Positions 1-64,000 of a stretch of 64,000 bases of DNA are shown here, in pieces. This stretch comes from Halobacteriovorax marinus SJ (GTDB taxonomy: Bacteria > Bdellovibrionota > Bacteriovoracia > Bacteriovoracales > Bacteriovoracaceae): positions 3,348,001 through 3,412,000 of the forward strand of contig NC_016620.1 in NCBI RefSeq assembly GCF_000210915.2, written 5' to 3'. Under the pieces are notes generated by a model. The model did not search any database, was not told the origin of the DNA, and saw only the letters and a program-made list of their open reading frames with translations. The translations under genes and the position numbers were made by a program. The stretch's first letter is position 1, and every line of letters begins with the position of its first letter.

Positions 1-409
1 TTGTCGCTTTTTGACCATAGTCTAGAGAGTTATCAAGAATCTCATTGCCTACAACATAACCCGTCTTCTCTTCAATCTTAGAAGTTAAGTTCTTATACTC
101 TGTTTTTAAAAAGCTCTCCACTTTAGGTAAGTAGTATTGAACATTTTGCGCTTCATTTGTAATCGTAGGCGTTATTTTGATAAGCGGATAAGTAAAGAGA
201 AAGAGTATTGCTAGAAAAACAATATTAACAGATGTTGATTTCTTTAAACCAAAACGCATCACCATGGGAACGACTGGATTAAAAATTAAACTCACAACAT
301 AGGCAACACTTAGAGGTATCGACACTCGCGGAAAGAGCCAAAGGGAAAATAGAAAAAGGATTAGTCCTAGAATAAAGAAAACTAGTCTTACTTTTTCAGG
401 CTTACTCAT
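1..409 (-). CDS. AI-2E family (PerM/YdiK-type) membrane transporter, partial
   Basis: About 136 N-terminal residues are visible; the rest lies beyond the window start. The protein begins MSKPEKVRLVFF and has two closely spaced hydrophobic segments (about residues 9-24 and 28-45), a charged turn, and a third segment (about 60-78), followed by an amphipathic stretch starting TPTITNEAQNVQYYLPKVESF. This is the usual N-terminal layout of the AI-2E/PerM (DUF20) permeases, which are inner-membrane proteins of varied or unknown export substrate. The ATG overlaps the stop of the upstream cNMP-binding gene by eight bases (ATGAGTAA), so the two are probably translationally coupled. Family assignment is likely; the substrate cannot be read from this fragment. 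Confidence 0.72.
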   Translation of the reverse strand, partial: MSKPEKVRLVFFILGLILFLFSLWLFPRVSIPLSVAYVVSLIFNPVVPMVMRFGLKKSTSVNIVFLAILFLFTYPLIKITPTITNEAQNVQYYLPKVESFLKTEYKNLTSKIEEKTGYVVGNEILDNSLDYGQKAT

Positions 410-1034
410 TGCTCTTTGCACTTTCTAGTTCCAATTGTTTGATCTTATACTTTAATCTTCTAACCTCATTCGTAACTGAAAAGAGTCTATTTGCCGTAAT
501 AATAGAGACGGCCTGAAGAAGCTTAGTTGCGATTGTTGGATTAGTATTAATTAAGTTCTCGAGATCAGGCTTAAAAATTCCTAGAAGCTGACACGACTCC
601 CTAGCGATAGCTGTCGCGTTTCTTATACTTTGCTGCTGCAAGAGTGCAAGCTCTCCAAAGTAATCCATCTTATCTAAGGAAACCACATGATTAACTTTTG
701 AATCATTAGTGTCATCTACAGTTTGATCGTTCTCAACAATAATATCGACTCTACCACTATAGATAAAATAAAAGCCAACTCCAATATCTGTCTGCTTGAA
801 GATCACCTCTCCATCAGCAAATTGCCTTAAGTGCAATGCCTTTGAAAAAAGCCTTAACTCATTATCTGAAAAGTTCTCAAGCACTTTTATTCTTCTCAGA
901 AATCTTGGAATAGAGTTCTTATTGGAAGTGAAGAGAGGATTCGATTGCCAGAAGTATTTTAGAATAGGAATATCTAACTTAGGCGGCAGCTCTTTACTCG
1001 TTTCTATATCTTTTTCAAAACTATCATTGGCCAT
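402..1034 (-). CDS. Cyclic nucleotide-binding domain protein without DNA-binding domain
   Basis: A 210-residue soluble protein with one CRP-type nucleotide-binding fold at about residues 50-170. The phosphate-binding cassette is recognisable as FGELALL (126-132) followed by RNATAIA (138-144), and the beta roll motif GFYFIYSGRVDI precedes it. The last 30 residues are a charged helix (RRLKYKIKQLELE), not a winged helix-turn-helix, so it is probably a ligand-sensing or partner-binding protein rather than a transcription factor. It lies between a BatE-like TPR protein and an AI-2E-type permease on the same strand, with gaps of 9 bases and an 8-base overlap, so they probably form one operon. The ligand (cAMP, cGMP or none) is unknown. 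Confidence 0.8.
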   Translation of the reverse strand: MANDSFEKDIETSKELPPKLDIPILKYFWQSNPLFTSNKNSIPRFLRRIKVLENFSDNELRLFSKALHLRQFADGEVIFKQTDIGVGFYFIYSGRVDIIVENDQTVDDTNDSKVNHVVSLDKMDYFGELALLQQQSIRNATAIARESCQLLGIFKPDLENLINTNPTIATKLLQAVSIITANRLFSVTNEVRRLKYKIKQLELESAKSNE

Positions 1035-1043
1035 AGTGCCCTC

Positions 1044-1709
1044 TTAGAGAATTCCAATATCTTCTTTTTTTACCCAGCCCGTAAGGTCCAGGGGATGATC
1101 TATATAGAACCAATCACCATCAGACTTTCCAAGAATGAATTTAGATCCACCTGGAATAGTTACCCTAACATCATAGACAGATGATGGGCCTTCATAGATT
1201 TTCATCTCTTTTATATTTACAGCAAAGCTCTTACCGCTAAGTAGTAACTGATGAGAAATCACCGGTGATAATGACAAAACTAACAACGCTCCAAGTACCA
1301 ACTTAGAACCTACCTTTTTAAACTTAAAAAGGAGGAGGGAGATCAACATAAGTACCAAAGTGATACTAATGGCATAGGAAACAGGGTATTGAGATAGAAA
1401 ACTCAGTAACTTATCGCTCATATTTTGAGAGAATGAGAGATCGATTCCCTGCAACTTAGATTTAACGAAAGCTAGGTTGTTGAGAATATCTGATCCAACA
1501 TAGCCCTTTTTCATGGCCAACTCTAAATGGTAACGCCCCGGACCAAACTCACCCATCTTTGAGTAAACAGTTCCAAGATTATAGTGAAAATCCACTGCTG
1601 TGAGCTGGTTTTTACTCTCAAGTAAAAGGTCGACCGCTTTGTCGAACTTACCATCTAAATATAGTGTCTCTAATGACTTTGATAATTCATCTATGTTAGT
1701 ATTCGCCAT
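1044..1709 (-). CDS. BatE-like TPR protein with two membrane segments and SH3-type C-terminus
   Basis: About 221 residues. The first 90 residues form TPR-like helices (YNLGTVYSKMGEFGPGRYHL). Two hydrophobic helices follow at roughly 111-130 and 138-157. The C-terminus (about 165-223) resembles a bacterial SH3 domain (MKIYEGPSSVYDVRVTIPGG, then WFYIDHPLDLTGWVKKEDI). The same TPR-TM-TM-SH3 order is seen in BatE proteins of Bat (Bacteroides aerotolerance) operons, but no BatA/B/D neighbour is in view, so the name is by resemblance only. An ATG at 1715 is also possible. I prefer 1709 because a GATAAT box at 1716-1721 sits just before it and no ribosome-binding site is visible. Confidence 0.68.
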   Translation of the reverse strand: MANTNIDELSKSLETLYLDGKFDKAVDLLLESKNQLTAVDFHYNLGTVYSKMGEFGPGRYHLELAMKKGYVGSDILNNLAFVKSKLQGIDLSFSQNMSDKLLSFLSQYPVSYAISITLVLMLISLLLFKFKKVGSKLVLGALLVLSLSPVISHQLLLSGKSFAVNIKEMKIYEGPSSVYDVRVTIPGGSKFILGKSDGDWFYIDHPLDLTGWVKKEDIGIL

Positions 1710-1785
1710 GAGCATATTATCAACTTAGCAAATAAATAATGCAAGTTGCGGTAATCTATACACACAAATATTTTGAGGTTTTATT

Positions 1786-3150
1786 ATGACAATTGGTGTT
1801 TCAAACGAAGAAGTTCTCGACCTTTCTAATAAGTTATTTTCAAGCATTCTCTTAGAGCAGAAAAAGTTTATGGGTCTTAAAGGTCCCGACGAGGGAAAAG
1901 AGAATATGAACGAAACTATTCTTAAAGAATATGAGCAAGATAAGGGACGTGGATTCTTTTTTAATTACGTATCGTCAGGAAGAGGACATGGGCCGTTTAC
2001 TGAGTTAGTAGATGGATCAATTAAGTATGACCTTATTGGAGCTATTGGGCCAAACCTCTTAGGTCATTCACACCCACTCTACATCAAGGCTCACCTAGAA
2101 GCCGCTACAAGCGATGTTATGATGTGTGGAAACCTACTTACTCACCAAGAGCCACAACAATTAACGAAAGAAATTTTAGACTCAGTAAAAGGAAGTCGTC
2201 TTAAGCACTTCTGGTTTTCTGGTTCTGGAAGTTTTGCAAACGATACGGCACTAAAAATGCTATGGCAGAAAAAAGATCCTGCACATAAACTAATTGCTTT
2301 TCAAAAAGCATTTGCCGGTAGAAGTATCGCAACTCAGGACATTACATACAATCCTGATTATAGAGTTGGTCAGCCAAAATCAATTGACGTAGACCACGTT
2401 CCACACTTTGACCAAAACGATCCAGAGGGATCATTAGATAAAACTCTTAGCGCACTTAACGAATTAGTTAAAAACAATAAAGATCAATACTGCGCTATTA
2501 TGCTTGAGCTTATTCAAGGAGAAGCAGGTTTTGTTTACGGGACTAAAGAATATTACGAAGGTGTATTCAAGTGGGCCAAAGAAAATAACCTCTACATCTG
2601 GGTAGATGAAGTTCAATCTTTTGGAAGAACTACTGAGCTATTTGCCTTTCAAATGTTTGGATTAGATGAATATGTAGATATCGTGACTGTTGGTAAGGCC
2701 CTACAGGCATGTGGAACTTTATTTACAGAAGAACTTAATCCAAAGCCAGGATTAGTTGCTGGAACTTTCAATGGTTCTAATGCTGCTCTTAATGCCGGAA
2801 GAAAAGTTGTTAACTACCTTAGAGAAGGAAACTTCTACGGTGAAGACGGAAGAATGAAGTATCTTGAGACACAATTTCTTACGAGACTCTCTTCTCTTGC
2901 TAAAACTACTTGCAAAGGAAAAATAGGCTACGCTGGTGGTGTTGGTTCAATGATCTCATTTGAGGTTGGTGACTCAACTAAGGAGACAACTACAAAGTTC
3001 ATTAAGAAGCTTTATGAAAATGGAATCATCTCTTTTATGGCCGGTAAAGATCCTGTAAGAGTTCGCTTCCTTCTTCCAACATGTCTTACTGATGAGCATA
3101 TTGACGAAATTTTCAAAATCATTGTTAAGACTGCTGACGAAGTACTCTAG
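1786..3150 (+). CDS. Class III PLP-dependent aminotransferase, AstC/ArgD-like
   Basis: A 454-residue fold-type I aminotransferase of the ornithine/acetylornithine class. The PLP lysine is K304 in TVGKALQACG, the cofactor-binding aspartate D274 is in WVDEVQSFG, and the phosphate-binding loop is SGSGSFAND (145-153). It is about 45 residues longer than E. coli AstC or ArgD. It is the first gene of a three-gene set with an AstA-like and an AstD-like gene, spaced 8 bases each. In that setting it would remove the terminal amino group of a succinylated diamino acid such as succinylornithine and feed a semialdehyde to the dehydrogenase. The substrate is inferred from the neighbours; lysine 6-aminotransferase or another omega-aminotransferase activity remains possible. 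Confidence 0.8.
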   Translation: MTIGVSNEEVLDLSNKLFSSILLEQKKFMGLKGPDEGKENMNETILKEYEQDKGRGFFFNYVSSGRGHGPFTELVDGSIKYDLIGAIGPNLLGHSHPLYIKAHLEAATSDVMMCGNLLTHQEPQQLTKEILDSVKGSRLKHFWFSGSGSFANDTALKMLWQKKDPAHKLIAFQKAFAGRSIATQDITYNPDYRVGQPKSIDVDHVPHFDQNDPEGSLDKTLSALNELVKNNKDQYCAIMLELIQGEAGFVYGTKEYYEGVFKWAKENNLYIWVDEVQSFGRTTELFAFQMFGLDEYVDIVTVGKALQACGTLFTEELNPKPGLVAGTFNGSNAALNAGRKVVNYLREGNFYGEDGRMKYLETQFLTRLSSLAKTTCKGKIGYAGGVGSMISFEVGDSTKETTTKFIKKLYENGIISFMAGKDPVRVRFLLPTCLTDEHIDEIFKIIVKTADEVL

Positions 3151-3158
3151 GAGAGAGC

Positions 3159-4178
3159 ATGTTTAATTTAAGGCCTGCAAAGCTAAGTGACATTGAAGAT
3201 CTCTTTGCCCTTAGTCAGCACTATGTCTTCATCAGCCTACCTTCTGATAAGGAACTCATTACAAAGAAAGTAAAGAGTTCCATCAGCGCTTTTAAGAAAG
3301 CCTCGAAGGATATTAGTGAAGACACATATATCTTTGTATTAGAAGACCTTTCAAAGTCTAAAGTTATTGGCTGCTCTATGATTCATGCTCAACATGGAAC
3401 AGAAGATGAGCCACATTTCTTTTTGACAGTATCCCAAGAAAATAAATTCAGTGAATCAATTAATACTGGGTTTATTCACGGTACACTAAAGCTTGGTTAC
3501 GACACTGATGGACCGACAGAAATTGGAGGCCTAATACTAGATCCAAATTACAGAAATAATACTCATAAACTTGGTAAGCAATTATCTTTTGTGCGCTTTC
3601 TGTATATGGCCTTAAATAAGAAGAGATTTAAAGAAATGATTCACTCGGAGCTAATGCCTCCTTTTGATAAAGATGGAAGATCTCCTCTATGGGAGGCCAT
3701 CGGTAGACGATTCCTCAACATGGAATATCACGACGCCGATCTACTGAGTAGAAGTAATAAAGAGTTTATTCTAAGCCTCTACCCTTCTGATACTATCTAC
3801 GAAACACTTCTACCACTTGAAGCAAGAAATGCTATTGGTAAAGTTGGACAAGACACTCAACCCGTTAAGAGAATGCTTGAGAGCATTGGGTTTAAATATA
3901 CAAAAGAAGTTGATCCATTTGACGGTGGGCCTCACTATAGAGCAAAGCTAGGTGAGATCAAGCCAGTTCAAGAGTTAAAAGAGCTAGAACTTTCATTTGA
4001 ACAAGATATAAAGAAAGACGATGCCCTTAACTACCTAGTCTGTCCTACAGAAGGTGACGTTTTTAATGCTATTAAAATTACAGGTAAGATTAAGGGAGCG
4101 AAGCTCTTAACTTCAATGAAAGAATTAGAAAATTTAAATTTTACGAATAAGACAAAAGTGAATGTTATCCCACTTTAG
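3159..4178 (+). CDS. Arginine N-succinyltransferase (AstA) family protein, active-site His replaced
   Basis: 339 residues, full length for the AstA family (E. coli 344). Family landmarks are SLPSDKE (26-32), IFVLED (58-63), LILDPNYR (125-132), SPLWEAIGRRF (175-185) and DPFDGGPHY (252-260). AstA moves a succinyl group from succinyl-CoA to arginine (some members prefer ornithine) in the AST catabolic pathway. The family motif VHPxT contains the annotated proton-donor histidine (E. coli H229, recalled from memory). Here it reads VGQDT, so glycine 230 takes that place. The gene lies between AstC-like and AstD-like genes in one operon, but astB and astE are absent. Family membership is clear; arginine as substrate is doubtful. 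Confidence 0.78.
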   Translation: MFNLRPAKLSDIEDLFALSQHYVFISLPSDKELITKKVKSSISAFKKASKDISEDTYIFVLEDLSKSKVIGCSMIHAQHGTEDEPHFFLTVSQENKFSESINTGFIHGTLKLGYDTDGPTEIGGLILDPNYRNNTHKLGKQLSFVRFLYMALNKKRFKEMIHSELMPPFDKDGRSPLWEAIGRRFLNMEYHDADLLSRSNKEFILSLYPSDTIYETLLPLEARNAIGKVGQDTQPVKRMLESIGFKYTKEVDPFDGGPHYRAKLGEIKPVQELKELELSFEQDIKKDDALNYLVCPTEGDVFNAIKITGKIKGAKLLTSMKELENLNFTNKTKVNVIPL

Positions 4179-4186
4179 GAGAAAAT

Positions 4187-5707
4187 ATGACTTACGAATT
4201 AAAAGGCAATTATTTTAATAATGAATTTATTCAGCCACCACTAACGGGACCAGATGCTGTAGAGAAGTGGATTACAAGAACAAGTCCAGCCAATAGTGCA
4301 CAAACACTTTGGAAGTGCCCTATTCACTATGGTCACGCAGAGGAAGTCGTAGAGTCTGCAACTAATGGATTTAAAGAATGGAGAAAAACTTCTGTTCAAG
4401 AGAGAGTTGCTCTTTTAAAGAAATATCAAGAAGAACTTATTACAAAGAAAGAAGAAATTGCAAAAGCAATCTCTTTAGAAATGGGAAAGCCTTACTGGGA
4501 AGCTCTTACTGAAGCAGGGGCCTTAATTGCTAAGGTTGATGTAACAATTAGTGATTCACTACCTAGAGTAGAATCAAAAGTTTACGATGAAATCATGCCT
4601 ATGACGAATGGCTATATTCACTATAAGCCAATCGGTCCATGTTTTATCATTGGTCCTTTTAATTTTCCTTGTCACTTAGCTAATGGACAAATAACAAGTG
4701 CACTAATTGCTGGTAACACTATCATCTTTAAGCCATCAGAGAAGACATGTTACTCAGCTCAACTCATGTTTGAATGTCTATCTAGAGCTGGATTTCCAAA
4801 AGGTGTAATCAACCTCGTTCAAGGTGATGGTGAAGTTGCAAGAAGAATTTTAAAGAGTAAAGACATCAAGGCAGTCTTCTTTACTGGTTCAAAAGATATT
4901 GGGAAATCAATACTGAAACAAACTCATGAAGATCTTGGAAAACTCGTTTCTCTAGAACTTGGTGGAAAGAATCCTGCCATCGTTCATAGTGATGTTAATA
5001 TCGACTACGTACTTGGCGAACTTGTAAAAGGATCTTTTCTAACAACAGGTCAAAGATGTACTTCTACAGCCATTGTTCCAATTCATAGAAGTATTTGTGA
5101 TGAAGTTGTTTCAAAGTTCCATGAACTCTCTAAGAGAATTATTGTTGATCACCCAATCGAGCACGATGAAGTTCCCTTCATGGGACCGCTTGTAGATCAG
5201 CAGGCCCTTGATAGCTACCTGCTCTATGTAGGAATGGCAAAAAGAGAAGGACTAGAAGAGATCATGCGTGGAAAGAAGCTTGAGAAAACTTTCGACGGAC
5301 ACTATGTCTCTCCTTCAATCCACCTTGCACAAAAATGGGATGATAAGAGTCACTTCTTATCAAGTGAAATCTTTGGACCAAATTGTACATTCATTCCTTA
5401 TGACGATATCGAAGAGGCCATTGAGATAGCCAATAAAACAGAGTACGGTCTTGCCGCTTCAATCTTCACGAAGGATCACTCTCTCTATGAATTAGCTCTT
5501 AGGGATCTTGACCATGGTTATGTAAACCTCAATAGATCTACAGTTGGAGCATCAGCGAAGCTACCTTTTGGAGGAGTTAAAAATTCTGGTAATTATCATC
5601 CAGCAGCTGTTACAACTATCGACGCTTGTGTATATCAGCAGGCCAGTTTAGAAATTTTAAAAGAAGAAGAAACTGACTTAAATAATATCGTTGGTCTCAA
5701 AAAATAA
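4187..5707 (+). CDS. Aldehyde dehydrogenase, succinylglutamate-semialdehyde dehydrogenase (AstD)-like
   Basis: 506 residues, NAD(P)-dependent aldehyde dehydrogenase superfamily. Catalytic residues are all present: N159 in IGPFNFP, E257 in LELGGKNP and C291 in TTGQRCTST. The nucleotide-binding turn is FTGSKDIGKSI (232-242). The GPFNFP and GQRCT contexts and the length (E. coli AstD 492) fit the AstD branch better than betaine- or succinate-semialdehyde dehydrogenases. It is the last gene of the aminotransferase / AstA-like / dehydrogenase operon and has a good ribosome-binding site (AGGAG). It would oxidise the semialdehyde made by the first gene to an acid. A 13-bp hairpin follows directly. 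Confidence 0.82.
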   Translation: MTYELKGNYFNNEFIQPPLTGPDAVEKWITRTSPANSAQTLWKCPIHYGHAEEVVESATNGFKEWRKTSVQERVALLKKYQEELITKKEEIAKAISLEMGKPYWEALTEAGALIAKVDVTISDSLPRVESKVYDEIMPMTNGYIHYKPIGPCFIIGPFNFPCHLANGQITSALIAGNTIIFKPSEKTCYSAQLMFECLSRAGFPKGVINLVQGDGEVARRILKSKDIKAVFFTGSKDIGKSILKQTHEDLGKLVSLELGGKNPAIVHSDVNIDYVLGELVKGSFLTTGQRCTSTAIVPIHRSICDEVVSKFHELSKRIIVDHPIEHDEVPFMGPLVDQQALDSYLLYVGMAKREGLEEIMRGKKLEKTFDGHYVSPSIHLAQKWDDKSHFLSSEIFGPNCTFIPYDDIEEAIEIANKTEYGLAASIFTKDHSLYELALRDLDHGYVNLNRSTVGASAKLPFGGVKNSGNYHPAAVTTIDACVYQQASLEILKEEETDLNNIVGLKK

Positions 5708-5715
5708 ATTCCATC

Positions 5716-5745
5716 AAGCGGTATTCTAGTTATAGAATATCGCTT
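5716..5745. terminator. Bidirectional terminator-like hairpin between convergent genes
   Basis: AAGCGGTATTCTA (5716-5728) pairs with TAGAATATCGCTT (5733-5745) through a GTTA loop, giving 13 pairs with one G-U. It sits between the plus-strand dehydrogenase and the minus-strand metalloprotease, whose stop codon is in the loop. There is no long T-run on either side, so termination strength is uncertain. Confidence 0.5.
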
Positions 5746-7352
5746 AATTCTACTCTTCTCTTTAAATCATCCATAGTCTTAAATGCTTTATTGCAGGCAA
5801 CCCTCACTCTCTCATCAATAGAGTCTCGATTTCTATTCAAATAAACTGACTCTAAACCATTCTCCAATTCTCTAAATTTTAAGTAACCATATTTAACAAT
5901 ATCATTTTCACAGAAGTCTTTAACATTTGTTTCTTTAGTAAACTTTCGATAGAGATTCATTGTTCCAACAAGCCCTTTCATCGAATCTTCTTCAATTCTC
6001 CCAAGCTCAGCATCAATTTCTCTCATCTTCTGATCAAGAAAATCATCTCCAATATTTAAGTTCATATCAAAGAAGTTCTCATTAATTAGCTCTTTAGCTT
6101 TCTCTGGGTAATTAAATTCACTTGAGATTTTATCCCAGTTTTGTTCTAACATCTTTTTTTGATAAATTTTACTTATACACTTTTTCAAATCGTCATCACG
6201 TCTTCCATCAAATCTCATCATTATTTCTTTGCTACAGCTAGCAAGTGATTGATCATATTTAAATTCCGAATTCTCTCTTTCAAATTCTTTCACATCTTTA
6301 TTTAAAGTTGCTTCCATTTGGACCTCTAATAATGTCTGTCCTTGGCAACTCTTTTCATTTCCTTCAGTGTATTCTCTTCCCTTAAAGACAAGCTCTTTGA
6401 TAAAGTCGTACTTTTCAGGAGATGCAGCCCTTAGCGCATCAGGGTTATACCTATAGGCCACAACACTCTCAGCAAAATCTTCACCGGGATTGGCCATTGC
6501 ATACTTCGATACAAAAGTATGATTCCTTGATGAGTCTCTCTCCCATTTTCCTCCATTATCTATCCAGCCTGATATATTCAACCAATCTGGCGATTCATCA
6601 AGCTTTCCACGATCCGAAAAATTATGAGCAAATTCATGTGTGCATATTCCTGTTTTTTCATTGTGATTATATTTCGTTATTCCCTCAAATAGCATTATCG
6701 TTGCGTTTCCTAATGTATTTCCATTGCTCAAACTAGAGCGACGAAATGACTTTGCAATTCTTATAGGAAATAAACTCTTAGGAAGATCAGCAACTGACTG
6801 ATGTATAGACTTCAACTCTTTATCTGAAAACTTCTTAGTTTTATCATTGCCAAGACCAACTGGACTTACATTAAGTTCATATTGAGAGAGAAGGTACATA
6901 GCATTTTCGCTATAACTCTCACCGAATAATTGATTTAAAGCACAGCGAACTTTTTTACAGCTTCCTTTAGTGAGATGAGAATAATCTTTTTGATTTGGTA
7001 AAATATAACCTTCACCACTGAATCTTCTCTTTTGAACTAGTAAATCAAACATTCTTAACATTTGTTCACTTTCGTTCTCAAACTCAGCTCCTACGATCTC
7101 TCTCTTTTCTACTTTTGGTGAATCGAGTAATTTATTATTCGCCCTTTTCATTTCCTCTAAAGTTGGAACTTTTCCTTTACAAGGGGAATCTTCAATATCA
7201 TCAGACGACGCCGACCAGTGGGAAACCTTAAAAGTTTTAAGAATCTCCTCTGCCATAACTTTTGCCTCTATAGGCTCTGAGCTTGGCTCGCAAGGAACCT
7301 GTCCAGCAAAGACAGGTGAACTTATCATAAATAGAAATAAGAGAAGCTTCAT
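5730..7352 (-). CDS. Secreted HExxH zinc metalloprotease-like protein
   Basis: 540 residues with a signal peptide (MKLLLFLFMISSPVFAG, cleavage near residue 17). A zinc-protease motif HEFAH lies at 239-243 (context ICTHEFAHNFSD), and a likely third-ligand motif EDFAESVVAYRYNP follows about 50 residues later (291-304). That spacing and the E-x-x-A-E-x-x-x-x-Y pattern recall the anthrax-lethal-factor-like (ATLF/M34) group of gluzincins. The C-terminal 200 residues are helical and charged, with no family I recognise. It ends a three-gene minus-strand run and overlaps the gene before it by four bases (ATGA). For a predator, an exported protease is plausible prey-directed machinery, but that is inference. 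Confidence 0.66.
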   Translation of the reverse strand: MKLLLFLFMISSPVFAGQVPCEPSSEPIEAKVMAEEILKTFKVSHWSASSDDIEDSPCKGKVPTLEEMKRANNKLLDSPKVEKREIVGAEFENESEQMLRMFDLLVQKRRFSGEGYILPNQKDYSHLTKGSCKKVRCALNQLFGESYSENAMYLLSQYELNVSPVGLGNDKTKKFSDKELKSIHQSVADLPKSLFPIRIAKSFRRSSLSNGNTLGNATIMLFEGITKYNHNEKTGICTHEFAHNFSDRGKLDESPDWLNISGWIDNGGKWERDSSRNHTFVSKYAMANPGEDFAESVVAYRYNPDALRAASPEKYDFIKELVFKGREYTEGNEKSCQGQTLLEVQMEATLNKDVKEFERENSEFKYDQSLASCSKEIMMRFDGRRDDDLKKCISKIYQKKMLEQNWDKISSEFNYPEKAKELINENFFDMNLNIGDDFLDQKMREIDAELGRIEEDSMKGLVGTMNLYRKFTKETNVKDFCENDIVKYGYLKFRELENGLESVYLNRNRDSIDERVRVACNKAFKTMDDLKRRVELSDIL

Positions 7353-7804
7353 TTGCTCCTCTCTTTAAAGACTTTAATGGAACTTAAAGTTTTTCGACTA
7401 CTTCCCTTAAAGAATAGCTCAGTGTTTTTACTTTTAAGATAAGTTTCATAGCCAGCAGCGTGACCACTGCCTAAGCTTTCTTTGAACTTCTTTTCGACAC
7501 CAGTAAGACTATGAAGCTCCAGCTTCGAGTTTTGAACTTTATAATAAATTTCTAAAATTTTAGAATTATTATCTAGAGTCACAACTAAAGCATACTTATA
7601 TTTTTTTATCTCATAGAAGATCTTACTTCCCTCTACTTTAGATGCACTACCAACTACTTTTTCAAACTTTGCTACTTCATACTTTGAGCCAACTTGTTTT
7701 AATAGATTTAGAATATCTTTTGGGACTTCTCCTCTAACTTGATCAGGTAGATCAATGGCATACACTTGAAGAGATAAAATAAAGACAATAAGAACTTTCA
7801 CCAT
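7349..7804 (-). CDS. Small exported protein of unknown function
   Basis: 151 residues with a signal peptide (MVKVLIVFILSLQVYA, cleavage near residue 16). The mature part is lysine-rich with alternating beta-like stretches (YALVVTLDNNSKILEIYYKV) and a glycine/histidine turn LGSGHAAGYETYL. I do not recognise the family; the mature part is faintly like small FMN-binding or periplasmic redox proteins but has no cysteine pair. Both ends overlap its neighbours (TGATG with the 170-residue gene before it, ATGA with the metalloprotease after it). The three proteins are therefore very likely made together, and this one may be a partner or inhibitor of the protease. Confidence 0.6.
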   Translation of the reverse strand: MVKVLIVFILSLQVYAIDLPDQVRGEVPKDILNLLKQVGSKYEVAKFEKVVGSASKVEGSKIFYEIKKYKYALVVTLDNNSKILEIYYKVQNSKLELHSLTGVEKKFKESLGSGHAAGYETYLKSKNTELFFKGSSRKTLSSIKVFKERSK

Positions 7805-8316
7805 CAGTAATGCTTCTTGTTTATAAGAACTCCAGATTGAGCGGACTGGTGAAAATCATCCTTCATCGCCCTCATCTGATCGACATCGACTGCAGCATTT
7901 TTCTTATATAAGCTGAGTACCTCTACTTGCTTTAATTTGGATTGAGAATAGGCAAAGCGCTCTTTCTCATTGAAAATGAAGCTAGAAGTTTCAACTAACT
8001 CCCCATCTTCATTCAGCGCTGTATTCTTTATTTTCTTTCTCTCAAAGAATCTTGTGATTAATTCACTGGCCATTGGCCCACATACGGTCTTTTCAACGAC
8101 CTCTTCTTCTTCCTCTTGATTCTTATTTTTAAATGGAAGAATCTTGGCCATTCTCTCTGGATCGGAAAAGTCGTGGCTAACACCCTCTAATCTCTGGTTA
8201 ATGATATCTGTTAGAGAAGTTCTATTGTCACCATTAGATGAGCTCGTAAGCTCACTTATCTCCTCTGGTGTCAGAACTCGAAAGACTGATGTTAATAGAA
8301 AATTTTTAGCACTCAT
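7804..8316 (-). CDS. Cytoplasmic protein of unknown function, head of the metalloprotease operon
   Basis: 170 residues, no signal peptide or membrane segment. It has an N-terminal region with LTPEEISELTSS, an acidic run QEEEEEVVEK near 90, then a charged helical C-terminus. One cysteine (VCGPM) is present. No family is recognised. It is the first gene of the three-gene unit ending in the secreted metalloprotease. Four copies of a TTTAGCC(C)AAA-type motif, two per orientation, lie at 8316-8381 around and upstream of the start, suggesting operator control of the unit. Confidence 0.55.
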   Translation of the reverse strand: MSAKNFLLTSVFRVLTPEEISELTSSSNGDNRTSLTDIINQRLEGVSHDFSDPERMAKILPFKNKNQEEEEEVVEKTVCGPMASELITRFFERKKIKNTALNEDGELVETSSFIFNEKERFAYSQSKLKQVEVLSLYKKNAAVDVDQMRAMKDDFHQSAQSGVLINKKHY

Positions 8317-8381
8317 TTGGGCTTCCTTTGGCTAAAACCTACTATTCTTATCGGTTATTAGCCCGAAAACTTTAGCCCAAA
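8316..8381. promoter_or_regulatory. Cluster of TTTAGCC(C)AAA-like repeats upstream of the 170-residue gene
   Basis: TTTGGGC (8316-8322) and TTTGGCTAAAA (8327-8337) are inverted relative to TTAGCCCGAAA (8358-8368) and TTTAGCCCAAA (8371-8381). The cluster covers the start codon and the upstream region of the minus-strand gene, where a repressor or activator would bind. The regulator is unknown. The rest of 8382-8458 is AT-rich with nothing recognised. Confidence 0.4.
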
Positions 8382-8458
8382 AAACTCTTTAAAAACAGAT
8401 AGATAGCACTCAAGAAGTCTTCAACTTTGTTTGTTTACAATTTTTTTATAAAAACCTC

Positions 8459-8487
8459 TAGACAAAAATAGTACAGGCATTTATAAA
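8459..8487 (+). promoter_or_regulatory. Sigma-70-type promoter of tRNA-Asn
   Basis: TAGACA (8459-8464) and TATAAA (8482-8487) are separated by 17 bases, each five of six to consensus. The predicted transcript starts near 8494, about 13 bases before the tRNA. Confidence 0.7.
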
Positions 8488-8506
8488 TGTAATCTCAACA
8501 ATCTAC

Positions 8507-8581
8507 TGGGGTGTGGCGCAGCGGTAGCGCAGCGGACTGTTAATCCGTTGGTCGTGGGTTCAAATCCCTCCACCCCAGCCA
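8507..8581 (+). tRNA. tRNA-Asn (GTT)
   Basis: 75 bases with CCA encoded. Acceptor TGGGGTG pairs with CACCCCA, with discriminator G. The D arm is GCGCAGCGGTAGCGC. The anticodon loop CTGTTAA carries GTT at 8539-8541, and the T arm contains GGGTTCAAATCCC. It has its own promoter and no hairpin terminator; a short T-run follows. Confidence 0.96.
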
Positions 8582-8672
8582 TTTTTAAATCAATCTAAAT
8601 TTAATTAATACTTTTACTAGTTCATAGCTAATTTGATATGAGTATGCTCATTAATAATTGAGGTAAAATGCT

Positions 8673-10100
8673 ATGATTTCTAATAAGAATATTTTCAACT
8701 CTTCCACTCATAATGACTTAAAAAGCGATGTGGCCAACTCCTATGCTGAGTTAATTCATGATCTAAGAGAAGATCTCACATCTGGATATACTAATAATTT
8801 TTTCAGCGAAGGCTTCTTAGATAGGCTTAAAGAAATTATTATTGATAAGGAACTCAATCTCTACACTGACCTTAACTTCTATTGGTCTACTCTATTAGAG
8901 AATTCTATTTACCTTGTTCAGCTTCATGAAGAGTGTGAAGAAACACAGAAGTCTGACCCTGAAGAATTTCAAATTATTGAAGAAGAACTTTTTAACTTTT
9001 GGAACGACAGCGATCTAACAGAGAGCTTTTTGGAGTTAATATCAAACGAAAAAACTATTCTTGAAGCCTCTAAAGTTCTTCAGCCTTTAATTGAAAATCA
9101 GATCATTTCTTTCTTCTATTTAAATATCTCTAAGAATCCTCTGCTTGGAGAAGAGAGCTATATTTATAAAGCAATTCCAGAAAAGGGAGATAATGACCAA
9201 TGTCTCTACCTAGGAGCAAACAACCAATTGGTTAGACTAGAGCCACCTTGTGAAACATTCCCTACTCTTCCTATTGTTGGAGTAAATAAACATCAGAATT
9301 TAATCTTTCTCGAAGGTGATAAGCGCTACGTTATCACTGAAGGGCTAGAGACAGCATCTTTTGAAAATAAAGAGCTTCATATTCTTCCAAATTGCGAGAA
9401 AGGTTTTTCTAAGCTAGCAGAGATCAAAGAGAGTATATTAAAAGCACTAACAATCATTAATCAAAACTCTAACGATCTTTACAATACTTTTAAGGCCTTC
9501 ACTCATACCATTATACCTATAGATGAACCTGCCGTTGTCAGCTATTCGCAACAACAGCTTCCAGGCTTTTCATGTATCAATGTTTTTGAGAGGGACTTTG
9601 TAGATCTCCTAGATGACCTGCTTCATGAAAATGGTCATCACTACCTCAACACAATTTTAAACTCAAAAGAATTAATTATTGAAGACGATGAGAAAATTTA
9701 CTTCTCTCCATGGAGAAAGGCCCTAAGACCAATTAGAGGTATTTATCATGGTGCCTTTACATTTTATTGGGCACTAGAGCTATTCTCTAAACTCTTTGAG
9801 AATGAAGTACTAAATAATACATTCAATAACTTTAATGACGAACAAAAGAATAAGATTACATTACGCTTTCTTGAAGAGTATGAAATGCTAAAATTCTGCT
9901 TCGAAGATATTGAAAGTGCTTTTGAGAGCGGCAAAGTGACAAAGGATGGTCTAAAGCTTATGAAAGTTATTGAAGAACTTACTGAAAGCAAGAACTCCCT
10001 AGTTGAAAAAGCTCTTCAAAGCTTAAATGACAGTGATAGTGTGAAGCTGAACGAACTTAAGAACCTTCTTGAAAAAGAAGGTAAGCACTATAGATTATAA
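8673..10100 (+). CDS. HExxH-motif protein resembling alpha-ketoglutarate-HExxH-type peptide beta-hydroxylases
   Basis: 475 residues, acidic and helical, no signal peptide. Near two-thirds of the length it carries HENGHH (HExxH at 318-322). SPWRKALRP (345-353) and GIYHGAFTFYW (356-366) follow. The order HExxH, then PWR..RP..G..HG, is characteristic of the NCBI-named aKG-HExxH peptide beta-hydroxylases, which hydroxylate residues in ribosomally made peptides. It does not look like an exported protease. No precursor peptide, radical-SAM or transporter gene lies nearby, and a tRNA and housekeeping genes flank it. Its stop overlaps the end of the converging YgfZ-TPR gene by six bases. The family call is by motif only. 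Confidence 0.6.
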   Translation: MISNKNIFNSSTHNDLKSDVANSYAELIHDLREDLTSGYTNNFFSEGFLDRLKEIIIDKELNLYTDLNFYWSTLLENSIYLVQLHEECEETQKSDPEEFQIIEEELFNFWNDSDLTESFLELISNEKTILEASKVLQPLIENQIISFFYLNISKNPLLGEESYIYKAIPEKGDNDQCLYLGANNQLVRLEPPCETFPTLPIVGVNKHQNLIFLEGDKRYVITEGLETASFENKELHILPNCEKGFSKLAEIKESILKALTIINQNSNDLYNTFKAFTHTIIPIDEPAVVSYSQQQLPGFSCINVFERDFVDLLDDLLHENGHHYLNTILNSKELIIEDDEKIYFSPWRKALRPIRGIYHGAFTFYWALELFSKLFENEVLNNTFNNFNDEQKNKITLRFLEEYEMLKFCFEDIESAFESGKVTKDGLKLMKVIEELTESKNSLVEKALQSLNDSDSVKLNELKNLLEKEGKHYRL

Positions 10101-11627
10101 TTTAACCAGACGTGCCTGCATTTCATTTGCAGGCATGAGCTCACCTTTGGCCGAAGCAACCTCAATACCCTTAGTATAAATCTTCTTTGCCTCTTCTTTT
10201 TCTCCTAAGACCTCAAGAGTTTTCCCTAAGAGCGAATAGGCCGTAGAGTACTTAGCATCAACAGCTATGACTCTCTCTAAGTGAGTTTTTGCCATTGAGT
10301 ATTCTTTGCGATGAAAGTAAACATCGCCCATTCCAAAATTTGCAATAGTATCATCTGCATCAATTTCTAATACTTGCTTAAACATTGATTCACGCTGAAT
10401 GATCTCTTCTTCTTTTTGCTTATCTAGTGCCTCTTTTGCCTTCTTCTCTTTTGCAATTTTTCCAAACTCTGCAAATGACTTTAGAGTCGCAAGTCCCTTC
10501 TCTTCTTCCGCCTCTTCAATTTTACCTAATCTCATTAGATAAAGAGACTTATTTGTATGGGCCATAACAGACTCTTCATTAACACTTAGAAGCTTATCCA
10601 TCAATTCAATACCAAGTTCAAACTTCTCTTGTCTTCCATAGATGACTCCAAGAGACTCGTAGGCATCAGAGTAATTGGGAGCAATCTTGATCACCTTAGA
10701 AAGTGTGGCAATAGCCAGGTCTTCTTTTTCTGCTTGAAATTGAGAGACTCCGTATAAGTATAAATCGTGTGCAAATACGTCTTTCGATAGTTCCTTTGAG
10801 TAACTATTAAATGACAATTCAAAACTTTCTTCGTTCTGAGTAACGATAAATGATTTATGATCTATTCTAAACTCTCTAAAGAGTTTTACCATTGCCACGT
10901 TACCAATCTTGGAGATAACTTCTCCGCCTTTTCTATCATTGATTTTAAAGACGCCTATTTCTAGTTTTTGAACACTTGGTGAAGTTAGAAAACTTGGATA
11001 GAAACTCGCTCCTCTTCCGTTTTCAATTTTGGCCACAGTCTCTTGGCCTAAGAAACATCCCTTAGTATATGAAATACCAAGATCGTTTAATCTCGTATTA
11101 TTAATTAAGTCTCCTGCAGTGATGTCTACACCCCATCTAGGCCAACCATTTTCAACACAGAGGTATTCTATCTCTTCATTACTTATCTCTTTAGATTCTT
11201 TATCGATCTCTTCAAAGCTTAAAGTCGCAGGAACTCCATAGAGCATTCCTTCAAATTTATTATCTGATGCCTCTGTAGTTAAAAAAGTAAAATAAAGGTT
11301 CTTATCTAGGGCCTCTATTTCAACATCATCCATTATGATGAATTTATCCAGTTCCTCAATTGCACTTTGAGCAATAGACTTTGGAAAAGCGAGATAAAGC
11401 TCGTTACTTGTTTTAATATTTAAAAAGAAGAATTGAATTTTTCCTGTTCTATCTACTCTCGCATTGAGTGCAAATTCATTAGGATTTAAAGACATCAAAT
11501 CATTCGTTGTTTGGCCCTGAAAGAACTTTTCTCTATCCTCTCCCTTTACACAATAAACACTCCAGTCAGAAAGAACACCCTTTCGACCCTCTACGAATAA
11601 TTCAAATTTCTTCATGTTAAAATCCAT
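10095..11627 (-). CDS. YgfZ/GcvT-like folate-binding protein fused to a TPR domain
   Basis: About 510 residues. The N-terminal half (about 1-270) is a YgfZ-type domain: FFQGQTTNDL near residue 37 and the signature KGCFLGQETVAKIENGRG near 190. YgfZ proteins act with folate in iron-sulfur cluster assembly or repair. The C-terminal half (about 285-510) consists of TPR repeats (SDAYESLGVIYGRQEKFELG, then STAYSLLGKTLEVLGEKEEA), an unusual addition to YgfZ. The start at 11627 overlaps the stop of the IscA/ErpA-like gene (TAATG); an internal ATG at 11615 is also possible. Coupling to an A-type carrier supports a role in Fe-S delivery. A hairpin TGCCTGCA/TGCAGGCA at 10113-10135 lies inside its 3' end. 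Confidence 0.8.
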   Translation of the reverse strand: MDFNMKKFELFVEGRKGVLSDWSVYCVKGEDREKFFQGQTTNDLMSLNPNEFALNARVDRTGKIQFFFLNIKTSNELYLAFPKSIAQSAIEELDKFIIMDDVEIEALDKNLYFTFLTTEASDNKFEGMLYGVPATLSFEEIDKESKEISNEEIEYLCVENGWPRWGVDITAGDLINNTRLNDLGISYTKGCFLGQETVAKIENGRGASFYPSFLTSPSVQKLEIGVFKINDRKGGEVISKIGNVAMVKLFREFRIDHKSFIVTQNEESFELSFNSYSKELSKDVFAHDLYLYGVSQFQAEKEDLAIATLSKVIKIAPNYSDAYESLGVIYGRQEKFELGIELMDKLLSVNEESVMAHTNKSLYLMRLGKIEEAEEEKGLATLKSFAEFGKIAKEKKAKEALDKQKEEEIIQRESMFKQVLEIDADDTIANFGMGDVYFHRKEYSMAKTHLERVIAVDAKYSTAYSLLGKTLEVLGEKEEAKKIYTKGIEVASAKGELMPANEMQARLVKL

Positions 11628-11968
11628 TAAACGGAGAAGGATTCTCCACAACCACAAGTATTTTTGGCATTAGGATTTACGAAAACAAAGCCCTTACCAT
11701 TGAGACCATCTTTGAAATCTAAAATCACACCTTTTAGATAAATCGATGACTTAGGGTCAATGAATACGTTGATATCGCCAAACGAGCAGATATTGTCATT
11801 GTCTTTTTTCTGATCAAAATCAATCTTGTAATTGAGCCCAGAACAACCACCACCAACAACTCCTAATCGAAGGCCATAATCTAAACCCTTGTTTTCACTA
11901 GCAAAAATTTGCTTAATATGATCCAGGGCCTTTTGCGTAATCTCTACAATTTGATTTGATTCACTCAT
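11627..11968 (-). CDS. A-type iron-sulfur carrier protein (IscA/ErpA/HesB family)
   Basis: 113 residues, normal length for the family. The three cluster-binding cysteines are in the usual places: GGGCSGLNY (about 42) and NTCGCGESF near the C-terminus. The protein carries Fe-S clusters from the scaffold to apoproteins. The core LRLGVVGGGCSGLNYKIDFD is closer to ErpA/IscA than to SufA, but I cannot separate these by eye. It is followed by a YgfZ-TPR gene overlapping its stop codon, so the two form an Fe-S maturation pair. Confidence 0.9.
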   Translation of the reverse strand: MSESNQIVEITQKALDHIKQIFASENKGLDYGLRLGVVGGGCSGLNYKIDFDQKKDNDNICSFGDINVFIDPKSSIYLKGVILDFKDGLNGKGFVFVNPNAKNTCGCGESFSV

Positions 11969-12109
11969 AATTCAACCATTTCTATAATAATCGACAATTT
12001 ATATCTGTTTTACTTACTTCTATCTTACAACATTATCAAGCCATGCGCCTTATTTTTCCCCATTTGTTCAAAATCTAAAGCTGAATTAATATAAATATTG
12101 GAGATTATT

Positions 12110-12904
12110 ATGGCAGTGCTGTTAATTATTAGAGAAGAGAATGAGGAGAGACGTGTAAAGCTCACGGCTCAGCCCCTAATTCTTGGTCGCTCTAGTAAGT
12201 GCCATGTTCAGATAAAAGATCAGATGTGCTCGGGAAAGCATTGTGCTTTCAAGTTGAATCAACAATTTAAAGTCCTAGTAAAAGATTTAGAATCAACGAA
12301 TGGAACTTATCTAAATGATTGTCAAATCATGGATACACACCTGATGCTTGATGACGTTTTAAAAATTGGTAACTGCGAGATCTTCATTGATCGCTCAGAA
12401 CTCTCTCCCAAAGAAAAGGCCATTCTAACTAGAGATGAGCCTACAGCTCAAATCAAGTTTATGGATCTCCCTTCAAGTCAGAGAACTGTTAAACCCTCAC
12501 AAGTTGTTAGAGCAAAGCAACAAGCACAGCAAGGTGCGAAGCCTGGAAGTAAACCAGTACCAAAGGCACCGAAGAAATTCTTCCCAGAGTCAGAAGAAAA
12601 AACGATGGTTGCTAAGAAACCTGTGCCAAAGCAAGAGCCTGTAAAGAAACCTCAAGCACCAGAAGGAACCAACACAAATACTAATACATCACTAAAAGAG
12701 AGACTTGCTCAGAAAGCAAAGAACTTAAATCAAAAAAAGAGTGCGCCTCAAGTTGAAGTCTCAAATGAAAGACAGATTGATCTTGAAGAGTCCAGTGGTG
12801 ACACTCAATTCATTCAATTAGACAAAGGTGATAAGAGTAGTCCAGGTGATAAAAAGAAGAAGAGTTCACTGGCTTCTAAACTAAAAAAAGTCTTTAAGAA
12901 GTAG
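12110..12904 (+). CDS. FHA-domain protein with a lysine/proline-rich tail
   Basis: 264 residues. The N-terminal 90 residues form a forkhead-associated domain with GRSSKCHV (about 26-33), SGKHCAF (about 42) and STNGTYLND (about 65), the phosphothreonine-binding loop residues. Residues about 110-200 are low complexity and rich in K, P and Q (KPVPKAPKK, KKPVPKQEPVKK). The tail ends in KKKKSSLASKLKKVFKK, a basic helix that could touch membrane or nucleic acid. The start at 12110 is chosen because GGAG lies 7 bases upstream; an in-frame TTG at 12098 has no such signal. Its 3' end overlaps the converging adenosyltransferase gene by 11 bases. It implies a Ser/Thr kinase elsewhere. Confidence 0.8.
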   Translation: MAVLLIIREENEERRVKLTAQPLILGRSSKCHVQIKDQMCSGKHCAFKLNQQFKVLVKDLESTNGTYLNDCQIMDTHLMLDDVLKIGNCEIFIDRSELSPKEKAILTRDEPTAQIKFMDLPSSQRTVKPSQVVRAKQQAQQGAKPGSKPVPKAPKKFFPESEEKTMVAKKPVPKQEPVKKPQAPEGTNTNTNTSLKERLAQKAKNLNQKKSAPQVEVSNERQIDLEESSGDTQFIQLDKGDKSSPGDKKKKSSLASKLKKVFKK

Positions 12905-13487
12905 GTTTTCCTGGAATCCACCAAACCTCTTCACACTTCATTACCTTATTTGCAAATCTAGAAATGATAAAGAAGAAGTCTGAAAGTCTGTTGAGATATT
13001 TAAGAGTTTCAACTGGAAGCTCTCCATTATGACTTGACTCATAAGACGTAGCATATCTTTCGGCCCTTCTACATACAGTTCTTATAATATGAAACTGCGA
13101 AGAGATCTTATGACCTCCCGGAAGAACAAAATACTTTAATGGCTCAATTAAAGAATCCATTCTATCAATCTCACTTTCAAGCTTAACTATATCCTCTTCA
13201 GATATTGTAGGCAGGGAATAGCTCTCTCTCTTTTCTTTTTCACAAGCAAAGATTGAACCTATAACAAAGAGGTTGTATTGAATTCTCTTTAAAAAAGGAA
13301 TAATTGCGACTAACTCACTCTGATCAAATTCTTCAATGAGTGAAATTCCCATTCCCAAGTGAGAGTTTAACTCATCTACTTCTCCGTAAATATGAATACG
13401 GGCATCCCCTTTAGGAACGCGGGTTCCACCGACTAGACCAGTTGAACCCTTATCACCAGAACGAGTATAAACTTTAGACTTAGTCAT
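12894..13487 (-). CDS. Cob(I)alamin adenosyltransferase, PduO/MMAB type
   Basis: 197 residues. It makes adenosylcobalamin from cobalamin and ATP. Family motifs are the N-terminal TRSGDKGSTGLVGGTRVPK (ATP loop), GEVDELNSHLG (about 36), and the C-terminal VCRRAER and LNRLSDFFFIISR. The start codon overlaps the stop codon of the IcmF gene (TAATG), so the cofactor-making enzyme and the B12-dependent mutase are made from one message. This pairing strongly supports both assignments. Confidence 0.92.
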   Translation of the reverse strand: MTKSKVYTRSGDKGSTGLVGGTRVPKGDARIHIYGEVDELNSHLGMGISLIEEFDQSELVAIIPFLKRIQYNLFVIGSIFACEKEKRESYSLPTISEEDIVKLESEIDRMDSLIEPLKYFVLPGGHKISSQFHIIRTVCRRAERYATSYESSHNGELPVETLKYLNRLSDFFFIISRFANKVMKCEEVWWIPGKPTS

Positions 13488-16400
13488 TACATATTCCTTC
13501 TATATCTTCCACCGATTTCATAGAGGACATTTGTAATCTCACCTAGTGAGCAATAATTTACAGTCTTTAGTAACTCTTCGAAGATATTCCCTCCGCTTAG
13601 AGCAACTTGTTGTAATTTTTCTAGCGCTTCTTTTGAATGATCAGAATTCTTTTCTTTAAAAGCATTGAGTCTTGCGATCTGCTCATTCTTCTCATCATCA
13701 GAGCATCTAGAAATTTCAATCTCTTGGTTTAATAACTCTTCAAAATTGTCTGCAATATATGTATTCACACCAATAATTGGAAGCTCTCCATTATCTTTAA
13801 GTGTTTCATAGTGAAGAGATTCCTCTTGGATCTTTCCTCTCTGATACATACTTTCCATTGCACCAAGAACTCCGCCTTTATCAGAGATTCTTTCAAACTC
13901 TGCAAGAACAGCTTCTTCAACAATATCGCAGAGCTCTTCATAGATATATGAACCTTGCATTGGATTATCTGTTTTATTTAAACCAAACTCTCTATTGATA
14001 ATCATCTGAATGGCCATCGCCCTTCTAACAGATTCCTCAGTTGGAGTTGTAATCGCTTCATCATAAGCATTAGTGTGAAGAGAGTTACAATTATCACTTA
14101 ACGCTAAGAAGGCCTGAAGTGTTGTTCTGATATCATTAAAGTCAATCTCCTGAGCGTGTAGAGATCTACCAGAAGTTTGAATATGATATTTGAACATTTG
14201 TGACTTAGTATTTGCACCGTATTTATCTCTCATGGCCACGGCCCAGATCTTTCTAGCAACTCTACCAATTACTGTGTACTCAGGATCAAGTCCGTTTGAG
14301 AAGAAGAAAGAAAGGTTTCCAGAGAAGTCATCAATATTCATTCCTCTTGAGAGGTAATACTCAACAAATGTAAATCCATTTGAAAGAGTGAATGCCAGTT
14401 GAGAAATTGGATTCGCCCCTGCTTCAGCAATGTGGTATCCACTGATTGAAACAGTGTAGTAATTTTTAATTGCAGCTTTACAGAAGTACTCTTGAACGTC
14501 TCCCATAAGTTTAAGTGCAAACTCTAATGAGAAGATACAAGTATTTTGAGCTTGATCTTCTTTAAGGATATCGGCCTGAACAGTTCCACGAACTTGTCTC
14601 ATCACCTCAATTCTCTTTTCCTCATTCCAAAACTCATCTTCGCTCAAGGCCTGCTTCATGGCCGTATTCATGAACATGGCCAAGATAATCGGAGCCGGAC
14701 CATTAATAGTCATCGAAACTGAAGTCATTGGGTCGATAAGTGAGAATCCCTTAAATAGATCTCCCATATCATCGAGAGTTGCAATTGAAACTCCCGCCTC
14801 ACCAATCTTTCCAAAAATATCTGGTCTCTTATCTGGATCTTCACCATAGAGAGTTACAGAATCAAATGCAGTTGAAAGTCTCTTTGCCGGATCATTTTCT
14901 GAAAGATAGTGAAACCTCTTATTAGTTCTAAGTGGTCCACCTTCACCAGCAAACATTCTCTTTGGATCTTCATCAGCTCTCTTAAATGGAAAAATACCTG
15001 CAGCATAAGGAAAGAATCCCGGAAGGTTTGCCCTTTTAACAAATCTATATTTTTCTGAGATTGAATCAAATCTTGGGTAGGATACTTTTGAGATCATTGA
15101 TCCTGAAAGAGATTCAAACTTTGTTGGAACCTTAATCTCTTTATTTCTAACAGTGTAAGAAAATTCTCCACTCTTGTATTGAGAAATTGCACTTTCACAA
15201 ATCTCTAATTCACTAAAGACATCTGCTGGAATCGTTTCCTTAACTTCCATTAGCTTTTCTTTTAGCTCCTTACTCTCTGGCATTATCTCTGTCGCCTTAA
15301 GTAGAGCTTCGTAATCCTTTAGTTTTTCAAAATTTTGAAGAGCTTCACTATTATAATTTTTAAGTGTTGAAGAGATATCTCTTAAGTAGAGACTTCTCTC
15401 CGGTGCGATAATCTTTGTCTTATTCTTTGGAGCTCTCTCTTTTTTAATATCTTGAATTTTAGAAGTATCGAAACCAAATTGAGTTGCGATTTCAGAGAAG
15501 AGAGCATTAACACCAGAGTCATTAAATTGAGAGGCCATTGTACCAAAAACTGGAAGCTCATCATCTGTAGGTGCACCAGGATGACCAGCGAAGAGTTGAT
15601 GATTTCTTCTATACTGCTTTCTGATATCTCTAAGTGCATCTTCCGAGCGTGGCTTTTCAAATTTATTAAGAACAATAAAGTCAGCCTGCTCAAGCATTTC
15701 AATCTTTTCAAGCTGTGTAGCTGCTCCGTATTCAGGAGTCATTACATAAATACACTTATCAGCAACTTTTGTAATAGCATCAGAAGCCTGACCAATACCT
15801 GAAGTTTCAACAATGATGAGATCAAAGTTTTGTGACTTCAAGAAGCTAACAACTTTCTCAATCTGTGGAGAGAGTTCAGTCTTAGAGTCTCTTGTGGCCA
15901 GTGAACGAATATAGAAGTTCTCATAACTAGAACTTCCAAGTCTAATTCTATCCCCAAGAAGTGCACCCTGAGTTTTTTTCTTAGTTGGGTCTACTGAAAT
16001 CAGTGCGACCTTACAGTCATTATAATAGCGGTGAAATCTTAGAAGAGTTTCATCAATTAAAGATGACTTTCCTGCTCCACCTGTCCCTGTAATACCAAGA
16101 ACCGGGACGTCTTTTGAATTCATCTCAAATGGCAGATCAACTCCGTCTTCTATTGAAGTGATGGCCTTAGATATTTCATAATTTTCTAATGACTTACTTT
16201 CATACTTAGAGAAATCTACTCCTTCGATTGTTGAATAGTCGGCCTTGGCAATCATATCTTTTATGATTCCTTCTAAGCCTAATTTCATCCCATCTTCCGG
16301 TGAGTAAATTTTTGTAATTCCCTTTTCGTGTAAGGCCTTAATCTCAGATGGTGTAATTACACCACCGCCACCTCCAAAGATTTTTACATCTTTAGCGCCA

Positions 16401-16642
16401 GCTTCATCTAGTAACTCTCTAATGTATGCAAAGTATTCATTGTGACCACCCTGATAAGAGCTAAGGGCCACAGCGTTTGCATCTTCATGGAGACAAGCAT
16501 CGACAACATCTTTTGCAGATCTATTGTGACCAAGATGAATTACTTCAACTCCGTTGGCCTGTAAAAGTCTTCTCATAATATTGATTGATACATCGTGGCC
16601 ATCAAAGAGGCTGGCCGCCGTTACGAATCTTAAACGTTTCAT
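13487..16642 (-). CDS. icmF: Fused isobutyryl-CoA mutase (IcmF)
   Basis: 1051 residues, single-chain B12 enzyme interconverting isobutyryl-CoA and n-butyryl-CoA. Domains in order are a cobalamin-binding domain (about 1-130, DGHDVSINIMRRLL with the axial histidine near 16), a MeaI-type GTPase chaperone (about 165-420, Walker A GTGGAGKSS near 186-194), a linker, and the mutase barrel (about 525-1045). The barrel has GFFPYAAGIFPFKR; this FPF pattern points to isobutyryl-CoA rather than methylmalonyl-CoA. SISGYHIAEAGANPISQ is also present. The start at 16642 is chosen because GGAG lies upstream of it; an ATG at 16657 is in frame but weaker. It is co-transcribed with the PduO-type adenosyltransferase. 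Confidence 0.93.
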   Translation of the reverse strand: MKRLRFVTAASLFDGHDVSINIMRRLLQANGVEVIHLGHNRSAKDVVDACLHEDANAVALSSYQGGHNEYFAYIRELLDEAGAKDVKIFGGGGGVITPSEIKALHEKGITKIYSPEDGMKLGLEGIIKDMIAKADYSTIEGVDFSKYESKSLENYEISKAITSIEDGVDLPFEMNSKDVPVLGITGTGGAGKSSLIDETLLRFHRYYNDCKVALISVDPTKKKTQGALLGDRIRLGSSSYENFYIRSLATRDSKTELSPQIEKVVSFLKSQNFDLIIVETSGIGQASDAITKVADKCIYVMTPEYGAATQLEKIEMLEQADFIVLNKFEKPRSEDALRDIRKQYRRNHQLFAGHPGAPTDDELPVFGTMASQFNDSGVNALFSEIATQFGFDTSKIQDIKKERAPKNKTKIIAPERSLYLRDISSTLKNYNSEALQNFEKLKDYEALLKATEIMPESKELKEKLMEVKETIPADVFSELEICESAISQYKSGEFSYTVRNKEIKVPTKFESLSGSMISKVSYPRFDSISEKYRFVKRANLPGFFPYAAGIFPFKRADEDPKRMFAGEGGPLRTNKRFHYLSENDPAKRLSTAFDSVTLYGEDPDKRPDIFGKIGEAGVSIATLDDMGDLFKGFSLIDPMTSVSMTINGPAPIILAMFMNTAMKQALSEDEFWNEEKRIEVMRQVRGTVQADILKEDQAQNTCIFSLEFALKLMGDVQEYFCKAAIKNYYTVSISGYHIAEAGANPISQLAFTLSNGFTFVEYYLSRGMNIDDFSGNLSFFFSNGLDPEYTVIGRVARKIWAVAMRDKYGANTKSQMFKYHIQTSGRSLHAQEIDFNDIRTTLQAFLALSDNCNSLHTNAYDEAITTPTEESVRRAMAIQMIINREFGLNKTDNPMQGSYIYEELCDIVEEAVLAEFERISDKGGVLGAMESMYQRGKIQEESLHYETLKDNGELPIIGVNTYIADNFEELLNQEIEISRCSDDEKNEQIARLNAFKEKNSDHSKEALEKLQQVALSGGNIFEELLKTVNYCSLGEITNVLYEIGGRYRRNM

Positions 16643-16685
16643 TAACGATTTCTCCATAAAATATATTTAACACTAGTGAATTTAC

Positions 16686-16722
16686 ACCAGAGGGAATATA
16701 TCGTATAAACCAGAGGTTGCAA
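16686..16722 (-). promoter_or_regulatory. icmF promoter with paired ACCAGAGG operator-like repeats
   Basis: On the minus strand TTGCAA (16717-16722) and TATATT (16695-16700) are 16 bases apart. The octamer ACCAGAGG occurs at 16686-16693, just downstream of the -10 box, and at 16709-16716, abutting the -35 box. Both copies are in the same orientation, 23 bases apart. This looks like a repressor-controlled promoter; the regulator is unknown. Confidence 0.5.
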
Positions 16723-16800
16723 AATCTCTTTATACAAAAGCAAAATTACGCTATTATGTGACATAAACTGATTTAAAATTGAGAAGATAAGGTTATTCAT

Positions 16801-17232
16801 ATGAGTGATGACAGAACGATAATTGTTGAAAATCCATTTCATACAGCGAGAACAAAGCCTGTAAGAAAAGGGAAGAAACCACCGAAATTACTAGCAATTG
16901 TACACCAAAGTGGATGTACTGGTTGTGAGGTTTGTATCGCTGGTTGCCCTGTAGATTCGATTGAATTAGTCGCTGGACCAAACCCTGATAACCCAGAATT
17001 TAAGCAGACTGTAGAAATTGACCTTGCGCGCTGTATCGGTTGTCAAAACTGTTCACAGGACTGTCCATGGGAAACAATTACGATGTACAACTCTGATGAT
17101 GCATTTACAGCTTGGGGTAACGAGACTCTTAAGTCTGAACTCTACGTAACAGAAGATGTACTAGAAGACCTGAACGAAAAACACGGTGTTAAAGCTGAGG
17201 AAGAATCTACGGAAGTAGAAGAAACAGCTTAA
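16801..17232 (+). CDS. 2[4Fe-4S] ferredoxin with N- and C-terminal extensions
   Basis: 143 residues. Two full cluster motifs are visible: C39, C42, C45, C49 (GCTGCEVCIAGCP) and C78, C81, C84, C88 (RCIGCQNCSQDCP). The two are separated by about 30 residues including GPNPDNPEFK. A basic N-terminal arm (RKGKKPPK) precedes and an acidic tail (EEESTEVEETA) follows; neither is found in simple bacterial ferredoxins. It is a soluble electron carrier, partner unknown. It is divergently placed from icmF and followed by a strong terminator, so it is probably a single-gene unit. Confidence 0.87.
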   Translation: MSDDRTIIVENPFHTARTKPVRKGKKPPKLLAIVHQSGCTGCEVCIAGCPVDSIELVAGPNPDNPEFKQTVEIDLARCIGCQNCSQDCPWETITMYNSDDAFTAWGNETLKSELYVTEDVLEDLNEKHGVKAEEESTEVEETA

Positions 17233-17241
17233 GTTATATAG

Positions 17242-17271
17242 AAAGCCGCACTTTCTAAGACGCGGCTTTTT
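17242..17271. terminator. Rho-independent terminator after ferredoxin
   Basis: AAAGCCGC (17242-17249) pairs with GCGGCTTT (17262-17269) through a 12-base loop and runs into five Ts. It overlaps the 3' end of the converging lspA gene. Confidence 0.82.
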
Positions 17272-17752
17272 CCTCTCTCTTCTTTTCTAAATAGGCAAAA
17301 TCAATAATCAACATCACAGCAGCAATACTTATAGCACTATCGGCTATATTAAAGGCCGCAAAGTGGCTTGTCCCAATATAGAAATCAAACATATCCACAA
17401 CATATTTTAAGCTATAGCGATCAATGAGATTTCCCACTGCTCCTGCAAAGATTAAGCTATAAGTTGTGCAAAGCCATGCGCTAGTATGTCTCGTCTTCCA
17501 AATTAGCCAGAGTAACCAAAAGCAAGCAATAGTTGGGAGGATTAAAAAGAAGAGGATTCTTACAAAGTCTCCTGAGCCTGCTCCCATTCCAAATGCTGCC
17601 CCAGAGTTTTGAACATAAACTAAATTAAAAAAACCAGGTATCACCGCTAAGGACTCACCTAGTTTAAAGTTTTGCTGAATTGCACCTTTAGTAAATTGAT
17701 CTAAGAGAATCACTCCTACAATAAGGAGTGACATTTTCCAAATTCTATCCAT
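17255..17752 (-). CDS. lspA: Lipoprotein signal peptidase (signal peptidase II)
   Basis: 165 residues with four membrane helices. This inner-membrane aspartyl protease removes the signal peptide from lipid-modified prolipoproteins. Conserved features are DQFTK (18-22), FNLVYVQNSGAAFG (42-55), and the two catalytic aspartates, D111 in GNLIDR and D138 in NIADS. It is the last gene of a minus-strand run behind a CHASE2 kinase and a sigma-54 regulator, with an 11-base gap, an unusual partner for lspA (more often next to ileS). Several predicted lipoproteins in this window would be its substrates. Confidence 0.95.
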   Translation of the reverse strand: MDRIWKMSLLIVGVILLDQFTKGAIQQNFKLGESLAVIPGFFNLVYVQNSGAAFGMGAGSGDFVRILFFLILPTIACFWLLWLIWKTRHTSAWLCTTYSLIFAGAVGNLIDRYSLKYVVDMFDFYIGTSHFAAFNIADSAISIAAVMLIIDFAYLEKKREEKAAS

Positions 17753-17763
17753 TTCTTTAATTC

Positions 17764-19263
17764 CTAATAATATGACTTTGGATTAATCTCATACTTCTCA
17801 ATTTTTCTAAGCAATGTCTTCTTTGGAATATTTGCTTTTAAAGCCGTTTGATTAATCTTACCTTTATTCATCTTCAAAGCATGGATGATAAATTCTTTTT
17901 CAAATAAGTCTTTTGCAACTTGAAAGTCTAATTTTATTTCATTGTCCTCTGTCACTGTCGCAAAAGTAAATTGATACTTGCTCACTTCAGAGTCTTCTAC
18001 AATATTATCTACTACAGAGTCCTGAATTCCTTTAAAGTCAATTTGTACATTCGACTCGTCAGCATTGTCTTCTGGACCATCTTCAATATTTGCACTCTTC
18101 TTAACAGTCTCAGGAAGTGAAGAGATATGTATTTGCTCTGAAGATTCTATAATGAATGCGTGTTCAATTACATTTCTTAACTCTCTAATATTTCCTGGCC
18201 AAGAGTAGTTTTTAAGAACTTCTTGCGCCTCAGGTACACACCCCTTCATTTCAAGGTGGTGGATTCCATTAAAGTATTTAACATAGTAGTCAATTAAGAA
18301 TGGAATATCTGATTTTCTCTCTCTAAGAGGTGGTAGATAAACCGGAAGGACATTTAATCTATAAAATAAATCTTCTCTAAATGTTCCCTCTTTAATCATC
18401 TCTTCAAATGGCTTGTGTGAAGCCGCAATAACTCTAACATCACACTTAATATCTCTGTTTGAGCCAACAGGAGTAAAAGACTTTTCTTGTAGGACACGTA
18501 AAAGCTTTACTTGCATCGTAGATGAAATGTCTCCGATCTCATCTAAGAATATTGTTCCACCATCTGCATATTGAAACTTACCTATTTTTCTTTCACTCGC
18601 ACCAGTAAAAGCACCTTTCTCATGTCCAAATAACTCCGACTCAATAAGGTTGTCAGGAATAGCGGCGAGGTTAATCGTAACAAATCTCTCATCCTTTAGC
18701 GGCCCATTGTAGTGAATTGCTTTAGCAACGAGTTCCTTACCTGTACCTGATTCACCTCTAATTAGTACTGGCGTATTCACCTGCGCAAGCTTTGAGATAA
18801 CACCAAAAACTTTTTGCATAACATCTGATTCACCAACAAACTTATCATCTCCTGTTCCAAGAGATAGTGAAGGAGCAGAAAAGATCGATGTCTCAACTAA
18901 GCTTCTCGCCTTTAAGGCACGCTTGATAAGAGCGACTAAATTTTCAGATGAAATTGGTTTTTCAAGATAATTATAAGCGCCTTCTTTAACGGCCTTAACC
19001 GCATCTCCAACATTGGAATAAGCAGTAAGTATTAAAACAATTATAGAAGGATCGTATTTCTTTATTTCCGTTAATGCTTCAATACCACTCATCTCTGGCA
19101 TATTCACATCCATAACCACTAGGTCATACTTTTCTTTATAAACGCAACTTAAAGCTTCCTTTCCATTGTCAGCAGTATCAACTTTAAAGTGGTGAAACTC
19201 TAAAGCTTGTTTGACTGAGTCCTGTAAAACTTTGTCATCATCTACAACAAGTACCTTGTGCAT
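17764..19263 (-). CDS. Sigma-54-dependent response regulator, NtrC family
   Basis: 499 residues. The receiver domain spans 1-120 with phospho-acceptor D52 (VVMDVNMPEMSG), T80 and K102. The AAA+ domain (about 142-370) has Walker A GESGTGKE (170-177) and the sigma-54-contact loop GAFTGA (217-222). A roughly 60-residue acidic linker follows, then a Fis-type DNA-binding helix-turn-helix at the end (INQTALKANIPKKTLLRKIEKYEI). It follows the CHASE2 histidine kinase by 15 bases, so they are a cognate pair. A consensus sigma-54 promoter at 34666-34682 in the same window is a candidate target, but other activators may exist. Confidence 0.93.
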   Translation of the reverse strand: MHKVLVVDDDKVLQDSVKQALEFHHFKVDTADNGKEALSCVYKEKYDLVVMDVNMPEMSGIEALTEIKKYDPSIIVLILTAYSNVGDAVKAVKEGAYNYLEKPISSENLVALIKRALKARSLVETSIFSAPSLSLGTGDDKFVGESDVMQKVFGVISKLAQVNTPVLIRGESGTGKELVAKAIHYNGPLKDERFVTINLAAIPDNLIESELFGHEKGAFTGASERKIGKFQYADGGTIFLDEIGDISSTMQVKLLRVLQEKSFTPVGSNRDIKCDVRVIAASHKPFEEMIKEGTFREDLFYRLNVLPVYLPPLRERKSDIPFLIDYYVKYFNGIHHLEMKGCVPEAQEVLKNYSWPGNIRELRNVIEHAFIIESSEQIHISSLPETVKKSANIEDGPEDNADESNVQIDFKGIQDSVVDNIVEDSEVSKYQFTFATVTEDNEIKLDFQVAKDLFEKEFIIHALKMNKGKINQTALKANIPKKTLLRKIEKYEINPKSYY

Positions 19264-19278
19264 TTTATTTCCTTTTGT

Positions 19279-21171
19279 TTATTGATTCTTTAATTTTATT
19301 TTAAAAGTAGTTCCCTGGCCGACTTCTGAAAATGCTTCAATTGTCCCACCATGTAGCTCTACAAAGTATTTTACCAGATATAGGCCAAGTCCGGTTCCTT
19401 TAATTGAGTGACTTGCATCATTTTTAACCCGATAAAACTTCTCAAATACATATTCTAAATCTTCGGGCGGAATCCCTACACCATTATCGCTTATGGTGAT
19501 ATAGACCCATTGCTCATCGTCCCATGTTTTAACATTAACCTCAGAGCCCTCTCCAGAGTATTTTATTGCATTCTCCACCAAGTTAGCAAAAACTCTTTTC
19601 ATTAGTGTTACATCAAATTCAATTGGATATAAAGGGGCTAAGTCTTGGACAACGGTTACATTTTTAGTGTTCGCTTCATAGCGAAGTCCTTCCACAGTAT
19701 TCTCAACAATTGAGTTAATATCTTTTGACTGCATATTCAGTGAAACATTTCTAGACTCTACTTTTGTAAGATCTAAGATGGAAGAGATAAACTTATTCAA
19801 TTCCTTTGTTGAATCGATAATAGATTGCAGACCAGAGGTTAGTTCCATATTTCCCGCATTCTTATGCTTCATTACATCGGCCATACCTGCAATTTTTGCG
19901 ACCGGAGTTTTTAAATCGTGACTCATTAAAGAGATGAAGTTTTGCTTTAAATTCTCAACTTTCTTTAGAAGCTTTGTCTCTTCTTGAATTGCGTATCTTC
20001 TCTGATATTCACCAATGGCCCTAAAAGGAACCCAGATATAATAAACCACAAATACCGTCAGAATAATGTGAGTCACATAGAGCCAAAGTCCCAACATTGA
20101 GAAGAGCAAGTATGCCAAAAGATTTACTCCAAACATCAGAGCAAGAGTCATTGCAAGTCCAGTGGTCGGTCTCATTCTTGAGATTATCACCGAAAGAAAT
20201 AAAGCGATGAGAATTGCGAGAACGTTTGAGACATCTCTTGGAATTTGAAGAATTGTTTTATTTTGAAGAAAGGACTGAATGATCTCTGCGTGTACCGCCA
20301 ATTTTGAAGAAATATAATCTTCCCTATTAAAAGGAGTTAATACAGTGTCATTGGTATTTGAAATATAACTAGGTCCAACTAGAACAATTTTATTTTCAAA
20401 AAAACCTTTTGGAAAATTACCAACCAATACTCTGTGGAAAGGAATTTTCTTTATACGACCTTTTTTAGAGATTGGGTTTGTATAATATCTAAAGAGAGTA
20501 AAGGTCGCATCTGCTTCTTGAAGATAATATGAACCTTGAATGGCCGGAGCATCAAGCTTCTCTAGCCCGCTCTTAGCTCTATTGGCATTAGCCATCCATA
20601 AATGAAAGGACTCCTCACCAGAAATATTAATAAGTGCGCGTCTTGAGATATCATCTTTTGAAAACGTTGAATTATCTTTGTTAAGAAGTGCTAGTGAGTA
20701 ACCTAAGCTTCGCAAATCCATTGGAGGTAAATGCTCATCCCAGTTGTCCATATTTGTACCGAAGCGAAAAATACCTCCACTTCTTATATAGTCTTGAGTG
20801 AGTTCTTTAAAGTGACTAAGGGCCTCTCGTTCTCTTTGAGAATCTGGCTCTAGAAGGCCTACTAAGTAACCAACAGATGAGGGTCTATCTTGCATTAATC
20901 TTTCAATTAAAACTTCATGGGAAGCATAAGTATATGGAAAGCTCTCCCCGAGGAATTGATCACTTTCTTCATCCATGGTGACGAGAACAATTTCATCCTT
21001 AAAAGAAATTCCCCAATCATATTTAATTCGTAAATCATAAAAGACAGCTTCTAGTGAAGCAAAAGAGTATTGAAAGAGTACAACTATAAATATAATTGTA
21101 AAAACTAATGGGTACAGTCTTGAGGTATCAAGCTTCCTTAAATATTCAATGGCAATTTTTAAATAGTTCAA
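19279..21171 (-). CDS. CHASE2-domain sensor histidine kinase
   Basis: 630 residues. An N-terminal membrane helix (about 20-38) is followed by a periplasmic CHASE2 sensor region (about 45-300, including FYDLRIKYDW and KIVLVGPSYISNTNDTV). A cluster of three helices (about 315-382), a HisKA domain with phospho-histidine H418 (SLMSHDLKTP) and a HATPase_c domain (about 520-630, VENAIKYS and GTGLGLYLVK) complete it. CHASE2 ligands are mostly unknown. It lies directly upstream of the NtrC-type regulator and 25 bases after the degenerate M48-like membrane protein, giving a membrane-protein / kinase / regulator / lspA unit that suggests envelope sensing. Confidence 0.93.
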   Translation of the reverse strand: MNYLKIAIEYLRKLDTSRLYPLVFTIIFIVVLFQYSFASLEAVFYDLRIKYDWGISFKDEIVLVTMDEESDQFLGESFPYTYASHEVLIERLMQDRPSSVGYLVGLLEPDSQREREALSHFKELTQDYIRSGGIFRFGTNMDNWDEHLPPMDLRSLGYSLALLNKDNSTFSKDDISRRALINISGEESFHLWMANANRAKSGLEKLDAPAIQGSYYLQEADATFTLFRYYTNPISKKGRIKKIPFHRVLVGNFPKGFFENKIVLVGPSYISNTNDTVLTPFNREDYISSKLAVHAEIIQSFLQNKTILQIPRDVSNVLAILIALFLSVIISRMRPTTGLAMTLALMFGVNLLAYLLFSMLGLWLYVTHIILTVFVVYYIWVPFRAIGEYQRRYAIQEETKLLKKVENLKQNFISLMSHDLKTPVAKIAGMADVMKHKNAGNMELTSGLQSIIDSTKELNKFISSILDLTKVESRNVSLNMQSKDINSIVENTVEGLRYEANTKNVTVVQDLAPLYPIEFDVTLMKRVFANLVENAIKYSGEGSEVNVKTWDDEQWVYITISDNGVGIPPEDLEYVFEKFYRVKNDASHSIKGTGLGLYLVKYFVELHGGTIEAFSEVGQGTTFKIKLKNQ

Positions 21172-21196
21172 TTACTACCCAAAGTTATCAATATTA

Positions 21197-22030
21197 TTAA
21201 AGTGTTTGTTTCAACTTTAAGTAATATGATAGCTTTTCTTTGCCTTCTTTGTGAGTGAGGGAAATTGTTTCAGTGCAAATTTCAAAGAGATAAGAGCGTT
21301 TTTCTACAGTATTAATATTTACCTTATAGAGACCACCTTCTAACTCGTGGGCCAAATCAAAAGACTCTAGAAAATCCTTCACCAGATCATCCTGAATTTG
21401 CTTTGTATTGAGGACGTAACCTTTTAGTAGAATAAAAGGCATTAGAAGAAATTTAATTAGTGATGAAATTGCATCCAGTCTATATTTCTCAAGTATATTA
21501 CACAGAATAACTGGGCTTAATATAATACTAAAGAGCACGAGGTATATTGAGTCCTTTCTAGCTATCCCTCTGCTGATCTTGAAGCAGGCCAAGCTGAGCA
21601 TGGCCTCTAATTCTCTGTCACTTAGTCTTTTTAGTGTTTCAGGATTTACAACAATAACGGGACTTGAGAATGCGTTATCTATAATATGCCACCCTCTCAC
21701 TCTTCTCGACGTATATAGATTTACGCGAGATAGAGAAAATTTAAGCCTGATATTTGAGAGCATATATGAAATTCTATTTTGATCTACTACTAGCTTGGCC
21801 CTCATGAAACCGAGAAGAATTCTGTCTCCAAAGAGAAATTCTATGAGAATGAGAATGCTCAAGAGTCCTGAGGCGTAGATCTCACCAAAACTTGGAAGAA
21901 GGATGAATCCTATGGCGCTTGTCAGGGCGTAGAAGAATAATAAAAAACCAAATAAAAACAACATATTACATATCAAACAAAGAAGGTTGATCCTTACTTT
22001 ATTACACCTTTTACATGAAATTATAGACAA
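21197..22030 (-). CDS. Membrane protein resembling an M48 peptidase with a lost zinc motif
   Basis: 277 residues. Two CxxC pairs (C6/C9, C18/C21) at the start suggest a zinc ribbon. Two or more membrane segments follow (about 24-48, 52-68). Residues 119-155 match the M48 (HtpX/Ste24) core: NAFSSPVIVVNP, then LSDRELEAML, then the place where HExxH should be, which reads LACFK. Both histidines and the glutamate are replaced (L147, A148, K151). A second membrane pair follows (about 160-205). It heads the kinase/regulator/lspA unit and may bind unfolded membrane proteins or act as a sensor partner. The only start keeping the CxxC pairs is a TTG at 22030, without a clear ribosome-binding site. Confidence 0.6.
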   Translation of the reverse strand: MSIISCKRCNKVRINLLCLICNMLFLFGFLLFFYALTSAIGFILLPSFGEIYASGLLSILILIEFLFGDRILLGFMRAKLVVDQNRISYMLSNIRLKFSLSRVNLYTSRRVRGWHIIDNAFSSPVIVVNPETLKRLSDRELEAMLSLACFKISRGIARKDSIYLVLFSIILSPVILCNILEKYRLDAISSLIKFLLMPFILLKGYVLNTKQIQDDLVKDFLESFDLAHELEGGLYKVNINTVEKRSYLFEICTETISLTHKEGKEKLSYYLKLKQTL

Positions 22031-22151
22031 GAATTCACATTAGGGATATAACTCAACTCGTCATAACAATAGAAAACCCAAGAGCGTACTTAAGTGTCCG
22101 TTTTTAAAGATGTTTTCTCGGCGCGTCTACTACCCGGCGCAATAATGTGAT

Positions 22152-22180
22152 ATGACACTTTTTGCAAAACTGATTATTAA
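22152..22180 (+). promoter_or_regulatory. Candidate promoter of the AP-endonuclease-like gene
   Basis: ATGACA (22152-22157) and TATTAA (22175-22180) are 17 bases apart. A GGGAG ribosome-binding site precedes the ATG at 22198. Two CGGCGC copies lie just upstream (about 22119-22140). No other feature is seen in 22031-22151. Confidence 0.45.
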
Positions 22181-22197
22181 ACGTACACGGGAGATAT

Positions 22198-23034
22198 ATG
22201 CAAGCAAATAAGCTATTGTTCGGTACTGCTGGTGTTCCAAATAGTACACAGAAGAAAAACAATCCTATTGAAGGTGTGAAGCAAATTCACTCTCTAGGGT
22301 TAGATTGTATGCAACTTGAGTTTGCTCACGGTGTGAGAATGAAAGAAGAGGTTTCTTCGGCCCTAAGAAAAGTGTCTTATGAGCTAGGTATTCCTTTAAC
22401 TTCTCACGGTCCTTACTACATTAATCTTAATGCAAGAGAGCAAGATAAAATTGACTCTTCAGTAGAAAGAATTATTCAAACTGCAAAGATCTCTGATTTA
22501 TGTGGTGCTGAATCTATGACTTTCCACGCTGCATTTTACATGAAAGATTCTCCTTTTGATGTTTTTGACCTTGTTGAAAAGAGTATGAACGTTATTGAAG
22601 AGAGACTAAGTCGTTTAGATATTGAAATTGAACTTCGTCCAGAACTAACTGGTAAGACAAGTCAGTTTGGATCTCTTGATGAACTAATCTCTTTAACAAA
22701 GAACGTTTCTTCATGTGCTCCTTGTATGGACTTCTCTCACCTTTATGCGAGAACTGGTCAATACAATACTGAAGAAGAGTTCAAAGAAGTACTAACTAGA
22801 ATTAAAGAAGAGATTGGTGCTGATTCACTAGCAAATATGCACATTCATATTTCAGGTATTAGCTCTAACTCTAAAGGTGATTTGAAGCATTTAAATTTAG
22901 AGAAATCTAAGTTTAACTGGAAAGATCTTCTTAAAAGTCTAAAAGACTTTAACTGTGGTGGATATGTTATTTGTAACAGTCCTAACCTTGAAGAAGATGC
23001 AATGATGATGAAAGAATTTTACAATTCACTATAA
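22198..23034 (+). CDS. AP endonuclease family 2 / endonuclease IV-like TIM-barrel protein
   Basis: 278 residues. The metal-ligand pattern of endonuclease IV can be followed in order: SHGPYYINL (H69), MTFHAAFY (H109), IELRPELTGK (glutamate about 146), MDFSHLYAR (D and H near 178-181) and NMHIHISG (about 218-223). Archaeal and deltaproteobacterial members of this length act on abasic sites in DNA; related xylose-isomerase-like barrels have other substrates. It is probably a single-gene unit with its own promoter and a strong terminator. Confidence 0.8.
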   Translation: MQANKLLFGTAGVPNSTQKKNNPIEGVKQIHSLGLDCMQLEFAHGVRMKEEVSSALRKVSYELGIPLTSHGPYYINLNAREQDKIDSSVERIIQTAKISDLCGAESMTFHAAFYMKDSPFDVFDLVEKSMNVIEERLSRLDIEIELRPELTGKTSQFGSLDELISLTKNVSSCAPCMDFSHLYARTGQYNTEEEFKEVLTRIKEEIGADSLANMHIHISGISSNSKGDLKHLNLEKSKFNWKDLLKSLKDFNCGGYVICNSPNLEEDAMMMKEFYNSL

Positions 23035-23035
23035 T

Positions 23036-23065
23036 AAAAAAGCCCTCGTAAGAGGGCTTTTTTTT
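23036..23065. terminator. Bidirectional rho-independent terminator
   Basis: AGCCCTC (23041-23047) pairs with GAGGGCT (23052-23058), loop GTAA, flanked by an A-run and an eight-base T-run. It serves the endonuclease gene and the converging gene that stops at 23064. Confidence 0.92.
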
Positions 23066-23570
23066 AAGCGGCTTTTTCACTAGATTCACAATATTTTTTC
23101 AACCAATTAAGAATTTCAACATTCTCTTTCGGCATAAAAATTATATAACTCTCTCCATTTCTACAAAACGCAATCGTTTCATACTCATAATCAATTGAAG
23201 ATTTAAAGATTTCATTTAGAAGATAGTCTTCGTTAAAGTATTCAAAGATTTTATATTCTGTATCATTCATCTCACTAAACACTCTCTCAAACTCACCCCA
23301 ATTTCTTGGGCACGTATAACTCTCACCTTTTAAATCAAAGTGAAATGAAGAAGTTTCAAGGAAGTAGCTCATACAGCTAAACGATACATTAGAACGTAGA
23401 AGTTTATCTTCTAAGAAGTGGTCACTATTGCTCCCCTCTACTTCAGAGCTCATTCTCGACTCAAAATAGGCCGAAAGATTTGAGCTATTTTCCTCTTTCT
23501 CATCAACACATTGATAAGTTTCAGATACGAGGGTTGCCAACAAAGATTCATCATTTATCTTTAAATTCAT
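23064..23570 (-). CDS. Protein of unknown function, cytoplasmic
   Basis: 168 residues, acidic and serine-rich, no signal peptide or membrane segment. Four cysteines are scattered (YQCVDE, FSCMSYF, YTCPRNW, AFCRNGE). No family is recognised. A TATAAT box on the minus strand (23587-23592) lies 16 bases before the start codon, implying a very short leader without a ribosome-binding site. The gene has its own terminator and appears to stand alone. Codon use matches the neighbours, so it is probably a real resident gene. Confidence 0.5.
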   Translation of the reverse strand: MNLKINDESLLATLVSETYQCVDEKEENSSNLSAYFESRMSSEVEGSNSDHFLEDKLLRSNVSFSCMSYFLETSSFHFDLKGESYTCPRNWGEFERVFSEMNDTEYKIFEYFNEDYLLNEIFKSSIDYEYETIAFCRNGESYIIFMPKENVEILNWLKKYCESSEKAA

Positions 23571-23630
23571 AGTGAACTTGTCGGCTATTATATGGGAATA
23601 CTTTAGGAATTTAGTCGGTCAGTTATGATT

Positions 23631-23651
23631 CCGAGTAGTTAGACTACTCGG
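23631..23651. terminator. Hairpin at the end of the lipoprotein gene
   Basis: CCGAGTAGT (23631-23639) pairs perfectly with ACTACTCGG (23643-23651) through a three-base loop. It includes the TAG stop of the minus-strand lipoprotein gene. No T-run follows, so it may be a transcript-end or stability element rather than a classical terminator. Confidence 0.45.
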
Positions 23652-24087
23652 CTTCTATTTCTAGGGTTTTATCTGCGTCGATATAGGTTTTTACATTCGT
23701 TACATTTTCGATTTTCCACTCTTTTTCAAGCTTAACCATCTCAGCAATTTTCTTATTATCTACTCTGTAGTCCTTAGTGGATTCGCCAAATTGATCATAG
23801 CTAATGATATAAGTGAGGAAGCATTTAGCCTCAGAACAATTTGAGTGAGTGATCTTAAAAGTCTTCTTCTTGTATTTAGACATATCAGAGAACTTATCAA
23901 ACTCCTCTTCTTCCATTGCCAGTACAGAGTCCTTCATCTGACCACTGAGATAATCGGCCATCTCTGTTCTATCCAAGCTTCCGTTGAATCTCTTTTGAAT
24001 GAATGTGCTTAAAGTTTCCTGAGCACCTTTTTCTTTAAAACAACTGGTAACAGAAAGGGCAACTAGGATGATTAATAACTTATGCAT
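23644..24087 (-). CDS. Small lipoprotein of unknown function
   Basis: 147 residues. The signal peptide ends in the lipobox VTSC (cysteine 16), so it is a predicted substrate of signal peptidase II. The mature part starts FKEKGAQETLSTFIQKRFNG and contains a two-cysteine segment SNCSEAKCFL that could form a disulfide. The mixed helix-then-sheet pattern (YRVDNKKIAEMVKLEKEWKI) is like NTF2/DUF4878-type lipoproteins, but this is a weak resemblance. It is 13 bases downstream of the PilZ-like membrane protein and probably co-transcribed with it. Confidence 0.62.
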   Translation of the reverse strand: MHKLLIILVALSVTSCFKEKGAQETLSTFIQKRFNGSLDRTEMADYLSGQMKDSVLAMEEEEFDKFSDMSKYKKKTFKITHSNCSEAKCFLTYIISYDQFGESTKDYRVDNKKIAEMVKLEKEWKIENVTNVKTYIDADKTLEIEAE

Positions 24088-24100
24088 TATCTATAACCTC

Positions 24101-24814
24101 TTAAACATTAATTGGATGAATTCCTCTGTCTGTGATTATATCATAGAAATCAAGCCAGTTAAGAGTGGACTTATTTTTCTCTTTCATTATGTATAGTCCA
24201 AAGCCGTCTGCCGACTGGGTTGCAATCTTCGCCTCAAACTTGAAGTCTATCCCCTGGTACTTCATTTCAACATCAATTACATCATTAATATTTAATGTGA
24301 GATCACTACATGCAATAAAGAAACTATTCTTTGACCAGTTCTGAATAACTCCATCAACAGAGTTAGATGACTTATCCATGAGCCTGACATTAACTTTTCT
24401 AAGTCCAGAGCTACGTAAATTTCTATTATCAAAATTCGGATTATATACAGACTCTTCTAACTCTAATTTCCAAATCATCGTAAAGAAGAATGAAATAAAG
24501 ATATAGAATAGGTTGTAAAAGAGAATTGATTTATCGAAGGTCGCCAAAAATTGGAAAAAGCAAATCACACTAATAATCATTGAAGTTAAAATTATCTGAT
24601 AATAAGACAACTTCTTAATAAAGAAGATTGAAACAATATTAACCAACAAGAGTGCTGCTATTAAGAAATAGTCAGAAAGTAGGGCATAAAGTCTATCTAC
24701 ATTTAGAGCTGAATATCCCGTTTTCAAAGAAAATATAACGTGTAGAAATACGAAAGAAAATATTTGAAATAGAATCAAATTGAATACATTAGAACTTCTT
24801 TTTAATATTTTCAT
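24101..24814 (-). CDS. Four-helix membrane protein with a PilZ-like C-terminal domain
   Basis: 237 residues. Four hydrophobic helices cover about residues 10-120. The C-terminal 100 residues have the PilZ-like beta-barrel pattern: RSSGLRKVNVRL, then VDGVIQNWSKNSFFIACSD, then GIDFKFEAKIATQSADGFGLYI. The RxxxR and D/NxSxxG c-di-GMP-binding signatures are only partly present (NWSKNSFF instead of NxSxxG), so binding of c-di-GMP is uncertain. It precedes a small lipoprotein gene on the same strand. It would be an inner-membrane protein with a cytoplasmic regulatory domain. Confidence 0.55.
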   Translation of the reverse strand: MKILKRSSNVFNLILFQIFSFVFLHVIFSLKTGYSALNVDRLYALLSDYFLIAALLLVNIVSIFFIKKLSYYQIILTSMIISVICFFQFLATFDKSILFYNLFYIFISFFFTMIWKLELEESVYNPNFDNRNLRSSGLRKVNVRLMDKSSNSVDGVIQNWSKNSFFIACSDLTLNINDVIDVEMKYQGIDFKFEAKIATQSADGFGLYIMKEKNKSTLNWLDFYDIITDRGIHPINV

Positions 24815-24873
24815 TTAGTACCCGGTAATATTTGCTAATTATTTATTCATATTTCTGTAGGTATAATAGTCCT

Positions 24874-25065
24874 ATGAAACCTGAACTCGAAATAAATAAT
24901 CGGTGTAATTCCTGTGACAATTGTAGGCTAATATGTCCGGAAAAGGCCATTATAAAATTCAAAGACACTTATGCTATAGACACATGGTCATGTACTCTAT
25001 GTTCAATATGTATCGAGGTTTGTCCTGTAGACTGTATTAAATTAATTGAAAAGCCTAACGACTAA
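24874..25065 (+). CDS. Small 2[4Fe-4S] ferredoxin-like protein
   Basis: 63 residues with two cluster motifs: CNSCDNCRLICP near the N-terminus and CTLCSICIEVCP near the C-terminus, 24 residues apart, the arrangement of compact bacterial ferredoxins. The ATG at 24874 is preferred over an in-frame TTG at 24832 because it gives the usual ferredoxin length. TATAAT (24862-24867) ends 6 bases before it and no ribosome-binding site is present, so translation may be leaderless. The 3' end overlaps the converging MurU-like gene by four bases. Confidence 0.82.
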   Translation: MKPELEINNRCNSCDNCRLICPEKAIIKFKDTYAIDTWSCTLCSICIEVCPVDCIKLIEKPND

Positions 25066-25964
25066 ACTTTAGAAATACTCTCACCCATCACTACGACATT
25101 TTCTTTTTCAAATAAACTATCCTGACCATCAAAAACGATATTTCCAAATCCTGGCTGAGAAGGTGTATCAGTGAGGTTGATACTAAACTCTTCTCCCTTA
25201 GCATTATAGCAATTATTTGGAAGAAGTTTACTTTGATCAATGGCCTTTGAGTCTAGAAGAAATTTATAGAAACGACTCTCTTTTGAAAGCATTACCTCTC
25301 TCATAGAGTTTAAATATCTAGCTGTTGTGCCAAAGTCCCAGTACTCGTAGTCAGTAGGTCTATAAACATAGATCTCATCATTTTTAAAATTAGCGACAGA
25401 CTCAAAGAACTTTGTCTTACCTGCTACAGGTTTTAACAAGTCTAGATTAATAATGCTCACACCACTATAAGTATAATACTTTGAATTACTTTTTGAGCTT
25501 TCAATCCCTGCTAATAGATTATCGTTTAATACTAATTCATTATATTGATCGCTAACTTCTAAACCCATTAAAGTCGCAACATATTTTTGTGAGATATCCA
25601 CAAACTCTTTGAATTGCTTTTCAACGAACATAAGAAATTGATCACCATTTAGAATTAAGATCTTCCCACGATAGTTCAATTTATTCGCTAGATTATGAAC
25701 TGCTCCACCAATATCAAGCAATTCTTCCTCGTGAAGGATTTCTACATCAACATCATGCTTATGAACAAAGTCCTGTATAACTTGTGCTTGAAAATGAGTG
25801 TTGAGATAGACTTTCTTTATTCCCAGTTTGAGTGCATATGAGAGTTGTAACTCTAGTAATGATTTTTCGTACACCGGCCACAGCAACTTAGGTAACTTCT
25901 CACCGACAGGACCCATTCTTGTTCCAAGTCCAGCTCCCAAGATATAGGCAGTATCAAGACTCAT
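25062..25964 (-). CDS. Sugar-1-phosphate nucleotidyltransferase, MurU-like
   Basis: About 300 residues. The N-terminus is a nucleotidyltransferase core with LGAGLGTRMGP and KLPKLLWPV, then LILNGDQFL with the metal-binding aspartate. MurU attaches uridylyl to MurNAc-1-phosphate in the wall-recycling route that bypasses de novo synthesis. Here the assignment rests mainly on the gene just upstream, an AmgK-like sugar kinase it overlaps by 11 bases. The protein is about 80 residues longer than Pseudomonas MurU, with an extra C-terminal domain, so another sugar-nucleotide product is possible. The ATG at 25964 is preferred to an upstream in-frame TTG. Confidence 0.75.
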   Translation of the reverse strand: MSLDTAYILGAGLGTRMGPVGEKLPKLLWPVYEKSLLELQLSYALKLGIKKVYLNTHFQAQVIQDFVHKHDVDVEILHEEELLDIGGAVHNLANKLNYRGKILILNGDQFLMFVEKQFKEFVDISQKYVATLMGLEVSDQYNELVLNDNLLAGIESSKSNSKYYTYSGVSIINLDLLKPVAGKTKFFESVANFKNDEIYVYRPTDYEYWDFGTTARYLNSMREVMLSKESRFYKFLLDSKAIDQSKLLPNNCYNAKGEEFSINLTDTPSQPGFGNIVFDGQDSLFEKENVVVMGESISKV

Positions 25965-26970
25965 AGTATTTACCAATAATTAAATTATATAAATCTTGGA
26001 ACTCTGGAAACTTCTTAAGTTTATTTCTGAACTTTTCCATCGCAAACCCAATATACTTCAAGTATCGACTATCCTTACGATCTTCATTTATATAAGCAAA
26101 GCTCCCTATTGCTTTAAATGTTCTTTGAATTGTCATTAAATCGTATAGTCTTTCAAACTTCGCGAGATCCTGCTCTAAGAAATTACTATTTTTAAAGTAG
26201 TACTCTTTTAGCTTTTTAATATTCTTTGCTGATAGTTGAAAATAGCAATCCTCTAACATAGAAACTAAGTCATATTGAGGAATACCTTGTCTTGCATCTT
26301 GAAAGTCTATAACCACAGGTCTCTCATTTTTCATCATAATATTTCGTGAGTGAAAATCTCTATGACAAAGAACCATCTTTTCATTAACTAATTCTGAAAT
26401 AATTTTTTCAAAAGAGCTTGTATAAATTTTCTCTTCTTCTTTATTTAATTCGACCTTTAAAAATGAATTTAAGAAATACTTCTTTGTAAAATTCATTTCA
26501 AACATTAACTTCTCAGTATCAAACTTCAGTTTTCCCCAAGAAAAACTTTGGTCTGCAGGTATAGCGTGAATTCGAATTAAGATATCTATAATCTCTCTAT
26601 ATGTTTCGTAAATCTTTCCTTCATCAAGCATTAGTGAAACGTATGAAAGAAGAGTTGTATTTCCTAAATCTTCCTGTAGAAAATATCCTTTCTTAATATT
26701 GTGATCATATATTTTTGGAACTCTTACATCAGAGTCTGAGAAAATATTGTATACATTGAGAAAGTCACTATCACTATCTTGCTCAAGAGGTTCACTCAAG
26801 CAAGAAACATAACTCTTTTTATCAGTTACAACTCTATAATACCTTCTCGTAGATGCGTCTCCCGTTAAAGGAGCTATACTCTTCGCTGTTTCATTAAAAT
26901 TATCAATTCTATTTTTTGTATTTTCAAAAAGCTCTTCTATCAACAGTCTCTCACTTTCTTCTGGCCTCAT
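25954..26970 (-). CDS. AmgK-like anomeric amino-sugar kinase (aminoglycoside phosphotransferase fold)
   Basis: 338 residues. Kinase motifs are GDASTRRYYRV (37-47), the catalytic loop LCHRDFHSRNIMM (201-213) and the magnesium motif IDFQDARQG (221-229), then YDLVSMLED. The GDAS-RRY and DFQDA combination is that of AmgK, which phosphorylates MurNAc/GlcNAc at C1. With the MurU-like gene downstream it would turn free wall sugars into UDP-sugars, a useful salvage step for an organism that digests peptidoglycan. It overlaps the upstream degenerate M48-like lipoprotein gene by four bases. Confidence 0.82.
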   Translation of the reverse strand: MRPEESERLLIEELFENTKNRIDNFNETAKSIAPLTGDASTRRYYRVVTDKKSYVSCLSEPLEQDSDSDFLNVYNIFSDSDVRVPKIYDHNIKKGYFLQEDLGNTTLLSYVSLMLDEGKIYETYREIIDILIRIHAIPADQSFSWGKLKFDTEKLMFEMNFTKKYFLNSFLKVELNKEEEKIYTSSFEKIISELVNEKMVLCHRDFHSRNIMMKNERPVVIDFQDARQGIPQYDLVSMLEDCYFQLSAKNIKKLKEYYFKNSNFLEQDLAKFERLYDLMTIQRTFKAIGSFAYINEDRKDSRYLKYIGFAMEKFRNKLKKFPEFQDLYNLIIGKYYES

Positions 26971-27740
26971 CTTGCCTTCCTCTTAATATCTCTTACAAAA
27001 TGATAATAATCCGGTGTAGAGTTCGCCTGTCTGCCTGAAAAGCTTTCCTTTGTCTTCAGTTCAGAAATAAAACTTTTAAAGAGAAATTCCTCTCTAGAGA
27101 TGATCTGAGTATTACCATATTGAAGTGTAAAATCTAATGTGTTCTTATTCATTGTTTGAAGCCAAATCAAAAGAGCATATGGATCATGCCCTGATCGCTT
27201 TAATACGTAGTAGGCCCACTTGTTGACTTCTGCCTTTATATTTACAGGTAGTCGTGTGTACGCAAGAATATCCTTAGTTCCAATATAACCCTTAGGTATT
27301 AGCATCTTTGCAGCAAAGAGGTTTCGTTGGCTCACGATAACTTCTTTGGCAAAGGCCGCGATAAAAATTTCTTCATTCTTCATATAATCTATTATGAGAC
27401 CAGAAGAGAAAAAGAAATTTGCCTTAGGTAGTGCAAAGATAAATGGAATTTCACTCTTAACAATATTGAAGGTTGGCTTCATCGGCTCTTTTAAAAAGAG
27501 CTTATTATTAGTTACAATTTTAAAATAGAGATCCTCTAGATATTTCTTTGTTCTAGTATTTAGATTTATTTTGGTAACACCATCTGTATTAAGATAACTG
27601 GATGTCAAAGAAGCTAACTGATCAGTATAATCTCTTTCTGGAACTTCAAAGATCTCTTTATCAAATTCATACTCGTCCTTTTGAAATAAGGAACACGAAG
27701 TTAAGAGAAGCGATGTGATTAAGATAAAAAGTTTAGTCAT
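26967..27740 (-). CDS. Lipoprotein resembling M48 peptidase with a degenerate zinc motif
   Basis: 257 residues with lipobox LTSC (cysteine 16). The core follows the periplasmic M48 (BepA/LoiP) pattern: IFALPKANFFFSSGLIIDYM (101-120), then NEEIFIAAFA, where the zinc helix should read HExxH but reads KEVIV (132-136). The glutamate is kept and both histidines are gone. The later GHDPYALLIWLQTM matches the conserved M48 segment that follows the third ligand. It is probably a non-catalytic chaperone or adaptor at the outer membrane. It heads the unit containing AmgK- and MurU-like genes (ATGA overlap). TATAAT lies 7 bases before its ATG. Confidence 0.62.
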   Translation of the reverse strand: MTKLFILITSLLLTSCSLFQKDEYEFDKEIFEVPERDYTDQLASLTSSYLNTDGVTKINLNTRTKKYLEDLYFKIVTNNKLFLKEPMKPTFNIVKSEIPFIFALPKANFFFSSGLIIDYMKNEEIFIAAFAKEVIVSQRNLFAAKMLIPKGYIGTKDILAYTRLPVNIKAEVNKWAYYVLKRSGHDPYALLIWLQTMNKNTLDFTLQYGNTQIISREEFLFKSFISELKTKESFSGRQANSTPDYYHFVRDIKRKAR

Positions 27741-27747
27741 TCTATAA

Positions 27748-27775
27748 ATTATACCAATGACTATCTACAATACAA
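27748..27775 (-). promoter_or_regulatory. Promoter of the M48-like lipoprotein / AmgK / MurU unit
   Basis: On the minus strand TTGTAT (27770-27775) and a perfect TATAAT (27748-27753) are 16 bases apart. The -10 box ends 7 bases before the ATG, with no ribosome-binding site between, so the transcript may start at or near the start codon. Confidence 0.5.
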
Positions 27776-27785
27776 CCCGTAGAAA

Positions 27786-27811
27786 CTAAAAGGCCTGCAA
27801 AAATGCAGGCC
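27786..27811 (-). terminator. Rho-independent terminator of the LysM lipoprotein gene
   Basis: GGCCTGCA (27792-27799) and TGCAGGCC (27804-27811) form a perfect 8-bp stem with a four-base loop. On the minus strand a short T-run (TTTT) follows. Confidence 0.75.
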
Positions 27812-27834
27812 CCTTAATTATTATTTAAATATTC

Positions 27835-28464
27835 TTAGATATCTTCTGAAGCAATATCTCTATCTGGAAGATAGTGCAGTGTAAATCCAGCAAAGATAAT
27901 ATTTGGATCGTGAATCATCGCTCTATTATTATCCCAGATTTCTTTCCATCTCTTATCTGTTCCATACTTCTCACCAGAGATTGTCCCAAGAGTTTCACCA
28001 ACTTTAATTAGGTGTGGTAAACCTTGAGGATTATAGTTAAATCCAGCTGAGTCATGGTTTAAAGTCATACCTGTTGCTAGGTTAGTAGCCGAGATATTAC
28101 CGTTTAAAGATGAAAGGTGTTGCCACTTTCTATAATCACCGTAAAGCTTAAATGCAATCCACATTAGTGTATCGCCTTTTTCAACAGTATATTGTCCACC
28201 GATAAGACCCATCGAAGAACCTGAAGACTCTTCCATAATTAAAGGTGCTGACTCAGACATTGCAACTTCTTCAATGGCACCATTACTACCATCATCTAAA
28301 AGAAGATCTTCATCTTCTGAATCTACAATGAAGTCCGCGTCCTCAGCACTTACCTCTTGTGAGATATCTGCTGTCTTAGAAGCATCGTCTTTCTTTCTCT
28401 TGCTCGAACAACTTACACCTAGAGTAAGTAGCGCTAGTAATAAGAGTATTTTTGATAATTTCAT
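27835..28464 (-). CDS. LysM-domain lipoprotein
   Basis: 209 residues. The signal peptide ends in lipobox GVSC (cysteine 19). A low-complexity acidic linker covers about 25-90. A LysM domain follows (about 92-140: YTVEKGDTLMWIAFKLYGD), and a second LysM-like repeat (about 150-200: LIKVGETLGTISGEKYG, then NIIFAGFTLHYLP). LysM binds peptidoglycan N-acetylglucosamine, so this lipid-anchored protein probably bridges outer membrane and wall. It stands alone with its own terminator. The 287-bp divergent region upstream (28465-28751) is AT-rich; I see only the -10-like box of the barrel gene in it. Confidence 0.82.
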   Translation of the reverse strand: MKLSKILLLLALLTLGVSCSSKRKKDDASKTADISQEVSAEDADFIVDSEDEDLLLDDGSNGAIEEVAMSESAPLIMEESSGSSMGLIGGQYTVEKGDTLMWIAFKLYGDYRKWQHLSSLNGNISATNLATGMTLNHDSAGFNYNPQGLPHLIKVGETLGTISGEKYGTDKRWKEIWDNNRAMIHDPNIIFAGFTLHYLPDRDIASEDI

Positions 28465-28751
28465 AATATCTCCCCTTGATATCTAAAAGAATTTATTTAG
28501 CTCTTTTAAGACTCATCGGATAATTATATCAAGTAGTTAATTTTTTTTAAGGAATTAGAGATTCTTTTTCAGGCAATGAGTTTTCAACCAGTTAGCATCA
28601 ATAATTTTAAATAAAAATTGCATTTTTTGCGAAAAAACACGAATAGTTGCCATTATTTAGACAAATCTTTGCTCATCCTACTTTTTTATCTAATAATAGA
28701 GATTGTATTACCCGGTTTAATTGACCAGATTTAAAAGGTATTATTTATTTA

Positions 28752-29738
28752 ATGATGAGATCTTTACTAGTAGCTCTAACATTTTTATTTCTGACAGCAA
28801 ATTCCTATTCACAATCTGTTATAGATGAATTTAATGAGCAGTCTGAAGGTAACCAATTGGCCTCGGAACTAGTTACAGAGAAAATAACTAAGGTTTCTAA
28901 CTCAAAGAGAACCTATATAATCACCAATGAAAACCAGGCCTTTAATAAAGGTGACTTCATCACTCTTGTGCTGGCAAATAACTTGGCAGCAAGGGCCATC
29001 GTTGCCAAGAGTCTCAACGACCTAGCGGGAATTAAGATTATTAAAATCTACTCTCTAGATCTCTTTAAAAGTTTTCGCCCTGACCTTGAAGTTCAAGTCA
29101 TTCGTGGGGACGATAGTTTCTTTGGCGCAAAGAAAGAAACCGAGGAAGAGAAAGAGGATGCCAGTCTCCTAAAGGAAGAGGAAGACCTCTACAATGGAAC
29201 TCTCTTAGAAGATGATCTCTCACTAGATGAGAATACAAATAGAAAGATAAAGACTGATAATATTATCTCATTGAACGTAGGACTTATTGAAGGCCTCAAC
29301 AATGATGGTTCTACTCAGCGCTACACACACCTAAACGGAATGTGGATGTATCAATTCGAGGATAATATTTGGGCCGAAGTTGGTTACGGACAAAACCTTA
29401 TCAATGATTACCCAAGCCCTGGGTTCGATACTAAAATGACCAATGTTTTTATTAGAGCAAAGTATACCATCAGTGCTCCTTTCTATTCCTTTGTACAGCC
29501 ATACTTAGGCTTTCAAATGATTAATGCCAGTAGCCCTCAAGCTGGAGTTGACGACCCTAATGACGGCGTCACTCCTACCCAAGCGCAACTCGATAATGAA
29601 ATCCAATTGGTTGAAGACTTAAAAAAGAGACAAGTCATCTTTGGTCTAACAGTTTTAAAAAGACTCGTACCTGGATGGTTTATCAGAGCAGACCTTGGGT
29701 CAGATATAATGAATGTTGGATTTAGCCTTGAGTTCTAA
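28752..29738 (+). CDS. Outer-membrane beta-barrel protein with N-terminal acidic linker
   Basis: 328 residues with a signal peptide (cleavage after ANSYS, near 20). The first 60 mature residues resemble a small SH3/OB-like segment (GDFITLVLANNLAARAIVAK). An acidic linker (ETEEEKEDASLLKEEEDL) follows, then alternating beta strands from about 175 to the end (GMWMYQFEDNIWAEVGYG, IRAKYTISAPFYSFVQPY). It closes with aromatic FSLEF, as outer-membrane barrels do. Function is unknown. It is directly followed by an LptM-like lipoprotein and folK, apparently one transcript. ATG 28755 is an equal alternative start. A TATTAT box ends 7 bases before 28752. Confidence 0.68.
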   Translation: MMRSLLVALTFLFLTANSYSQSVIDEFNEQSEGNQLASELVTEKITKVSNSKRTYIITNENQAFNKGDFITLVLANNLAARAIVAKSLNDLAGIKIIKIYSLDLFKSFRPDLEVQVIRGDDSFFGAKKETEEEKEDASLLKEEEDLYNGTLLEDDLSLDENTNRKIKTDNIISLNVGLIEGLNNDGSTQRYTHLNGMWMYQFEDNIWAEVGYGQNLINDYPSPGFDTKMTNVFIRAKYTISAPFYSFVQPYLGFQMINASSPQAGVDDPNDGVTPTQAQLDNEIQLVEDLKKRQVIFGLTVLKRLVPGWFIRADLGSDIMNVGFSLEF

Positions 29739-29919
29739 ACTTCTTCTTCTATTCTTACTAACTTTTTCTGCATGCGGAGTTAAAGGTCCACCAAAACCTC
29801 CTGCGGGCACAGCTGTTCCCTCATTTGTAGACGGATATCTTTTCAAAGATAAGGAAAAGAAAGAGGCCGCAAAAAAAGATGAGAAGAAAGAACAAGATCA
29901 AGAACAAGACGGTCAATAA
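29713..29919 (+). CDS. Small lipoprotein with LptM-like CGxKGP motif
   Basis: 68 residues. A signal peptide ends in lipobox FSAC, immediately followed by GVKGPPKPP. The C-G-x-K-G-P start of the mature protein is the hallmark of LptM (YifL) lipoproteins, which help the LptD/E lipopolysaccharide translocon fold. The rest is a lysine/glutamate-rich tail (KDKEKKEAAKKDEKKEQ). The ATG lies inside the 3' end of the upstream barrel gene (26-base overlap), and the stop overlaps the folK start (TAATG). LptM function is inferred from the short motif only; similar CGxKGP lipoproteins of unknown role are widespread. Confidence 0.62.
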   Translation: MLDLALSSKLLLLFLLTFSACGVKGPPKPPAGTAVPSFVDGYLFKDKEKKEAAKKDEKKEQDQEQDGQ

Positions 29920-30383
29920 TGTCTCTTATCCTTGCCACCGGAACTAATATCGGTGATAGACTTCAAAATCTTGCCCAAGCAAAGAGACAGCTCTCCTCAG
30001 CTTTCTCTCTCCAAGAAGAAAGTCGTATTTACCAATCCGCTGCTGTAGACTATGAAGAACAACCTGACTTTTACAATCAAGTTCTCGTCTTTAGTGATCC
30101 CAAAATTGAACCCAACCTTCTTATGACTCAGGTCCTAGAACTAGAAGCAGAGCTCGGTAGAACTAGAGATATTCTTCGTGGACCTAGAATTATAGACATT
30201 GATATTCTCTTTTATAATGACATCAAGTCTGAGACAGACCACCTATCACTGCCACACCCTCGTCTCTTTGAGCGAAGTTTTGTGATTAGGCCTTTAATGG
30301 AGCTAGAAGTTTTTAAAGAGTTAAATAAAAAGTATGACTTTAATACAAAGTTTGACACAGAGGCTTACCCGCTTAAACTTTAA
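29919..30383 (+). CDS. folK: 2-amino-4-hydroxy-6-hydroxymethyldihydropteridine pyrophosphokinase (HPPK)
   Basis: 154 residues, usual length. HPPK transfers pyrophosphate from ATP to the pterin in folate synthesis. Motifs are TGTNIGDRLQNL at the start, DFYNQVLVF, the conserved ELGRTRD, and RIIDIDILFY with the two magnesium-binding aspartates, then LPHPRLFERSFVIRPL. It is the last gene of the barrel / LptM-like / folK unit. Its stop codon overlaps one arm of an inverted repeat that brackets the next promoter. Confidence 0.94.
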   Translation: MSLILATGTNIGDRLQNLAQAKRQLSSAFSLQEESRIYQSAAVDYEEQPDFYNQVLVFSDPKIEPNLLMTQVLELEAELGRTRDILRGPRIIDIDILFYNDIKSETDHLSLPHPRLFERSFVIRPLMELEVFKELNKKYDFNTKFDTEAYPLKL

Positions 30384-30457
30384 CTAAATTTATTGCTCCT
30401 CCATTGACCCCGACACCTTATACTTCTATAATTTCCTTCGTACTCAATTTTAGTTAA
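30380..30457 (+). promoter_or_regulatory. Promoter of the acyl-CoA dehydrogenase-ETF operon with flanking inverted repeat
   Basis: TTGACC (30404-30409) and a perfect TATAAT (30427-30432) are 17 bases apart, a strong sigma-70-type promoter with start near 30439. TTAACTAAA (30380-30388) and its exact inverse TTTAGTTAA (30449-30457) bracket the core promoter, as two operators might. Confidence 0.65.
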
Positions 30458-30480
30458 GTCACCTCTGCAAGGATGCAATC

Positions 30481-31629
30481 ATGGTTAGCTTTGAGCTCTC
30501 AAGCGAACAAAAAGAAATTAGAGAAATGGCAATGAAGTTTGCCAAGAATGAAATGATGCCTAAAGCAAATGAGTATGATGAGTCTGGTGAAATGCCAATG
30601 GACATCCTTACTAAGGCATGGGAACTGGGTCTTGTGAACACATGTATTCCTCCTGAATTTGGTGGAACTGGCTTCACAACTCTAGATTCAATGATCATCA
30701 CAGAGGCCCTGGCATATGGATGCCTTGGTATGAATACAACTTTAATGGCAAATGACCTTGCCCTTCTTCCAATTGCATTAGGTGGAAATGAGGAACAGAA
30801 AAAAAGATTCCTTACTCCCTTTACTGAATCCTATAAAATCGCTTCTTTTTGTTTAACAGAACCAGGTAACGGATCAGATGCCGCTGGACTCAAAACAACA
30901 ATTAAAGAAGATGGAGACCACTATATTATCAATGGTCAAAAGATGTGGATTACTAACGCAGGATACGCAGATCTCTTCGTTATCTACTGTACAACAGATC
31001 CAGAACTCAAGCACAAAGGTATCTCTTGTATCGTGCTTGACGATAAAAATGTTGAAGGACTGGAGATTGGTGCTAAAGAAAAGAAGATGGGACACCGAAG
31101 TTCTGACACTAGAGCCGTTACTTTTACAAATGTCCGCATACCTAAAGAAAATTTAATTGGAAATTTAGGCGATGGTTGGAATTTAGCAAAGATGACTTTG
31201 GACCACTCAAGACCAATGGTTGCCGCTAGCGCGGTGGGTGGAGCGCAGTGTGCATTGGATCACGCAGTTAAATATGCTAAAGAAAGAATACAGTTTAATA
31301 AGCCTCTAGCAGGTCACCAAGCAATTCAGATGATGGTTGCGGATATGGCCATGAAAGTTGAGGCTTCAAGACTACTCGTTCATAAAGCTGCATGGCTTTT
31401 AGACCAAGGTAAGTCTAATACTGAATTAGCATCGTATGCAAAAGCGTTCGCTGCTGACAAATTTATGGAAGTCGCTACTGATGCCGTTCAAGTTTTTGGA
31501 GGATATGGCTACAGTAACGAGTACCCTGTAGAAAAAATCATGAGAGATGCCAAGCTTATACAAATATATGAAGGGACATCTCAGATACAAAGATTAGTAA
31601 TTGCTAAAGAAATTTTTTCAAGGAGCTAA
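30481..31629 (+). CDS. Short-chain acyl-CoA dehydrogenase
   Basis: 382 residues, standard length. This FAD enzyme oxidises acyl-CoA to enoyl-CoA and passes electrons to ETF. Motifs are FCLTEPGNGSDAAG and MWITNAGYADLF (FAD region), VFGGYGYSNEYPVEKIMRDA, and the catalytic base segment IYEGTSQIQ near 368. The IYEGT glutamate position is that of butyryl/short-chain enzymes. It is followed directly (2 bases) by etfB and then etfA, its electron acceptor. With IcmF in the same window, butyryl- or isobutyryl-CoA is a reasonable substrate, by inference. Confidence 0.92.
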   Translation: MVSFELSSEQKEIREMAMKFAKNEMMPKANEYDESGEMPMDILTKAWELGLVNTCIPPEFGGTGFTTLDSMIITEALAYGCLGMNTTLMANDLALLPIALGGNEEQKKRFLTPFTESYKIASFCLTEPGNGSDAAGLKTTIKEDGDHYIINGQKMWITNAGYADLFVIYCTTDPELKHKGISCIVLDDKNVEGLEIGAKEKKMGHRSSDTRAVTFTNVRIPKENLIGNLGDGWNLAKMTLDHSRPMVAASAVGGAQCALDHAVKYAKERIQFNKPLAGHQAIQMMVADMAMKVEASRLLVHKAAWLLDQGKSNTELASYAKAFAADKFMEVATDAVQVFGGYGYSNEYPVEKIMRDAKLIQIYEGTSQIQRLVIAKEIFSRS

Positions 31630-31631
31630 AA

Positions 31632-32420
31632 GTGAATATCTTTGTTTGCATAAAACAAGTTCCGGACACGGAAACAAAAATTACACCTAACGGTGATGGT
31701 ACTTACATCGAAACTAGTTCGATTAAGTGGATTATGAACCCTTACGATGAGTTTGCAGTTGAGCAAGCACTTCTAACTAAGCAAGCAAATAGCGGATCAA
31801 CTGTTACTGTTGTGAGAGTTGGTGGTGTTAAGGATACTGAAGCTCTCAGAACAGCACTTGCAATGGGCGCTGATGATGCCATTCTAGTTGAGTCTGACGA
31901 CAATCTAGATTCATTCATGACAGCAAAAGCTCTTAAAGGTGCAATCGAGAAATCTGGAAAAACTCCAGATGTTATCTTCACTGGAAAGCAGGCCATCGAT
32001 GATGACTGTCTTCAAGTTCCTCAACTACTAGCTGGAATGTTAAACCTTCCTTCAGTATCTGTTGTTGTTGGTTGTGAAGAAACAGGTGGAACTTTCACTC
32101 TTAAAAGAGAAGTTGAAGGTGGAGCCTTAGAAGTTTACGAAGTTAAATCTCCAGCTGTAATCGCATGTAACAAAGGACTTAATACTCCTAGATATGCTTC
32201 ACTACCTGGGATTATGAAAGCGAAGAGAAAGCCTCTTGCTCAGCACTCACTTGCTGACGTTGGAGTTTCTGATGCTGACAGAAGAGTTAAGTACTCTGGA
32301 TTCCAACTTCCTCCAGAAAAACCAGCTGGTAAGAAGTTTGATGCAATGGACGAAGCAAACCAAGCTTCAATTGTAGCGGAAGTTGTTGGCCTTCTAAGAA
32401 ACGAAGCGAAGGTAATTTAA
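31632..32420 (+). CDS. etfB: Electron transfer flavoprotein beta subunit
   Basis: 262 residues. It starts with GTG at 31632 with AGGAG just upstream. Family features are FVCIKQVPDTETKI at the start, NPYDEFAVEQAL (about 37), and the AMP-binding region DDCLQVPQLLAGMLNLP (about 118-134). It forms the FAD- and AMP-binding heterodimer with EtfA, taking electrons from the acyl-CoA dehydrogenase encoded two bases upstream. It then hands them to ETF:quinone oxidoreductase, not in this window. Confidence 0.95.
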   Translation: MNIFVCIKQVPDTETKITPNGDGTYIETSSIKWIMNPYDEFAVEQALLTKQANSGSTVTVVRVGGVKDTEALRTALAMGADDAILVESDDNLDSFMTAKALKGAIEKSGKTPDVIFTGKQAIDDDCLQVPQLLAGMLNLPSVSVVVGCEETGGTFTLKREVEGGALEVYEVKSPAVIACNKGLNTPRYASLPGIMKAKRKPLAQHSLADVGVSDADRRVKYSGFQLPPEKPAGKKFDAMDEANQASIVAEVVGLLRNEAKVI

Positions 32421-32430
32421 GGAGTTAAAA

Positions 32431-33387
32431 ATGGCAAAGGTATTAGTATTTACAGAAGTTACAGCTGATAACGTAAAATCTGTTACATATGAAATTTTAG
32501 GTAAATTAGCTGGTAACGAAGTTGATGTTGCTGCCGTAGGACAAGTTCCTGCTGGTGCAGTTGCTGAGTTAGCAAAATTTGGAGCCGCTAATATTCACTC
32601 ACTCAAAGGTGATAATTTAGATAATTATTCTCCAGAAGGTTATGCTAACGCATTAAAAGAGTTTATTGGAAATGGTGGATACGACTATGTTTTCGCAGGT
32701 TCTACATCTCTAGCGAAGGATTTATTCCCAAGACTTTCAGGGATGTTTGATGCTGGTATGGCTTCAGAAGTTACTAACTTCACAATGGACGGTGGAACAT
32801 TTGCTGGAACAAGACCACTATTTGCTGGTAAGTGTTTAGCTAAAGTAGAAATCGAAGGTCCAAAGCCTCACTTTGTAACGGTTAGACCAAACGCTCTTGG
32901 TATGCCTTCAAGTGAAAACGCTGCTGCAGGTAATGCTGCTGATGCAAGTGTTAGCGCTGGAGAAATTAGAGCTGCTATCAAAGAAATTATTAAAGGTGCT
33001 TCTGAGAAGCTAGACCTTACAGAAGCAAATATTATCGTTTCTGGTGGTAGAGCAATGAAAGAGGCTTCAAACTTTAAAATTTTAGAAGACCTAGCTGACA
33101 CTATTGGTGCAACAGTTGGTGCTTCAAGAGCTGCAGTTGATTCTGGTTACGCTCCACACGCTATGCAAGTTGGTCAAACAGGTAAGACTGTTGCTCCTTC
33201 TCTATATATTGCTTGTGGTATTTCAGGTGCGATTCAACACCTTGCAGGTATGAGAACTTCTAAGTGTATTGTAGCAATCAATACAGATCCAGATGCTCCT
33301 ATCTTCACAAAGGCTGACTACGGAATCGTTGGCGATTTATTCCAAATCGTTCCAATTCTTACAGAAGAATTTAAAAAGATTATGTAA
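32431..33387 (+). CDS. etfA: Electron transfer flavoprotein alpha subunit
   Basis: 318 residues. The C-terminal FAD domain shows IIVSGGRAMKEASNF (about 205), GATVGASRAAVDSGYAP, the signature VGQTGKTVAPSLYIACGISGAIQH split by short loops, and IVAINTDPDAPIFTKADYGIVGD. The N-terminal half is the usual alpha-subunit domain. It is the last gene of the acyl-CoA dehydrogenase-etfB-etfA operon, with a good ribosome-binding site (AAGGAG) 10 bases after etfB, and ends at a strong terminator. Confidence 0.96.
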   Translation: MAKVLVFTEVTADNVKSVTYEILGKLAGNEVDVAAVGQVPAGAVAELAKFGAANIHSLKGDNLDNYSPEGYANALKEFIGNGGYDYVFAGSTSLAKDLFPRLSGMFDAGMASEVTNFTMDGGTFAGTRPLFAGKCLAKVEIEGPKPHFVTVRPNALGMPSSENAAAGNAADASVSAGEIRAAIKEIIKGASEKLDLTEANIIVSGGRAMKEASNFKILEDLADTIGATVGASRAAVDSGYAPHAMQVGQTGKTVAPSLYIACGISGAIQHLAGMRTSKCIVAINTDPDAPIFTKADYGIVGDLFQIVPILTEEFKKIM

Positions 33388-33401
33388 TCACTCATAAATC
33401 T

Positions 33402-33439
33402 AAAGGGCCGATGTAGTTCTCTACATCGGCCCTTTTTTT
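33402..33439 (+). terminator. Strong rho-independent terminator after etfA
   Basis: AAAGGGCCGATGTAG (33402-33416) pairs perfectly over 15 bp with 33421-33435 through a TTCT loop, followed by a T-run to 33439. Confidence 0.95.
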
Positions 33440-33466
33440 ATGTTTTCTTGGGGGATAAAACTTTTC

Positions 33467-34633
33467 TTATTTTGAAGCTGGAGCTCTTTCTACTTGTCCA
33501 AATGAAAACCCTCTCTCTTCTGTAATTCTAGCAAACTCTTCTTCAGTCTCTGGCTCAATTACTTCTTCTTCTTCATAGTTTTCATTTTCATCGATTTCAT
33601 AAATATTTTGACCTTGTGCTGATCTTGAAAATTCTGCATCTCTTTGGTCTTCAATAACTTCAATCTTATCAGAAGTTAGATCTCTCATTTCTTCTTTTGC
33701 ATATGCTGCTTCTTCTTCAATTGCATTTAGCTCATCCATCTTCTCAATTGTTACGAAGTTAAGCATTGCTCCTTGAAGTGGTCCAGTTGCAAATCTTACT
33801 CTAAATCCATCTTTTCCATTATTTGTAATTATACCTGTTACTTCACCGCTATTTGTTTCTGCTGAGAATTGACCTCCAGCTTTGATTTCTGGTGAGTTAA
33901 TAAAACCTAGTGGCTGCTCATAGTTCTTTCCAATTCCTACTACAACATTGAACTCTTCAATTCTTCCCGCACCTACTACGATATTTCCTGAAACAACACT
34001 CTCACCTCTTAATACGTTTGGATCTTTTGATGGGTGAAGTGCTCTTTCTAAAACAAGATCTTGTACTCTTTCAATTACAACACCTGTTGTATTTTCTTCA
34101 GCTACTTTTTCAGTGTTCTCTACTCTCTCAACAGCTGCAACTTCTTTAACTTCTACCTTCTTAATTGCTTCAATAATTTCGTAACCCTTACCAAATTGTC
34201 TAAATAGTGCGATTGTTCTTCCACTCTCATCTAAGTAAGAAACTCTTAGAATCATTGGCTCTTCCTCTCCAACTTTTACAAGTGAAGTTCCAACTAATTC
34301 AAAGTTCATTTCTACTTTATTTGATTCCTCGTTAGCATTGAATACAACTTCATTATTCTCATCTTGAATTCTTCTAATTTCCCACTCACCATTAATGATA
34401 CTTGAGTTAAGCTCATTCATTGGTAAGTACTGCACAGCTGGTCTTGCTGCAGTTTCAGAAGCTACATGTCTAACTACCTTTTGATCATCTAATCTCTTTA
34501 CTACCTGAACAGTATTCTTGTTCATAAAATCAGATGAATTAAAGTTAGCATCTCTTACTGCCTTAACTCCAACAAGTACTGAACTAGCAGTTAAAAATCC
34601 TGTTAATGTCTTAAGCGTCAGTAGTGACTTCAT
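33467..34633 (-). CDS. Exported acidic protein of unknown function under a sigma-54 promoter
   Basis: 388 residues. The N-terminus MKSLLTLKTLTGFLTASSVLV is a signal peptide or membrane anchor. The middle has two beta-rich segments (about 85-170, WEIRRIQDENNEVVFNAN; and about 200-300, SVVSGNIVVGAGRIEEFNVVV). The last 80 residues are strongly acidic (NYEEEEVIEPETEEEFARI). No family is recognised. Upstream is a full-consensus sigma-54 promoter (34666-34682) and a GGGAG ribosome-binding site. It is therefore probably a strongly regulated envelope or secreted protein, and the NtrC-type regulator at 17764-19263 is a candidate activator. It is a single-gene unit bounded by terminators. Confidence 0.65.
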   Translation of the reverse strand: MKSLLTLKTLTGFLTASSVLVGVKAVRDANFNSSDFMNKNTVQVVKRLDDQKVVRHVASETAARPAVQYLPMNELNSSIINGEWEIRRIQDENNEVVFNANEESNKVEMNFELVGTSLVKVGEEEPMILRVSYLDESGRTIALFRQFGKGYEIIEAIKKVEVKEVAAVERVENTEKVAEENTTGVVIERVQDLVLERALHPSKDPNVLRGESVVSGNIVVGAGRIEEFNVVVGIGKNYEQPLGFINSPEIKAGGQFSAETNSGEVTGIITNNGKDGFRVRFATGPLQGAMLNFVTIEKMDELNAIEEEAAYAKEEMRDLTSDKIEVIEDQRDAEFSRSAQGQNIYEIDENENYEEEEVIEPETEEEFARITEERGFSFGQVERAPASK

Positions 34634-34665
34634 GGTAATCTCCCTTTCAAACTTACTTATTAATA

Positions 34666-34682
34666 AGCAAGCATCGTGCCAA
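34666..34682 (-). promoter_or_regulatory. Sigma-54 (RpoN) promoter
   Basis: Read on the minus strand, TTGGCACG-ATGC-TTGCT matches the sigma-54 consensus YTGGCACG-N4-TTGCW at every defined position. The start of transcription is expected near 34656, leaving a leader of about 23 bases with GGGAG before the ATG at 34633. A short AGCG-N5-CGCT inverted repeat lies directly upstream of the -24 element. Confidence 0.88.
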
Positions 34683-34765
34683 GCGTTAAGCGCTCAAAAC
34701 AAGGGAAATATGTGTATAGATGCAGTATAAAGTATTGAAATTATGCTAACCCAAAAGATAGGCAC

Positions 34766-34794
34766 AAAAAAGGCCGTCTAAAGATTGGACGGCC
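34766..34794 (-). terminator. Rho-independent terminator of the mrp unit
   Basis: GGCCGTC (34772-34778) pairs with GACGGCC (34788-34794). On the minus strand it is followed by a six-base T-run (34766-34771). It ends the mrp / DUF4388 / ribbon-helix-helix unit and insulates the sigma-54 gene. Confidence 0.9.
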
Positions 34795-34830
34795 TGTATA
34801 AATTATATATAGGGAATAGCGGTACTAGGA

Positions 34831-35022
34831 CTATTCAAATGAAACCTTTGTACCTTCATAGTCACTATGGCTAACTCTAAACCTCTTAAGAGCAATAACT
34901 ACTAAGTCATTGATATCATAACCTGTATTGTCCGCCATTCTCTCAAATGCCTCAACAACGTCTTTTTCGATGTTTACAGTTAATTCCTTAAGTTCAGTCT
35001 TGTTATGCTCTTGTGTTTTCAA
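34831..35022 (-). CDS. Ribbon-helix-helix-type small protein
   Basis: 63 residues. The layout is strand-helix-helix: LKELTVNIEKDVVEAFERMA, then NTGYDINDLVVIALKRFRV. This fits CopG/Arc-type ribbon-helix-helix DNA-binding proteins. No toxin gene is next to it, so it is not an obvious antitoxin. It is the last gene behind mrp and a DUF4388 protein, followed by a terminator. The DNA target is unknown. Confidence 0.6.
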   Translation of the reverse strand: MKTQEHNKTELKELTVNIEKDVVEAFERMADNTGYDINDLVVIALKRFRVSHSDYEGTKVSFE

Positions 35023-35051
35023 AATATAATCTCCATTTAGGTGTATTTTAC

Positions 35052-35582
35052 TTACTTTACTACTTTAATGGCCTTCTTCTTTCTAAGAGAAACAAGGGCC
35101 TGGGTAATCTCAAAATCATAAAGATCACAATTATTATAAATATCCGATACTAATGAGTACTCCGTCAAGACGTTCATCAGTTTAAATTCTGAATCAGAAA
35201 CTTCAGATCCTCTAGAAATAAAATCACCATCCAAAATTAAGCGTAAATCCATTGATGGCTTCAGGGCCTTAGACTCTCTATGCTTTAAATATAGGGTTTG
35301 TGAATTCTGTTTGAAGTCCTCAAAAGTTAGCTGGAAATTTCTATGCTCTTCCTGAACAACCTCAGGCTCTACAATAAATTTTAGAGGAGTATGGTCCATA
35401 TCATCAAAGAGGGCCAGGTATAGAGCTTTTTCGGCCTTAAGGCCGCCGTAAGTGCAGTCGACGATTACACCGTCAGCAATCAACACGATTCCAAGATACT
35501 GACCAGTGCTTCTATTGAGAATATTCACTCGTCCAGTAAAACCAAATGTTGTCTGCTCTTCAATTGTACCCAGTAGAGACAA
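35052..35582 (-). CDS. DUF4388/PATAN-domain protein
   Basis: 176 residues. The N-terminal 90 residues look like a DUF4388 (PATAN) domain: LGTIEEQTTFGFTGRVNIL, then GIVLIADGVIVDCTYGGLKAEKAL. Such domains are common in deltaproteobacterial signalling and motility proteins. The C-terminal part is helical and ends with SLRKKKAIKVVK, possibly a winged-helix remnant. The start is a TTG at 35582 with a strong AAGGAG site. It lies 14 bases after mrp on the same strand. Role is unknown. Confidence 0.65.
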   Translation of the reverse strand: MSLLGTIEEQTTFGFTGRVNILNRSTGQYLGIVLIADGVIVDCTYGGLKAEKALYLALFDDMDHTPLKFIVEPEVVQEEHRNFQLTFEDFKQNSQTLYLKHRESKALKPSMDLRLILDGDFISRGSEVSDSEFKLMNVLTEYSLVSDIYNNCDLYDFEITQALVSLRKKKAIKVVK

Positions 35583-35596
35583 TTTGTTCTCCTTGC

Positions 35597-36754
35597 TTAC
35601 TTTCCTAATATTTTAGAAAAGAAACCCTTTTTCTCTTTGCCATTCATTTTTTGGTCAACCTTATTGGCCAATTCCATATAAGCATTCCAAACAGGTCTTC
35701 CCTCGTGTGCAGATGAGCTCATATAAGGAACACCTGTATCTGAACCTACTCTAAGTGCTATCTCCATAGGAATCTCTCCTAAGAAGTCTGTTTTTAGTTC
35801 AGAGCAAGCATTCTTCACTCCACCTTCACCAAAGATAAAGTATTTCTTATCTAGATTATCATCTGGAACAAAGTAGCTCATATTCTCAATCATACCAAGG
35901 ATAGGTACATTTACTTTCTCAAACATCTTCATTCCCTTTCTCGTATCGAGAAGGGCCACTTCTTGTGGTGTCGAAACAACGACAGCTGCGTCGACTTCTG
36001 TTGCCTGAACCATACTAAGTTGCATGTCTCCAGTTCCTGGAGGTAAATCAATAATAAGGTAATCAAGCTCTCCCCATTCTACATCAAATAGAAATTGATT
36101 TAGAACTCCACCTAACATTGGACCTCTCCAGATCACAGCATCGTCTTCTTGAATAAAGAGACCAAAAGAAATGAAATGAACACCTAGAGCTTCAACTGGA
36201 AGTATCTTCTTCTGCTCATTGGCCGCTGGCTTTGCCTCTCTCTTACCAAGGAGCATCGGCATAGATGGGCCATAAATATCTGCATCAAGTATCCCTACTT
36301 TGTAGCCTTTATTCTTAAGTGACATGGCAAGATTAACTGAAACAGTCGATTTACCAACTCCACCCTTACAAGAGGAAACAGCCAGAACATTCTTTACGTT
36401 AGGAATTCTCTTCTTCGTTGCCCCTACAGGTCCATGTCCGGCCTTTACTTGAGCAGCTTCCTGCTTAGGCGCCGATTCTTTCTTAGCAGCTGGAGCTCCT
36501 CCAAAAACATCTTTAGAGTCTTTAGAGAAAGTCATAATCGTAATATCATCTTCTTCGAAGTCAGCTTTTAGGAGTCCATAGATTGAATCTTCAATCACTC
36601 TCTTCTGCGCAGGAGAAATCCCCTCGCGGTCGTACTTAATAGAGATCTTCTTCCCCTCTACTTTTACTTCAGAAATTCTTTCCTCAGCCCCCAACGTCAT
36701 CCCCGTTGCAGGATTGGCTATAGTACAAATCAGATTCTTGACCTTATCACTCAT
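35597..36754 (-). CDS. Mrp/ApbC family P-loop ATPase (iron-sulfur carrier type), CxxC motif absent
   Basis: 385 residues. The N-terminal 80 residues are MIP18/DUF59-like, then an alanine/lysine-rich linker, then the ATPase with the deviant Walker A SCKGGVGKST (about 130) and LDADIYGPSMPMLLG. LIIDLPPGTGDMQLSM is the Walker B region. Mrp proteins carry [4Fe-4S] clusters. In most, ENMSYF is followed by a CPxCG pair; here it reads MSYFVPDDNLDKKYFIFGE with no cysteine, as also known for some Bacteroidetes members. Cluster binding must therefore differ or be lost. It heads a unit with DUF4388 and ribbon-helix-helix genes. A promoter lies at 36779-36807. Confidence 0.88.
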   Translation of the reverse strand: MSDKVKNLICTIANPATGMTLGAEERISEVKVEGKKISIKYDREGISPAQKRVIEDSIYGLLKADFEEDDITIMTFSKDSKDVFGGAPAAKKESAPKQEAAQVKAGHGPVGATKKRIPNVKNVLAVSSCKGGVGKSTVSVNLAMSLKNKGYKVGILDADIYGPSMPMLLGKREAKPAANEQKKILPVEALGVHFISFGLFIQEDDAVIWRGPMLGGVLNQFLFDVEWGELDYLIIDLPPGTGDMQLSMVQATEVDAAVVVSTPQEVALLDTRKGMKMFEKVNVPILGMIENMSYFVPDDNLDKKYFIFGEGGVKNACSELKTDFLGEIPMEIALRVGSDTGVPYMSSSAHEGRPVWNAYMELANKVDQKMNGKEKKGFFSKILGK

Positions 36755-36778
36755 AAATTACCTCGTTTTTGAATCTTA

Positions 36779-36807
36779 TTTATATCGCGAAATAACTTAT
36801 ACGTTAA
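36779..36807 (-). promoter_or_regulatory. Promoter of the mrp unit
   Basis: On the minus strand TTAACG (36802-36807) and TATAAA (36779-36784) are 17 bases apart. A GAGGT ribosome-binding site precedes the mrp start codon at 36754. Confidence 0.55.
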
Positions 36808-36922
36808 GAGATATGAGCTAAAGTTGAGTGAAATGGTTGAATAAATTTAGTGGTGGAACTTGGTATCATTCTCTTATATTATAAAGAATACTGAGCTCAA
36901 TCTGTTGAAAGGAATCGACCGA

Positions 36923-37495
36923 ATGTCTGAACCGTATAAGAGAAGTATTATTCTGATAAACCCAAGATTTCAGGTTAAATTTAGTATCCTGGTCTGTGTT
37001 TTCTTATTTATCTCAAGTGTATTCTATCCACTGACAATTTATGACCTAGTAACAAGGCTTGTTGAGCAGGCAAATGCCACTTCACCAGATATGGCAGCGA
37101 AAATGGAGTCCTATAAAAATAACCTGATTTTTGTTCTAGCACTCTTTCAACTAGGCTTTACTGCTGTAACTTTCATAGCTTGCCTACTCTTTAGTCATAA
37201 AATTGCAGGCCCAATATACAAGGTACAGAAATTTCTTTCCGCTATCAGAGATAGGGAAGGAAATGGTAAACTATACTTCAGGCAAGGGGATTATTTCCAA
37301 GAATTAGCCGATGATTTCAACGATACTTTTGAGGTAATTCAAGAGGACTACAAAAAAGATATGGTCTACCTCAGTGAAGTCTCCTCATACATTAACAATC
37401 TTACAATGGTGGTACCAGAAGATAAGAAAGTCGTTCTCGACGAAATAAGCTCCAAGCTTGGTGAGATTCAAGAGCGATACCATACAATTTATTAA
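36923..37495 (+). CDS. Membrane protein with HAMP-like linker, unknown function
   Basis: 190 residues. Two membrane helices (about 20-40 and 71-95) enclose a short periplasmic loop. After the second helix the sequence SHKIAGPIYKVQKFLSAIRD is the typical start of a HAMP linker, then a helical tail. No kinase, cyclase or methyl-accepting domain follows, so it is a short HAMP-only protein of a kind frequent in deltaproteobacteria. The start at 36923 is preferred because AAGGA lies upstream; an in-frame TTG at 36860 is less likely. It is followed after 30 bases by a lytic transglycosylase gene. Confidence 0.68.
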   Translation: MSEPYKRSIILINPRFQVKFSILVCVFLFISSVFYPLTIYDLVTRLVEQANATSPDMAAKMESYKNNLIFVLALFQLGFTAVTFIACLLFSHKIAGPIYKVQKFLSAIRDREGNGKLYFRQGDYFQELADDFNDTFEVIQEDYKKDMVYLSEVSSYINNLTMVVPEDKKVVLDEISSKLGEIQERYHTIY

Positions 37496-37525
37496 TTACA
37501 TTACAAATATGACAGGAGGTCATTT

Positions 37526-39586
37526 TTGTTACGATTAGCAACTGTTACGGCATTAACATTTCTCTCTCTAAACACCTTTGCAGCAAGTGCAACGGCACAG
37601 CCCTTTTCAATTAAGACTTCTAGGGCCGATGAAAAGTTTGCCAGATCATTCCATCAATTTTACAAAAATATTAAAAGAACCAAACTCCACTATAATTCTA
37701 TTTCCCACATGGGTCGATGGATCAAGCATAGCCAAGCTTTTGCAGAGTATAGTCCACTCGTTGACACTCTTTTAAAGTTTAAGAAAGCAAAGCTAAGCAC
37801 AAGTGAGTTTCACAGCGTTTGTAAACCTAAGAACTTTGACAGCAAAGACTACCCTGACTTAGTTAAGAGATCGTACACTCACTTAGATCACTACTGTCAC
37901 TGGAAGTTTTTAAAGAATACAACAAAGAGTAAAACTAAGAAGAGTATCAGCTTTAAGAACTTAGAATACTTTAAGTATGCTCTTCCTTTTTATTTAAAGG
38001 GAAAAAACAAAACAGAATTCGCGACATACCTCTCTCGTATCGATAAGAATTCTAATCTTCACCAGCTCGTTTCAGATTTGATGACAGAGCAGTATCTAGA
38101 GAAGCAGTTCAAGCCAAACTCAGATCATTTAAAATTCATTAAAATAAATAATCAGCTTACAAGTTATGTGCAGTCTGCTGGATTAAATGATAGTAGCGAA
38201 AGAAATTATTTTACTAAAGCATTCTACGAGATTCGCTCTAATATAAAGAAACATCTTGCAGATGAAGAGCTAGATCTCGCCTATCAAATGGGTCACCAGC
38301 TCGTAAGTTTTTATGATTCTAATAAGCAATATGTGAATTCGGACAAGGCCTGGATCAATATTCTAACGACAGGAAAGAACTTTCTTTATCGTCAGGAAGT
38401 TGAGAAGGCCCGCTACTTTTTCGAATATGCCTTAACTATGGCAACTAATGACCAACTAGATGAAACAATCTTTCAATTACTGTGGTCAGATATCTTAACT
38501 GGAAAGTATAAGAAAGCTGTTAAGACTATCGAAAAATTTCAATTGATAAAGAATTACTCTAAGTACAACTCAAAAGTAAAATTTTGGATTGCCTACACTC
38601 TTTACAAGAACGGTGAAAGTGAGCTTTCAAAGCACTTATTCACGACACTAACTGAATCGTCTCCACTAAATTTCTATGCCATTATTTCGTATAAGAAACT
38701 TTTAGATATTTTTGATGTTGAAGATAAGGAAAAGTTACTTGGTAAATATACTGAAGAGATAAAGCCAAATGTTCCAGCTAATAAAAAGTTTTCAAAGAAC
38801 TTCATCTCTTCTCTTAAAAGATTATCTCTTTGGTTAGAGCTTAATTTGGATGCTTTTTCTAATAATGAAATTTCTGAAATCATCTCTAGGGATTCCCTCT
38901 ATGTTTTCAAGAATAAGGCTGTAGCTAAGAATGTCGAAAATAAAGAACTTAGAAAGTATCTCATTGAAAAACTTGTAAGCCTCTTTACTAAAGAGAAGAA
39001 GTACTTACACTCATTTAAACTTGTTCACAATTCACTTGAGAACGAAGTTTTCGAACTCGACGCCTTCACTTTAAAGAACCTCTTTCCTTTTCAATATCTT
39101 CAAAAGATTAAGAAAATAGATAAGACTATCGACCCTCTTGTTGTTATCTCACTTATTAGACAAGAGTCTGCTTTTAACCCAAGTGCAAGGTCGCATGTTG
39201 GAGCAAGAGGTCTAATGCAGCTGATGCCTGCTACAGCGAGACAGTATAAGAAAAATGTTAGGACTTCTCATCTAAAGAGGCCCGATGTAAATATCAAGAT
39301 TGGGATTACTTACTTAAAGAAGCTTTTAAAGAAGTATGACGGAAATCTAATTTATACTCTAGCCGCTTATAATGCTGGTGAATCGAGAGTTAAGAGATGG
39401 AAGAAGAATATCTTCATCAATGATGATCCAATGGTCACAATTGAATCTATACCATTTAGAGAAACAAGAAAGTATGTGAAGCTTATTTATAGAAATATAT
39501 TCTTTTATAATTTGCTATCGAATAAAACTGTCCTCGAAAAATCTCTCGAAGACAGTTTCTATGTGAGTTTAAATACTAAACGTTAA
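37526..39586 (+). CDS. Soluble lytic murein transglycosylase (Slt70-like)
   Basis: 686 residues with a signal peptide (MLRLATVTALTFLSLNTFAA). A long alpha-helical superhelix region (about 30-520) precedes a GH23 SLT domain: VVISLIRQESAFNPSA with the catalytic glutamate near 550, ARGLMQLMPATARQY, and LAAYNAGESRVKRW. It cleaves the MurNAc-GlcNAc bond in peptidoglycan with 1,6-anhydro ring formation. The start is a TTG at 37526 with a perfect AGGAGGT site. The 3' end overlaps the converging ychF gene by 11 bases, and a hairpin for the opposite strand is nested inside its last 60 bases. Confidence 0.92.
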   Translation: MLRLATVTALTFLSLNTFAASATAQPFSIKTSRADEKFARSFHQFYKNIKRTKLHYNSISHMGRWIKHSQAFAEYSPLVDTLLKFKKAKLSTSEFHSVCKPKNFDSKDYPDLVKRSYTHLDHYCHWKFLKNTTKSKTKKSISFKNLEYFKYALPFYLKGKNKTEFATYLSRIDKNSNLHQLVSDLMTEQYLEKQFKPNSDHLKFIKINNQLTSYVQSAGLNDSSERNYFTKAFYEIRSNIKKHLADEELDLAYQMGHQLVSFYDSNKQYVNSDKAWINILTTGKNFLYRQEVEKARYFFEYALTMATNDQLDETIFQLLWSDILTGKYKKAVKTIEKFQLIKNYSKYNSKVKFWIAYTLYKNGESELSKHLFTTLTESSPLNFYAIISYKKLLDIFDVEDKEKLLGKYTEEIKPNVPANKKFSKNFISSLKRLSLWLELNLDAFSNNEISEIISRDSLYVFKNKAVAKNVENKELRKYLIEKLVSLFTKEKKYLHSFKLVHNSLENEVFELDAFTLKNLFPFQYLQKIKKIDKTIDPLVVISLIRQESAFNPSARSHVGARGLMQLMPATARQYKKNVRTSHLKRPDVNIKIGITYLKKLLKKYDGNLIYTLAAYNAGESRVKRWKKNIFINDDPMVTIESIPFRETRKYVKLIYRNIFFYNLLSNKTVLEKSLEDSFYVSLNTKR
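39525..39558 (-). terminator. Terminator of the ychF unit nested in the lytic transglycosylase gene
   Basis: AAACTGTC plus TCGA (39525-39537) pairs with TCGA plus GACAGTTT (39546-39558) with one mismatch. On the minus strand it is followed by TTTTATT. It lies beyond the ychF stop codon but within the coding end of the converging gene. Confidence 0.6.
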
Positions 39587-40685
39587 ATCTGAAGTGAATA
39601 ACATCTCCGTCTTTTACGAGATATTCTTTCCCTTCAATTCTAAACTTACCTGCTTCTTTGACCTTTTGTTCTGTCCCCAGTTCAAATAGGTCATCGCAGT
39701 GATAAATCTCGGCCTTAATAAAACCTCTTTCAAAGTCAGTATGAATAACACCTGCAGCTTGAGGAGCCTTATCTCCGGCCTTAAATGTCCAAGCTCTCAC
39801 TTCTTTTTCACCGGCAGTGAAGTAAGTTCTAAGTCCTAACATTTCATAAGCTGTCTTTGTAAGAGTTTGTAAACCAGATTGCTCTAATCCAGCTGCTTCA
39901 AGAAATTCTTTCTTTTCTTCATCTGTTTCAAGTGAAGCTATTTCAGATTCTAGCTTCCCACAAATAACACTTACCTGCGCATTATCTTTTGCAGCTAACT
40001 CTCTTACACTTGTAACGTATTCGTTATCTCCGTCTACGCAGTCTTCATCTACGTTACAAAGGTAGAGAACCTTCTTCATTGTAATAAGGTTAAGTTCAGC
40101 AACTAGCTCTTTCTCGTCGTCTGATAATTCAAGAGCTCTTGCAGCAAGACCCTCTGTTAGATGAGTCTCTAGTTTTTCAAGTACAGGTAGCTGCGCCTTG
40201 GCCTTACTAGAGATTTCTTTATTTTGATTCTTCATCAGCTTTGGAAGGTTTCCAAGCTTCTTAGTCACAACTTCAGCATCTGCAAGAGCCAGTTCAATAT
40301 TAATTGTTTCAATATCATCTACTGGATCGACACGCCCATGTACGTGAACAACGTCACCATCATCAAAACATCTTACAACGTGAATGATCGCATTAACCTG
40401 TCTGATATGTCCTAGGAATTGGTTCCCTAGACCTTCACCTTTACTCGCACCTTTTACTAAACCTGCGATATCAACAAACTCAACAATCGTAGGAATTGTC
40501 TTACTTGGCTTTATGAGTGTTGTGATCTTTTCTAGTCTCCAATCTGCAACATTTACAATTCCAACATTTGGCTCAATTGTACAAAATGGGTAATTTGCTG
40601 CTTCAGCTGGCGCCGAAGTTAAAGCTTGAAAGATAGTTGATTTACCAACATTTGGAAGACCAACGATTCCACAATTTAATGACAT
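39576..40685 (-). CDS. ychF: Ribosome-binding ATPase YchF (OLA1 family)
   Basis: 369 residues, standard length. Motifs are GLPNVGKSTIFQALT (G1), FVDIAGLVKGASKGEGLGNQFL split over G3, the G4-like CNVDED that favours ATP over GTP, and a C-terminal TGS domain (RAWTFKAGDKAPQAAGVIHTDFE in two pieces). It binds ribosomes and helps control translation under stress. It follows pth after 12 bases in the tRNA-Gln / prs / pth / ychF run, a common order in bacteria. Confidence 0.96.
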   Translation of the reverse strand: MSLNCGIVGLPNVGKSTIFQALTSAPAEAANYPFCTIEPNVGIVNVADWRLEKITTLIKPSKTIPTIVEFVDIAGLVKGASKGEGLGNQFLGHIRQVNAIIHVVRCFDDGDVVHVHGRVDPVDDIETINIELALADAEVVTKKLGNLPKLMKNQNKEISSKAKAQLPVLEKLETHLTEGLAARALELSDDEKELVAELNLITMKKVLYLCNVDEDCVDGDNEYVTSVRELAAKDNAQVSVICGKLESEIASLETDEEKKEFLEAAGLEQSGLQTLTKTAYEMLGLRTYFTAGEKEVRAWTFKAGDKAPQAAGVIHTDFERGFIKAEIYHCDDLFELGTEQKVKEAGKFRIEGKEYLVKDGDVIHFRFNV

Positions 40686-40697
40686 CTTTATTTCCTT

Positions 40698-41270
40698 TTA
40701 AATAATTTTCTTTTTACTATACGTTCTTGCAGCACTTTGAAAACCTTTTTCAATATATGCTTCTACCGCTTTTGCTGCACCTTTTAAATAACTTTCTAAA
40801 AACTCTGCATCTTCTCCGTGATATCCAGAGAGGACCCAATTACTCACAGAGCCATGAACTGGCCTACCGATACCAACTCTAAGTCTCTTAAAATTCTGCT
40901 TTCCAAGACATTGAGCAATTGATTTTAAGCCATTATGTCCGGCCAATCCACCACCGTCTTTATAAGCTATCGTCCCAAAATTTAGGTCCAGCTCATCGTG
41001 TACGACTAAAATATCCTCAACAGGAATCTTAAAGAAGTTTGCCAGTGGTGCTACTGATTCTCCACTTAAGTTCATGAAAGTCTGAGGCTTTAAGAAAATA
41101 ACCTTTTCCCCTTCAATTTCTGTAGTGGCCATCTCTCCCTTATACTTGCTTTGCCAGCGTAAATTCTGTGCAAAAGAGAGATTATCAAATGTTTCCCAAG
41201 CTATATTATGTCGGGTATTTCTATACTCGGCTCCAGGATTTCCTAGGCCAACAATTAATTTCGTCATCAT
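40698..41270 (-). CDS. pth: Peptidyl-tRNA hydrolase
   Basis: 190 residues. It frees tRNA from prematurely released peptidyl-tRNA. Motifs are VGLGNPGAEYRNTRHNIAWE with catalytic H20-type histidine (H21 here), FLKPQTFMNLSGESV, and VVHDELDLNFGTI followed by GGGLAGHNGLKSI. The start may be the first or second ATG (41270 or 41267). It lies 9 bases after prs. The gene for ribosomal protein bL25 (rplY/ctc), usual between prs and pth, is missing here. Confidence 0.96.
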   Translation of the reverse strand: MMTKLIVGLGNPGAEYRNTRHNIAWETFDNLSFAQNLRWQSKYKGEMATTEIEGEKVIFLKPQTFMNLSGESVAPLANFFKIPVEDILVVHDELDLNFGTIAYKDGGGLAGHNGLKSIAQCLGKQNFKRLRVGIGRPVHGSVSNWVLSGYHGEDAEFLESYLKGAAKAVEAYIEKGFQSAARTYSKKKII

Positions 41271-41279
41271 CTCACCTGA

Positions 41280-42224
41280 TTATAAAAATAGAGAACTTAC
41301 AGAGTCATTATTGAAAGTTCTATGAATGGCCTTCGCTAAGATTTCGGCCGTATCCAGTACATGGATTTTATCAATTAATTCCCCCTCAGGACTGAGTGGA
41401 ATTGTATCTGTTACTATTATTCTATCTAACTCTTCTGCTCCCGCAATTCTCTCAAGAGCTGGGTTTGAGAAAACAGGGTGGGTCGCACAGGCATATACCT
41501 TAGTTGCACCATTATCTTTAAGTGCGCGGCAAGCCTCTATTAAAGTTCCGGCCGTATCAACCATATCATCAATGATTATACACTCCTTACCTTCAACATT
41601 ACCTACGATATTCATCGCCTTAGCTACATTCTTTCCAGTTCTTCGCTTATCAATCATAGCAATATCAGCTTTAAGCTTTTTGGCATAGTGGCGCACTCTT
41701 TCAACACCACCAGCATCTGGCGAAACAAAGATACTATTATCATTAAAAATTTCGGCCCTAATATACTCAAGCAAAACTGGAGAAGCATAAATATTATCGA
41801 ATGGAATATTAAAGAAACCTTGAATCTGGCTTGCATGTAAATCCATTGTGATAACTCGAGTCGCTCCAGCAGCAGTTAAAATATCTGCAATTAACTTTGC
41901 TGAAATAGGAGTTCTTGGAGATGCTTTTCTATCCTGACGCGAATAACCATAGTGAGGAATCACTGCAGTAATTGATGCTGCCGACGCTCTCTTAAGTGCA
42001 TCGATCATGATTAGTAATTCCATAACATGATCATTAACTGGTGAGCTCGTTGACTGTATAACAAAAACGTCCGCACCGCGGACATTCTTTTCTATTTCAC
42101 AATATATTTCGCCGTTAGCAAATCTTACTAACTGTGGGTCTACTAGGGAAACATCAAGGAATTGGGAGATACGTGAAGCAAGCTTCGGGTTTGAAGATCC
42201 GGAAACAAGGACGATCCGCTTCAT
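41280..42224 (-). CDS. prs: Ribose-phosphate pyrophosphokinase
   Basis: 314 residues, standard length. It makes PRPP from ribose 5-phosphate and ATP for nucleotide, His and Trp synthesis. Motifs are SGSSNPKLASRI at the start, the ATP-binding IPHYGYSRQDRK, DLHASQIQGFF, and the PRPP loop CIIIDDMVDTAGT. It starts 22 bases after tRNA-Gln with no terminator in between, so the tRNA promoter may drive prs, pth and ychF. Confidence 0.97.
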   Translation of the reverse strand: MKRIVLVSGSSNPKLASRISQFLDVSLVDPQLVRFANGEIYCEIEKNVRGADVFVIQSTSSPVNDHVMELLIMIDALKRASAASITAVIPHYGYSRQDRKASPRTPISAKLIADILTAAGATRVITMDLHASQIQGFFNIPFDNIYASPVLLEYIRAEIFNDNSIFVSPDAGGVERVRHYAKKLKADIAMIDKRRTGKNVAKAMNIVGNVEGKECIIIDDMVDTAGTLIEACRALKDNGATKVYACATHPVFSNPALERIAGAEELDRIIVTDTIPLSPEGELIDKIHVLDTAEILAKAIHRTFNNDSVSSLFL

Positions 42225-42246
42225 AAAAACTCCCCATCAAAAAAGA

Positions 42247-42321
42247 TGGCTGGGCTGGAAGGGTTCGAACCTTCGCATGGCAGAATCAAAATCTGCTGAC
42301 TTACCACTTGTCGACAGCCCA
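42247..42321 (-). tRNA. tRNA-Gln (TTG)
   Basis: 75 bases with CCA encoded. Acceptor TGGGCTG (42315-42321) pairs with CAGCCCA (42251-42257). The anticodon loop TTTTGAT carries TTG at 42287-42289, and the T arm has GGTTCGAACC. It heads the prs-pth-ychF run. Confidence 0.96.
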
Positions 42322-42342
42322 ACATATTTTAGAATTATCATG

Positions 42343-42371
42343 AATATACTCACTTAGGGCTTCTTTGACAA
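42343..42371 (-). promoter_or_regulatory. Promoter of tRNA-Gln (and probably prs-pth-ychF)
   Basis: On the minus strand TTGTCA (42366-42371) and TATATT (42343-42348) are 17 bases apart, each five of six to consensus; start near 42336. A GGGCTT/AAGCCC hairpin overlaps the -35 region and could be the weak end of the PBP gene transcript. Confidence 0.7.
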
Positions 42372-42384
42372 GCCCCTATATCCA

Positions 42385-44298
42385 CTAATGGCCACTTTTT
42401 TCGCAGCTCAACTCACCAAGTCGCCTACCGCGGGTCAATAAAAAATCCTGAAATATTTTAAATGACGTTGTACTTCCATACAGCCTTAATCGCTCACCAC
42501 TTCGACCAGAATCAATTCCCGTCCAAATGACTCCCAGATTCCAACCGTCATAGAAAACAAACCAATTATCGTATCCATTATTAGAGGTTCCCGTCTTCCC
42601 AAAGAAGCTTAGGCTACTTAGATTCTTAGAGACAATTCTCTTTATCGTTGTTTTAGAGGGATCACTTAAAATATAGAGTATCGTATCTTCCCACTTCTTA
42701 TTTCCAAGTGCGACTTCTTCACACTCGCGTTTCAATATCTTCTTATAGACCTCAAATAATTCGTAAGTTGAGAGCTCTATCGAACCTAGTAATTGACTTG
42801 GATACTGAGCCAAGGGAACTTGTAGAGTTGGAATATATTCTTTTACATGTGGTTCAAGATTCTTAAATCCATACTTATCTGCCAGTCGCACTAAAGGCCT
42901 ATTCAAAGATTCTTGCAATGATCTGGAGACGGTCACAAATTCATCTTCTACCTTATGTGATTCTCTAGGGCTCCACTTTCCAGAAACTAAGTCCAAAGTT
43001 ATCTCACCCGACTCAACTTCATCACTCCAATTTAGGCCCATATAACTCATAAGGGCATAGTAAAGAGGCTTAAGCGTACTCCCAACAGAGTTTCTCTCGG
43101 AGCTAATTGCCTTAATCTTATCTCGTTCCCACTTAGAATAATAAGAAAAGAAATTATTATCTTTCAAACTTCCAATCACCATTTTTACAGCGACATCTTC
43201 TTCACTATACTTCTCTTTTATGTCCGCTAAAATATCTATGGATGATTTAACGAGAACGAATTGTTCATAGGAGCTAATTCCCGCATTCTCTGTAATTCTA
43301 GAAATATAAATAAGTGGCCTATACCTATTGCTGAGCGCTCTTTTCTTAAGATCAACAACCCACTTCTCCCACTCTTTATCAGTCCACACTCTATCTGCAC
43401 TTTTAGAAAATAAATTCATATCTACTAATTTATTAAATACGACTTTAGTTCTCTGCTCTAACCTATCTAGGTGTGTTAGTGGATTATAAAAGTATGGCCC
43501 TTTTAAAAGACCAATAAGAATTGCCGCCTCGAAGGGAGCTACTTCATTTGGCTTTTTACCGAAGTAGAAAAGAGATGCAGAGTAAAGACCTTTAATCCTT
43601 ACACCATTAAAGCTTCCCCAAAAAACCTCGTTAAAGTAAGCCGTTAAAATCTCTTCCTTTGAAAATTTTGTTTCAATATATATTGCAACAATGATTTCTT
43701 TAATTTTCCTTTTAAACGACTTTTCATTGCTATAAAAAAGATTCTTAACTAATTGTTGTGTAAGTGTTGAACCACCTTGAGCAAGTCTTAACTCTGCTAT
43801 ATCCTTGGCAATGGCCCTAAAGATTGACTTCAAATCGACTCCAAAGTGATTTAAAAATCTGGCATCTTCAATTCCAATTAAACCCTTCCAAAAAACTGAT
43901 GGCATTTCTCCAAAAGACATTCTTCTTTGATAACATGAAGATCTCTCACACTCATTCAGTGCAACCATTGGCAAGGTCATTTCGTCGTGAGAAAGAAATC
44001 CATTTTTATACTTTGTTAACTTTCCAGATGAAATAGAGAGTTCGATAAACTCTTTGAAGCTCAATTCACTCTCTGTAAAAAGCCAATAATCCTCTAAATC
44101 TGATTTATTCAGAAGAACATCGGAGTCAACTTTCGATACTGATTGAGCAATGGCCGTGGATTTTTCAAATTTTCTAATCCTCTCGACTGGAATCTCGCTA
44201 ATTGTTTGAACAACGTAAACTGACGCTATGGTTAAACCTAATACCATAAGCGCTAATAGGGCTAGAAATATGATTTTTACATGACGCAACATTACCAA
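42385..44298 (-). CDS. Class A penicillin-binding protein (transglycosylase and transpeptidase)
   Basis: 637 residues with one N-terminal membrane helix (about 8-30). The GT51 domain has catalytic E144 in GIEDARFLNHFG and QGGSTLTQQLVKNLF (174-188). The transpeptidase domain has the SxxK motif S407-TLK, SLN (464-466) and KTG (568-570). It polymerises and cross-links peptidoglycan at the inner membrane. At 637 residues it is shorter than E. coli PBP1A/1B, with a short spacer between domains. The start could be TTG 44298 (AGGA seven bases upstream) or ATG 44292. It is probably a single-gene unit. Confidence 0.9.
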   Translation of the reverse strand: MVMLRHVKIIFLALLALMVLGLTIASVYVVQTISEIPVERIRKFEKSTAIAQSVSKVDSDVLLNKSDLEDYWLFTESELSFKEFIELSISSGKLTKYKNGFLSHDEMTLPMVALNECERSSCYQRRMSFGEMPSVFWKGLIGIEDARFLNHFGVDLKSIFRAIAKDIAELRLAQGGSTLTQQLVKNLFYSNEKSFKRKIKEIIVAIYIETKFSKEEILTAYFNEVFWGSFNGVRIKGLYSASLFYFGKKPNEVAPFEAAILIGLLKGPYFYNPLTHLDRLEQRTKVVFNKLVDMNLFSKSADRVWTDKEWEKWVVDLKKRALSNRYRPLIYISRITENAGISSYEQFVLVKSSIDILADIKEKYSEEDVAVKMVIGSLKDNNFFSYYSKWERDKIKAISSERNSVGSTLKPLYYALMSYMGLNWSDEVESGEITLDLVSGKWSPRESHKVEDEFVTVSRSLQESLNRPLVRLADKYGFKNLEPHVKEYIPTLQVPLAQYPSQLLGSIELSTYELFEVYKKILKRECEEVALGNKKWEDTILYILSDPSKTTIKRIVSKNLSSLSFFGKTGTSNNGYDNWFVFYDGWNLGVIWTGIDSGRSGERLRLYGSTTSFKIFQDFLLTRGRRLGELSCEKSGH

Positions 44299-44315
44299 AG
44301 TATTTTCCTACATTT

Positions 44316-44345
44316 TTGACTTCATTTCTTCTTTTCATATATTAT
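44316..44345 (+). promoter_or_regulatory. Promoter of the outer-membrane porin-like gene
   Basis: TTGACT (44316-44321) and TATTAT (44340-44345) are 18 bases apart. The leader carries GGGAG before the GTG start at 44392. Confidence 0.62.
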
Positions 44346-44391
44346 CATGAGACGTTTAGATACTTAAATTCATTTATTAAGGGAGTAACTA

Positions 44392-45867
44392 GTGTTACGT
44401 AAGAAATTAATTAACCTCTCTAAAGTTGCAACGCTTGCCACTTTAACTATGAACTCTGCACATGCACTTCCAATTGATTGGCATGGTGTTTTTGGAGTTG
44501 ATACAACTCTAATCAATAATTATAGAAGAGTTAAAAATACTGCAGACAATAAGCCGATTGCAAATAACGCTGGTTCACAAGAGATTGGTCTTGGAACAGG
44601 TAATGAAAAAGCATCATTCCAAAGTTACATCTTCAGACTAAATCCACATATTATTGTAAACGACTCAGCAAGTTTTAAGGCCGAACTGACTTCAGGTTAC
44701 GGTCGTGGTGGAAGACTCGGTGACGATAGAACAACTGACGCGACTAACGACAACTTTGGTAACGCTCTCTACGTTCAAAATAAATCATCAAGCTCTAAGA
44801 GTTTAGTAATTAATCAAGCCTATATGGAGCTCTACTCTGATACTGCTACTTATGTTATCGGTAGACACACTTCTGACTGGGGTCTTGGTGCCGTTTACAA
44901 CTCTGGTAGCGACACATGGGACAGACATGCTTTCTCAAGAGATGGTATTACTGCAAAAATTAAAATTGGTAATTTCTTAATCGAGCCATATTGGGCAAAG
45001 ATTGATTCAGAAGCTTCATTATCAAGAAACACAAAGGCCAATGAAATTGGTGCAGGTCTTCTTTACGATAACGTTGATAGAGATATTGCCTTTGGACTTC
45101 TTTATGCAAAGAAGAATAATAAATCTGGAAACACTAGAGCTGATACAAATACTACTGGTGCAGCTAGTGCATATTCTCTTGGTGAAACAGACGTTAAAGT
45201 TACAGATATTTACTTCAAGAAAATCTTTGGAAACTTTAAGCTTGAACTAGAAGTTCCTATTATCTCTGGTGAGCTTGGGAAAGTTTACAACACGGGAACA
45301 ACGAAAGTTAACTCTAAATCATTTATCTTTGAAACAGAGTATAAGCTAAACGACTCTTGGACTCTTGCTTTTGACTTTGGTTCTATCAGTGGACACAGTG
45401 GTTCTACAACTAGCTACGAAGCGATGTACTTAAACCCTAACTACCAGGTAGCGAACCTTTTATTTAGATACAACCTACAGGCGGTTGGAAATACAAATTA
45501 CAATATCTACGACTCTTATATGACAAATGCGACGTATGCTAAGATCGCTGGTGAATATAAGTCTGACAAGTGGTCATGGGTAGCTGCTATGATTTGGGCC
45601 AAAGCTAATGAGACGGCAAAAGCTGGTCAAAGCTCTTACAACCACACAAATAACAAAACGTTTACAGCTGCAGATACTCAAGCTGATGATCTAGGAATGG
45701 AAATTGATTTAAGCTTCGATTACCACTGGAACAATGCTGTTAAGGTTGGTGGTTCTCTAGGTTACTTATTTGCAGGTGATTACTTTGCTTTTACAAATGA
45801 TCCAACAAGCAAGAATACTGCAGACAACTCTTTTGCTCTACAGTTAAACTCTTCAATTGAATTCTAA
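44392..45867 (+). CDS. Outer-membrane porin-like beta-barrel protein
   Basis: 491 residues. The start is a GTG at 44392 with GGGAG upstream. Signal peptide MLRKKLINLSKVATLATLTMN (cleavage after AHA, near 25). The whole mature protein alternates polar and hydrophobic residues in strand-length blocks, with many YGRGGR-, AYMELYSD- and YWAKID-like aromatic-ended strands. It ends LQLNSSIEF, the terminal phenylalanine expected for BamA recognition. It is likely an abundant porin or channel. Substrate is unknown. It has its own promoter and strong terminator. Strand content is inferred by eye. Confidence 0.75.
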   Translation: MLRKKLINLSKVATLATLTMNSAHALPIDWHGVFGVDTTLINNYRRVKNTADNKPIANNAGSQEIGLGTGNEKASFQSYIFRLNPHIIVNDSASFKAELTSGYGRGGRLGDDRTTDATNDNFGNALYVQNKSSSSKSLVINQAYMELYSDTATYVIGRHTSDWGLGAVYNSGSDTWDRHAFSRDGITAKIKIGNFLIEPYWAKIDSEASLSRNTKANEIGAGLLYDNVDRDIAFGLLYAKKNNKSGNTRADTNTTGAASAYSLGETDVKVTDIYFKKIFGNFKLELEVPIISGELGKVYNTGTTKVNSKSFIFETEYKLNDSWTLAFDFGSISGHSGSTTSYEAMYLNPNYQVANLLFRYNLQAVGNTNYNIYDSYMTNATYAKIAGEYKSDKWSWVAAMIWAKANETAKAGQSSYNHTNNKTFTAADTQADDLGMEIDLSFDYHWNNAVKVGGSLGYLFAGDYFAFTNDPTSKNTADNSFALQLNSSIEF

Positions 45868-45890
45868 TTTTATTTAAAATCTAGACATAA

Positions 45891-45917
45891 AAAAAGCTCC
45901 CAAAAGGGAGCTTTTTT
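45891..45917. terminator. Bidirectional rho-independent terminator
   Basis: AAAAAGCTCCC (45891-45901) pairs with GGGAGCTTTTT (45906-45916), loop AAAA, with a T-run. It lies between the porin-like gene and the converging gene ending at 45920. Confidence 0.93.
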
Positions 45918-45919
45918 TA

Positions 45920-47854
45920 TTATCGACCTTGCATTAAAGGCATGGCAAATTGTGGTGTTCCCATATTGTACATAGAAGATTGGTTAGGAGCCATATTAGT
46001 ATTTCCTAGAATACTAAAGCTATCATAAGGAGAAGCTCCTACATTTAAAGAGGCAACCTCTCTATCATTCTCTTCCGCCATTCTTCTTTGAGCGGCATCA
46101 TAGTACGACTGATAATAAGAGTACTTCTGGTTATAACCTTGTACATCTTGCTGGAGTCCCTTCATCTTACTCTCAAACATTTTCATTCTCATACTTTGAG
46201 AGTTTTGCCAGTACTGACAACGAATTGGGTTTTTCATTCCACCAAACATACTACTTGCACAGTACTCTTGATACTTCTTATACTCATTTTGCTGAAATTG
46301 AGAATATTGATTTTGCATATTCTTCTGTGCATTTGTATAAAGCTGTTGAGTTAAGTACATTGGTGTTTCCTTACCTCTAGCGGCTTGTGAAACAAAACTC
46401 CAATCTCTCTTATCTTCTTTATTATACTTCTTAATTCTCTTTGCAATATTATCTTCCGCGTCTTCCATATCTTGTTGCCCATCACAATCTAGACAAACTC
46501 TCGAAAGCTCAGAAGAGCTTGCATATGCGGCTAAAAGATCTTTACCTGTTGAGTGTAGGTTGTGAACTTTCATCACCTCTACTCCATCAGTCATTTCGAT
46601 ATCTGATAAACCGGCCAGTGCTTCAGTCACTGTTTCAATACGGTTTTCTAATATATCTCTTGTATTTCTTGCAGCATCTGAATCAACATCTTCAATCTCT
46701 TCATACGCAGCTAAAGACTGTGCTAAAACTTGCTTTGCAGGCTCAGCAATTTCTTTATTATATCTTCTAGAAAGAGATTGAATTTCTCTAGCTATCTCTC
46801 TCGCCTTTCTCTTGTCTTTTTTATTTGTTGGATCGTTATACTTCTCAAGTTGAGCAAGCTTATCTTCTATCTTTGTAACAATCTCTTCACTCTTAGACTT
46901 TAGGTCCTTTGCTAGAAGTCTTGCATAGACATCTTTAAGTCTTCTTTGAAGTTCAGAACTATTACCAGTGTCCTTACTAATTAGTCTCTCGACAGCATAA
47001 ATATCACCATCAACTGCTGACTCACATGCAGCTCTAGCAAGTTGCCAGTCTCTATCATACTGAGAAACAAACGCATACTTAGACTCATCTTCAGAGCCTT
47101 CTTTTATTCCATACTCTTGAATTTTAGTACAGGCCCACTTTCCTTCTTTGTCATCGATAACCTTATCTTTATAAGTGATGTAATCATTTCTATCTGTCAC
47201 CGGACTAGCAAAGAGAAACTTAGAACTCTTTTCAGGGTTAAAGTCTTCCTGAAGGTTTGGAGTCTTTGAAATAGATTCGAACTTCTCATTGTTTCTATCC
47301 ATCTCATAACCTGAGCCTTTCTTAACAAGGTAGTTATGCTTAATTAAACAACGAGTGATTTTCTCGTCCATAGACATATTACTAATAAGTGAAGATACAT
47401 CTTGCTTCAGCTCTTCAGCTGTAAAATGTAAATCTTCCTTGGCAAAATTCTTTAGGTTTTCAAAGTTAACAATATGGTTATTTTCATTATCTAAAATTCT
47501 ATTCACCTTTAGATGAACACACTTTGTAGCAAGTCGATTAAACTCTACACGAAATTTTGTTTTTGAATGTGGTTCAAGAATTGGTAATTGACCACCATTT
47601 AGAATACTTAATTCATCCATCGTAAGAGTATTGTTGGCCTTTATTCTCTCTCTACAATTTTGGCTTTGAAACTCTGTTCCTGATCCTTCGCCAGGGTTGA
47701 TCGTCCCATCATCACCTGGATCATTTGATTGCCTACCATTTGAGTTTCCCTCACTTCCAACAATATTTATATTAGAAATGGAGAACTCACCAGCAAGTGT
47801 ACTAGGTGCAAGGCTGCCGATAGTTAAAAGAATTAAAAGGTTTTTAATGTTCAT
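45920..47854 (-). CDS. Large exported coiled-coil-rich protein of unknown function
   Basis: 644 residues with a signal peptide (MNIKNLLILLTIGSLAPSTLA). A glycine/asparagine-rich stretch (about 30-65) follows, then a mixed region, then long charged helices (about 310-480, SEEIVTKIEDKLAQLEKY) that look like coiled coil. The last part is Q/N/M/Y-rich (NAQKNMQNQYSQFQQNEY) and ends in low-complexity GTPQFAMPLMQGR. Eight or so cysteines, including VCLDCDG, suggest disulfides. No family is recognised. It sits just after another exported unknown and may be part of a surface or predation structure, but nothing in the sequence proves that. Confidence 0.6.
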   Translation of the reverse strand: MNIKNLLILLTIGSLAPSTLAGEFSISNINIVGSEGNSNGRQSNDPGDDGTINPGEGSGTEFQSQNCRERIKANNTLTMDELSILNGGQLPILEPHSKTKFRVEFNRLATKCVHLKVNRILDNENNHIVNFENLKNFAKEDLHFTAEELKQDVSSLISNMSMDEKITRCLIKHNYLVKKGSGYEMDRNNEKFESISKTPNLQEDFNPEKSSKFLFASPVTDRNDYITYKDKVIDDKEGKWACTKIQEYGIKEGSEDESKYAFVSQYDRDWQLARAACESAVDGDIYAVERLISKDTGNSSELQRRLKDVYARLLAKDLKSKSEEIVTKIEDKLAQLEKYNDPTNKKDKRKAREIAREIQSLSRRYNKEIAEPAKQVLAQSLAAYEEIEDVDSDAARNTRDILENRIETVTEALAGLSDIEMTDGVEVMKVHNLHSTGKDLLAAYASSSELSRVCLDCDGQQDMEDAEDNIAKRIKKYNKEDKRDWSFVSQAARGKETPMYLTQQLYTNAQKNMQNQYSQFQQNEYKKYQEYCASSMFGGMKNPIRCQYWQNSQSMRMKMFESKMKGLQQDVQGYNQKYSYYQSYYDAAQRRMAEENDREVASLNVGASPYDSFSILGNTNMAPNQSSMYNMGTPQFAMPLMQGR

Positions 47855-47939
47855 AGTTTATTCCCAATTACCATTACGATAAAAATTCTATCTCATCTGT
47901 TTATCGGCGAATCAGAAATAAACTTGAATAAAAGAGTTA

Positions 47940-47971
47940 AAGGTGTCTCATTTCAATAATTTAGACACCTT
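47940..47971 (-). terminator. Hairpin after the gene ending at 47976
   Basis: AAGGTGTCT (47940-47948) pairs perfectly with AGACACCTT (47963-47971) through a 14-base loop. On the minus strand it is followed by a weak T-rich tract. Confidence 0.6.
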
Positions 47972-47975
47972 ATAT

Positions 47976-48998
47976 CTAGTAAACCAGAACTGGTTTCTGT
48001 GTGATCAGCTTCTGCCCTTTAGCATTGGCCACTGGCTCTTCTTGGCTCATCAGATCTTTCTTAGGATTTTTGGCAAGATTTTCTTCTTCAATCTTCTTAT
48101 ACCTTAGTGCTCTCTTAGCTAAATCATCTCCGGTATTGTTGAAGATAGATAGGCCAAGAAATCTAACATTATAATTAATATTGCTCTGATCTTTTATCAT
48201 TATATGCTTAGGAAGCTCATGCCTTCCATTAAATAGAATATAGTCTGAGAAGAAAGATTCAACATCACTTGTTCCCTTAGAAACTTTCATTCGAACTAGT
48301 CTATGCTCCTCATTTGTAAACTTAGCACTCACTCCTCCAAGGTCTAAGTTCAAAAAGAAGTTTCTCCCCTCTTTAACTAACTTAAGTGCTTTGTTCTCAG
48401 AGTACATACTTGAAGATCTAATTTCTTGAATCTTCTTTTTCGCTTCCTCATCTTCACCTTCTAGTGGAGAGGTAAGCTCTTCCTTAATATCTTCATTCTC
48501 TTTAACGGCAGTTAAATACTTCTTATACTTATCAAATAAATCCAACTTCTCTTTATTAAGAGAATCTTTATTTGATATATAATTCATTGAGTATCTCTTC
48601 AGTATACTTGAGATAGCTTCAGAACTATTTAATCCGTACATTGTTAAGAGAGAATAAAATAAAGATCTTTCGATAAGTTCATCATTTTTAACTTTAGGAA
48701 AGAAGTTGTTTAAGAATAATGTACTAACAACTTCATCATTAGACATTTTCCCTTCACTATACTCCACCTGAAGAAACTTAACCCTTTGCTCAGCTTCAAT
48801 ACTAAAGATGAACTTATAGAAAGAAGGTTTGAAGTATTCTTCCTCTGTAGCCTCTCTTTCGATCATAGCCTTAAGAACAATAAGGTTACCATCAAGGTCC
48901 TGACTATTTGGGTTTCTAAAAAGTCCCTCTACACTTGGAGCGACAGCATAAATATTAAGTGTAGTAAAAAATAGAGCTAATGAAAGAAGCTTTCTCAT
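47976..48998 (-). CDS. Exported protein of unknown function
   Basis: 340 residues with a signal peptide (MRKLLSLALFFTTLNIYA). The mature part is mostly alpha-helical and charged, with no cysteine, then a short beta segment (NFFLNLDLGGVSAKF), and a C-terminus rich in K and P. No family is recognised. Its start overlaps the stop codon of galU (TAATG), so it is co-expressed with UDP-glucose synthesis. A role in envelope polysaccharide is a guess from this context. Confidence 0.58.
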   Translation of the reverse strand: MRKLLSLALFFTTLNIYAVAPSVEGLFRNPNSQDLDGNLIVLKAMIEREATEEEYFKPSFYKFIFSIEAEQRVKFLQVEYSEGKMSNDEVVSTLFLNNFFPKVKNDELIERSLFYSLLTMYGLNSSEAISSILKRYSMNYISNKDSLNKEKLDLFDKYKKYLTAVKENEDIKEELTSPLEGEDEEAKKKIQEIRSSSMYSENKALKLVKEGRNFFLNLDLGGVSAKFTNEEHRLVRMKVSKGTSDVESFFSDYILFNGRHELPKHIMIKDQSNINYNVRFLGLSIFNNTGDDLAKRALRYKKIEEENLAKNPKKDLMSQEEPVANAKGQKLITQKPVLVY

Positions 48999-49885
48999 TA
49001 TTTTATCCCGTAAGTTTTAATCTTCTCTTTGATAATATTTAACATTAAGTCTTTTGTAGATTCATCCCTAAGAGCAAATTCAACCGTTGCATTTAGGTAA
49101 CCTTCAATACAGCCTGTATCAAATCTATCTCCAATAAACTTATGAGCATAAACCTCATCTTTATTAGCCAGCATATTGATAGCATCTGTAAGCTGATATT
49201 CCCCACCAACTCCTCTTGGTATTTCTCTCAAGCACTCAAAAATATCTCCCGAGAGAATATATCTACCTGGTGTTGCTAAATTTGTAGGTGCCTCAGCAGG
49301 CTTTGGCTTTTCAATCATAGCATTCATTTTCAAAGTAGTTGAACTATCTTTAAGGAATTCTCCGTCCACTATTCCATACTTATATGTTTCAGTTTCCGGA
49401 ACTTCCATAACTCCAATTACGGATTTGCCACCATTGTCTCTAGAGACATCAATTAATTGTTTAGTCGCTGGTGTTTGCCCTCTTACGATGTCATCGCCAA
49501 GGATAACTGAAAAAGTCTCACTTCCAACAATTGGCGAAGCACAATTAATCGCGTGACCAAGACCTAACTGCTCTTTTTGTCTTACAGTTATAATTTCAAT
49601 CATAGAACTTACATTTTGAATAAGCTCTAACTCTTTTAACTTACCATTTTGCTCAAGAAAGTTCTCTAATTCCAAGTTTCTATCAAAATAATTCTCGATA
49701 GAACCCTTTCCAGAAGAAGTCACAAAAATTAATTGCTCAATACCTGACTCAACTGCTTCCATTACACAGTAATGAACCATTGGAATATTGATTATTGGCA
49801 ACATCTCTTTAGGTGTTTGTTTTGTTGCCGGTAAAAACCTTGTTCCTTTACCCGCAACAGGGATGACGGCCTTTCTAATATTCAT
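48998..49885 (-). CDS. galU: UTP-glucose-1-phosphate uridylyltransferase
   Basis: 295 residues, standard length. It makes UDP-glucose from UTP and glucose 1-phosphate. Motifs are VIPVAGKGTRFLPATKQTPK (nucleotide loop), PKEMLPIINIPMV, QLGLGHAI and the metal site ILGDDI, then GRYILSGDIFE. Next to it is an exported protein of unknown function. The divergent outer-membrane gene starts 38 bases away. Confidence 0.95.
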   Translation of the reverse strand: MNIRKAVIPVAGKGTRFLPATKQTPKEMLPIINIPMVHYCVMEAVESGIEQLIFVTSSGKGSIENYFDRNLELENFLEQNGKLKELELIQNVSSMIEIITVRQKEQLGLGHAINCASPIVGSETFSVILGDDIVRGQTPATKQLIDVSRDNGGKSVIGVMEVPETETYKYGIVDGEFLKDSSTTLKMNAMIEKPKPAEAPTNLATPGRYILSGDIFECLREIPRGVGGEYQLTDAINMLANKDEVYAHKFIGDRFDTGCIEGYLNATVEFALRDESTKDLMLNIIKEKIKTYGIK

Positions 49886-49922
49886 TATACTATCCTTAAT
49901 AAACTTTTATTTTGGAAAAATT

Positions 49923-50810
49923 ATGAAAATTAGATTATCACATTTATCACTATTGTCCATCTGTCTTACTTTCACACTTTGTGCACAAGGACGAATTCTT
50001 GAGTATGAAACAACAAGACTTAAGTCAACGGCTGGAGCAGGTGCAGGTTCACTTCTAGTGGAAGAATCTATTTTTCTAAACCCTGCTGCTATTTCATTTT
50101 TTAATATAAGTACATTCTACTTTCAGAAAGTTAGTACGGAACAAACCCCAGACAATGGCGCTGTTTCAGAATCAGATGCTATCAGCTTTATTGCTGCCGA
50201 CACAAAGGGATCACTCAAAGGTGCTGTTGCCTATACAAAGCAAAAGAAAGGTGATGAAAAGAGAAAGACTATTGCTGGCTCTATGGCCTCACCACTTGGA
50301 AAGATGGCCTCTTTTGGTGTGAGTTATCAACATATCACAGAAGAAACTGTAGATGAATTTCACCAAAGTTCTGAAGAAACTTATAAGAAATTCACTCTTG
50401 GAATTACACGTATCATATCTCCAGAATTAACAATGGGAGTTGTTGCAGTTGATCCATTAAGAGAGAGACCTCAAGATTCAAAAGCAATTCTTGGATTTCA
50501 ATACGTTTTCAAAGATACAATTTCACTTATGCTAGATGGTGGTGCTGACTGGAAAGAGAACCTCTCTTCCACTTTAGTTTGGAAAGCAGCAGCTCAGATC
50601 AAGTTCCTAGATAACTTCTTTTTAAGATTTGGTACATATAGAGATAAGGCCCTTAAAGAAAGAGGTTCCGGTGCTGGTATCAGTTGGGTTCAACCAAAGC
50701 TTACTGTTGAAGCTGCACTCAAGAACTCGAAGCTTGAAGAAGATGAACTTCTTAACCAAGAAGGCGAAAAGGTACAAGAAACTTCTCTGTCACTATCTTA
50801 CAGGTTCTAA
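49923..50810 (+). CDS. Outer-membrane protein, PorV/FadL-like barrel
   Basis: 295 residues with a signal peptide (about 1-22, LLSICLTFTLCA). The early mature sequence has GAGAGSLLVEESIFLNPAA, the typical N-terminal hatch pattern of FadL/PorV-type barrels, then alternating strands and a final SLSYRF ending in phenylalanine. The ATG at 49923 is preferred to an upstream in-frame start, which would run into galU. It lies directly before a CFI-box protein and an LptF/G permease. Function is unknown; hydrophobic-compound transport is possible. Confidence 0.7.
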   Translation: MKIRLSHLSLLSICLTFTLCAQGRILEYETTRLKSTAGAGAGSLLVEESIFLNPAAISFFNISTFYFQKVSTEQTPDNGAVSESDAISFIAADTKGSLKGAVAYTKQKKGDEKRKTIAGSMASPLGKMASFGVSYQHITEETVDEFHQSSEETYKKFTLGITRIISPELTMGVVAVDPLRERPQDSKAILGFQYVFKDTISLMLDGGADWKENLSSTLVWKAAAQIKFLDNFFLRFGTYRDKALKERGSGAGISWVQPKLTVEAALKNSKLEEDELLNQEGEKVQETSLSLSYRF

Positions 50811-50813
50811 TTA

Positions 50814-51518
50814 ATGACCGAAGAGAAAAAGGCTCCAGAAGAAGAGAAGAAGAAACCAGAGAGTGTTTTAAACGCTTACCGAGATCGATTAAAATCTCTA
50901 AAGCAAGCGAGACAGTACTACTCTACTGGTGAAATCCCGAAAGCTGTCGAAAAGTATTCGCTATATTTAAATACTCTTGCCAGTTACTTTGGAGTTAGTG
51001 AGGAGAGACTCTCTCCTAATTTCTTTGATAATGAGAAAGAGATCTCAGAGCTTCTACTAATTAGCCAAGTATATTGGGACTTAGCAAAGGCCTATGATCG
51101 AAGCCCTAATCTTCACCGAGAATCTATTCGCTGTCTCGATCAATTTGTAAAATTCACAAATGGATTTAAATATCAGCACATAAATGCTCAAATGCTTCGT
51201 AAGTTCATTAAAAGAAAACAAGCACATAATCTCAAGGCCTTTCAAAATGCCTACACTAAAATTCAAGTAGACTCTAAAGGCTGTTTTATCGCCTCATATA
51301 GTTATGGACCTAATCATCAAGTAACAAATGATTTAAGAGAATTTAAAAAAATCCTATTAGAGCTTCCTCTTGGTTTTAAGTTTGTAGAATTGTATTACCG
51401 TCTTTCACCACATATTGTGAGTCTCTTTGAGGGTTCTGGTTCGATTGGAAAGCTAATAAATTATATTGCCTTGAGACCACTATTATTACTTATATCTCTC
51501 ATAGGTAAGAAGAAATAA
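50814..51518 (+). CDS. CFI-box C-terminal domain protein with helical N-terminus
   Basis: 234 residues, no signal peptide. An N-terminal charged segment and TPR-like helices (about 20-130, ARQYYSTGEIPKAVEKYSLY) precede a CFI-box: CFIASYSYGPNHQVTNDLRE (153-172), then FKFVELYYRLSPHIVSLFE. The CFI-box-CTERM motif C-F-I-A..YG...LR..RD is found at the end of many unrelated proteins and has no assigned function. The end is hydrophobic (LLLLISLIG), maybe a membrane anchor. It starts 3 bases after the barrel gene and 1 base before the permease gene, so it is in a tight operon. Confidence 0.72.
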   Translation: MTEEKKAPEEEKKKPESVLNAYRDRLKSLKQARQYYSTGEIPKAVEKYSLYLNTLASYFGVSEERLSPNFFDNEKEISELLLISQVYWDLAKAYDRSPNLHRESIRCLDQFVKFTNGFKYQHINAQMLRKFIKRKQAHNLKAFQNAYTKIQVDSKGCFIASYSYGPNHQVTNDLREFKKILLELPLGFKFVELYYRLSPHIVSLFEGSGSIGKLINYIALRPLLLLISLIGKKK

Positions 51519-51519
51519 T

Positions 51520-52626
51520 ATGGGTATCTTAAGAAAGCTCATACTTAAAGAATGGTTTAAATTCTTTGCTGGATCAGTCATCGCACTTTTCCTTCTCGTC
51601 TCTGTTGCAAATTTAATTTCTGGCTTTCTCAGAGGGAATGTAACTGCGACAGAAGTTATGATTAATCATTTCATTGAGATTCCTGGCTACCTCAATAAAA
51701 TTTTTCCTGTTTCATGCTTAATGGCAAGTTTATTCAGTATTAATAAACTCAAGACTCGAAGTGAGCTCACTGCAATCTTTGCAGCTGGCTATTCAAGAAA
51801 GAATTATATCATCGACTTAATTTTTGCCTCACTCATTGTTACAATTGTTCAATTTATGATGACTTCATATATCTCTCCTTTTTTCAAATCACAGAGAGAG
51901 AACTTAATATCTGAATCAACTCATAAATTCAGTAACCTTAAAAGTCAGGGACTAAGATCATCTACCATCGGTAGTGGTAAGATGTGGTATCGCTCTGACG
52001 ACTATTTCATTGCATTTACAAATTATAATCAAATAAAAAAAGAACTCTACAATGTAACTCTTTATAAATTATCTGCTGACTCATACCTAGAAGAAATTCA
52101 GGCCATGCAAAAGGTCTACTGGGAGAAAGGAATTTGGATTGGAAAAAACGTAATAAAGCTAGACGGTCTTAATTTAAAGTCATTTCCTAAGGCAGAAGAA
52201 AATAAAGAAAATATAATTAATCTCTACGAAACCCCAGAAGAGCTTAGACAAATCGAAGCCGACATAACAATTTTAAATATTGTTAAGCTTTGGAAGTATA
52301 TCGATCAATTAAAAACAAGTGGAATTAATATTAATGAGTATATGGTTCTTTTCTACGATAAGTTTGCAAACTCAATCATTTGCATCATCTTTGCTATTTT
52401 AGCATCTGTCTCTGTTTTTAACCCGAATAGAAGAAGTAGTTCTTTTGGAAAAAACATTGCTGCCGTTTTCTTTTTTACGATTCTATACTGGCTGGTTTAT
52501 TCATATTTAATCGAATTAGGAAATAACTCTAAGGTTCCACCAATAGCAGCAACATTCACTGTTCCTATTGCGTTTACAATTATATTAATCGTGATTTTTT
52601 CTAGAAATCGGAAATTAGCGAAATGA
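51520..52626 (+). CDS. LptF/LptG family permease
   Basis: 368 residues with six membrane helices, three at the start (about 12-35, 55-72, 98-115) and three at the end (about 285-365), around a periplasmic beta-jellyroll region. This is the layout of LptF/LptG, which form the membrane part of the LPS-extracting ABC transporter with LptB. LptF and LptG usually occur as a pair; only one is here. I cannot tell which without alignment. Its stop overlaps the start of the GT39 gene (ATGA). Confidence 0.86.
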   Translation: MGILRKLILKEWFKFFAGSVIALFLLVSVANLISGFLRGNVTATEVMINHFIEIPGYLNKIFPVSCLMASLFSINKLKTRSELTAIFAAGYSRKNYIIDLIFASLIVTIVQFMMTSYISPFFKSQRENLISESTHKFSNLKSQGLRSSTIGSGKMWYRSDDYFIAFTNYNQIKKELYNVTLYKLSADSYLEEIQAMQKVYWEKGIWIGKNVIKLDGLNLKSFPKAEENKENIINLYETPEELRQIEADITILNIVKLWKYIDQLKTSGININEYMVLFYDKFANSIICIIFAILASVSVFNPNRRSSSFGKNIAAVFFFTILYWLVYSYLIELGNNSKVPPIAATFTVPIAFTIILIVIFSRNRKLAK

Positions 52627-54248
52627 CATCATTTTCATCTATTAAAAAACTTTCTATCTTTTCAATTTTTCTTGTTTTTATTCTCTACACTTGGGACATC
52701 GGAAATCTCGATGCGATTAGACAAGGAACAGAAGGATTCTATCTACAAATTGCGAAAGAGATGTTCAATGCTGGCTCAATTCTCACACCTCTATACAACG
52801 GAGAGAATCACTGGTCTAAACCACCTCTACAATTTTGGATGGCCAATATTTTCTACTTCATTGGCGGTGGCCCAAGTATTTTACTCTCTAGACTCTCGAT
52901 TGTTCTCTTCTCTCTAGCAACTCTTATACTAACGTCACAGATTGTCTCAAAACTTTTATCGAAGTCATTTCTACTTATATTTGTTTTTCTAAGTGCTACA
53001 TTTGGCATGTTTAAATACTCTAGAATCTTTATGATGGAGATGCCTCTTACAATGCTTACAACGCTGGGTGCACTCTACTTTTACCTCTATCTTAATGATA
53101 AGAAGTACTCACTTCACCTAGCCTCACTCTTTATCGGCCTCTCGATTCTCGTTAAAGGACCTGTCTCAATTGTCATGGCCGCAGGTGGAATTGGATTATT
53201 TCTAGTTTTAGAGTGGTATATGTTTGGCTTCAACTCTAAAGATCTAAAAAAAGCACTTATATGTTTTTTCTATTCTCTCGCAATTGCTTCTATCTGGTTC
53301 ATCATTTGCACACTAAAGTATGGACATGAATTTATTGATTACTTCTTTTTAAGAGAAAACTTAGGAAAGTTTGCTTCTAAATCTTATCCGATTAGACACG
53401 TTTTCCAAGGACTCATTATATTCGCGCTTCCATGGAGTTTGTACTTACCTATTAGTATTTCTCAGATCAAAGACCATTGGATTAAAGTAAAGAATGATAA
53501 ATTTCTGCTCTTTTCTAATTGCTGCTTCTTTGTCTTTTTCACTCTATGGCTAATTCCATCACAGCGCTCACATCACTATGCCATGCCATCGATTATTTTC
53601 TTTCTAATTTCAAACTTCATTCTTCTTAATAATTATCAGTTAAGTCAAAAAAGAGAGAAGATGATGAAGTTGGCCAATATCGTGATCTCTATTTTAATGG
53701 CCCTGACTGGTATTCTTCTAAGTTCTCTGCTCGTGTTTAATGAAGTGAACCAATCAGCCTCATTAACAATAAAAGTTTTAACTACTGTAGCCCTTCTCTT
53801 TGTTGGTGCCTTTTTATTTATTAAGAGTAAGAAGCAAGTTTCAAAATACTTTATTGCACTCTTTATAATTGGAAATCTCTGGAATATTTTTATTCCATCA
53901 TTCATTCTTCCTTACATGCCTGATCGAGTAATAAAAACTATTGGATCAGCACAAGTAAGTGCTTCTGTTAGAAAGCCTTACTTTATTGAAGAGGCCCTTG
54001 AGAGAAAAATAAACTGGATAGGATCACAGTCAATTCGACAGTATATTCTTGAGAATAACCACTACTATATAATGCATGAAGCCACGTATCGAAGCAATAA
54101 ACTCGAAGACCTTACAAACGTTGTAACTACTTGGAAAGTTTGGAGAAGAGGGGTCAAGGCCAAGGCCGGAGTCAATGCACTTTTAAATAAGAATATTGAA
54201 GAGCTGAAGGATACTGTATACCTTTTAGAAAACAAGCCCTTAAGGTAG
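52623..54248 (+). CDS. Dolichol-phosphate-mannose-protein mannosyltransferase family (GT39, ArnT-like)
   Basis: 541 residues with around 11 membrane helices. An early periplasmic loop has WDIGNLDAIRQGTEGFYLQ (the DE/D-R motif region), then GENHWSKPPLQFWMAN, as in ArnT and related PMT-type transferases. They move a sugar from a lipid carrier to lipid A or to another target outside the membrane. It follows an LptF/G permease by an ATGA overlap, making lipid A or LPS modification a reasonable guess. The acceptor and donor cannot be read. Confidence 0.83.
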   Translation: MTSFSSIKKLSIFSIFLVFILYTWDIGNLDAIRQGTEGFYLQIAKEMFNAGSILTPLYNGENHWSKPPLQFWMANIFYFIGGGPSILLSRLSIVLFSLATLILTSQIVSKLLSKSFLLIFVFLSATFGMFKYSRIFMMEMPLTMLTTLGALYFYLYLNDKKYSLHLASLFIGLSILVKGPVSIVMAAGGIGLFLVLEWYMFGFNSKDLKKALICFFYSLAIASIWFIICTLKYGHEFIDYFFLRENLGKFASKSYPIRHVFQGLIIFALPWSLYLPISISQIKDHWIKVKNDKFLLFSNCCFFVFFTLWLIPSQRSHHYAMPSIIFFLISNFILLNNYQLSQKREKMMKLANIVISILMALTGILLSSLLVFNEVNQSASLTIKVLTTVALLFVGAFLFIKSKKQVSKYFIALFIIGNLWNIFIPSFILPYMPDRVIKTIGSAQVSASVRKPYFIEEALERKINWIGSQSIRQYILENNHYYIMHEATYRSNKLEDLTNVVTTWKVWRRGVKAKAGVNALLNKNIEELKDTVYLLENKPLR

Positions 54249-54280
54249 ACTTACGCGCAGCTTCCATGCTATAAGGGCTC

Positions 54281-54874
54281 ATGGAAAATTCAAGCTTTTT
54301 AGAGAACTATAAACTCGAAGGGGAACTCCTTCAAATATTCACTTACCCAGCTCCTGTGCTTAAGAAAGTTGCTGAACCAGTCACTGAGTTTGACGATGAT
54401 CTTCGAGCTCTTTGCAAAGACATGTTATTTACTATGTATCATGCTCCAGGCATTGGGTTAGCTGCTCCTCAAATTGGAAAGAGCATCAGACTCTTCGTCA
54501 TGGATATTGATTATGACAGAGAAGAAGTTACAAGAGCTGATGGTTCAAGTGAGCACGTACTCTCAAATTTCAACCCAATGATTTTCATTAATCCAGTTAT
54601 CAGCAATAAGCATGGAGAGATTCTCTACGAAGAAGGATGTCTAAGTGTTCCTGGTATATATGAAGAAGTTAAAAGGGCCAAAACAATTACTGTAGATTAT
54701 CAAGATATGTGGGGAGAGAAACACTCTATAGATGCAGATGAACTCCTATCAATTTGTCTACAACACGAGAATGATCACCTAGAGGGAATAGTCTTTCTAG
54801 AAAGATTAAGTATGTTAAAGCAAAACCTTTTAAAGAAGAAATTCCTAAAACAAAAAAAGAAGAAAGGACTTTAA
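54281..54874 (+). CDS. def: Peptide deformylase
   Basis: 197 residues. It removes formyl groups from new proteins. All three motifs are present: PGIGLAAPQIG (about 58-68), EGCLSVP (about 121-127) and QHENDHLEG (about 165-173, metal histidines). About 15 extra N-terminal residues precede the usual start, and an insert DYDREEVTRADGSSEH sits after the first motif. A TATAAG box (54270-54275) is five bases before the ATG. fmt follows without a gap. Confidence 0.95.
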   Translation: MENSSFLENYKLEGELLQIFTYPAPVLKKVAEPVTEFDDDLRALCKDMLFTMYHAPGIGLAAPQIGKSIRLFVMDIDYDREEVTRADGSSEHVLSNFNPMIFINPVISNKHGEILYEEGCLSVPGIYEEVKRAKTITVDYQDMWGEKHSIDADELLSICLQHENDHLEGIVFLERLSMLKQNLLKKKFLKQKKKKGL

Positions 54875-55816
54875 ATGAAGAAGTTGAATATTATCTTTTG
54901 TGGGACACCAGACTTTTCTGTCCCGGCCCTAGAAATGTTATTCAATCATCCTCATGTAAACTTATCTCACGTTATAACAATGCCAGACAGACCAGCGGGA
55001 AGAGGACAGAAGCTACAGTCACCTCCCGTAGCTGAGTTTGCTAAGGCTAGCAAGATCTCTCTTATTCAAACAGAGAATATCAACCGAGAAGAAGAAATAC
55101 TAAATAAGCTTGAAGGCGAGAAAGTTGACGCTATAGTCGTTCTTGCGTTCGCTCAATTTCTAGGTAGTAGAATTTTAAACTTACCTAAATTGGGCTGCTT
55201 TAATATTCATACATCACTACTCCCTAGATATAGAGGGGCTGCTCCAATTCAGTACGCCCTGCTTAACGGAGACAAAGAAAGTGGTGTCAGCATTCAGAGA
55301 ATGGTAAAGCAAATGGACGCGGGGGATCTCGTACACTCTTATCCTATGCAATTAGATGATAATGAAACGGGTGGACAGCTCTATACTAGGCTTAAGTTTC
55401 AAGCGGCACTAAGTTTAAATACTGTTATCTCTAAGCTTTTAAATAATAAAATTACCTACACTCCTCAAGATCATGATGCTGCTACATTTGCTCCTACTTT
55501 GAAAAAAGAAGATGGATTTCTAGATTTTAGTAATAAAACAATTGAAGAAATTCACAATCAAGTAAGAGCGCTCATTCCTTGGCCGGGCACTTGGTGTAAA
55601 TTAAACGGAAAAAGACTCAAAGTTTTTTCTGTTGAGAAATCACTTAAATCAATCAGCCCTGGAGCCTGTGACACTAAAGATGGAAATATTCTCATTGGAT
55701 GTAGCAACGGTACTCTGCGCCTTAGCGACGTGCAGATCGAGGGAAAGAAGAGATGTAGCGATACATCACTAATTAATGGAATGAAGAACTCTACAACTGA
55801 TTTTACAATTAACTAG
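54875..55816 (+). CDS. fmt: Methionyl-tRNA formyltransferase
   Basis: 313 residues. It formylates Met-tRNA(fMet) with 10-formyl-THF. Motifs are FCGTPDFSVPALEML at the start, FNIHTSLLPRYRGAAPIQ (folate site, catalytic NIH...D), and MDAGDLVH. The C-terminal domain has IRWPG-like LIPWPGTWC. It directly follows def, the normal arrangement, and is five bases before rpe. Confidence 0.96.
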   Translation: MKKLNIIFCGTPDFSVPALEMLFNHPHVNLSHVITMPDRPAGRGQKLQSPPVAEFAKASKISLIQTENINREEEILNKLEGEKVDAIVVLAFAQFLGSRILNLPKLGCFNIHTSLLPRYRGAAPIQYALLNGDKESGVSIQRMVKQMDAGDLVHSYPMQLDDNETGGQLYTRLKFQAALSLNTVISKLLNNKITYTPQDHDAATFAPTLKKEDGFLDFSNKTIEEIHNQVRALIPWPGTWCKLNGKRLKVFSVEKSLKSISPGACDTKDGNILIGCSNGTLRLSDVQIEGKKRCSDTSLINGMKNSTTDFTIN

Positions 55817-55821
55817 GAAGA

Positions 55822-56472
55822 ATGATGATTATTTCACCAAGTTTATTAGCCTGTGATTTCTTAAATATTGAATCTGAATTAAATGCCTTTGAAGGTTTTG
55901 AAGATTTATGGTTCCACCTCGACATTATGGATGCTCACTTTGTACCAAACCTTACTTTTGGTCATCCTATTGTAAAATTGATTTCAAAGAAAACCAAAAT
56001 ACCATTAGATGCCCACTTTATGGTGAGCAACCCAGAATTCTTTATTGAAACCTTTAAAGATTTCAATATTCATAATTTTACTTTTCATATAGAGGCCACA
56101 GAAAACTCATTTGAGCTTATTAAGAAAGCAAAGAAGTACTATCCAAGTGTCGGTGTCTCTATTAAACCAAAAACTCCTCTAGAAGATATTAGTTCAGAAG
56201 TATTAGCGAATATTGATCTTCTTCTAATTATGTCCGTTGAACCAGGCTTTGGTGGACAAGCTTTTATAGAGGAGAGCTATGAGAGAATTGAATATTTTAA
56301 TAAATTAAAAACACAATATCCAAATCTTACGATTCAAGTAGATGGAGGCGTTAGCAATATCAATGCTGACAAATTAAGAAAAGCTGGAGCCGACAACCTT
56401 GTTGCAGGCTCATATATTTTTAAAGAAGGCCCTACTACTTATCGTGAGAAAGTTGAAAGTTTAAGGAGATAA
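55822..56472 (+). CDS. rpe: Ribulose-phosphate 3-epimerase
   Basis: 216 residues, standard length. It interconverts ribulose 5-phosphate and xylulose 5-phosphate in the pentose phosphate pathway. Motifs are ISPSLLACDFLN at the start, WFHLDIMDAHFVPNLTFG (metal ligands H and D), LDAHFMVSNPE, MSVEPGFGGQAF and QVDGGVSNINA. It follows fmt and is one base before hutH, an unusual mix of housekeeping and catabolic genes in one run. Confidence 0.97.
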   Translation: MMIISPSLLACDFLNIESELNAFEGFEDLWFHLDIMDAHFVPNLTFGHPIVKLISKKTKIPLDAHFMVSNPEFFIETFKDFNIHNFTFHIEATENSFELIKKAKKYYPSVGVSIKPKTPLEDISSEVLANIDLLLIMSVEPGFGGQAFIEESYERIEYFNKLKTQYPNLTIQVDGGVSNINADKLRKAGADNLVAGSYIFKEGPTTYREKVESLRR

Positions 56473-56473
56473 A

Positions 56474-58021
56474 ATGTCTGCAGTTGAGAAAATTACTTTT
56501 AATGGACAGTCACTTACAATTGAACAAGTTCATCATATTGCTTTTTCTAAACCTGGAAAGGTTGAAATTAATATTTGCGATAAAGCATTGGAGAGAATGA
56601 AAGAATCTCGCGCCTACGTTCACAATATTGTTGAAAAGGGTGAGCCTGTATACGGTATCAACACAGGCTTCGGTGCACTTTCAAGTATGCACATAAAAAA
56701 AGAAGACCTAGCAACTCTACAAGTTAATCTTATTAGATCCCACTGTACAGGAACTGGTAAACCATTCAGCAGAGAGATTACTCGTGCAATTATGATTCTT
56801 AGAGCAAATTGCCTCATCTCTGGTTACTCAGGTGTTCAACCTGAAATCGTTCAACTTATTATTGATTTTATCAATCACGATGTTATTCCAGTTGTTCCAG
56901 AAAAAGGTTCAGTTGGTGCCTCTGGAGACTTAGCTCCCCTATCTCATATTGCGCTTGCGCTCATAGGAGAAGGAGAAGTTATCTATGAAGGAAAACTAGT
57001 TAATTCTAAGTTTGCAATAGATCAAATTAAGAAGTCTCCTGCAGTACTAGGTCCAAAAGATGGTCTCGCTCTAATTAACGGTACAGCTGTCATGGCGGCC
57101 ATTGGAGCTTGCGCAGTTGTAGAAGCTACTAATATTATGAAAATTGCTGATATCAGTGCAGCACTTACACTAGACGGTGTAAGAGGAACTACAAAGGCTT
57201 ATTACCAAGGTATATCACAACTTAAGCCACATCCTGGTCAAATCGACTCATGTAATAACTTAAATAATCTCTTAGCTGATTCAAAGATAAAAGACTCACA
57301 CGATGACTGTGGAAAAGTTCAAGATCCTTATTCTTTAAGATGTGTTCCTCAAGTACATGGAGCTTGTAGACAAACTCTTAAACATGCAAGAGAAGTTATC
57401 TCAATAGAGCTAAATTCAGTTACAGATAATCCACTTATTTTCTTAGAAGAAGATAAAGTAGTTAGTGGTGGAAATTTCCACGGTGAAGCTCTATCGCTGG
57501 TTATGGACTATCTTTCAATGGGTGTTGCTGAGATTTGTAATATCTGTGAAAGAAGAATTGAAAAAATGATGAATCCTAGCTTCTCTGATCTTCCTGCATT
57601 TCTAACTAAGAACTCAGGATTAAATTCAGGACTAATGATTGCTCACGTAACAGCAGCGGCCCTTACTTCAGAGAATAAGTACCTTTGTCATCCGGCATCC
57701 GTAGACAGTGTTCCAACTTCTACTGATAAGGAAGATCATGTATCAATGGGTGTGACAGCAGGTAGAAAATTATTAGAAGTTATAGACAATGCTAAAACAG
57801 TACTTGGTATTGAGCTTCTTTGTAATACACAAGCACTAGACTTTCAAAGGCCACTCAAGTCTTCTCCTGCTCTAGAAGCAGTTCACGCTCTTGTTAGAAA
57901 GCATGTTCTTCCAATTGAAGAAGATAGAATTTTCTATAAAGACATGGATAATATTAAAAAGCTTATCTCTTCAAATGAGATTGTTAATGCAGCGGCTGAA
58001 CACTTAAAAGAAATTAACTAG
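56474..58021 (+). CDS. hutH: Histidine ammonia-lyase
   Basis: 515 residues, standard length. It turns L-histidine into urocanate and ammonia. The autocatalytic MIO prosthetic group comes from A149-S150-G151 in GSVGASGDLAPLSH. VYGINTGFG (59-67) and CVPQVHGACR are also present. It starts one base after rpe and is followed after eight bases by hutI. The next enzyme, urocanase (hutU), is not in the window. Confidence 0.97.
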   Translation: MSAVEKITFNGQSLTIEQVHHIAFSKPGKVEINICDKALERMKESRAYVHNIVEKGEPVYGINTGFGALSSMHIKKEDLATLQVNLIRSHCTGTGKPFSREITRAIMILRANCLISGYSGVQPEIVQLIIDFINHDVIPVVPEKGSVGASGDLAPLSHIALALIGEGEVIYEGKLVNSKFAIDQIKKSPAVLGPKDGLALINGTAVMAAIGACAVVEATNIMKIADISAALTLDGVRGTTKAYYQGISQLKPHPGQIDSCNNLNNLLADSKIKDSHDDCGKVQDPYSLRCVPQVHGACRQTLKHAREVISIELNSVTDNPLIFLEEDKVVSGGNFHGEALSLVMDYLSMGVAEICNICERRIEKMMNPSFSDLPAFLTKNSGLNSGLMIAHVTAAALTSENKYLCHPASVDSVPTSTDKEDHVSMGVTAGRKLLEVIDNAKTVLGIELLCNTQALDFQRPLKSSPALEAVHALVRKHVLPIEEDRIFYKDMDNIKKLISSNEIVNAAAEHLKEIN

Positions 58022-58029
58022 GAATTATA

Positions 58030-59244
58030 ATGAGTTTAAAAGCATTTAGAAATTTCTCTCAAATTGTAACGCTCGAAAATGCTTATAAGAAAGATGGGCG
58101 CCATCTACTTCCAGAAGACCTCTCTATTATCGAGAATGCTTCTATAGTATTTGATAGCGAAGAAATTGTTTGGGTCGGAGAGGACTCAACAATTCCAAGT
58201 GAATTTCAATCAGTACCCTTTGAAGACTTCACAGGAAAAACTCTTCTTCCCGAACTTGTAGACTCACATACACACTTAGTTTTTGGTGGAGATAGATCTT
58301 CAGAATATTCTATGCGCTTAAATGGTGCCGACTATCAGGCCATCGCCAACGCAGGCGGTGGGATCCTCTCAACGATGAAAGCTACTAATGAAAGTAGTGC
58401 TGATCAACTATTTGAAGATGCTGTTGCTAGAGTAGAGAGAATTTATTCCTATGGTGTTGGAACAATAGAAATTAAAAGTGGATATGGCCTTAATTATGAA
58501 AAAGAGAAAGAATGCTCTTTGATAATTGAGCGTCTGAAAGATCACTTTGAAGGTCGTGTTCAAATTTCTAATACATATATGGCCGCGCATGCTGTGCCTA
58601 AAGAATATAAAACATCTAATGATTACATCAATAAAGTTGTAATCCCACTTCTTAAGGAACTATCTGAAATTGGCGTTATCGACGCTGTAGATATCTTTCA
58701 CGAAGAAGGATACTTCGATGAAGTAGACACTCAGCAGTTATTTGATGTCGCTTCCTTTTTAAATATTCCCGTAAAGAGTCATGCCGACGAATTTAAAGAT
58801 AATAAAGGTGCTATTCTTGCGGTTAAGAATAATGCACTAAGTACTGATCATCTTCTATGTACAACTGAAGATGGTATATCTGCCCTAGCCAGCTCTTCAA
58901 CTGTGGCGACCCTCTTACCTGGAACTGGTTTTTTCCTTGGAAAACCACAGGCCGATGCTGAAGCTTTTTTTAAGGCTGGTGTAAAGGTGGCCATAGCATC
59001 TGACTATAATCCTGGATCATGTCACTGCGACAATGTCCTTCTCGTTGCTTCTTTAGCTGCTCCTACATATAAAATGAATATTGCTCAATTATGGGCAGCG
59101 ATTACAATGAACGCCGCTCATGCCTTGAACTTCAAAAATCAAGGTGCGCTTGTTAGTGGACTAAAGCCTAGGTTTACTATTTTTGATGTAGATAATATTG
59201 ATAAGGTTACCTATCACTGGGGTGTGAATAAGTGCATCCGCTAA
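58030..59244 (+). CDS. hutI: Imidazolonepropionase
   Basis: 404 residues, standard length. It hydrolyses 4-imidazolone-5-propionate to N-formimino-glutamate. Metal ligands are in DSHTHLVFGGDRSSEY (HxH), the active-site HADEF, and SDYNPGSCHCDN near the end. It directly follows hutH. A hairpin terminator is at its end. The pathway step between hutH and hutI (hutU) must be elsewhere. Confidence 0.96.
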   Translation: MSLKAFRNFSQIVTLENAYKKDGRHLLPEDLSIIENASIVFDSEEIVWVGEDSTIPSEFQSVPFEDFTGKTLLPELVDSHTHLVFGGDRSSEYSMRLNGADYQAIANAGGGILSTMKATNESSADQLFEDAVARVERIYSYGVGTIEIKSGYGLNYEKEKECSLIIERLKDHFEGRVQISNTYMAAHAVPKEYKTSNDYINKVVIPLLKELSEIGVIDAVDIFHEEGYFDEVDTQQLFDVASFLNIPVKSHADEFKDNKGAILAVKNNALSTDHLLCTTEDGISALASSSTVATLLPGTGFFLGKPQADAEAFFKAGVKVAIASDYNPGSCHCDNVLLVASLAAPTYKMNIAQLWAAITMNAAHALNFKNQGALVSGLKPRFTIFDVDNIDKVTYHWGVNKCIR

Positions 59245-59246
59245 GG

Positions 59247-59277
59247 ATAGCTTACTTATAGAAGTAAGCTATTTCTT
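59247..59277. terminator. Bidirectional terminator after hutI
   Basis: ATAGCTTACTT (59247-59257) pairs perfectly with AAGTAAGCTAT (59262-59272), loop ATAG, followed by TTTCTT. It lies between hutI and the converging TlpA-like gene. Confidence 0.78.
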
Positions 59278-59823
59278 AAGTAGATTATCAAACTTCTCGT
59301 AGAGCTCTTCAGAACTAAAATCTTTTGCTCCATTTGAAACCTGAATTACTTTTCCCTTATGATAAATAATTGAAACGGGAATTGCCGATATCATAAACTT
59401 CTCTAGTATTGATCCATCAGTATCTGCAACATTAGGGAAGTTTAATTTATACTTTTTAGTAATTTTCTTAATATTTTCCATCTGGTCTTCATCATCTTGG
59501 TTAATTCCAAAGACCATTATCTGATCGTCATTATACTTTTTCTTCATGGTAACGATTGATGGAAATTCTATTAAACAAGGCTTACACCAAGTTGCCCAAA
59601 AGTTGATGATAACAATTGGAGTTTTAAGATCTTTTAATTTAACTTTCTTATTTTCAGTCGTTTTAAGTTCTAAGTCTTTATATAGTGACTCATAGTGAGT
59701 CGTAATCTTCTTCTCTACTTTAGTAGCATCGGCCTTAAGATCAAATAATTTGAACATACCCTGCCCTAGACCTATAAACGTTAGGAAAGATACGGCGATA
59801 AAAATTGGAAAATATTTCTTCAT
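59269..59823 (-). CDS. TlpA/ResA-like membrane-anchored thioredoxin
   Basis: 184 residues. An N-terminal uncleaved anchor or signal peptide (FPIFIAVSFLTFIGLG) is followed by a linker and a thioredoxin fold with the redox motif WATWCKPCLIEFPS (near 78), and a later cis-proline loop ISAIPVSIIYHKG. Such proteins reduce disulfides in the periplasm, for example during cytochrome c assembly. No cytochrome genes are in view. It is transcribed alone, with the hutI terminator at its end. Confidence 0.88.
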   Translation of the reverse strand: MKKYFPIFIAVSFLTFIGLGQGMFKLFDLKADATKVEKKITTHYESLYKDLELKTTENKKVKLKDLKTPIVIINFWATWCKPCLIEFPSIVTMKKKYNDDQIMVFGINQDDEDQMENIKKITKKYKLNFPNVADTDGSILEKFMISAIPVSIIYHKGKVIQVSNGAKDFSSEELYEKFDNLLKK

Positions 59824-59859
59824 TGAGACTCCGGTCCCCTTGGATTAGCATTTATTATA

Positions 59860-60123
59860 ATGGAAAAAGCTGATTTATTTAACCAAGAATTCAATTCCCA
59901 TCAACAAGAATTAGTGCAAAATCTCGACGCCAATATGCACGCCCAAAAGCTTTTAGTCAACCAGAAGGGTCAAGCATTCATAGAGTTTTTATTTATTCTT
60001 CTCGCGATGATATTGATTTCATTTGGAATGTTAAAAGGCCTAAACAGCTCAATTTCACAACGATGGCTAGGAACGGTTAAGGCCATTGCAAAGCCAACAC
60101 CCACTGACATACAATTAAGATAA
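59860..60123 (+). CDS. Small pilin/TadE-like protein with class III signal sequence
   Basis: 87 residues. KGQAFIEFLFILLAMILISF (about 37-56) has the prepilin pattern: glycine, then QAFIE with glutamate at +5, then a hydrophobic helix. This fits Flp-type pilins or TadE-like pseudopilins cut by a prepilin peptidase. The N-terminal leader of about 38 residues is long and polar, and the rest after the helix is short. No pilus assembly gene is adjacent. The start is uncertain: ATG 59860 has no ribosome-binding site, and ATG 59935 is an alternative. Confidence 0.55.
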   Translation: MEKADLFNQEFNSHQQELVQNLDANMHAQKLLVNQKGQAFIEFLFILLAMILISFGMLKGLNSSISQRWLGTVKAIAKPTPTDIQLR

Positions 60124-60148
60124 ATTTCATTTAATCACTGAGGATACT

Positions 60149-61633
60149 ATGAATTATATACTCTCGATCGACCAGGGAACAACTGGAACGACTGCCGTTC
60201 TAATAGATGCAAATACAATGAACTTTGTAGATAAGCTCAATAAAGAATTCCCACAAATTTTTCCTAGGCCTTCATGGGTAGAACATAATTTAAATGATAT
60301 TTGGGAAACAGTTGAACATACAGTAAAGCAAATCCTGAAGAATAATAATATCACCTCTGATCAGATCTCATCCATTGGGATAACTAATCAGAGAGAGACA
60401 ACTTGTGCGTTCAAGAAAAATGGAATTCCACTTTCTAATGCCATCGTTTGGCAGGATAGAAGGACAAGTGAGTTCTGTAATTCTCTATCAGAGAAGAAGG
60501 ACTACATAAGAAAGAAAACTGGGCTGCAACTAGATTCATATTTCTCAGGTACGAAAATGAATTGGCTTCTAAGTAATAATGAGAATGTTAAAAAGGCCTA
60601 TGAGAATAAAGATCTTCTCTTTGGAACTATTGATACTTACCTTCTTTATAAATTGAGTGCTGGACAATCTCATAAGACAGAAGCTTCCAATGCATCGAGA
60701 ACTCTATTAATGGATCTTGAAACAACTGAGTGGTGTGATGATTTATTAGAAATCTTCAAAGTTCCTAGGGAGACACTACCTGAGATCAGTGATTCATTCT
60801 GCAACTTTGGTGTAACAAAAGACCTCTCCTTTCTTCCTGATGGTATTCCAATTACAGGTATCCTTGGAGATCAGCAAAGTGCTCTTTTTGGTCAAGCTGG
60901 TCTTAAGAGTGGTGACTTGAAATGTACGTATGGAACGGGTGCCTTCATGCTTCTTAACACTGGAACTGAAATAAAAGAGTCACAGCACGGCTTGCTCACA
61001 ACTGTCGCCTATAAAGAAAATGGCGTCGCCTACTACGCATTAGAAGGAAGTACTTATATTTGTGGAGCTGCAGTTCAATGGCTAAGGGACAACCTTGAAA
61101 TTATTAAGAATAGCTCTGATATTGAAGATCTCGCTAGAAAAGTTAAAAATCTCGACGAGATGGAACATGTTATGTTTCTACCATTCTTTACAGGTATTGG
61201 TTCTCCATATTGGTCGAGTGATGCAAAGGCCTCTATTCTAGGACTAACAAGAGACACAAAGAAAGAGCATATTGCTAGGGCCTGCCTAGATGGAATGGCC
61301 CTATCTATTAATGACCTTCTTCAGGCCATGGCCTTAGATACAAATGAAGAGATCAAGACATTGAAAGTAGACGGTGGAGCCGCGCTCAATGAACTTCTTA
61401 TGAATATACAATCTACAATATCTCAAGTTGAAATCATTAGACCAAAGGTCATAGAGACAACTGCCTACGGAGCTGCTTTAGCAAGTGCTATTGGAGCAGG
61501 TATGATTAAAAAAGAAAAAGTTCTCGAGTTGTGGAAGAAAAGTGACTCCTTCCACGGCAATAAAGGAGAGACTTCTCATTACGAAATGAAGAAAGAGAAG
61601 TGGACCCACTATATAAAAGCACTATTTCTATAA
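60149..61633 (+). CDS. glpK: Glycerol kinase
   Basis: 494 residues, standard length. It phosphorylates glycerol to sn-glycerol 3-phosphate. FGGY-kinase motifs are SIDQGTTGTTAVLID (phosphate loop), GITNQRETT, WQDRRTS, GILGDQQSALFGQAG and KVDGGAALNELLM. glpF or glpD are not adjacent. Its end overlaps the converging radA gene by six bases. In a predator, glycerol from lipid breakdown is a likely source, by inference. Confidence 0.96.
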   Translation: MNYILSIDQGTTGTTAVLIDANTMNFVDKLNKEFPQIFPRPSWVEHNLNDIWETVEHTVKQILKNNNITSDQISSIGITNQRETTCAFKKNGIPLSNAIVWQDRRTSEFCNSLSEKKDYIRKKTGLQLDSYFSGTKMNWLLSNNENVKKAYENKDLLFGTIDTYLLYKLSAGQSHKTEASNASRTLLMDLETTEWCDDLLEIFKVPRETLPEISDSFCNFGVTKDLSFLPDGIPITGILGDQQSALFGQAGLKSGDLKCTYGTGAFMLLNTGTEIKESQHGLLTTVAYKENGVAYYALEGSTYICGAAVQWLRDNLEIIKNSSDIEDLARKVKNLDEMEHVMFLPFFTGIGSPYWSSDAKASILGLTRDTKKEHIARACLDGMALSINDLLQAMALDTNEEIKTLKVDGGAALNELLMNIQSTISQVEIIRPKVIETTAYGAALASAIGAGMIKKEKVLELWKKSDSFHGNKGETSHYEMKKEKWTHYIKALFL

Positions 61634-62980
61634 ATTTAAATGCTCTTCAATTTCTTGAATTTTAGAGATACCTATAATTTCTAATTTTGATTTCCCAGTA
61701 ATTCGCTGGGAAATATTTTTTGAAGTTATTAACTTCTTATACTTCAATCTCTCCATCTCCTTTATTCTCTTATCAATATTACTAACAGACCTGACTTCAC
61801 CATTGAGTCCGACTTCGCCTATAAGTATTGTTTCTGTATCTATTTTCTTATTTTTAAATGAGCTAAGAAGCGATGATATAATTGAGAGATCTGTGTCTTG
61901 CCCCTTTACTTTAATTCCTCCAATTATATTTAAATAAATATCGCTAATATTCATCGGTATACCTAAGTACTTTTCGATCACGGCCACTAACATGGAAACT
62001 CTATTTGTATCTATACCCTGAGTTGTCTTTCTTCCCTGCCCATCTACGACTAGGGCCTGAACTTCTATAAAGAGTGGCCTTGTTCCCTCCATAACACAGC
62101 TAATACTTCTTCCATAGGCATCAACATTACTTGCATCAATAAAGTACTGCGAAGGATTTAAAACTTGATTGAGTCCTTTCTCATTCATCTCAAATATTCC
62201 GACCTCGTTTGTATTGCCAAATCTATTCTTAATAGATCTGAGAATTCTATTATTTGAGAGCTGATCACCTTCAAAGTAAATTACTGTATCCACCATATGC
62301 TCTAGAATTTTTGGTCCCGCAATGGAGCCCTCTTTTGTAATGTGCCCTATCACAAAGCAAGTCATGGAACTTCCCTTTACATGATTCATCAATTCATAAG
62401 TCACTTCGCGCACCTGTGATACCGAGCCTGCCGCCGATTGAACTTCTCCAGATACTGTCGTCTGAATAGAATCTAGAACGATTACACTAGGGCGAATCTT
62501 CTTAATCTGTCCCAAGATAGACTGCCAATTTGTCTCGTTATAAATATAGAAGTTTGCATGAATCAATCCCAACCTCTTCACTCTATCTGCCACTTGATGA
62601 ATAGACTCCTCTCCCGAGACATAGAGAATATCTTCCTTTGGATATTTCTTTGATAGGGCCGCCAACACTTCAGTTAGCAGTGTCGATTTTCCAATTCCTG
62701 GCTCACCTCCAAGAAGAGTTAAGCTACCAATAACAATTCCTCCACCTAAGACTCGATCAAACTCAGCTATACCCGTAACCTTTCTTGAGTACTCCTGAGT
62801 ATTAACTTCGCTCACCCTCTCAGGCCTAGAGCCCTGCTCGTCTAGTTTTCTTTGCTTAGAGCTCTCCTCCACTTGGACAAGTGAGTTCCATTCACCACAG
62901 CCACTGCATTTTCCCTCCCACTTCAAGGCCCTAAAATCACAATTATTGCATAGGTAAACATTTGAAATCTTTTTAACCAT
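61628..62980 (-). CDS. radA: DNA repair protein RadA
   Basis: About 450 residues. The N-terminal zinc finger is YLCNNCDF...CSGCGEWN. A RecA-like ATPase follows with Walker A GGEPGIGKST and the RadA-specific KNRFG motif (IKNRFGNTNEVG), then a C-terminal Lon-protease-like domain. RadA helps branch migration in recombination. The ATG at 62980 is preferred because AAGGA lies just upstream; an in-frame ATG at 62998 has no such signal. Confidence 0.96.
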   Translation of the reverse strand: MVKKISNVYLCNNCDFRALKWEGKCSGCGEWNSLVQVEESSKQRKLDEQGSRPERVSEVNTQEYSRKVTGIAEFDRVLGGGIVIGSLTLLGGEPGIGKSTLLTEVLAALSKKYPKEDILYVSGEESIHQVADRVKRLGLIHANFYIYNETNWQSILGQIKKIRPSVIVLDSIQTTVSGEVQSAAGSVSQVREVTYELMNHVKGSSMTCFVIGHITKEGSIAGPKILEHMVDTVIYFEGDQLSNNRILRSIKNRFGNTNEVGIFEMNEKGLNQVLNPSQYFIDASNVDAYGRSISCVMEGTRPLFIEVQALVVDGQGRKTTQGIDTNRVSMLVAVIEKYLGIPMNISDIYLNIIGGIKVKGQDTDLSIISSLLSSFKNKKIDTETILIGEVGLNGEVRSVSNIDKRIKEMERLKYKKLITSKNISQRITGKSKLEIIGISKIQEIEEHLNL

Positions 62981-63079
62981 AGTAATTCCTTCACGCATTT
63001 GAGATAAATTTTGCCAGACGCATCAATAACTTATATGTATTCAGAGAATTAAATAATTTGCACATAATAAGGTGGAAAG

Positions 63080-64000
63080 ATGAAACTAATTTCTATTATT
63101 TTATTTACTCTCTTATCCCTATCTAGCTTTGCCGACACCAAGTTCTATTCAAAATTCTCTCCTCATGAAGGAGCACAAGCTTTTGAAATTATTTACAAAG
63201 AAGTTAAGGAATCTAAGAAATATGTCTATGCGACAATTTATTCTTGGTCAGACAAGGGTATTACGGACTCTTTTAAAGAGGCCCTCCAAAATGGCGTCGA
63301 AGTTAAAATTATTCTACACCCCTCTCTTGCAAAGAAGTCTTCAATCAAAAAAGTTGCAAGTGAGCTTGAGGCATTAGGTGCTGACTTAAAGATTGCAAAA
63401 ATGAATATGCATGAAAAATTCGTGCTCGTAGATGATGTCTTTGTTGTTAACTCATCTGCAAATATGTCAGGTGGAGCAAAGAATCGCTACAGTGAGAACT
63501 TTATTTATCATAGTGATGAAACAGTTGAAGGAAAGTCTGTCTTAAGCCAATTTAAAAAAGAATTTATCATTCTTTGGAACTCTGCAAAAGATATCTTCAC
63601 TGCAAATGAAGGAATCGCTGAGAAGCTTAACTTAGAAGCACTTAGTAATTCTCCAATCAACTCTAATGCTTCTCTCTACTCAAGTTCTATGAACTTCAAA
63701 ATTAAAGAGAATAAACCATCATCAAAAGCATACAAGCAGGGTAAGTACTATACATTAAGTCGAATCGGTGGAGTTAAGAATCAAACTTGGACTGTTAGAG
63801 ATATTATCTTAGATAATATTAAGAATGCTAAAAGTAATATTTATCTTTCACTAAATCACTTCAATATTAGAGAAATTTCTGATGCGCTTATTGAGGCAGT
63901 AAAAAGAGGGGTTGATGTTAAGCTCGCAGTTGATAACCAAGAGTTTAAAACTCGAATTAACAATAAAGAAATGACACCTCAATTTGTTAGCGACTGGAAG
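63080..64000 (+). CDS. Secreted phospholipase D-like (PLDc) protein, C-terminally cut
   Basis: The first 307 residues are in the window and the frame stays open to the edge. A signal peptide (MKLISIILFTLLSLSSFA) is followed by a first PLDc domain with the HKD motif MHEKFVLVDD and NSSANMSGG (about 112-134). A second domain starts near 250 (NIKNAKSNIYLSLNHFNIR). Such two-HKD enzymes include phospholipases, cardiolipin synthases and nucleases; a secreted form could act on prey lipid or DNA. The ATG has a GGTGG ribosome-binding site. The second HKD motif lies beyond the window, so activity cannot be judged. Confidence 0.8.
   Translation, partial: MKLISIILFTLLSLSSFADTKFYSKFSPHEGAQAFEIIYKEVKESKKYVYATIYSWSDKGITDSFKEALQNGVEVKIILHPSLAKKSSIKKVASELEALGADLKIAKMNMHEKFVLVDDVFVVNSSANMSGGAKNRYSENFIYHSDETVEGKSVLSQFKKEFIILWNSAKDIFTANEGIAEKLNLEALSNSPINSNASLYSSSMNFKIKENKPSSKAYKQGKYYTLSRIGGVKNQTWTVRDIILDNIKNAKSNIYLSLNHFNIREISDALIEAVKRGVDVKLAVDNQEFKTRINNKEMTPQFVSDWK

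Follow-up and report, generated by a model that had tools for sequence, protein, structure and literature searches.

It has been proposed that sigma-54 generally governs what bacteria present on their outside (Francke et al. 2011, PMC3162934), and several described systems can be set beside the locus analysed here. Of these, the PrsK/PrsR sigma-54 regulon of PEP-CTERM proteins has the closest architecture and is the nearest precedent. In this regulon an upstream motif and a -24/-12 site stand before many genes for exported proteins, and an NtrC-type response regulator was proposed for it from a phylogenetic profile (Haft et al. 2006, PMC1569441). In Chlamydia, the CtcC/sigma-54 regulon functions as a switch that, when the life cycle passes from one stage to another, turns on secreted effectors and proteins of the envelope (PMC7482065). 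In the predator Bdellovibrio bacteriovorus, the attack-phase regulon of FliA, a sigma-28 factor, has been mapped experimentally (PMC3627812).

Many of the proteins that predatory Bacteriovoracaceae export have no known function, and the papers searched contained no sigma-54 regulon from this family. The stretch of DNA analysed here (the window, 64,000 nucleotides) corresponds to positions 3,348,001–3,412,000 of the 3.436-Mb chromosome of Halobacteriovorax marinus SJ (genome G000). Within it, the gene P0001 very probably has a genuine sigma-54 promoter with an enhancer architecture, belonging to a secretion regulon that would be controlled by one pair of NtrC-family activator site and promoter. 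The regulon seems to be undescribed, while its mechanism would be an ordinary one of sigma-54, enhancer, IHF and NtrC-type activator. Its interest lies in the regulon itself, and in a short R-x-[VILP]-A-S motif, rather than in a single promoter.

Like the PrsK/PrsR system, the proposed Bacteriovoracaceae regulon comprises exported proteins with a common short sequence tag, encoded by single genes behind a motif and a -24/-12 site. It differs in having its own palindrome and its own tag, R-x-[VILP]-A-S, which is mostly N-terminal and is carried by only a minority of the regulon; no C-terminal signal of PEP plus a TM segment was seen. P0001 has no PEP-CTERM domain, and two candidate regulators, P0003 (374.8 bits) and P0004 (378.1 bits), do not reach the cut-off of the PrsR model (TIGR02915; 502.6 bits). 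The bias of targets towards surface or exported functions is shared with the survey of Francke et al.; that survey is general, however, a text search of it finds no Bdellovibrio, and the palindrome is not described there. The Chlamydia regulon likewise places a group of envelope and secreted proteins under a sigma-54 switch, but its lineage and gene set are unrelated to those of the Bacteriovoracaceae. The FliA regulon shares the use of an alternative sigma factor, the many surface and unknown proteins, and its occurrence in a predator of the same phylum; it is a sigma-28 regulon of another bacterial family, whereas the regulon considered here combines sigma-54 with an enhancer and has been defined computationally.

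The sigma-54 promoter of P0001 and its upstream elements

The features of the P0001 locus are as follows:

33467..34633, minus strand: gene P0001, whose exported product of 388 aa has an acidic tail and is predicted to contain two beta-barrel domains
34640..34644, minus strand: ribosome-binding site GGGAG, assigned from sequence
34666..34682, minus strand: sigma-54 -24/-12 promoter TTGGCACGATGCTTGCT, 0 mismatches to YTGGCACGN4TTGCW
34728..34740, minus strand: IHF-like site TTTCAATACTTTA, pattern WWTCARNNNNTTR, between palindrome and promoter
34773..34793, minus strand: candidate activator-binding palindrome (UAS) GCCGTCCAATCTTTAGACGGC, 0 mismatches to RCYGTCYAANNNTTRGACRGY

The minus strand reads TTGGCACG-N4-TTGCT at 34682–34666, a perfect sigma-54 promoter with the -24 GG and -12 GC at 10-bp spacing and with consensus flanks. 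The ATG of P0001 at 34633 lies 32 nt 3' of this site with GGGAG between the two, and the transcript is predicted to start near 34655. Both the full consensus match and the 32-base spacing had been noted in the initial annotation, and both hold. At no more than one mismatch to YTGGCACGN4TTGCW the chromosome contains 15 sites (3 of them perfect), compared to 3 for the reversed pattern, and dinucleotide shuffles of the window contain a mean of 0.12 matches at the same stringency. Most of the 15 lie 5' of genes, many of which encode exported proteins and one of which is a flgF-type flagellar rod gene. Among 434 genes predicted in 464 kb of the genome, no other has a site with two or fewer mismatches within the 260 bp upstream. 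RpoN is encoded at about 2.67 Mb and contains Sigma54_CBD and Sigma54_DBD domains together with an ARRTVAKYRE box.

When 59 relatives were searched at the protein level, 18 of them, all from the same family (f1), proved to have an orthologue of P0001 besides H. marinus itself. In 17 of the 18, a GG..GC footprint with 0–4 mismatches to the strict consensus is found 16–43 nt before the start; the one orthologue without it (L033) is incomplete and degraded. Annotated genomes supplied three more homologues that keep the sigma-54 site (L083, L084 and L086), and a fourth (L080) has a weaker one. The locus is also syntenic in relatives, with the order mrp, P0001, etfA/etfB and acyl-CoA dehydrogenase. 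The conservation of the footprint is the strongest evidence for a sigma-54 promoter at P0001.

The palindrome is 21 bp long (RCYGTCYAA-N3-TTRGACRGY) and is a candidate activator site. In the orthologous promoters RCYGTCYAANNNTTRGACRGY lies about 78–129 bp (mostly 100–118) before the GG, with a mean of 2.6 mismatches compared to 6.8 in shuffles, while the IHF-like site is mostly found 53–56 bp before the GG. Two or fewer mismatches to the palindrome occur in 10 of 22 orthologous promoters, compared to 0.02% of shuffles; the palindrome is weak (4–6 mismatches) in another 9, and WWTCARNNNNTTR is exact in 13 of the 22, compared to 1.6% of shuffles, all these percentages being optimistic because the motif definitions were drawn partly from the scored sequences. 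Palindrome, IHF-like site and promoter together make up, as judged from their arrangement, a complete sigma-54 enhancer architecture. The initial annotation, which missed the two conserved upstream elements, had placed the gene under sigma-54 control; the footprint in 17 of 18 orthologues and the presence of activator-like and IHF-like elements support this.

In the proposed mechanism, an NtrC-family activator would bind the palindrome at 34773–34793 and IHF would bend the DNA at 34728–34740; the activator would remodel sigma-54 polymerase at 34682–34666 and so turn on the exported two-barrel protein. The same pair of activator site and promoter would drive a family-wide regulon of mostly unrelated exported proteins and lipoproteins, P0001 being one output of a regulated secretion programme in these bacteria.

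The palindrome and promoter pair in the family

Genome counts with reversed controls provide a test of the palindrome that is independent of the orthologue set. With up to three mismatches, 44 palindrome sites per strand are found in H. marinus compared to 15 for the reversed pattern, and the best of these are followed, 48–101 bp further on, by sigma-54-like sites that belong to other genes. Relaxing the pattern to GTCTAAANNTTTAGAC with 3 mismatches was useless (300 matches vs 355 for its control). The combined pattern TAGACRGY-N36..66-TGGCN8TGC occurs at 54 sites in 37 genomes of the family, compared to 2 for the reversed control; a looser version of the pair is at chance level in 13 genomes from other families of the phylum.

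At 43 of 51 pair sites examined in the family, the gene that follows at promoter distance has a signal-peptide-like or lipoprotein N-terminus, compared to a baseline of 135 of 434 genes (31%) in 464 kb of the H. marinus genome (Fisher p = 2e-13); export was called by a crude rule on N-termini, and the 43 include a few starts that were set by eye, automatic detection having given no ribosome-binding site. No relationship links the targets to one another: they comprise small Cys- or Ser-rich peptides, beta-rich proteins of 118–122 aa, coiled proteins of 460–490 aa, lipoproteins and others. The pair thus appears to mark a family-wide regulon of mostly unrelated exported proteins and lipoproteins. 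Because many unrelated exported proteins would be co-regulated, a life-phase secretion programme is more likely than a single stress effector. The palindrome-plus-promoter signature is searchable and yields a testable list of genes; if the regulon is active at a stage of prey invasion, that list would point to the secreted proteins used then.

Several individual sites deserve mention. Two palindromes of H. marinus (L100 and L088; G000:C1 190281-190301 and 192098-192118) belong to paralogous tiny exported proteins of 67 and 62 aa, which share a C-I-[KR]-N-Q-S-T-Q-A-R motif and each have their own palindrome and sigma-54 site; similar exported peptides of 56–70 aa are found behind pairs in other genera (L116, L129, L178, L179 and L190). 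A good palindrome at G000:C1 3053552-3053572 (L098) falls within the beginning of a gene for an exported protein, 3' of that gene's sigma-54-like site (L013), and is possibly a downstream enhancer or a chance match. Another, with one mismatch (L090; G000:C1 about 2673568), overlaps the start codon of a lipoprotein gene directly behind rpoN and a gene resembling a ribosome-hibernation factor. Finally, seven good sigma-54 sites (L005, L006, L008, L011, L012, L014 and L015) have no palindrome; several lie 5' of exported proteins and one lies 5' of the flgF-type rod gene, and at least one more sigma-54 sub-regulon is therefore implied.

Candidate activators and alternative readings

Five NtrC-family proteins of H. 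marinus have an intact GAFTGA or GSFTGA motif and a sixth has GAFSGA; the others lack it. As the initial annotation correctly recognised, one GAFTGA protein is encoded in the window beside a CHASE2 kinase and lspA:

17764..19263, minus strand: P0003, NtrC-type response regulator with receiver, GAFTGA AAA+ and Fis-type HTH domains; candidate activator
19279..21171, minus strand: CHASE2 sensor histidine kinase that probably pairs with P0003

The initial annotation pointed to this pair and suggested that P0001 may be an envelope-stress or life-phase effector. The reading in which the CHASE2 kinase and P0003 form the activating system and P0001 is an envelope-stress effector is possible but less likely. 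P0003 has the GAFTGA motif, and the family shows high conservation of the protein and of its recognition helix; its targets would be exported proteins, and its gene is near lspA and lies about 14–17 kb from P0001 in relatives with both on one contig. That linkage is, however, explained by general synteny, and no UAS is found near the P0003 operon. Moreover, P0003 is present in almost every genome of the family and is equally conserved in three that lack pairs (G006, G028 and G031). P0003 is one of two plausible candidates.

The second candidate, P0004 (G000 2933451-2934989), is encoded upstream of the flgB-flgC-fliE-fliF-fliG cluster. All 17 relatives with a sigma-54 site at their P0001 copy encode it, and most genomes of the family that lack pairs do not (p = 0.0015 and 0.004 in Fisher tests without correction for phylogeny). 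At the threshold used P0004 was not found in G009, though this genome has one convincing pair, and neither protein matches the distribution of pairs perfectly. The recognition helices of both are near-invariant. Co-occurrence slightly favours P0004, which is tentatively put forward as the activator; P0003 would be the next choice, and is a possible one.

Two other proteins were considered and rejected. The phylum-wide activator P0002 (G000 3272493-3274061) is found in nearly all genomes searched, including those of families without the regulon, and a palindrome-like site 57–77 bp upstream of it, which might have indicated autoregulation, is in relatives a different conserved sequence, TGCCGAAAAGTTNNACAG. 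The FHA-like activator P0005, present in nearly every genome of the family, was set aside because its DNA-binding region varies (29% identity across the family) while the palindrome is constant. P0006 was left out of the comparison, its orthology being too unclear. Separately, TGCCGAAAAGTTNNACAG is strongly conserved about 60–130 bp before the starts of P0002 orthologues in most genomes of the family (L132-L160), and includes the block GCCGAAAA, which recalls the -10 box of sigma-28 promoters. Near P0004, directly before flgB-flgC-fliE-fliF-fliG, is a gene for an AAA+ protein that resembles sigma-54 activators and lacks GAFTGA (L069 and L217; G000:C1 2929562-2930503); it is probably unable to act on sigma-54 and may serve some other function.

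A further reading accepts the promoter but takes the palindrome to be nothing more than the hairpin that terminates the preceding gene, with activation from elsewhere or without an upstream site. In the genus Halobacteriovorax the palindrome has GC-rich ends, is followed by a T-run and resembles such a hairpin, so that in this genus it may indeed serve as a terminator; other sigma-54 sites of H. marinus, for example that of flgF, have no such palindrome. In other genera, however, the palindrome is kept without the T-run (L024, L025, L083 and L084), and is therefore not only a terminator. Its distance to the promoter is narrow, and it recurs before unrelated sigma-54 promoters in strong excess over the control. 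A role confined to termination is accordingly improbable. That the motifs are chance or base-composition matches, with P0001 expressed from another promoter, is scarcely credible: the region is AT-rich, but the reversed-pattern controls, the shuffles and the deep conservation all argue against chance, and there is no convincing sigma-70-type site upstream of P0001.

The P0001 protein and the R-x-[VILP]-A-S motif

Under the favoured reading, an enhancer-dependent sigma-54 promoter, the product of P0001 would be one of many exported targets. It has an N-terminal signal-like hydrophobic segment, beta-rich regions at about 82–158 and 191–294, and a Glu-rich tail. The signal sequence, two beta-rich segments and acidic tail described earlier are thus confirmed by sequence and model, as is the statement that the protein fits no known family: Pfam, NCBIfam and PDB-sequence searches gave no significant match. 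Weak Pfam matches (HIN, ATP-cone and others) were dismissed as chance, having E values above 0.02 and involving a different family for each orthologue.

An AlphaFold2 model from 11 sequences contains two beta-rich domains, with a pLDDT of 61 over the full length and 69 for residues 62–298. The best Foldseek matches in the PDB are DUF4822 (E 1.5e-05, with TM below 0.3 over the whole model) and lipocalin-like proteins, all with low TM scores over the whole model. When the second domain was compared with 8-stranded barrels by VIA-align 2, a designed barrel scored Z 9.9, the barrels of TbpB, NHBA, hemophilin/HphA and HpuA scored about 8, and fHbp and odorant-binding proteins scored 7–8. P0001 is predicted, with modest confidence, to contain two lipocalin-like barrels. 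The predicted 8-stranded barrel of its second domain likens it to TbpB, fHbp, HpuA and hemophilin, but there is no sequence similarity to these proteins and a shared fold says nothing of function. From this modest-confidence fold it can only be guessed that P0001 binds a ligand or a partner, either at the cell envelope or further out.

The protein carries two copies of the short motif:

34457..34471, minus strand: motif RHVAS (R55-S59) of P0001, invariant as R-x-[VI]-A-S in orthologues
33473..33487, minus strand: C-terminal motif RAPAS (R383-S387) of P0001, with R, A and S invariant

The R, A and S of both copies are invariant in the 11-sequence alignment (A3). Across 47 regulon proteins besides P0001, the N-terminal 120 residues contain R-x-[VILP]-A-S 10 times compared to 0.31 expected from composition, while single-position variants of the motif occur 0–1 times in the same proteins. 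It is carried by 9 of the 47 (about 5 independent families) compared to 2 of 134 background exported proteins, an enrichment with p = 0.0001 by protein and 0.008 by family.

A role for R-x-[VILP]-A-S as a proteolytic or sorting site is the guess that first suggests itself; if correct, it would imply an undescribed maturation step. The more far-reaching idea, that the regulon serves specifically for export and maturation and that the motif is the recognition site of a processing or sorting enzyme at both ends of P0001, is speculative and unlikely. Such a system would correspond in function to PEP-CTERM/exosortase, or to sorting by other tags, but would use a new tag. The motif is also present, as RAPAS and RNVAS, in two exported proteins that do not belong to the regulon (L211 17734-18313 and L213 17729-17990); it is therefore not restricted to the regulon.
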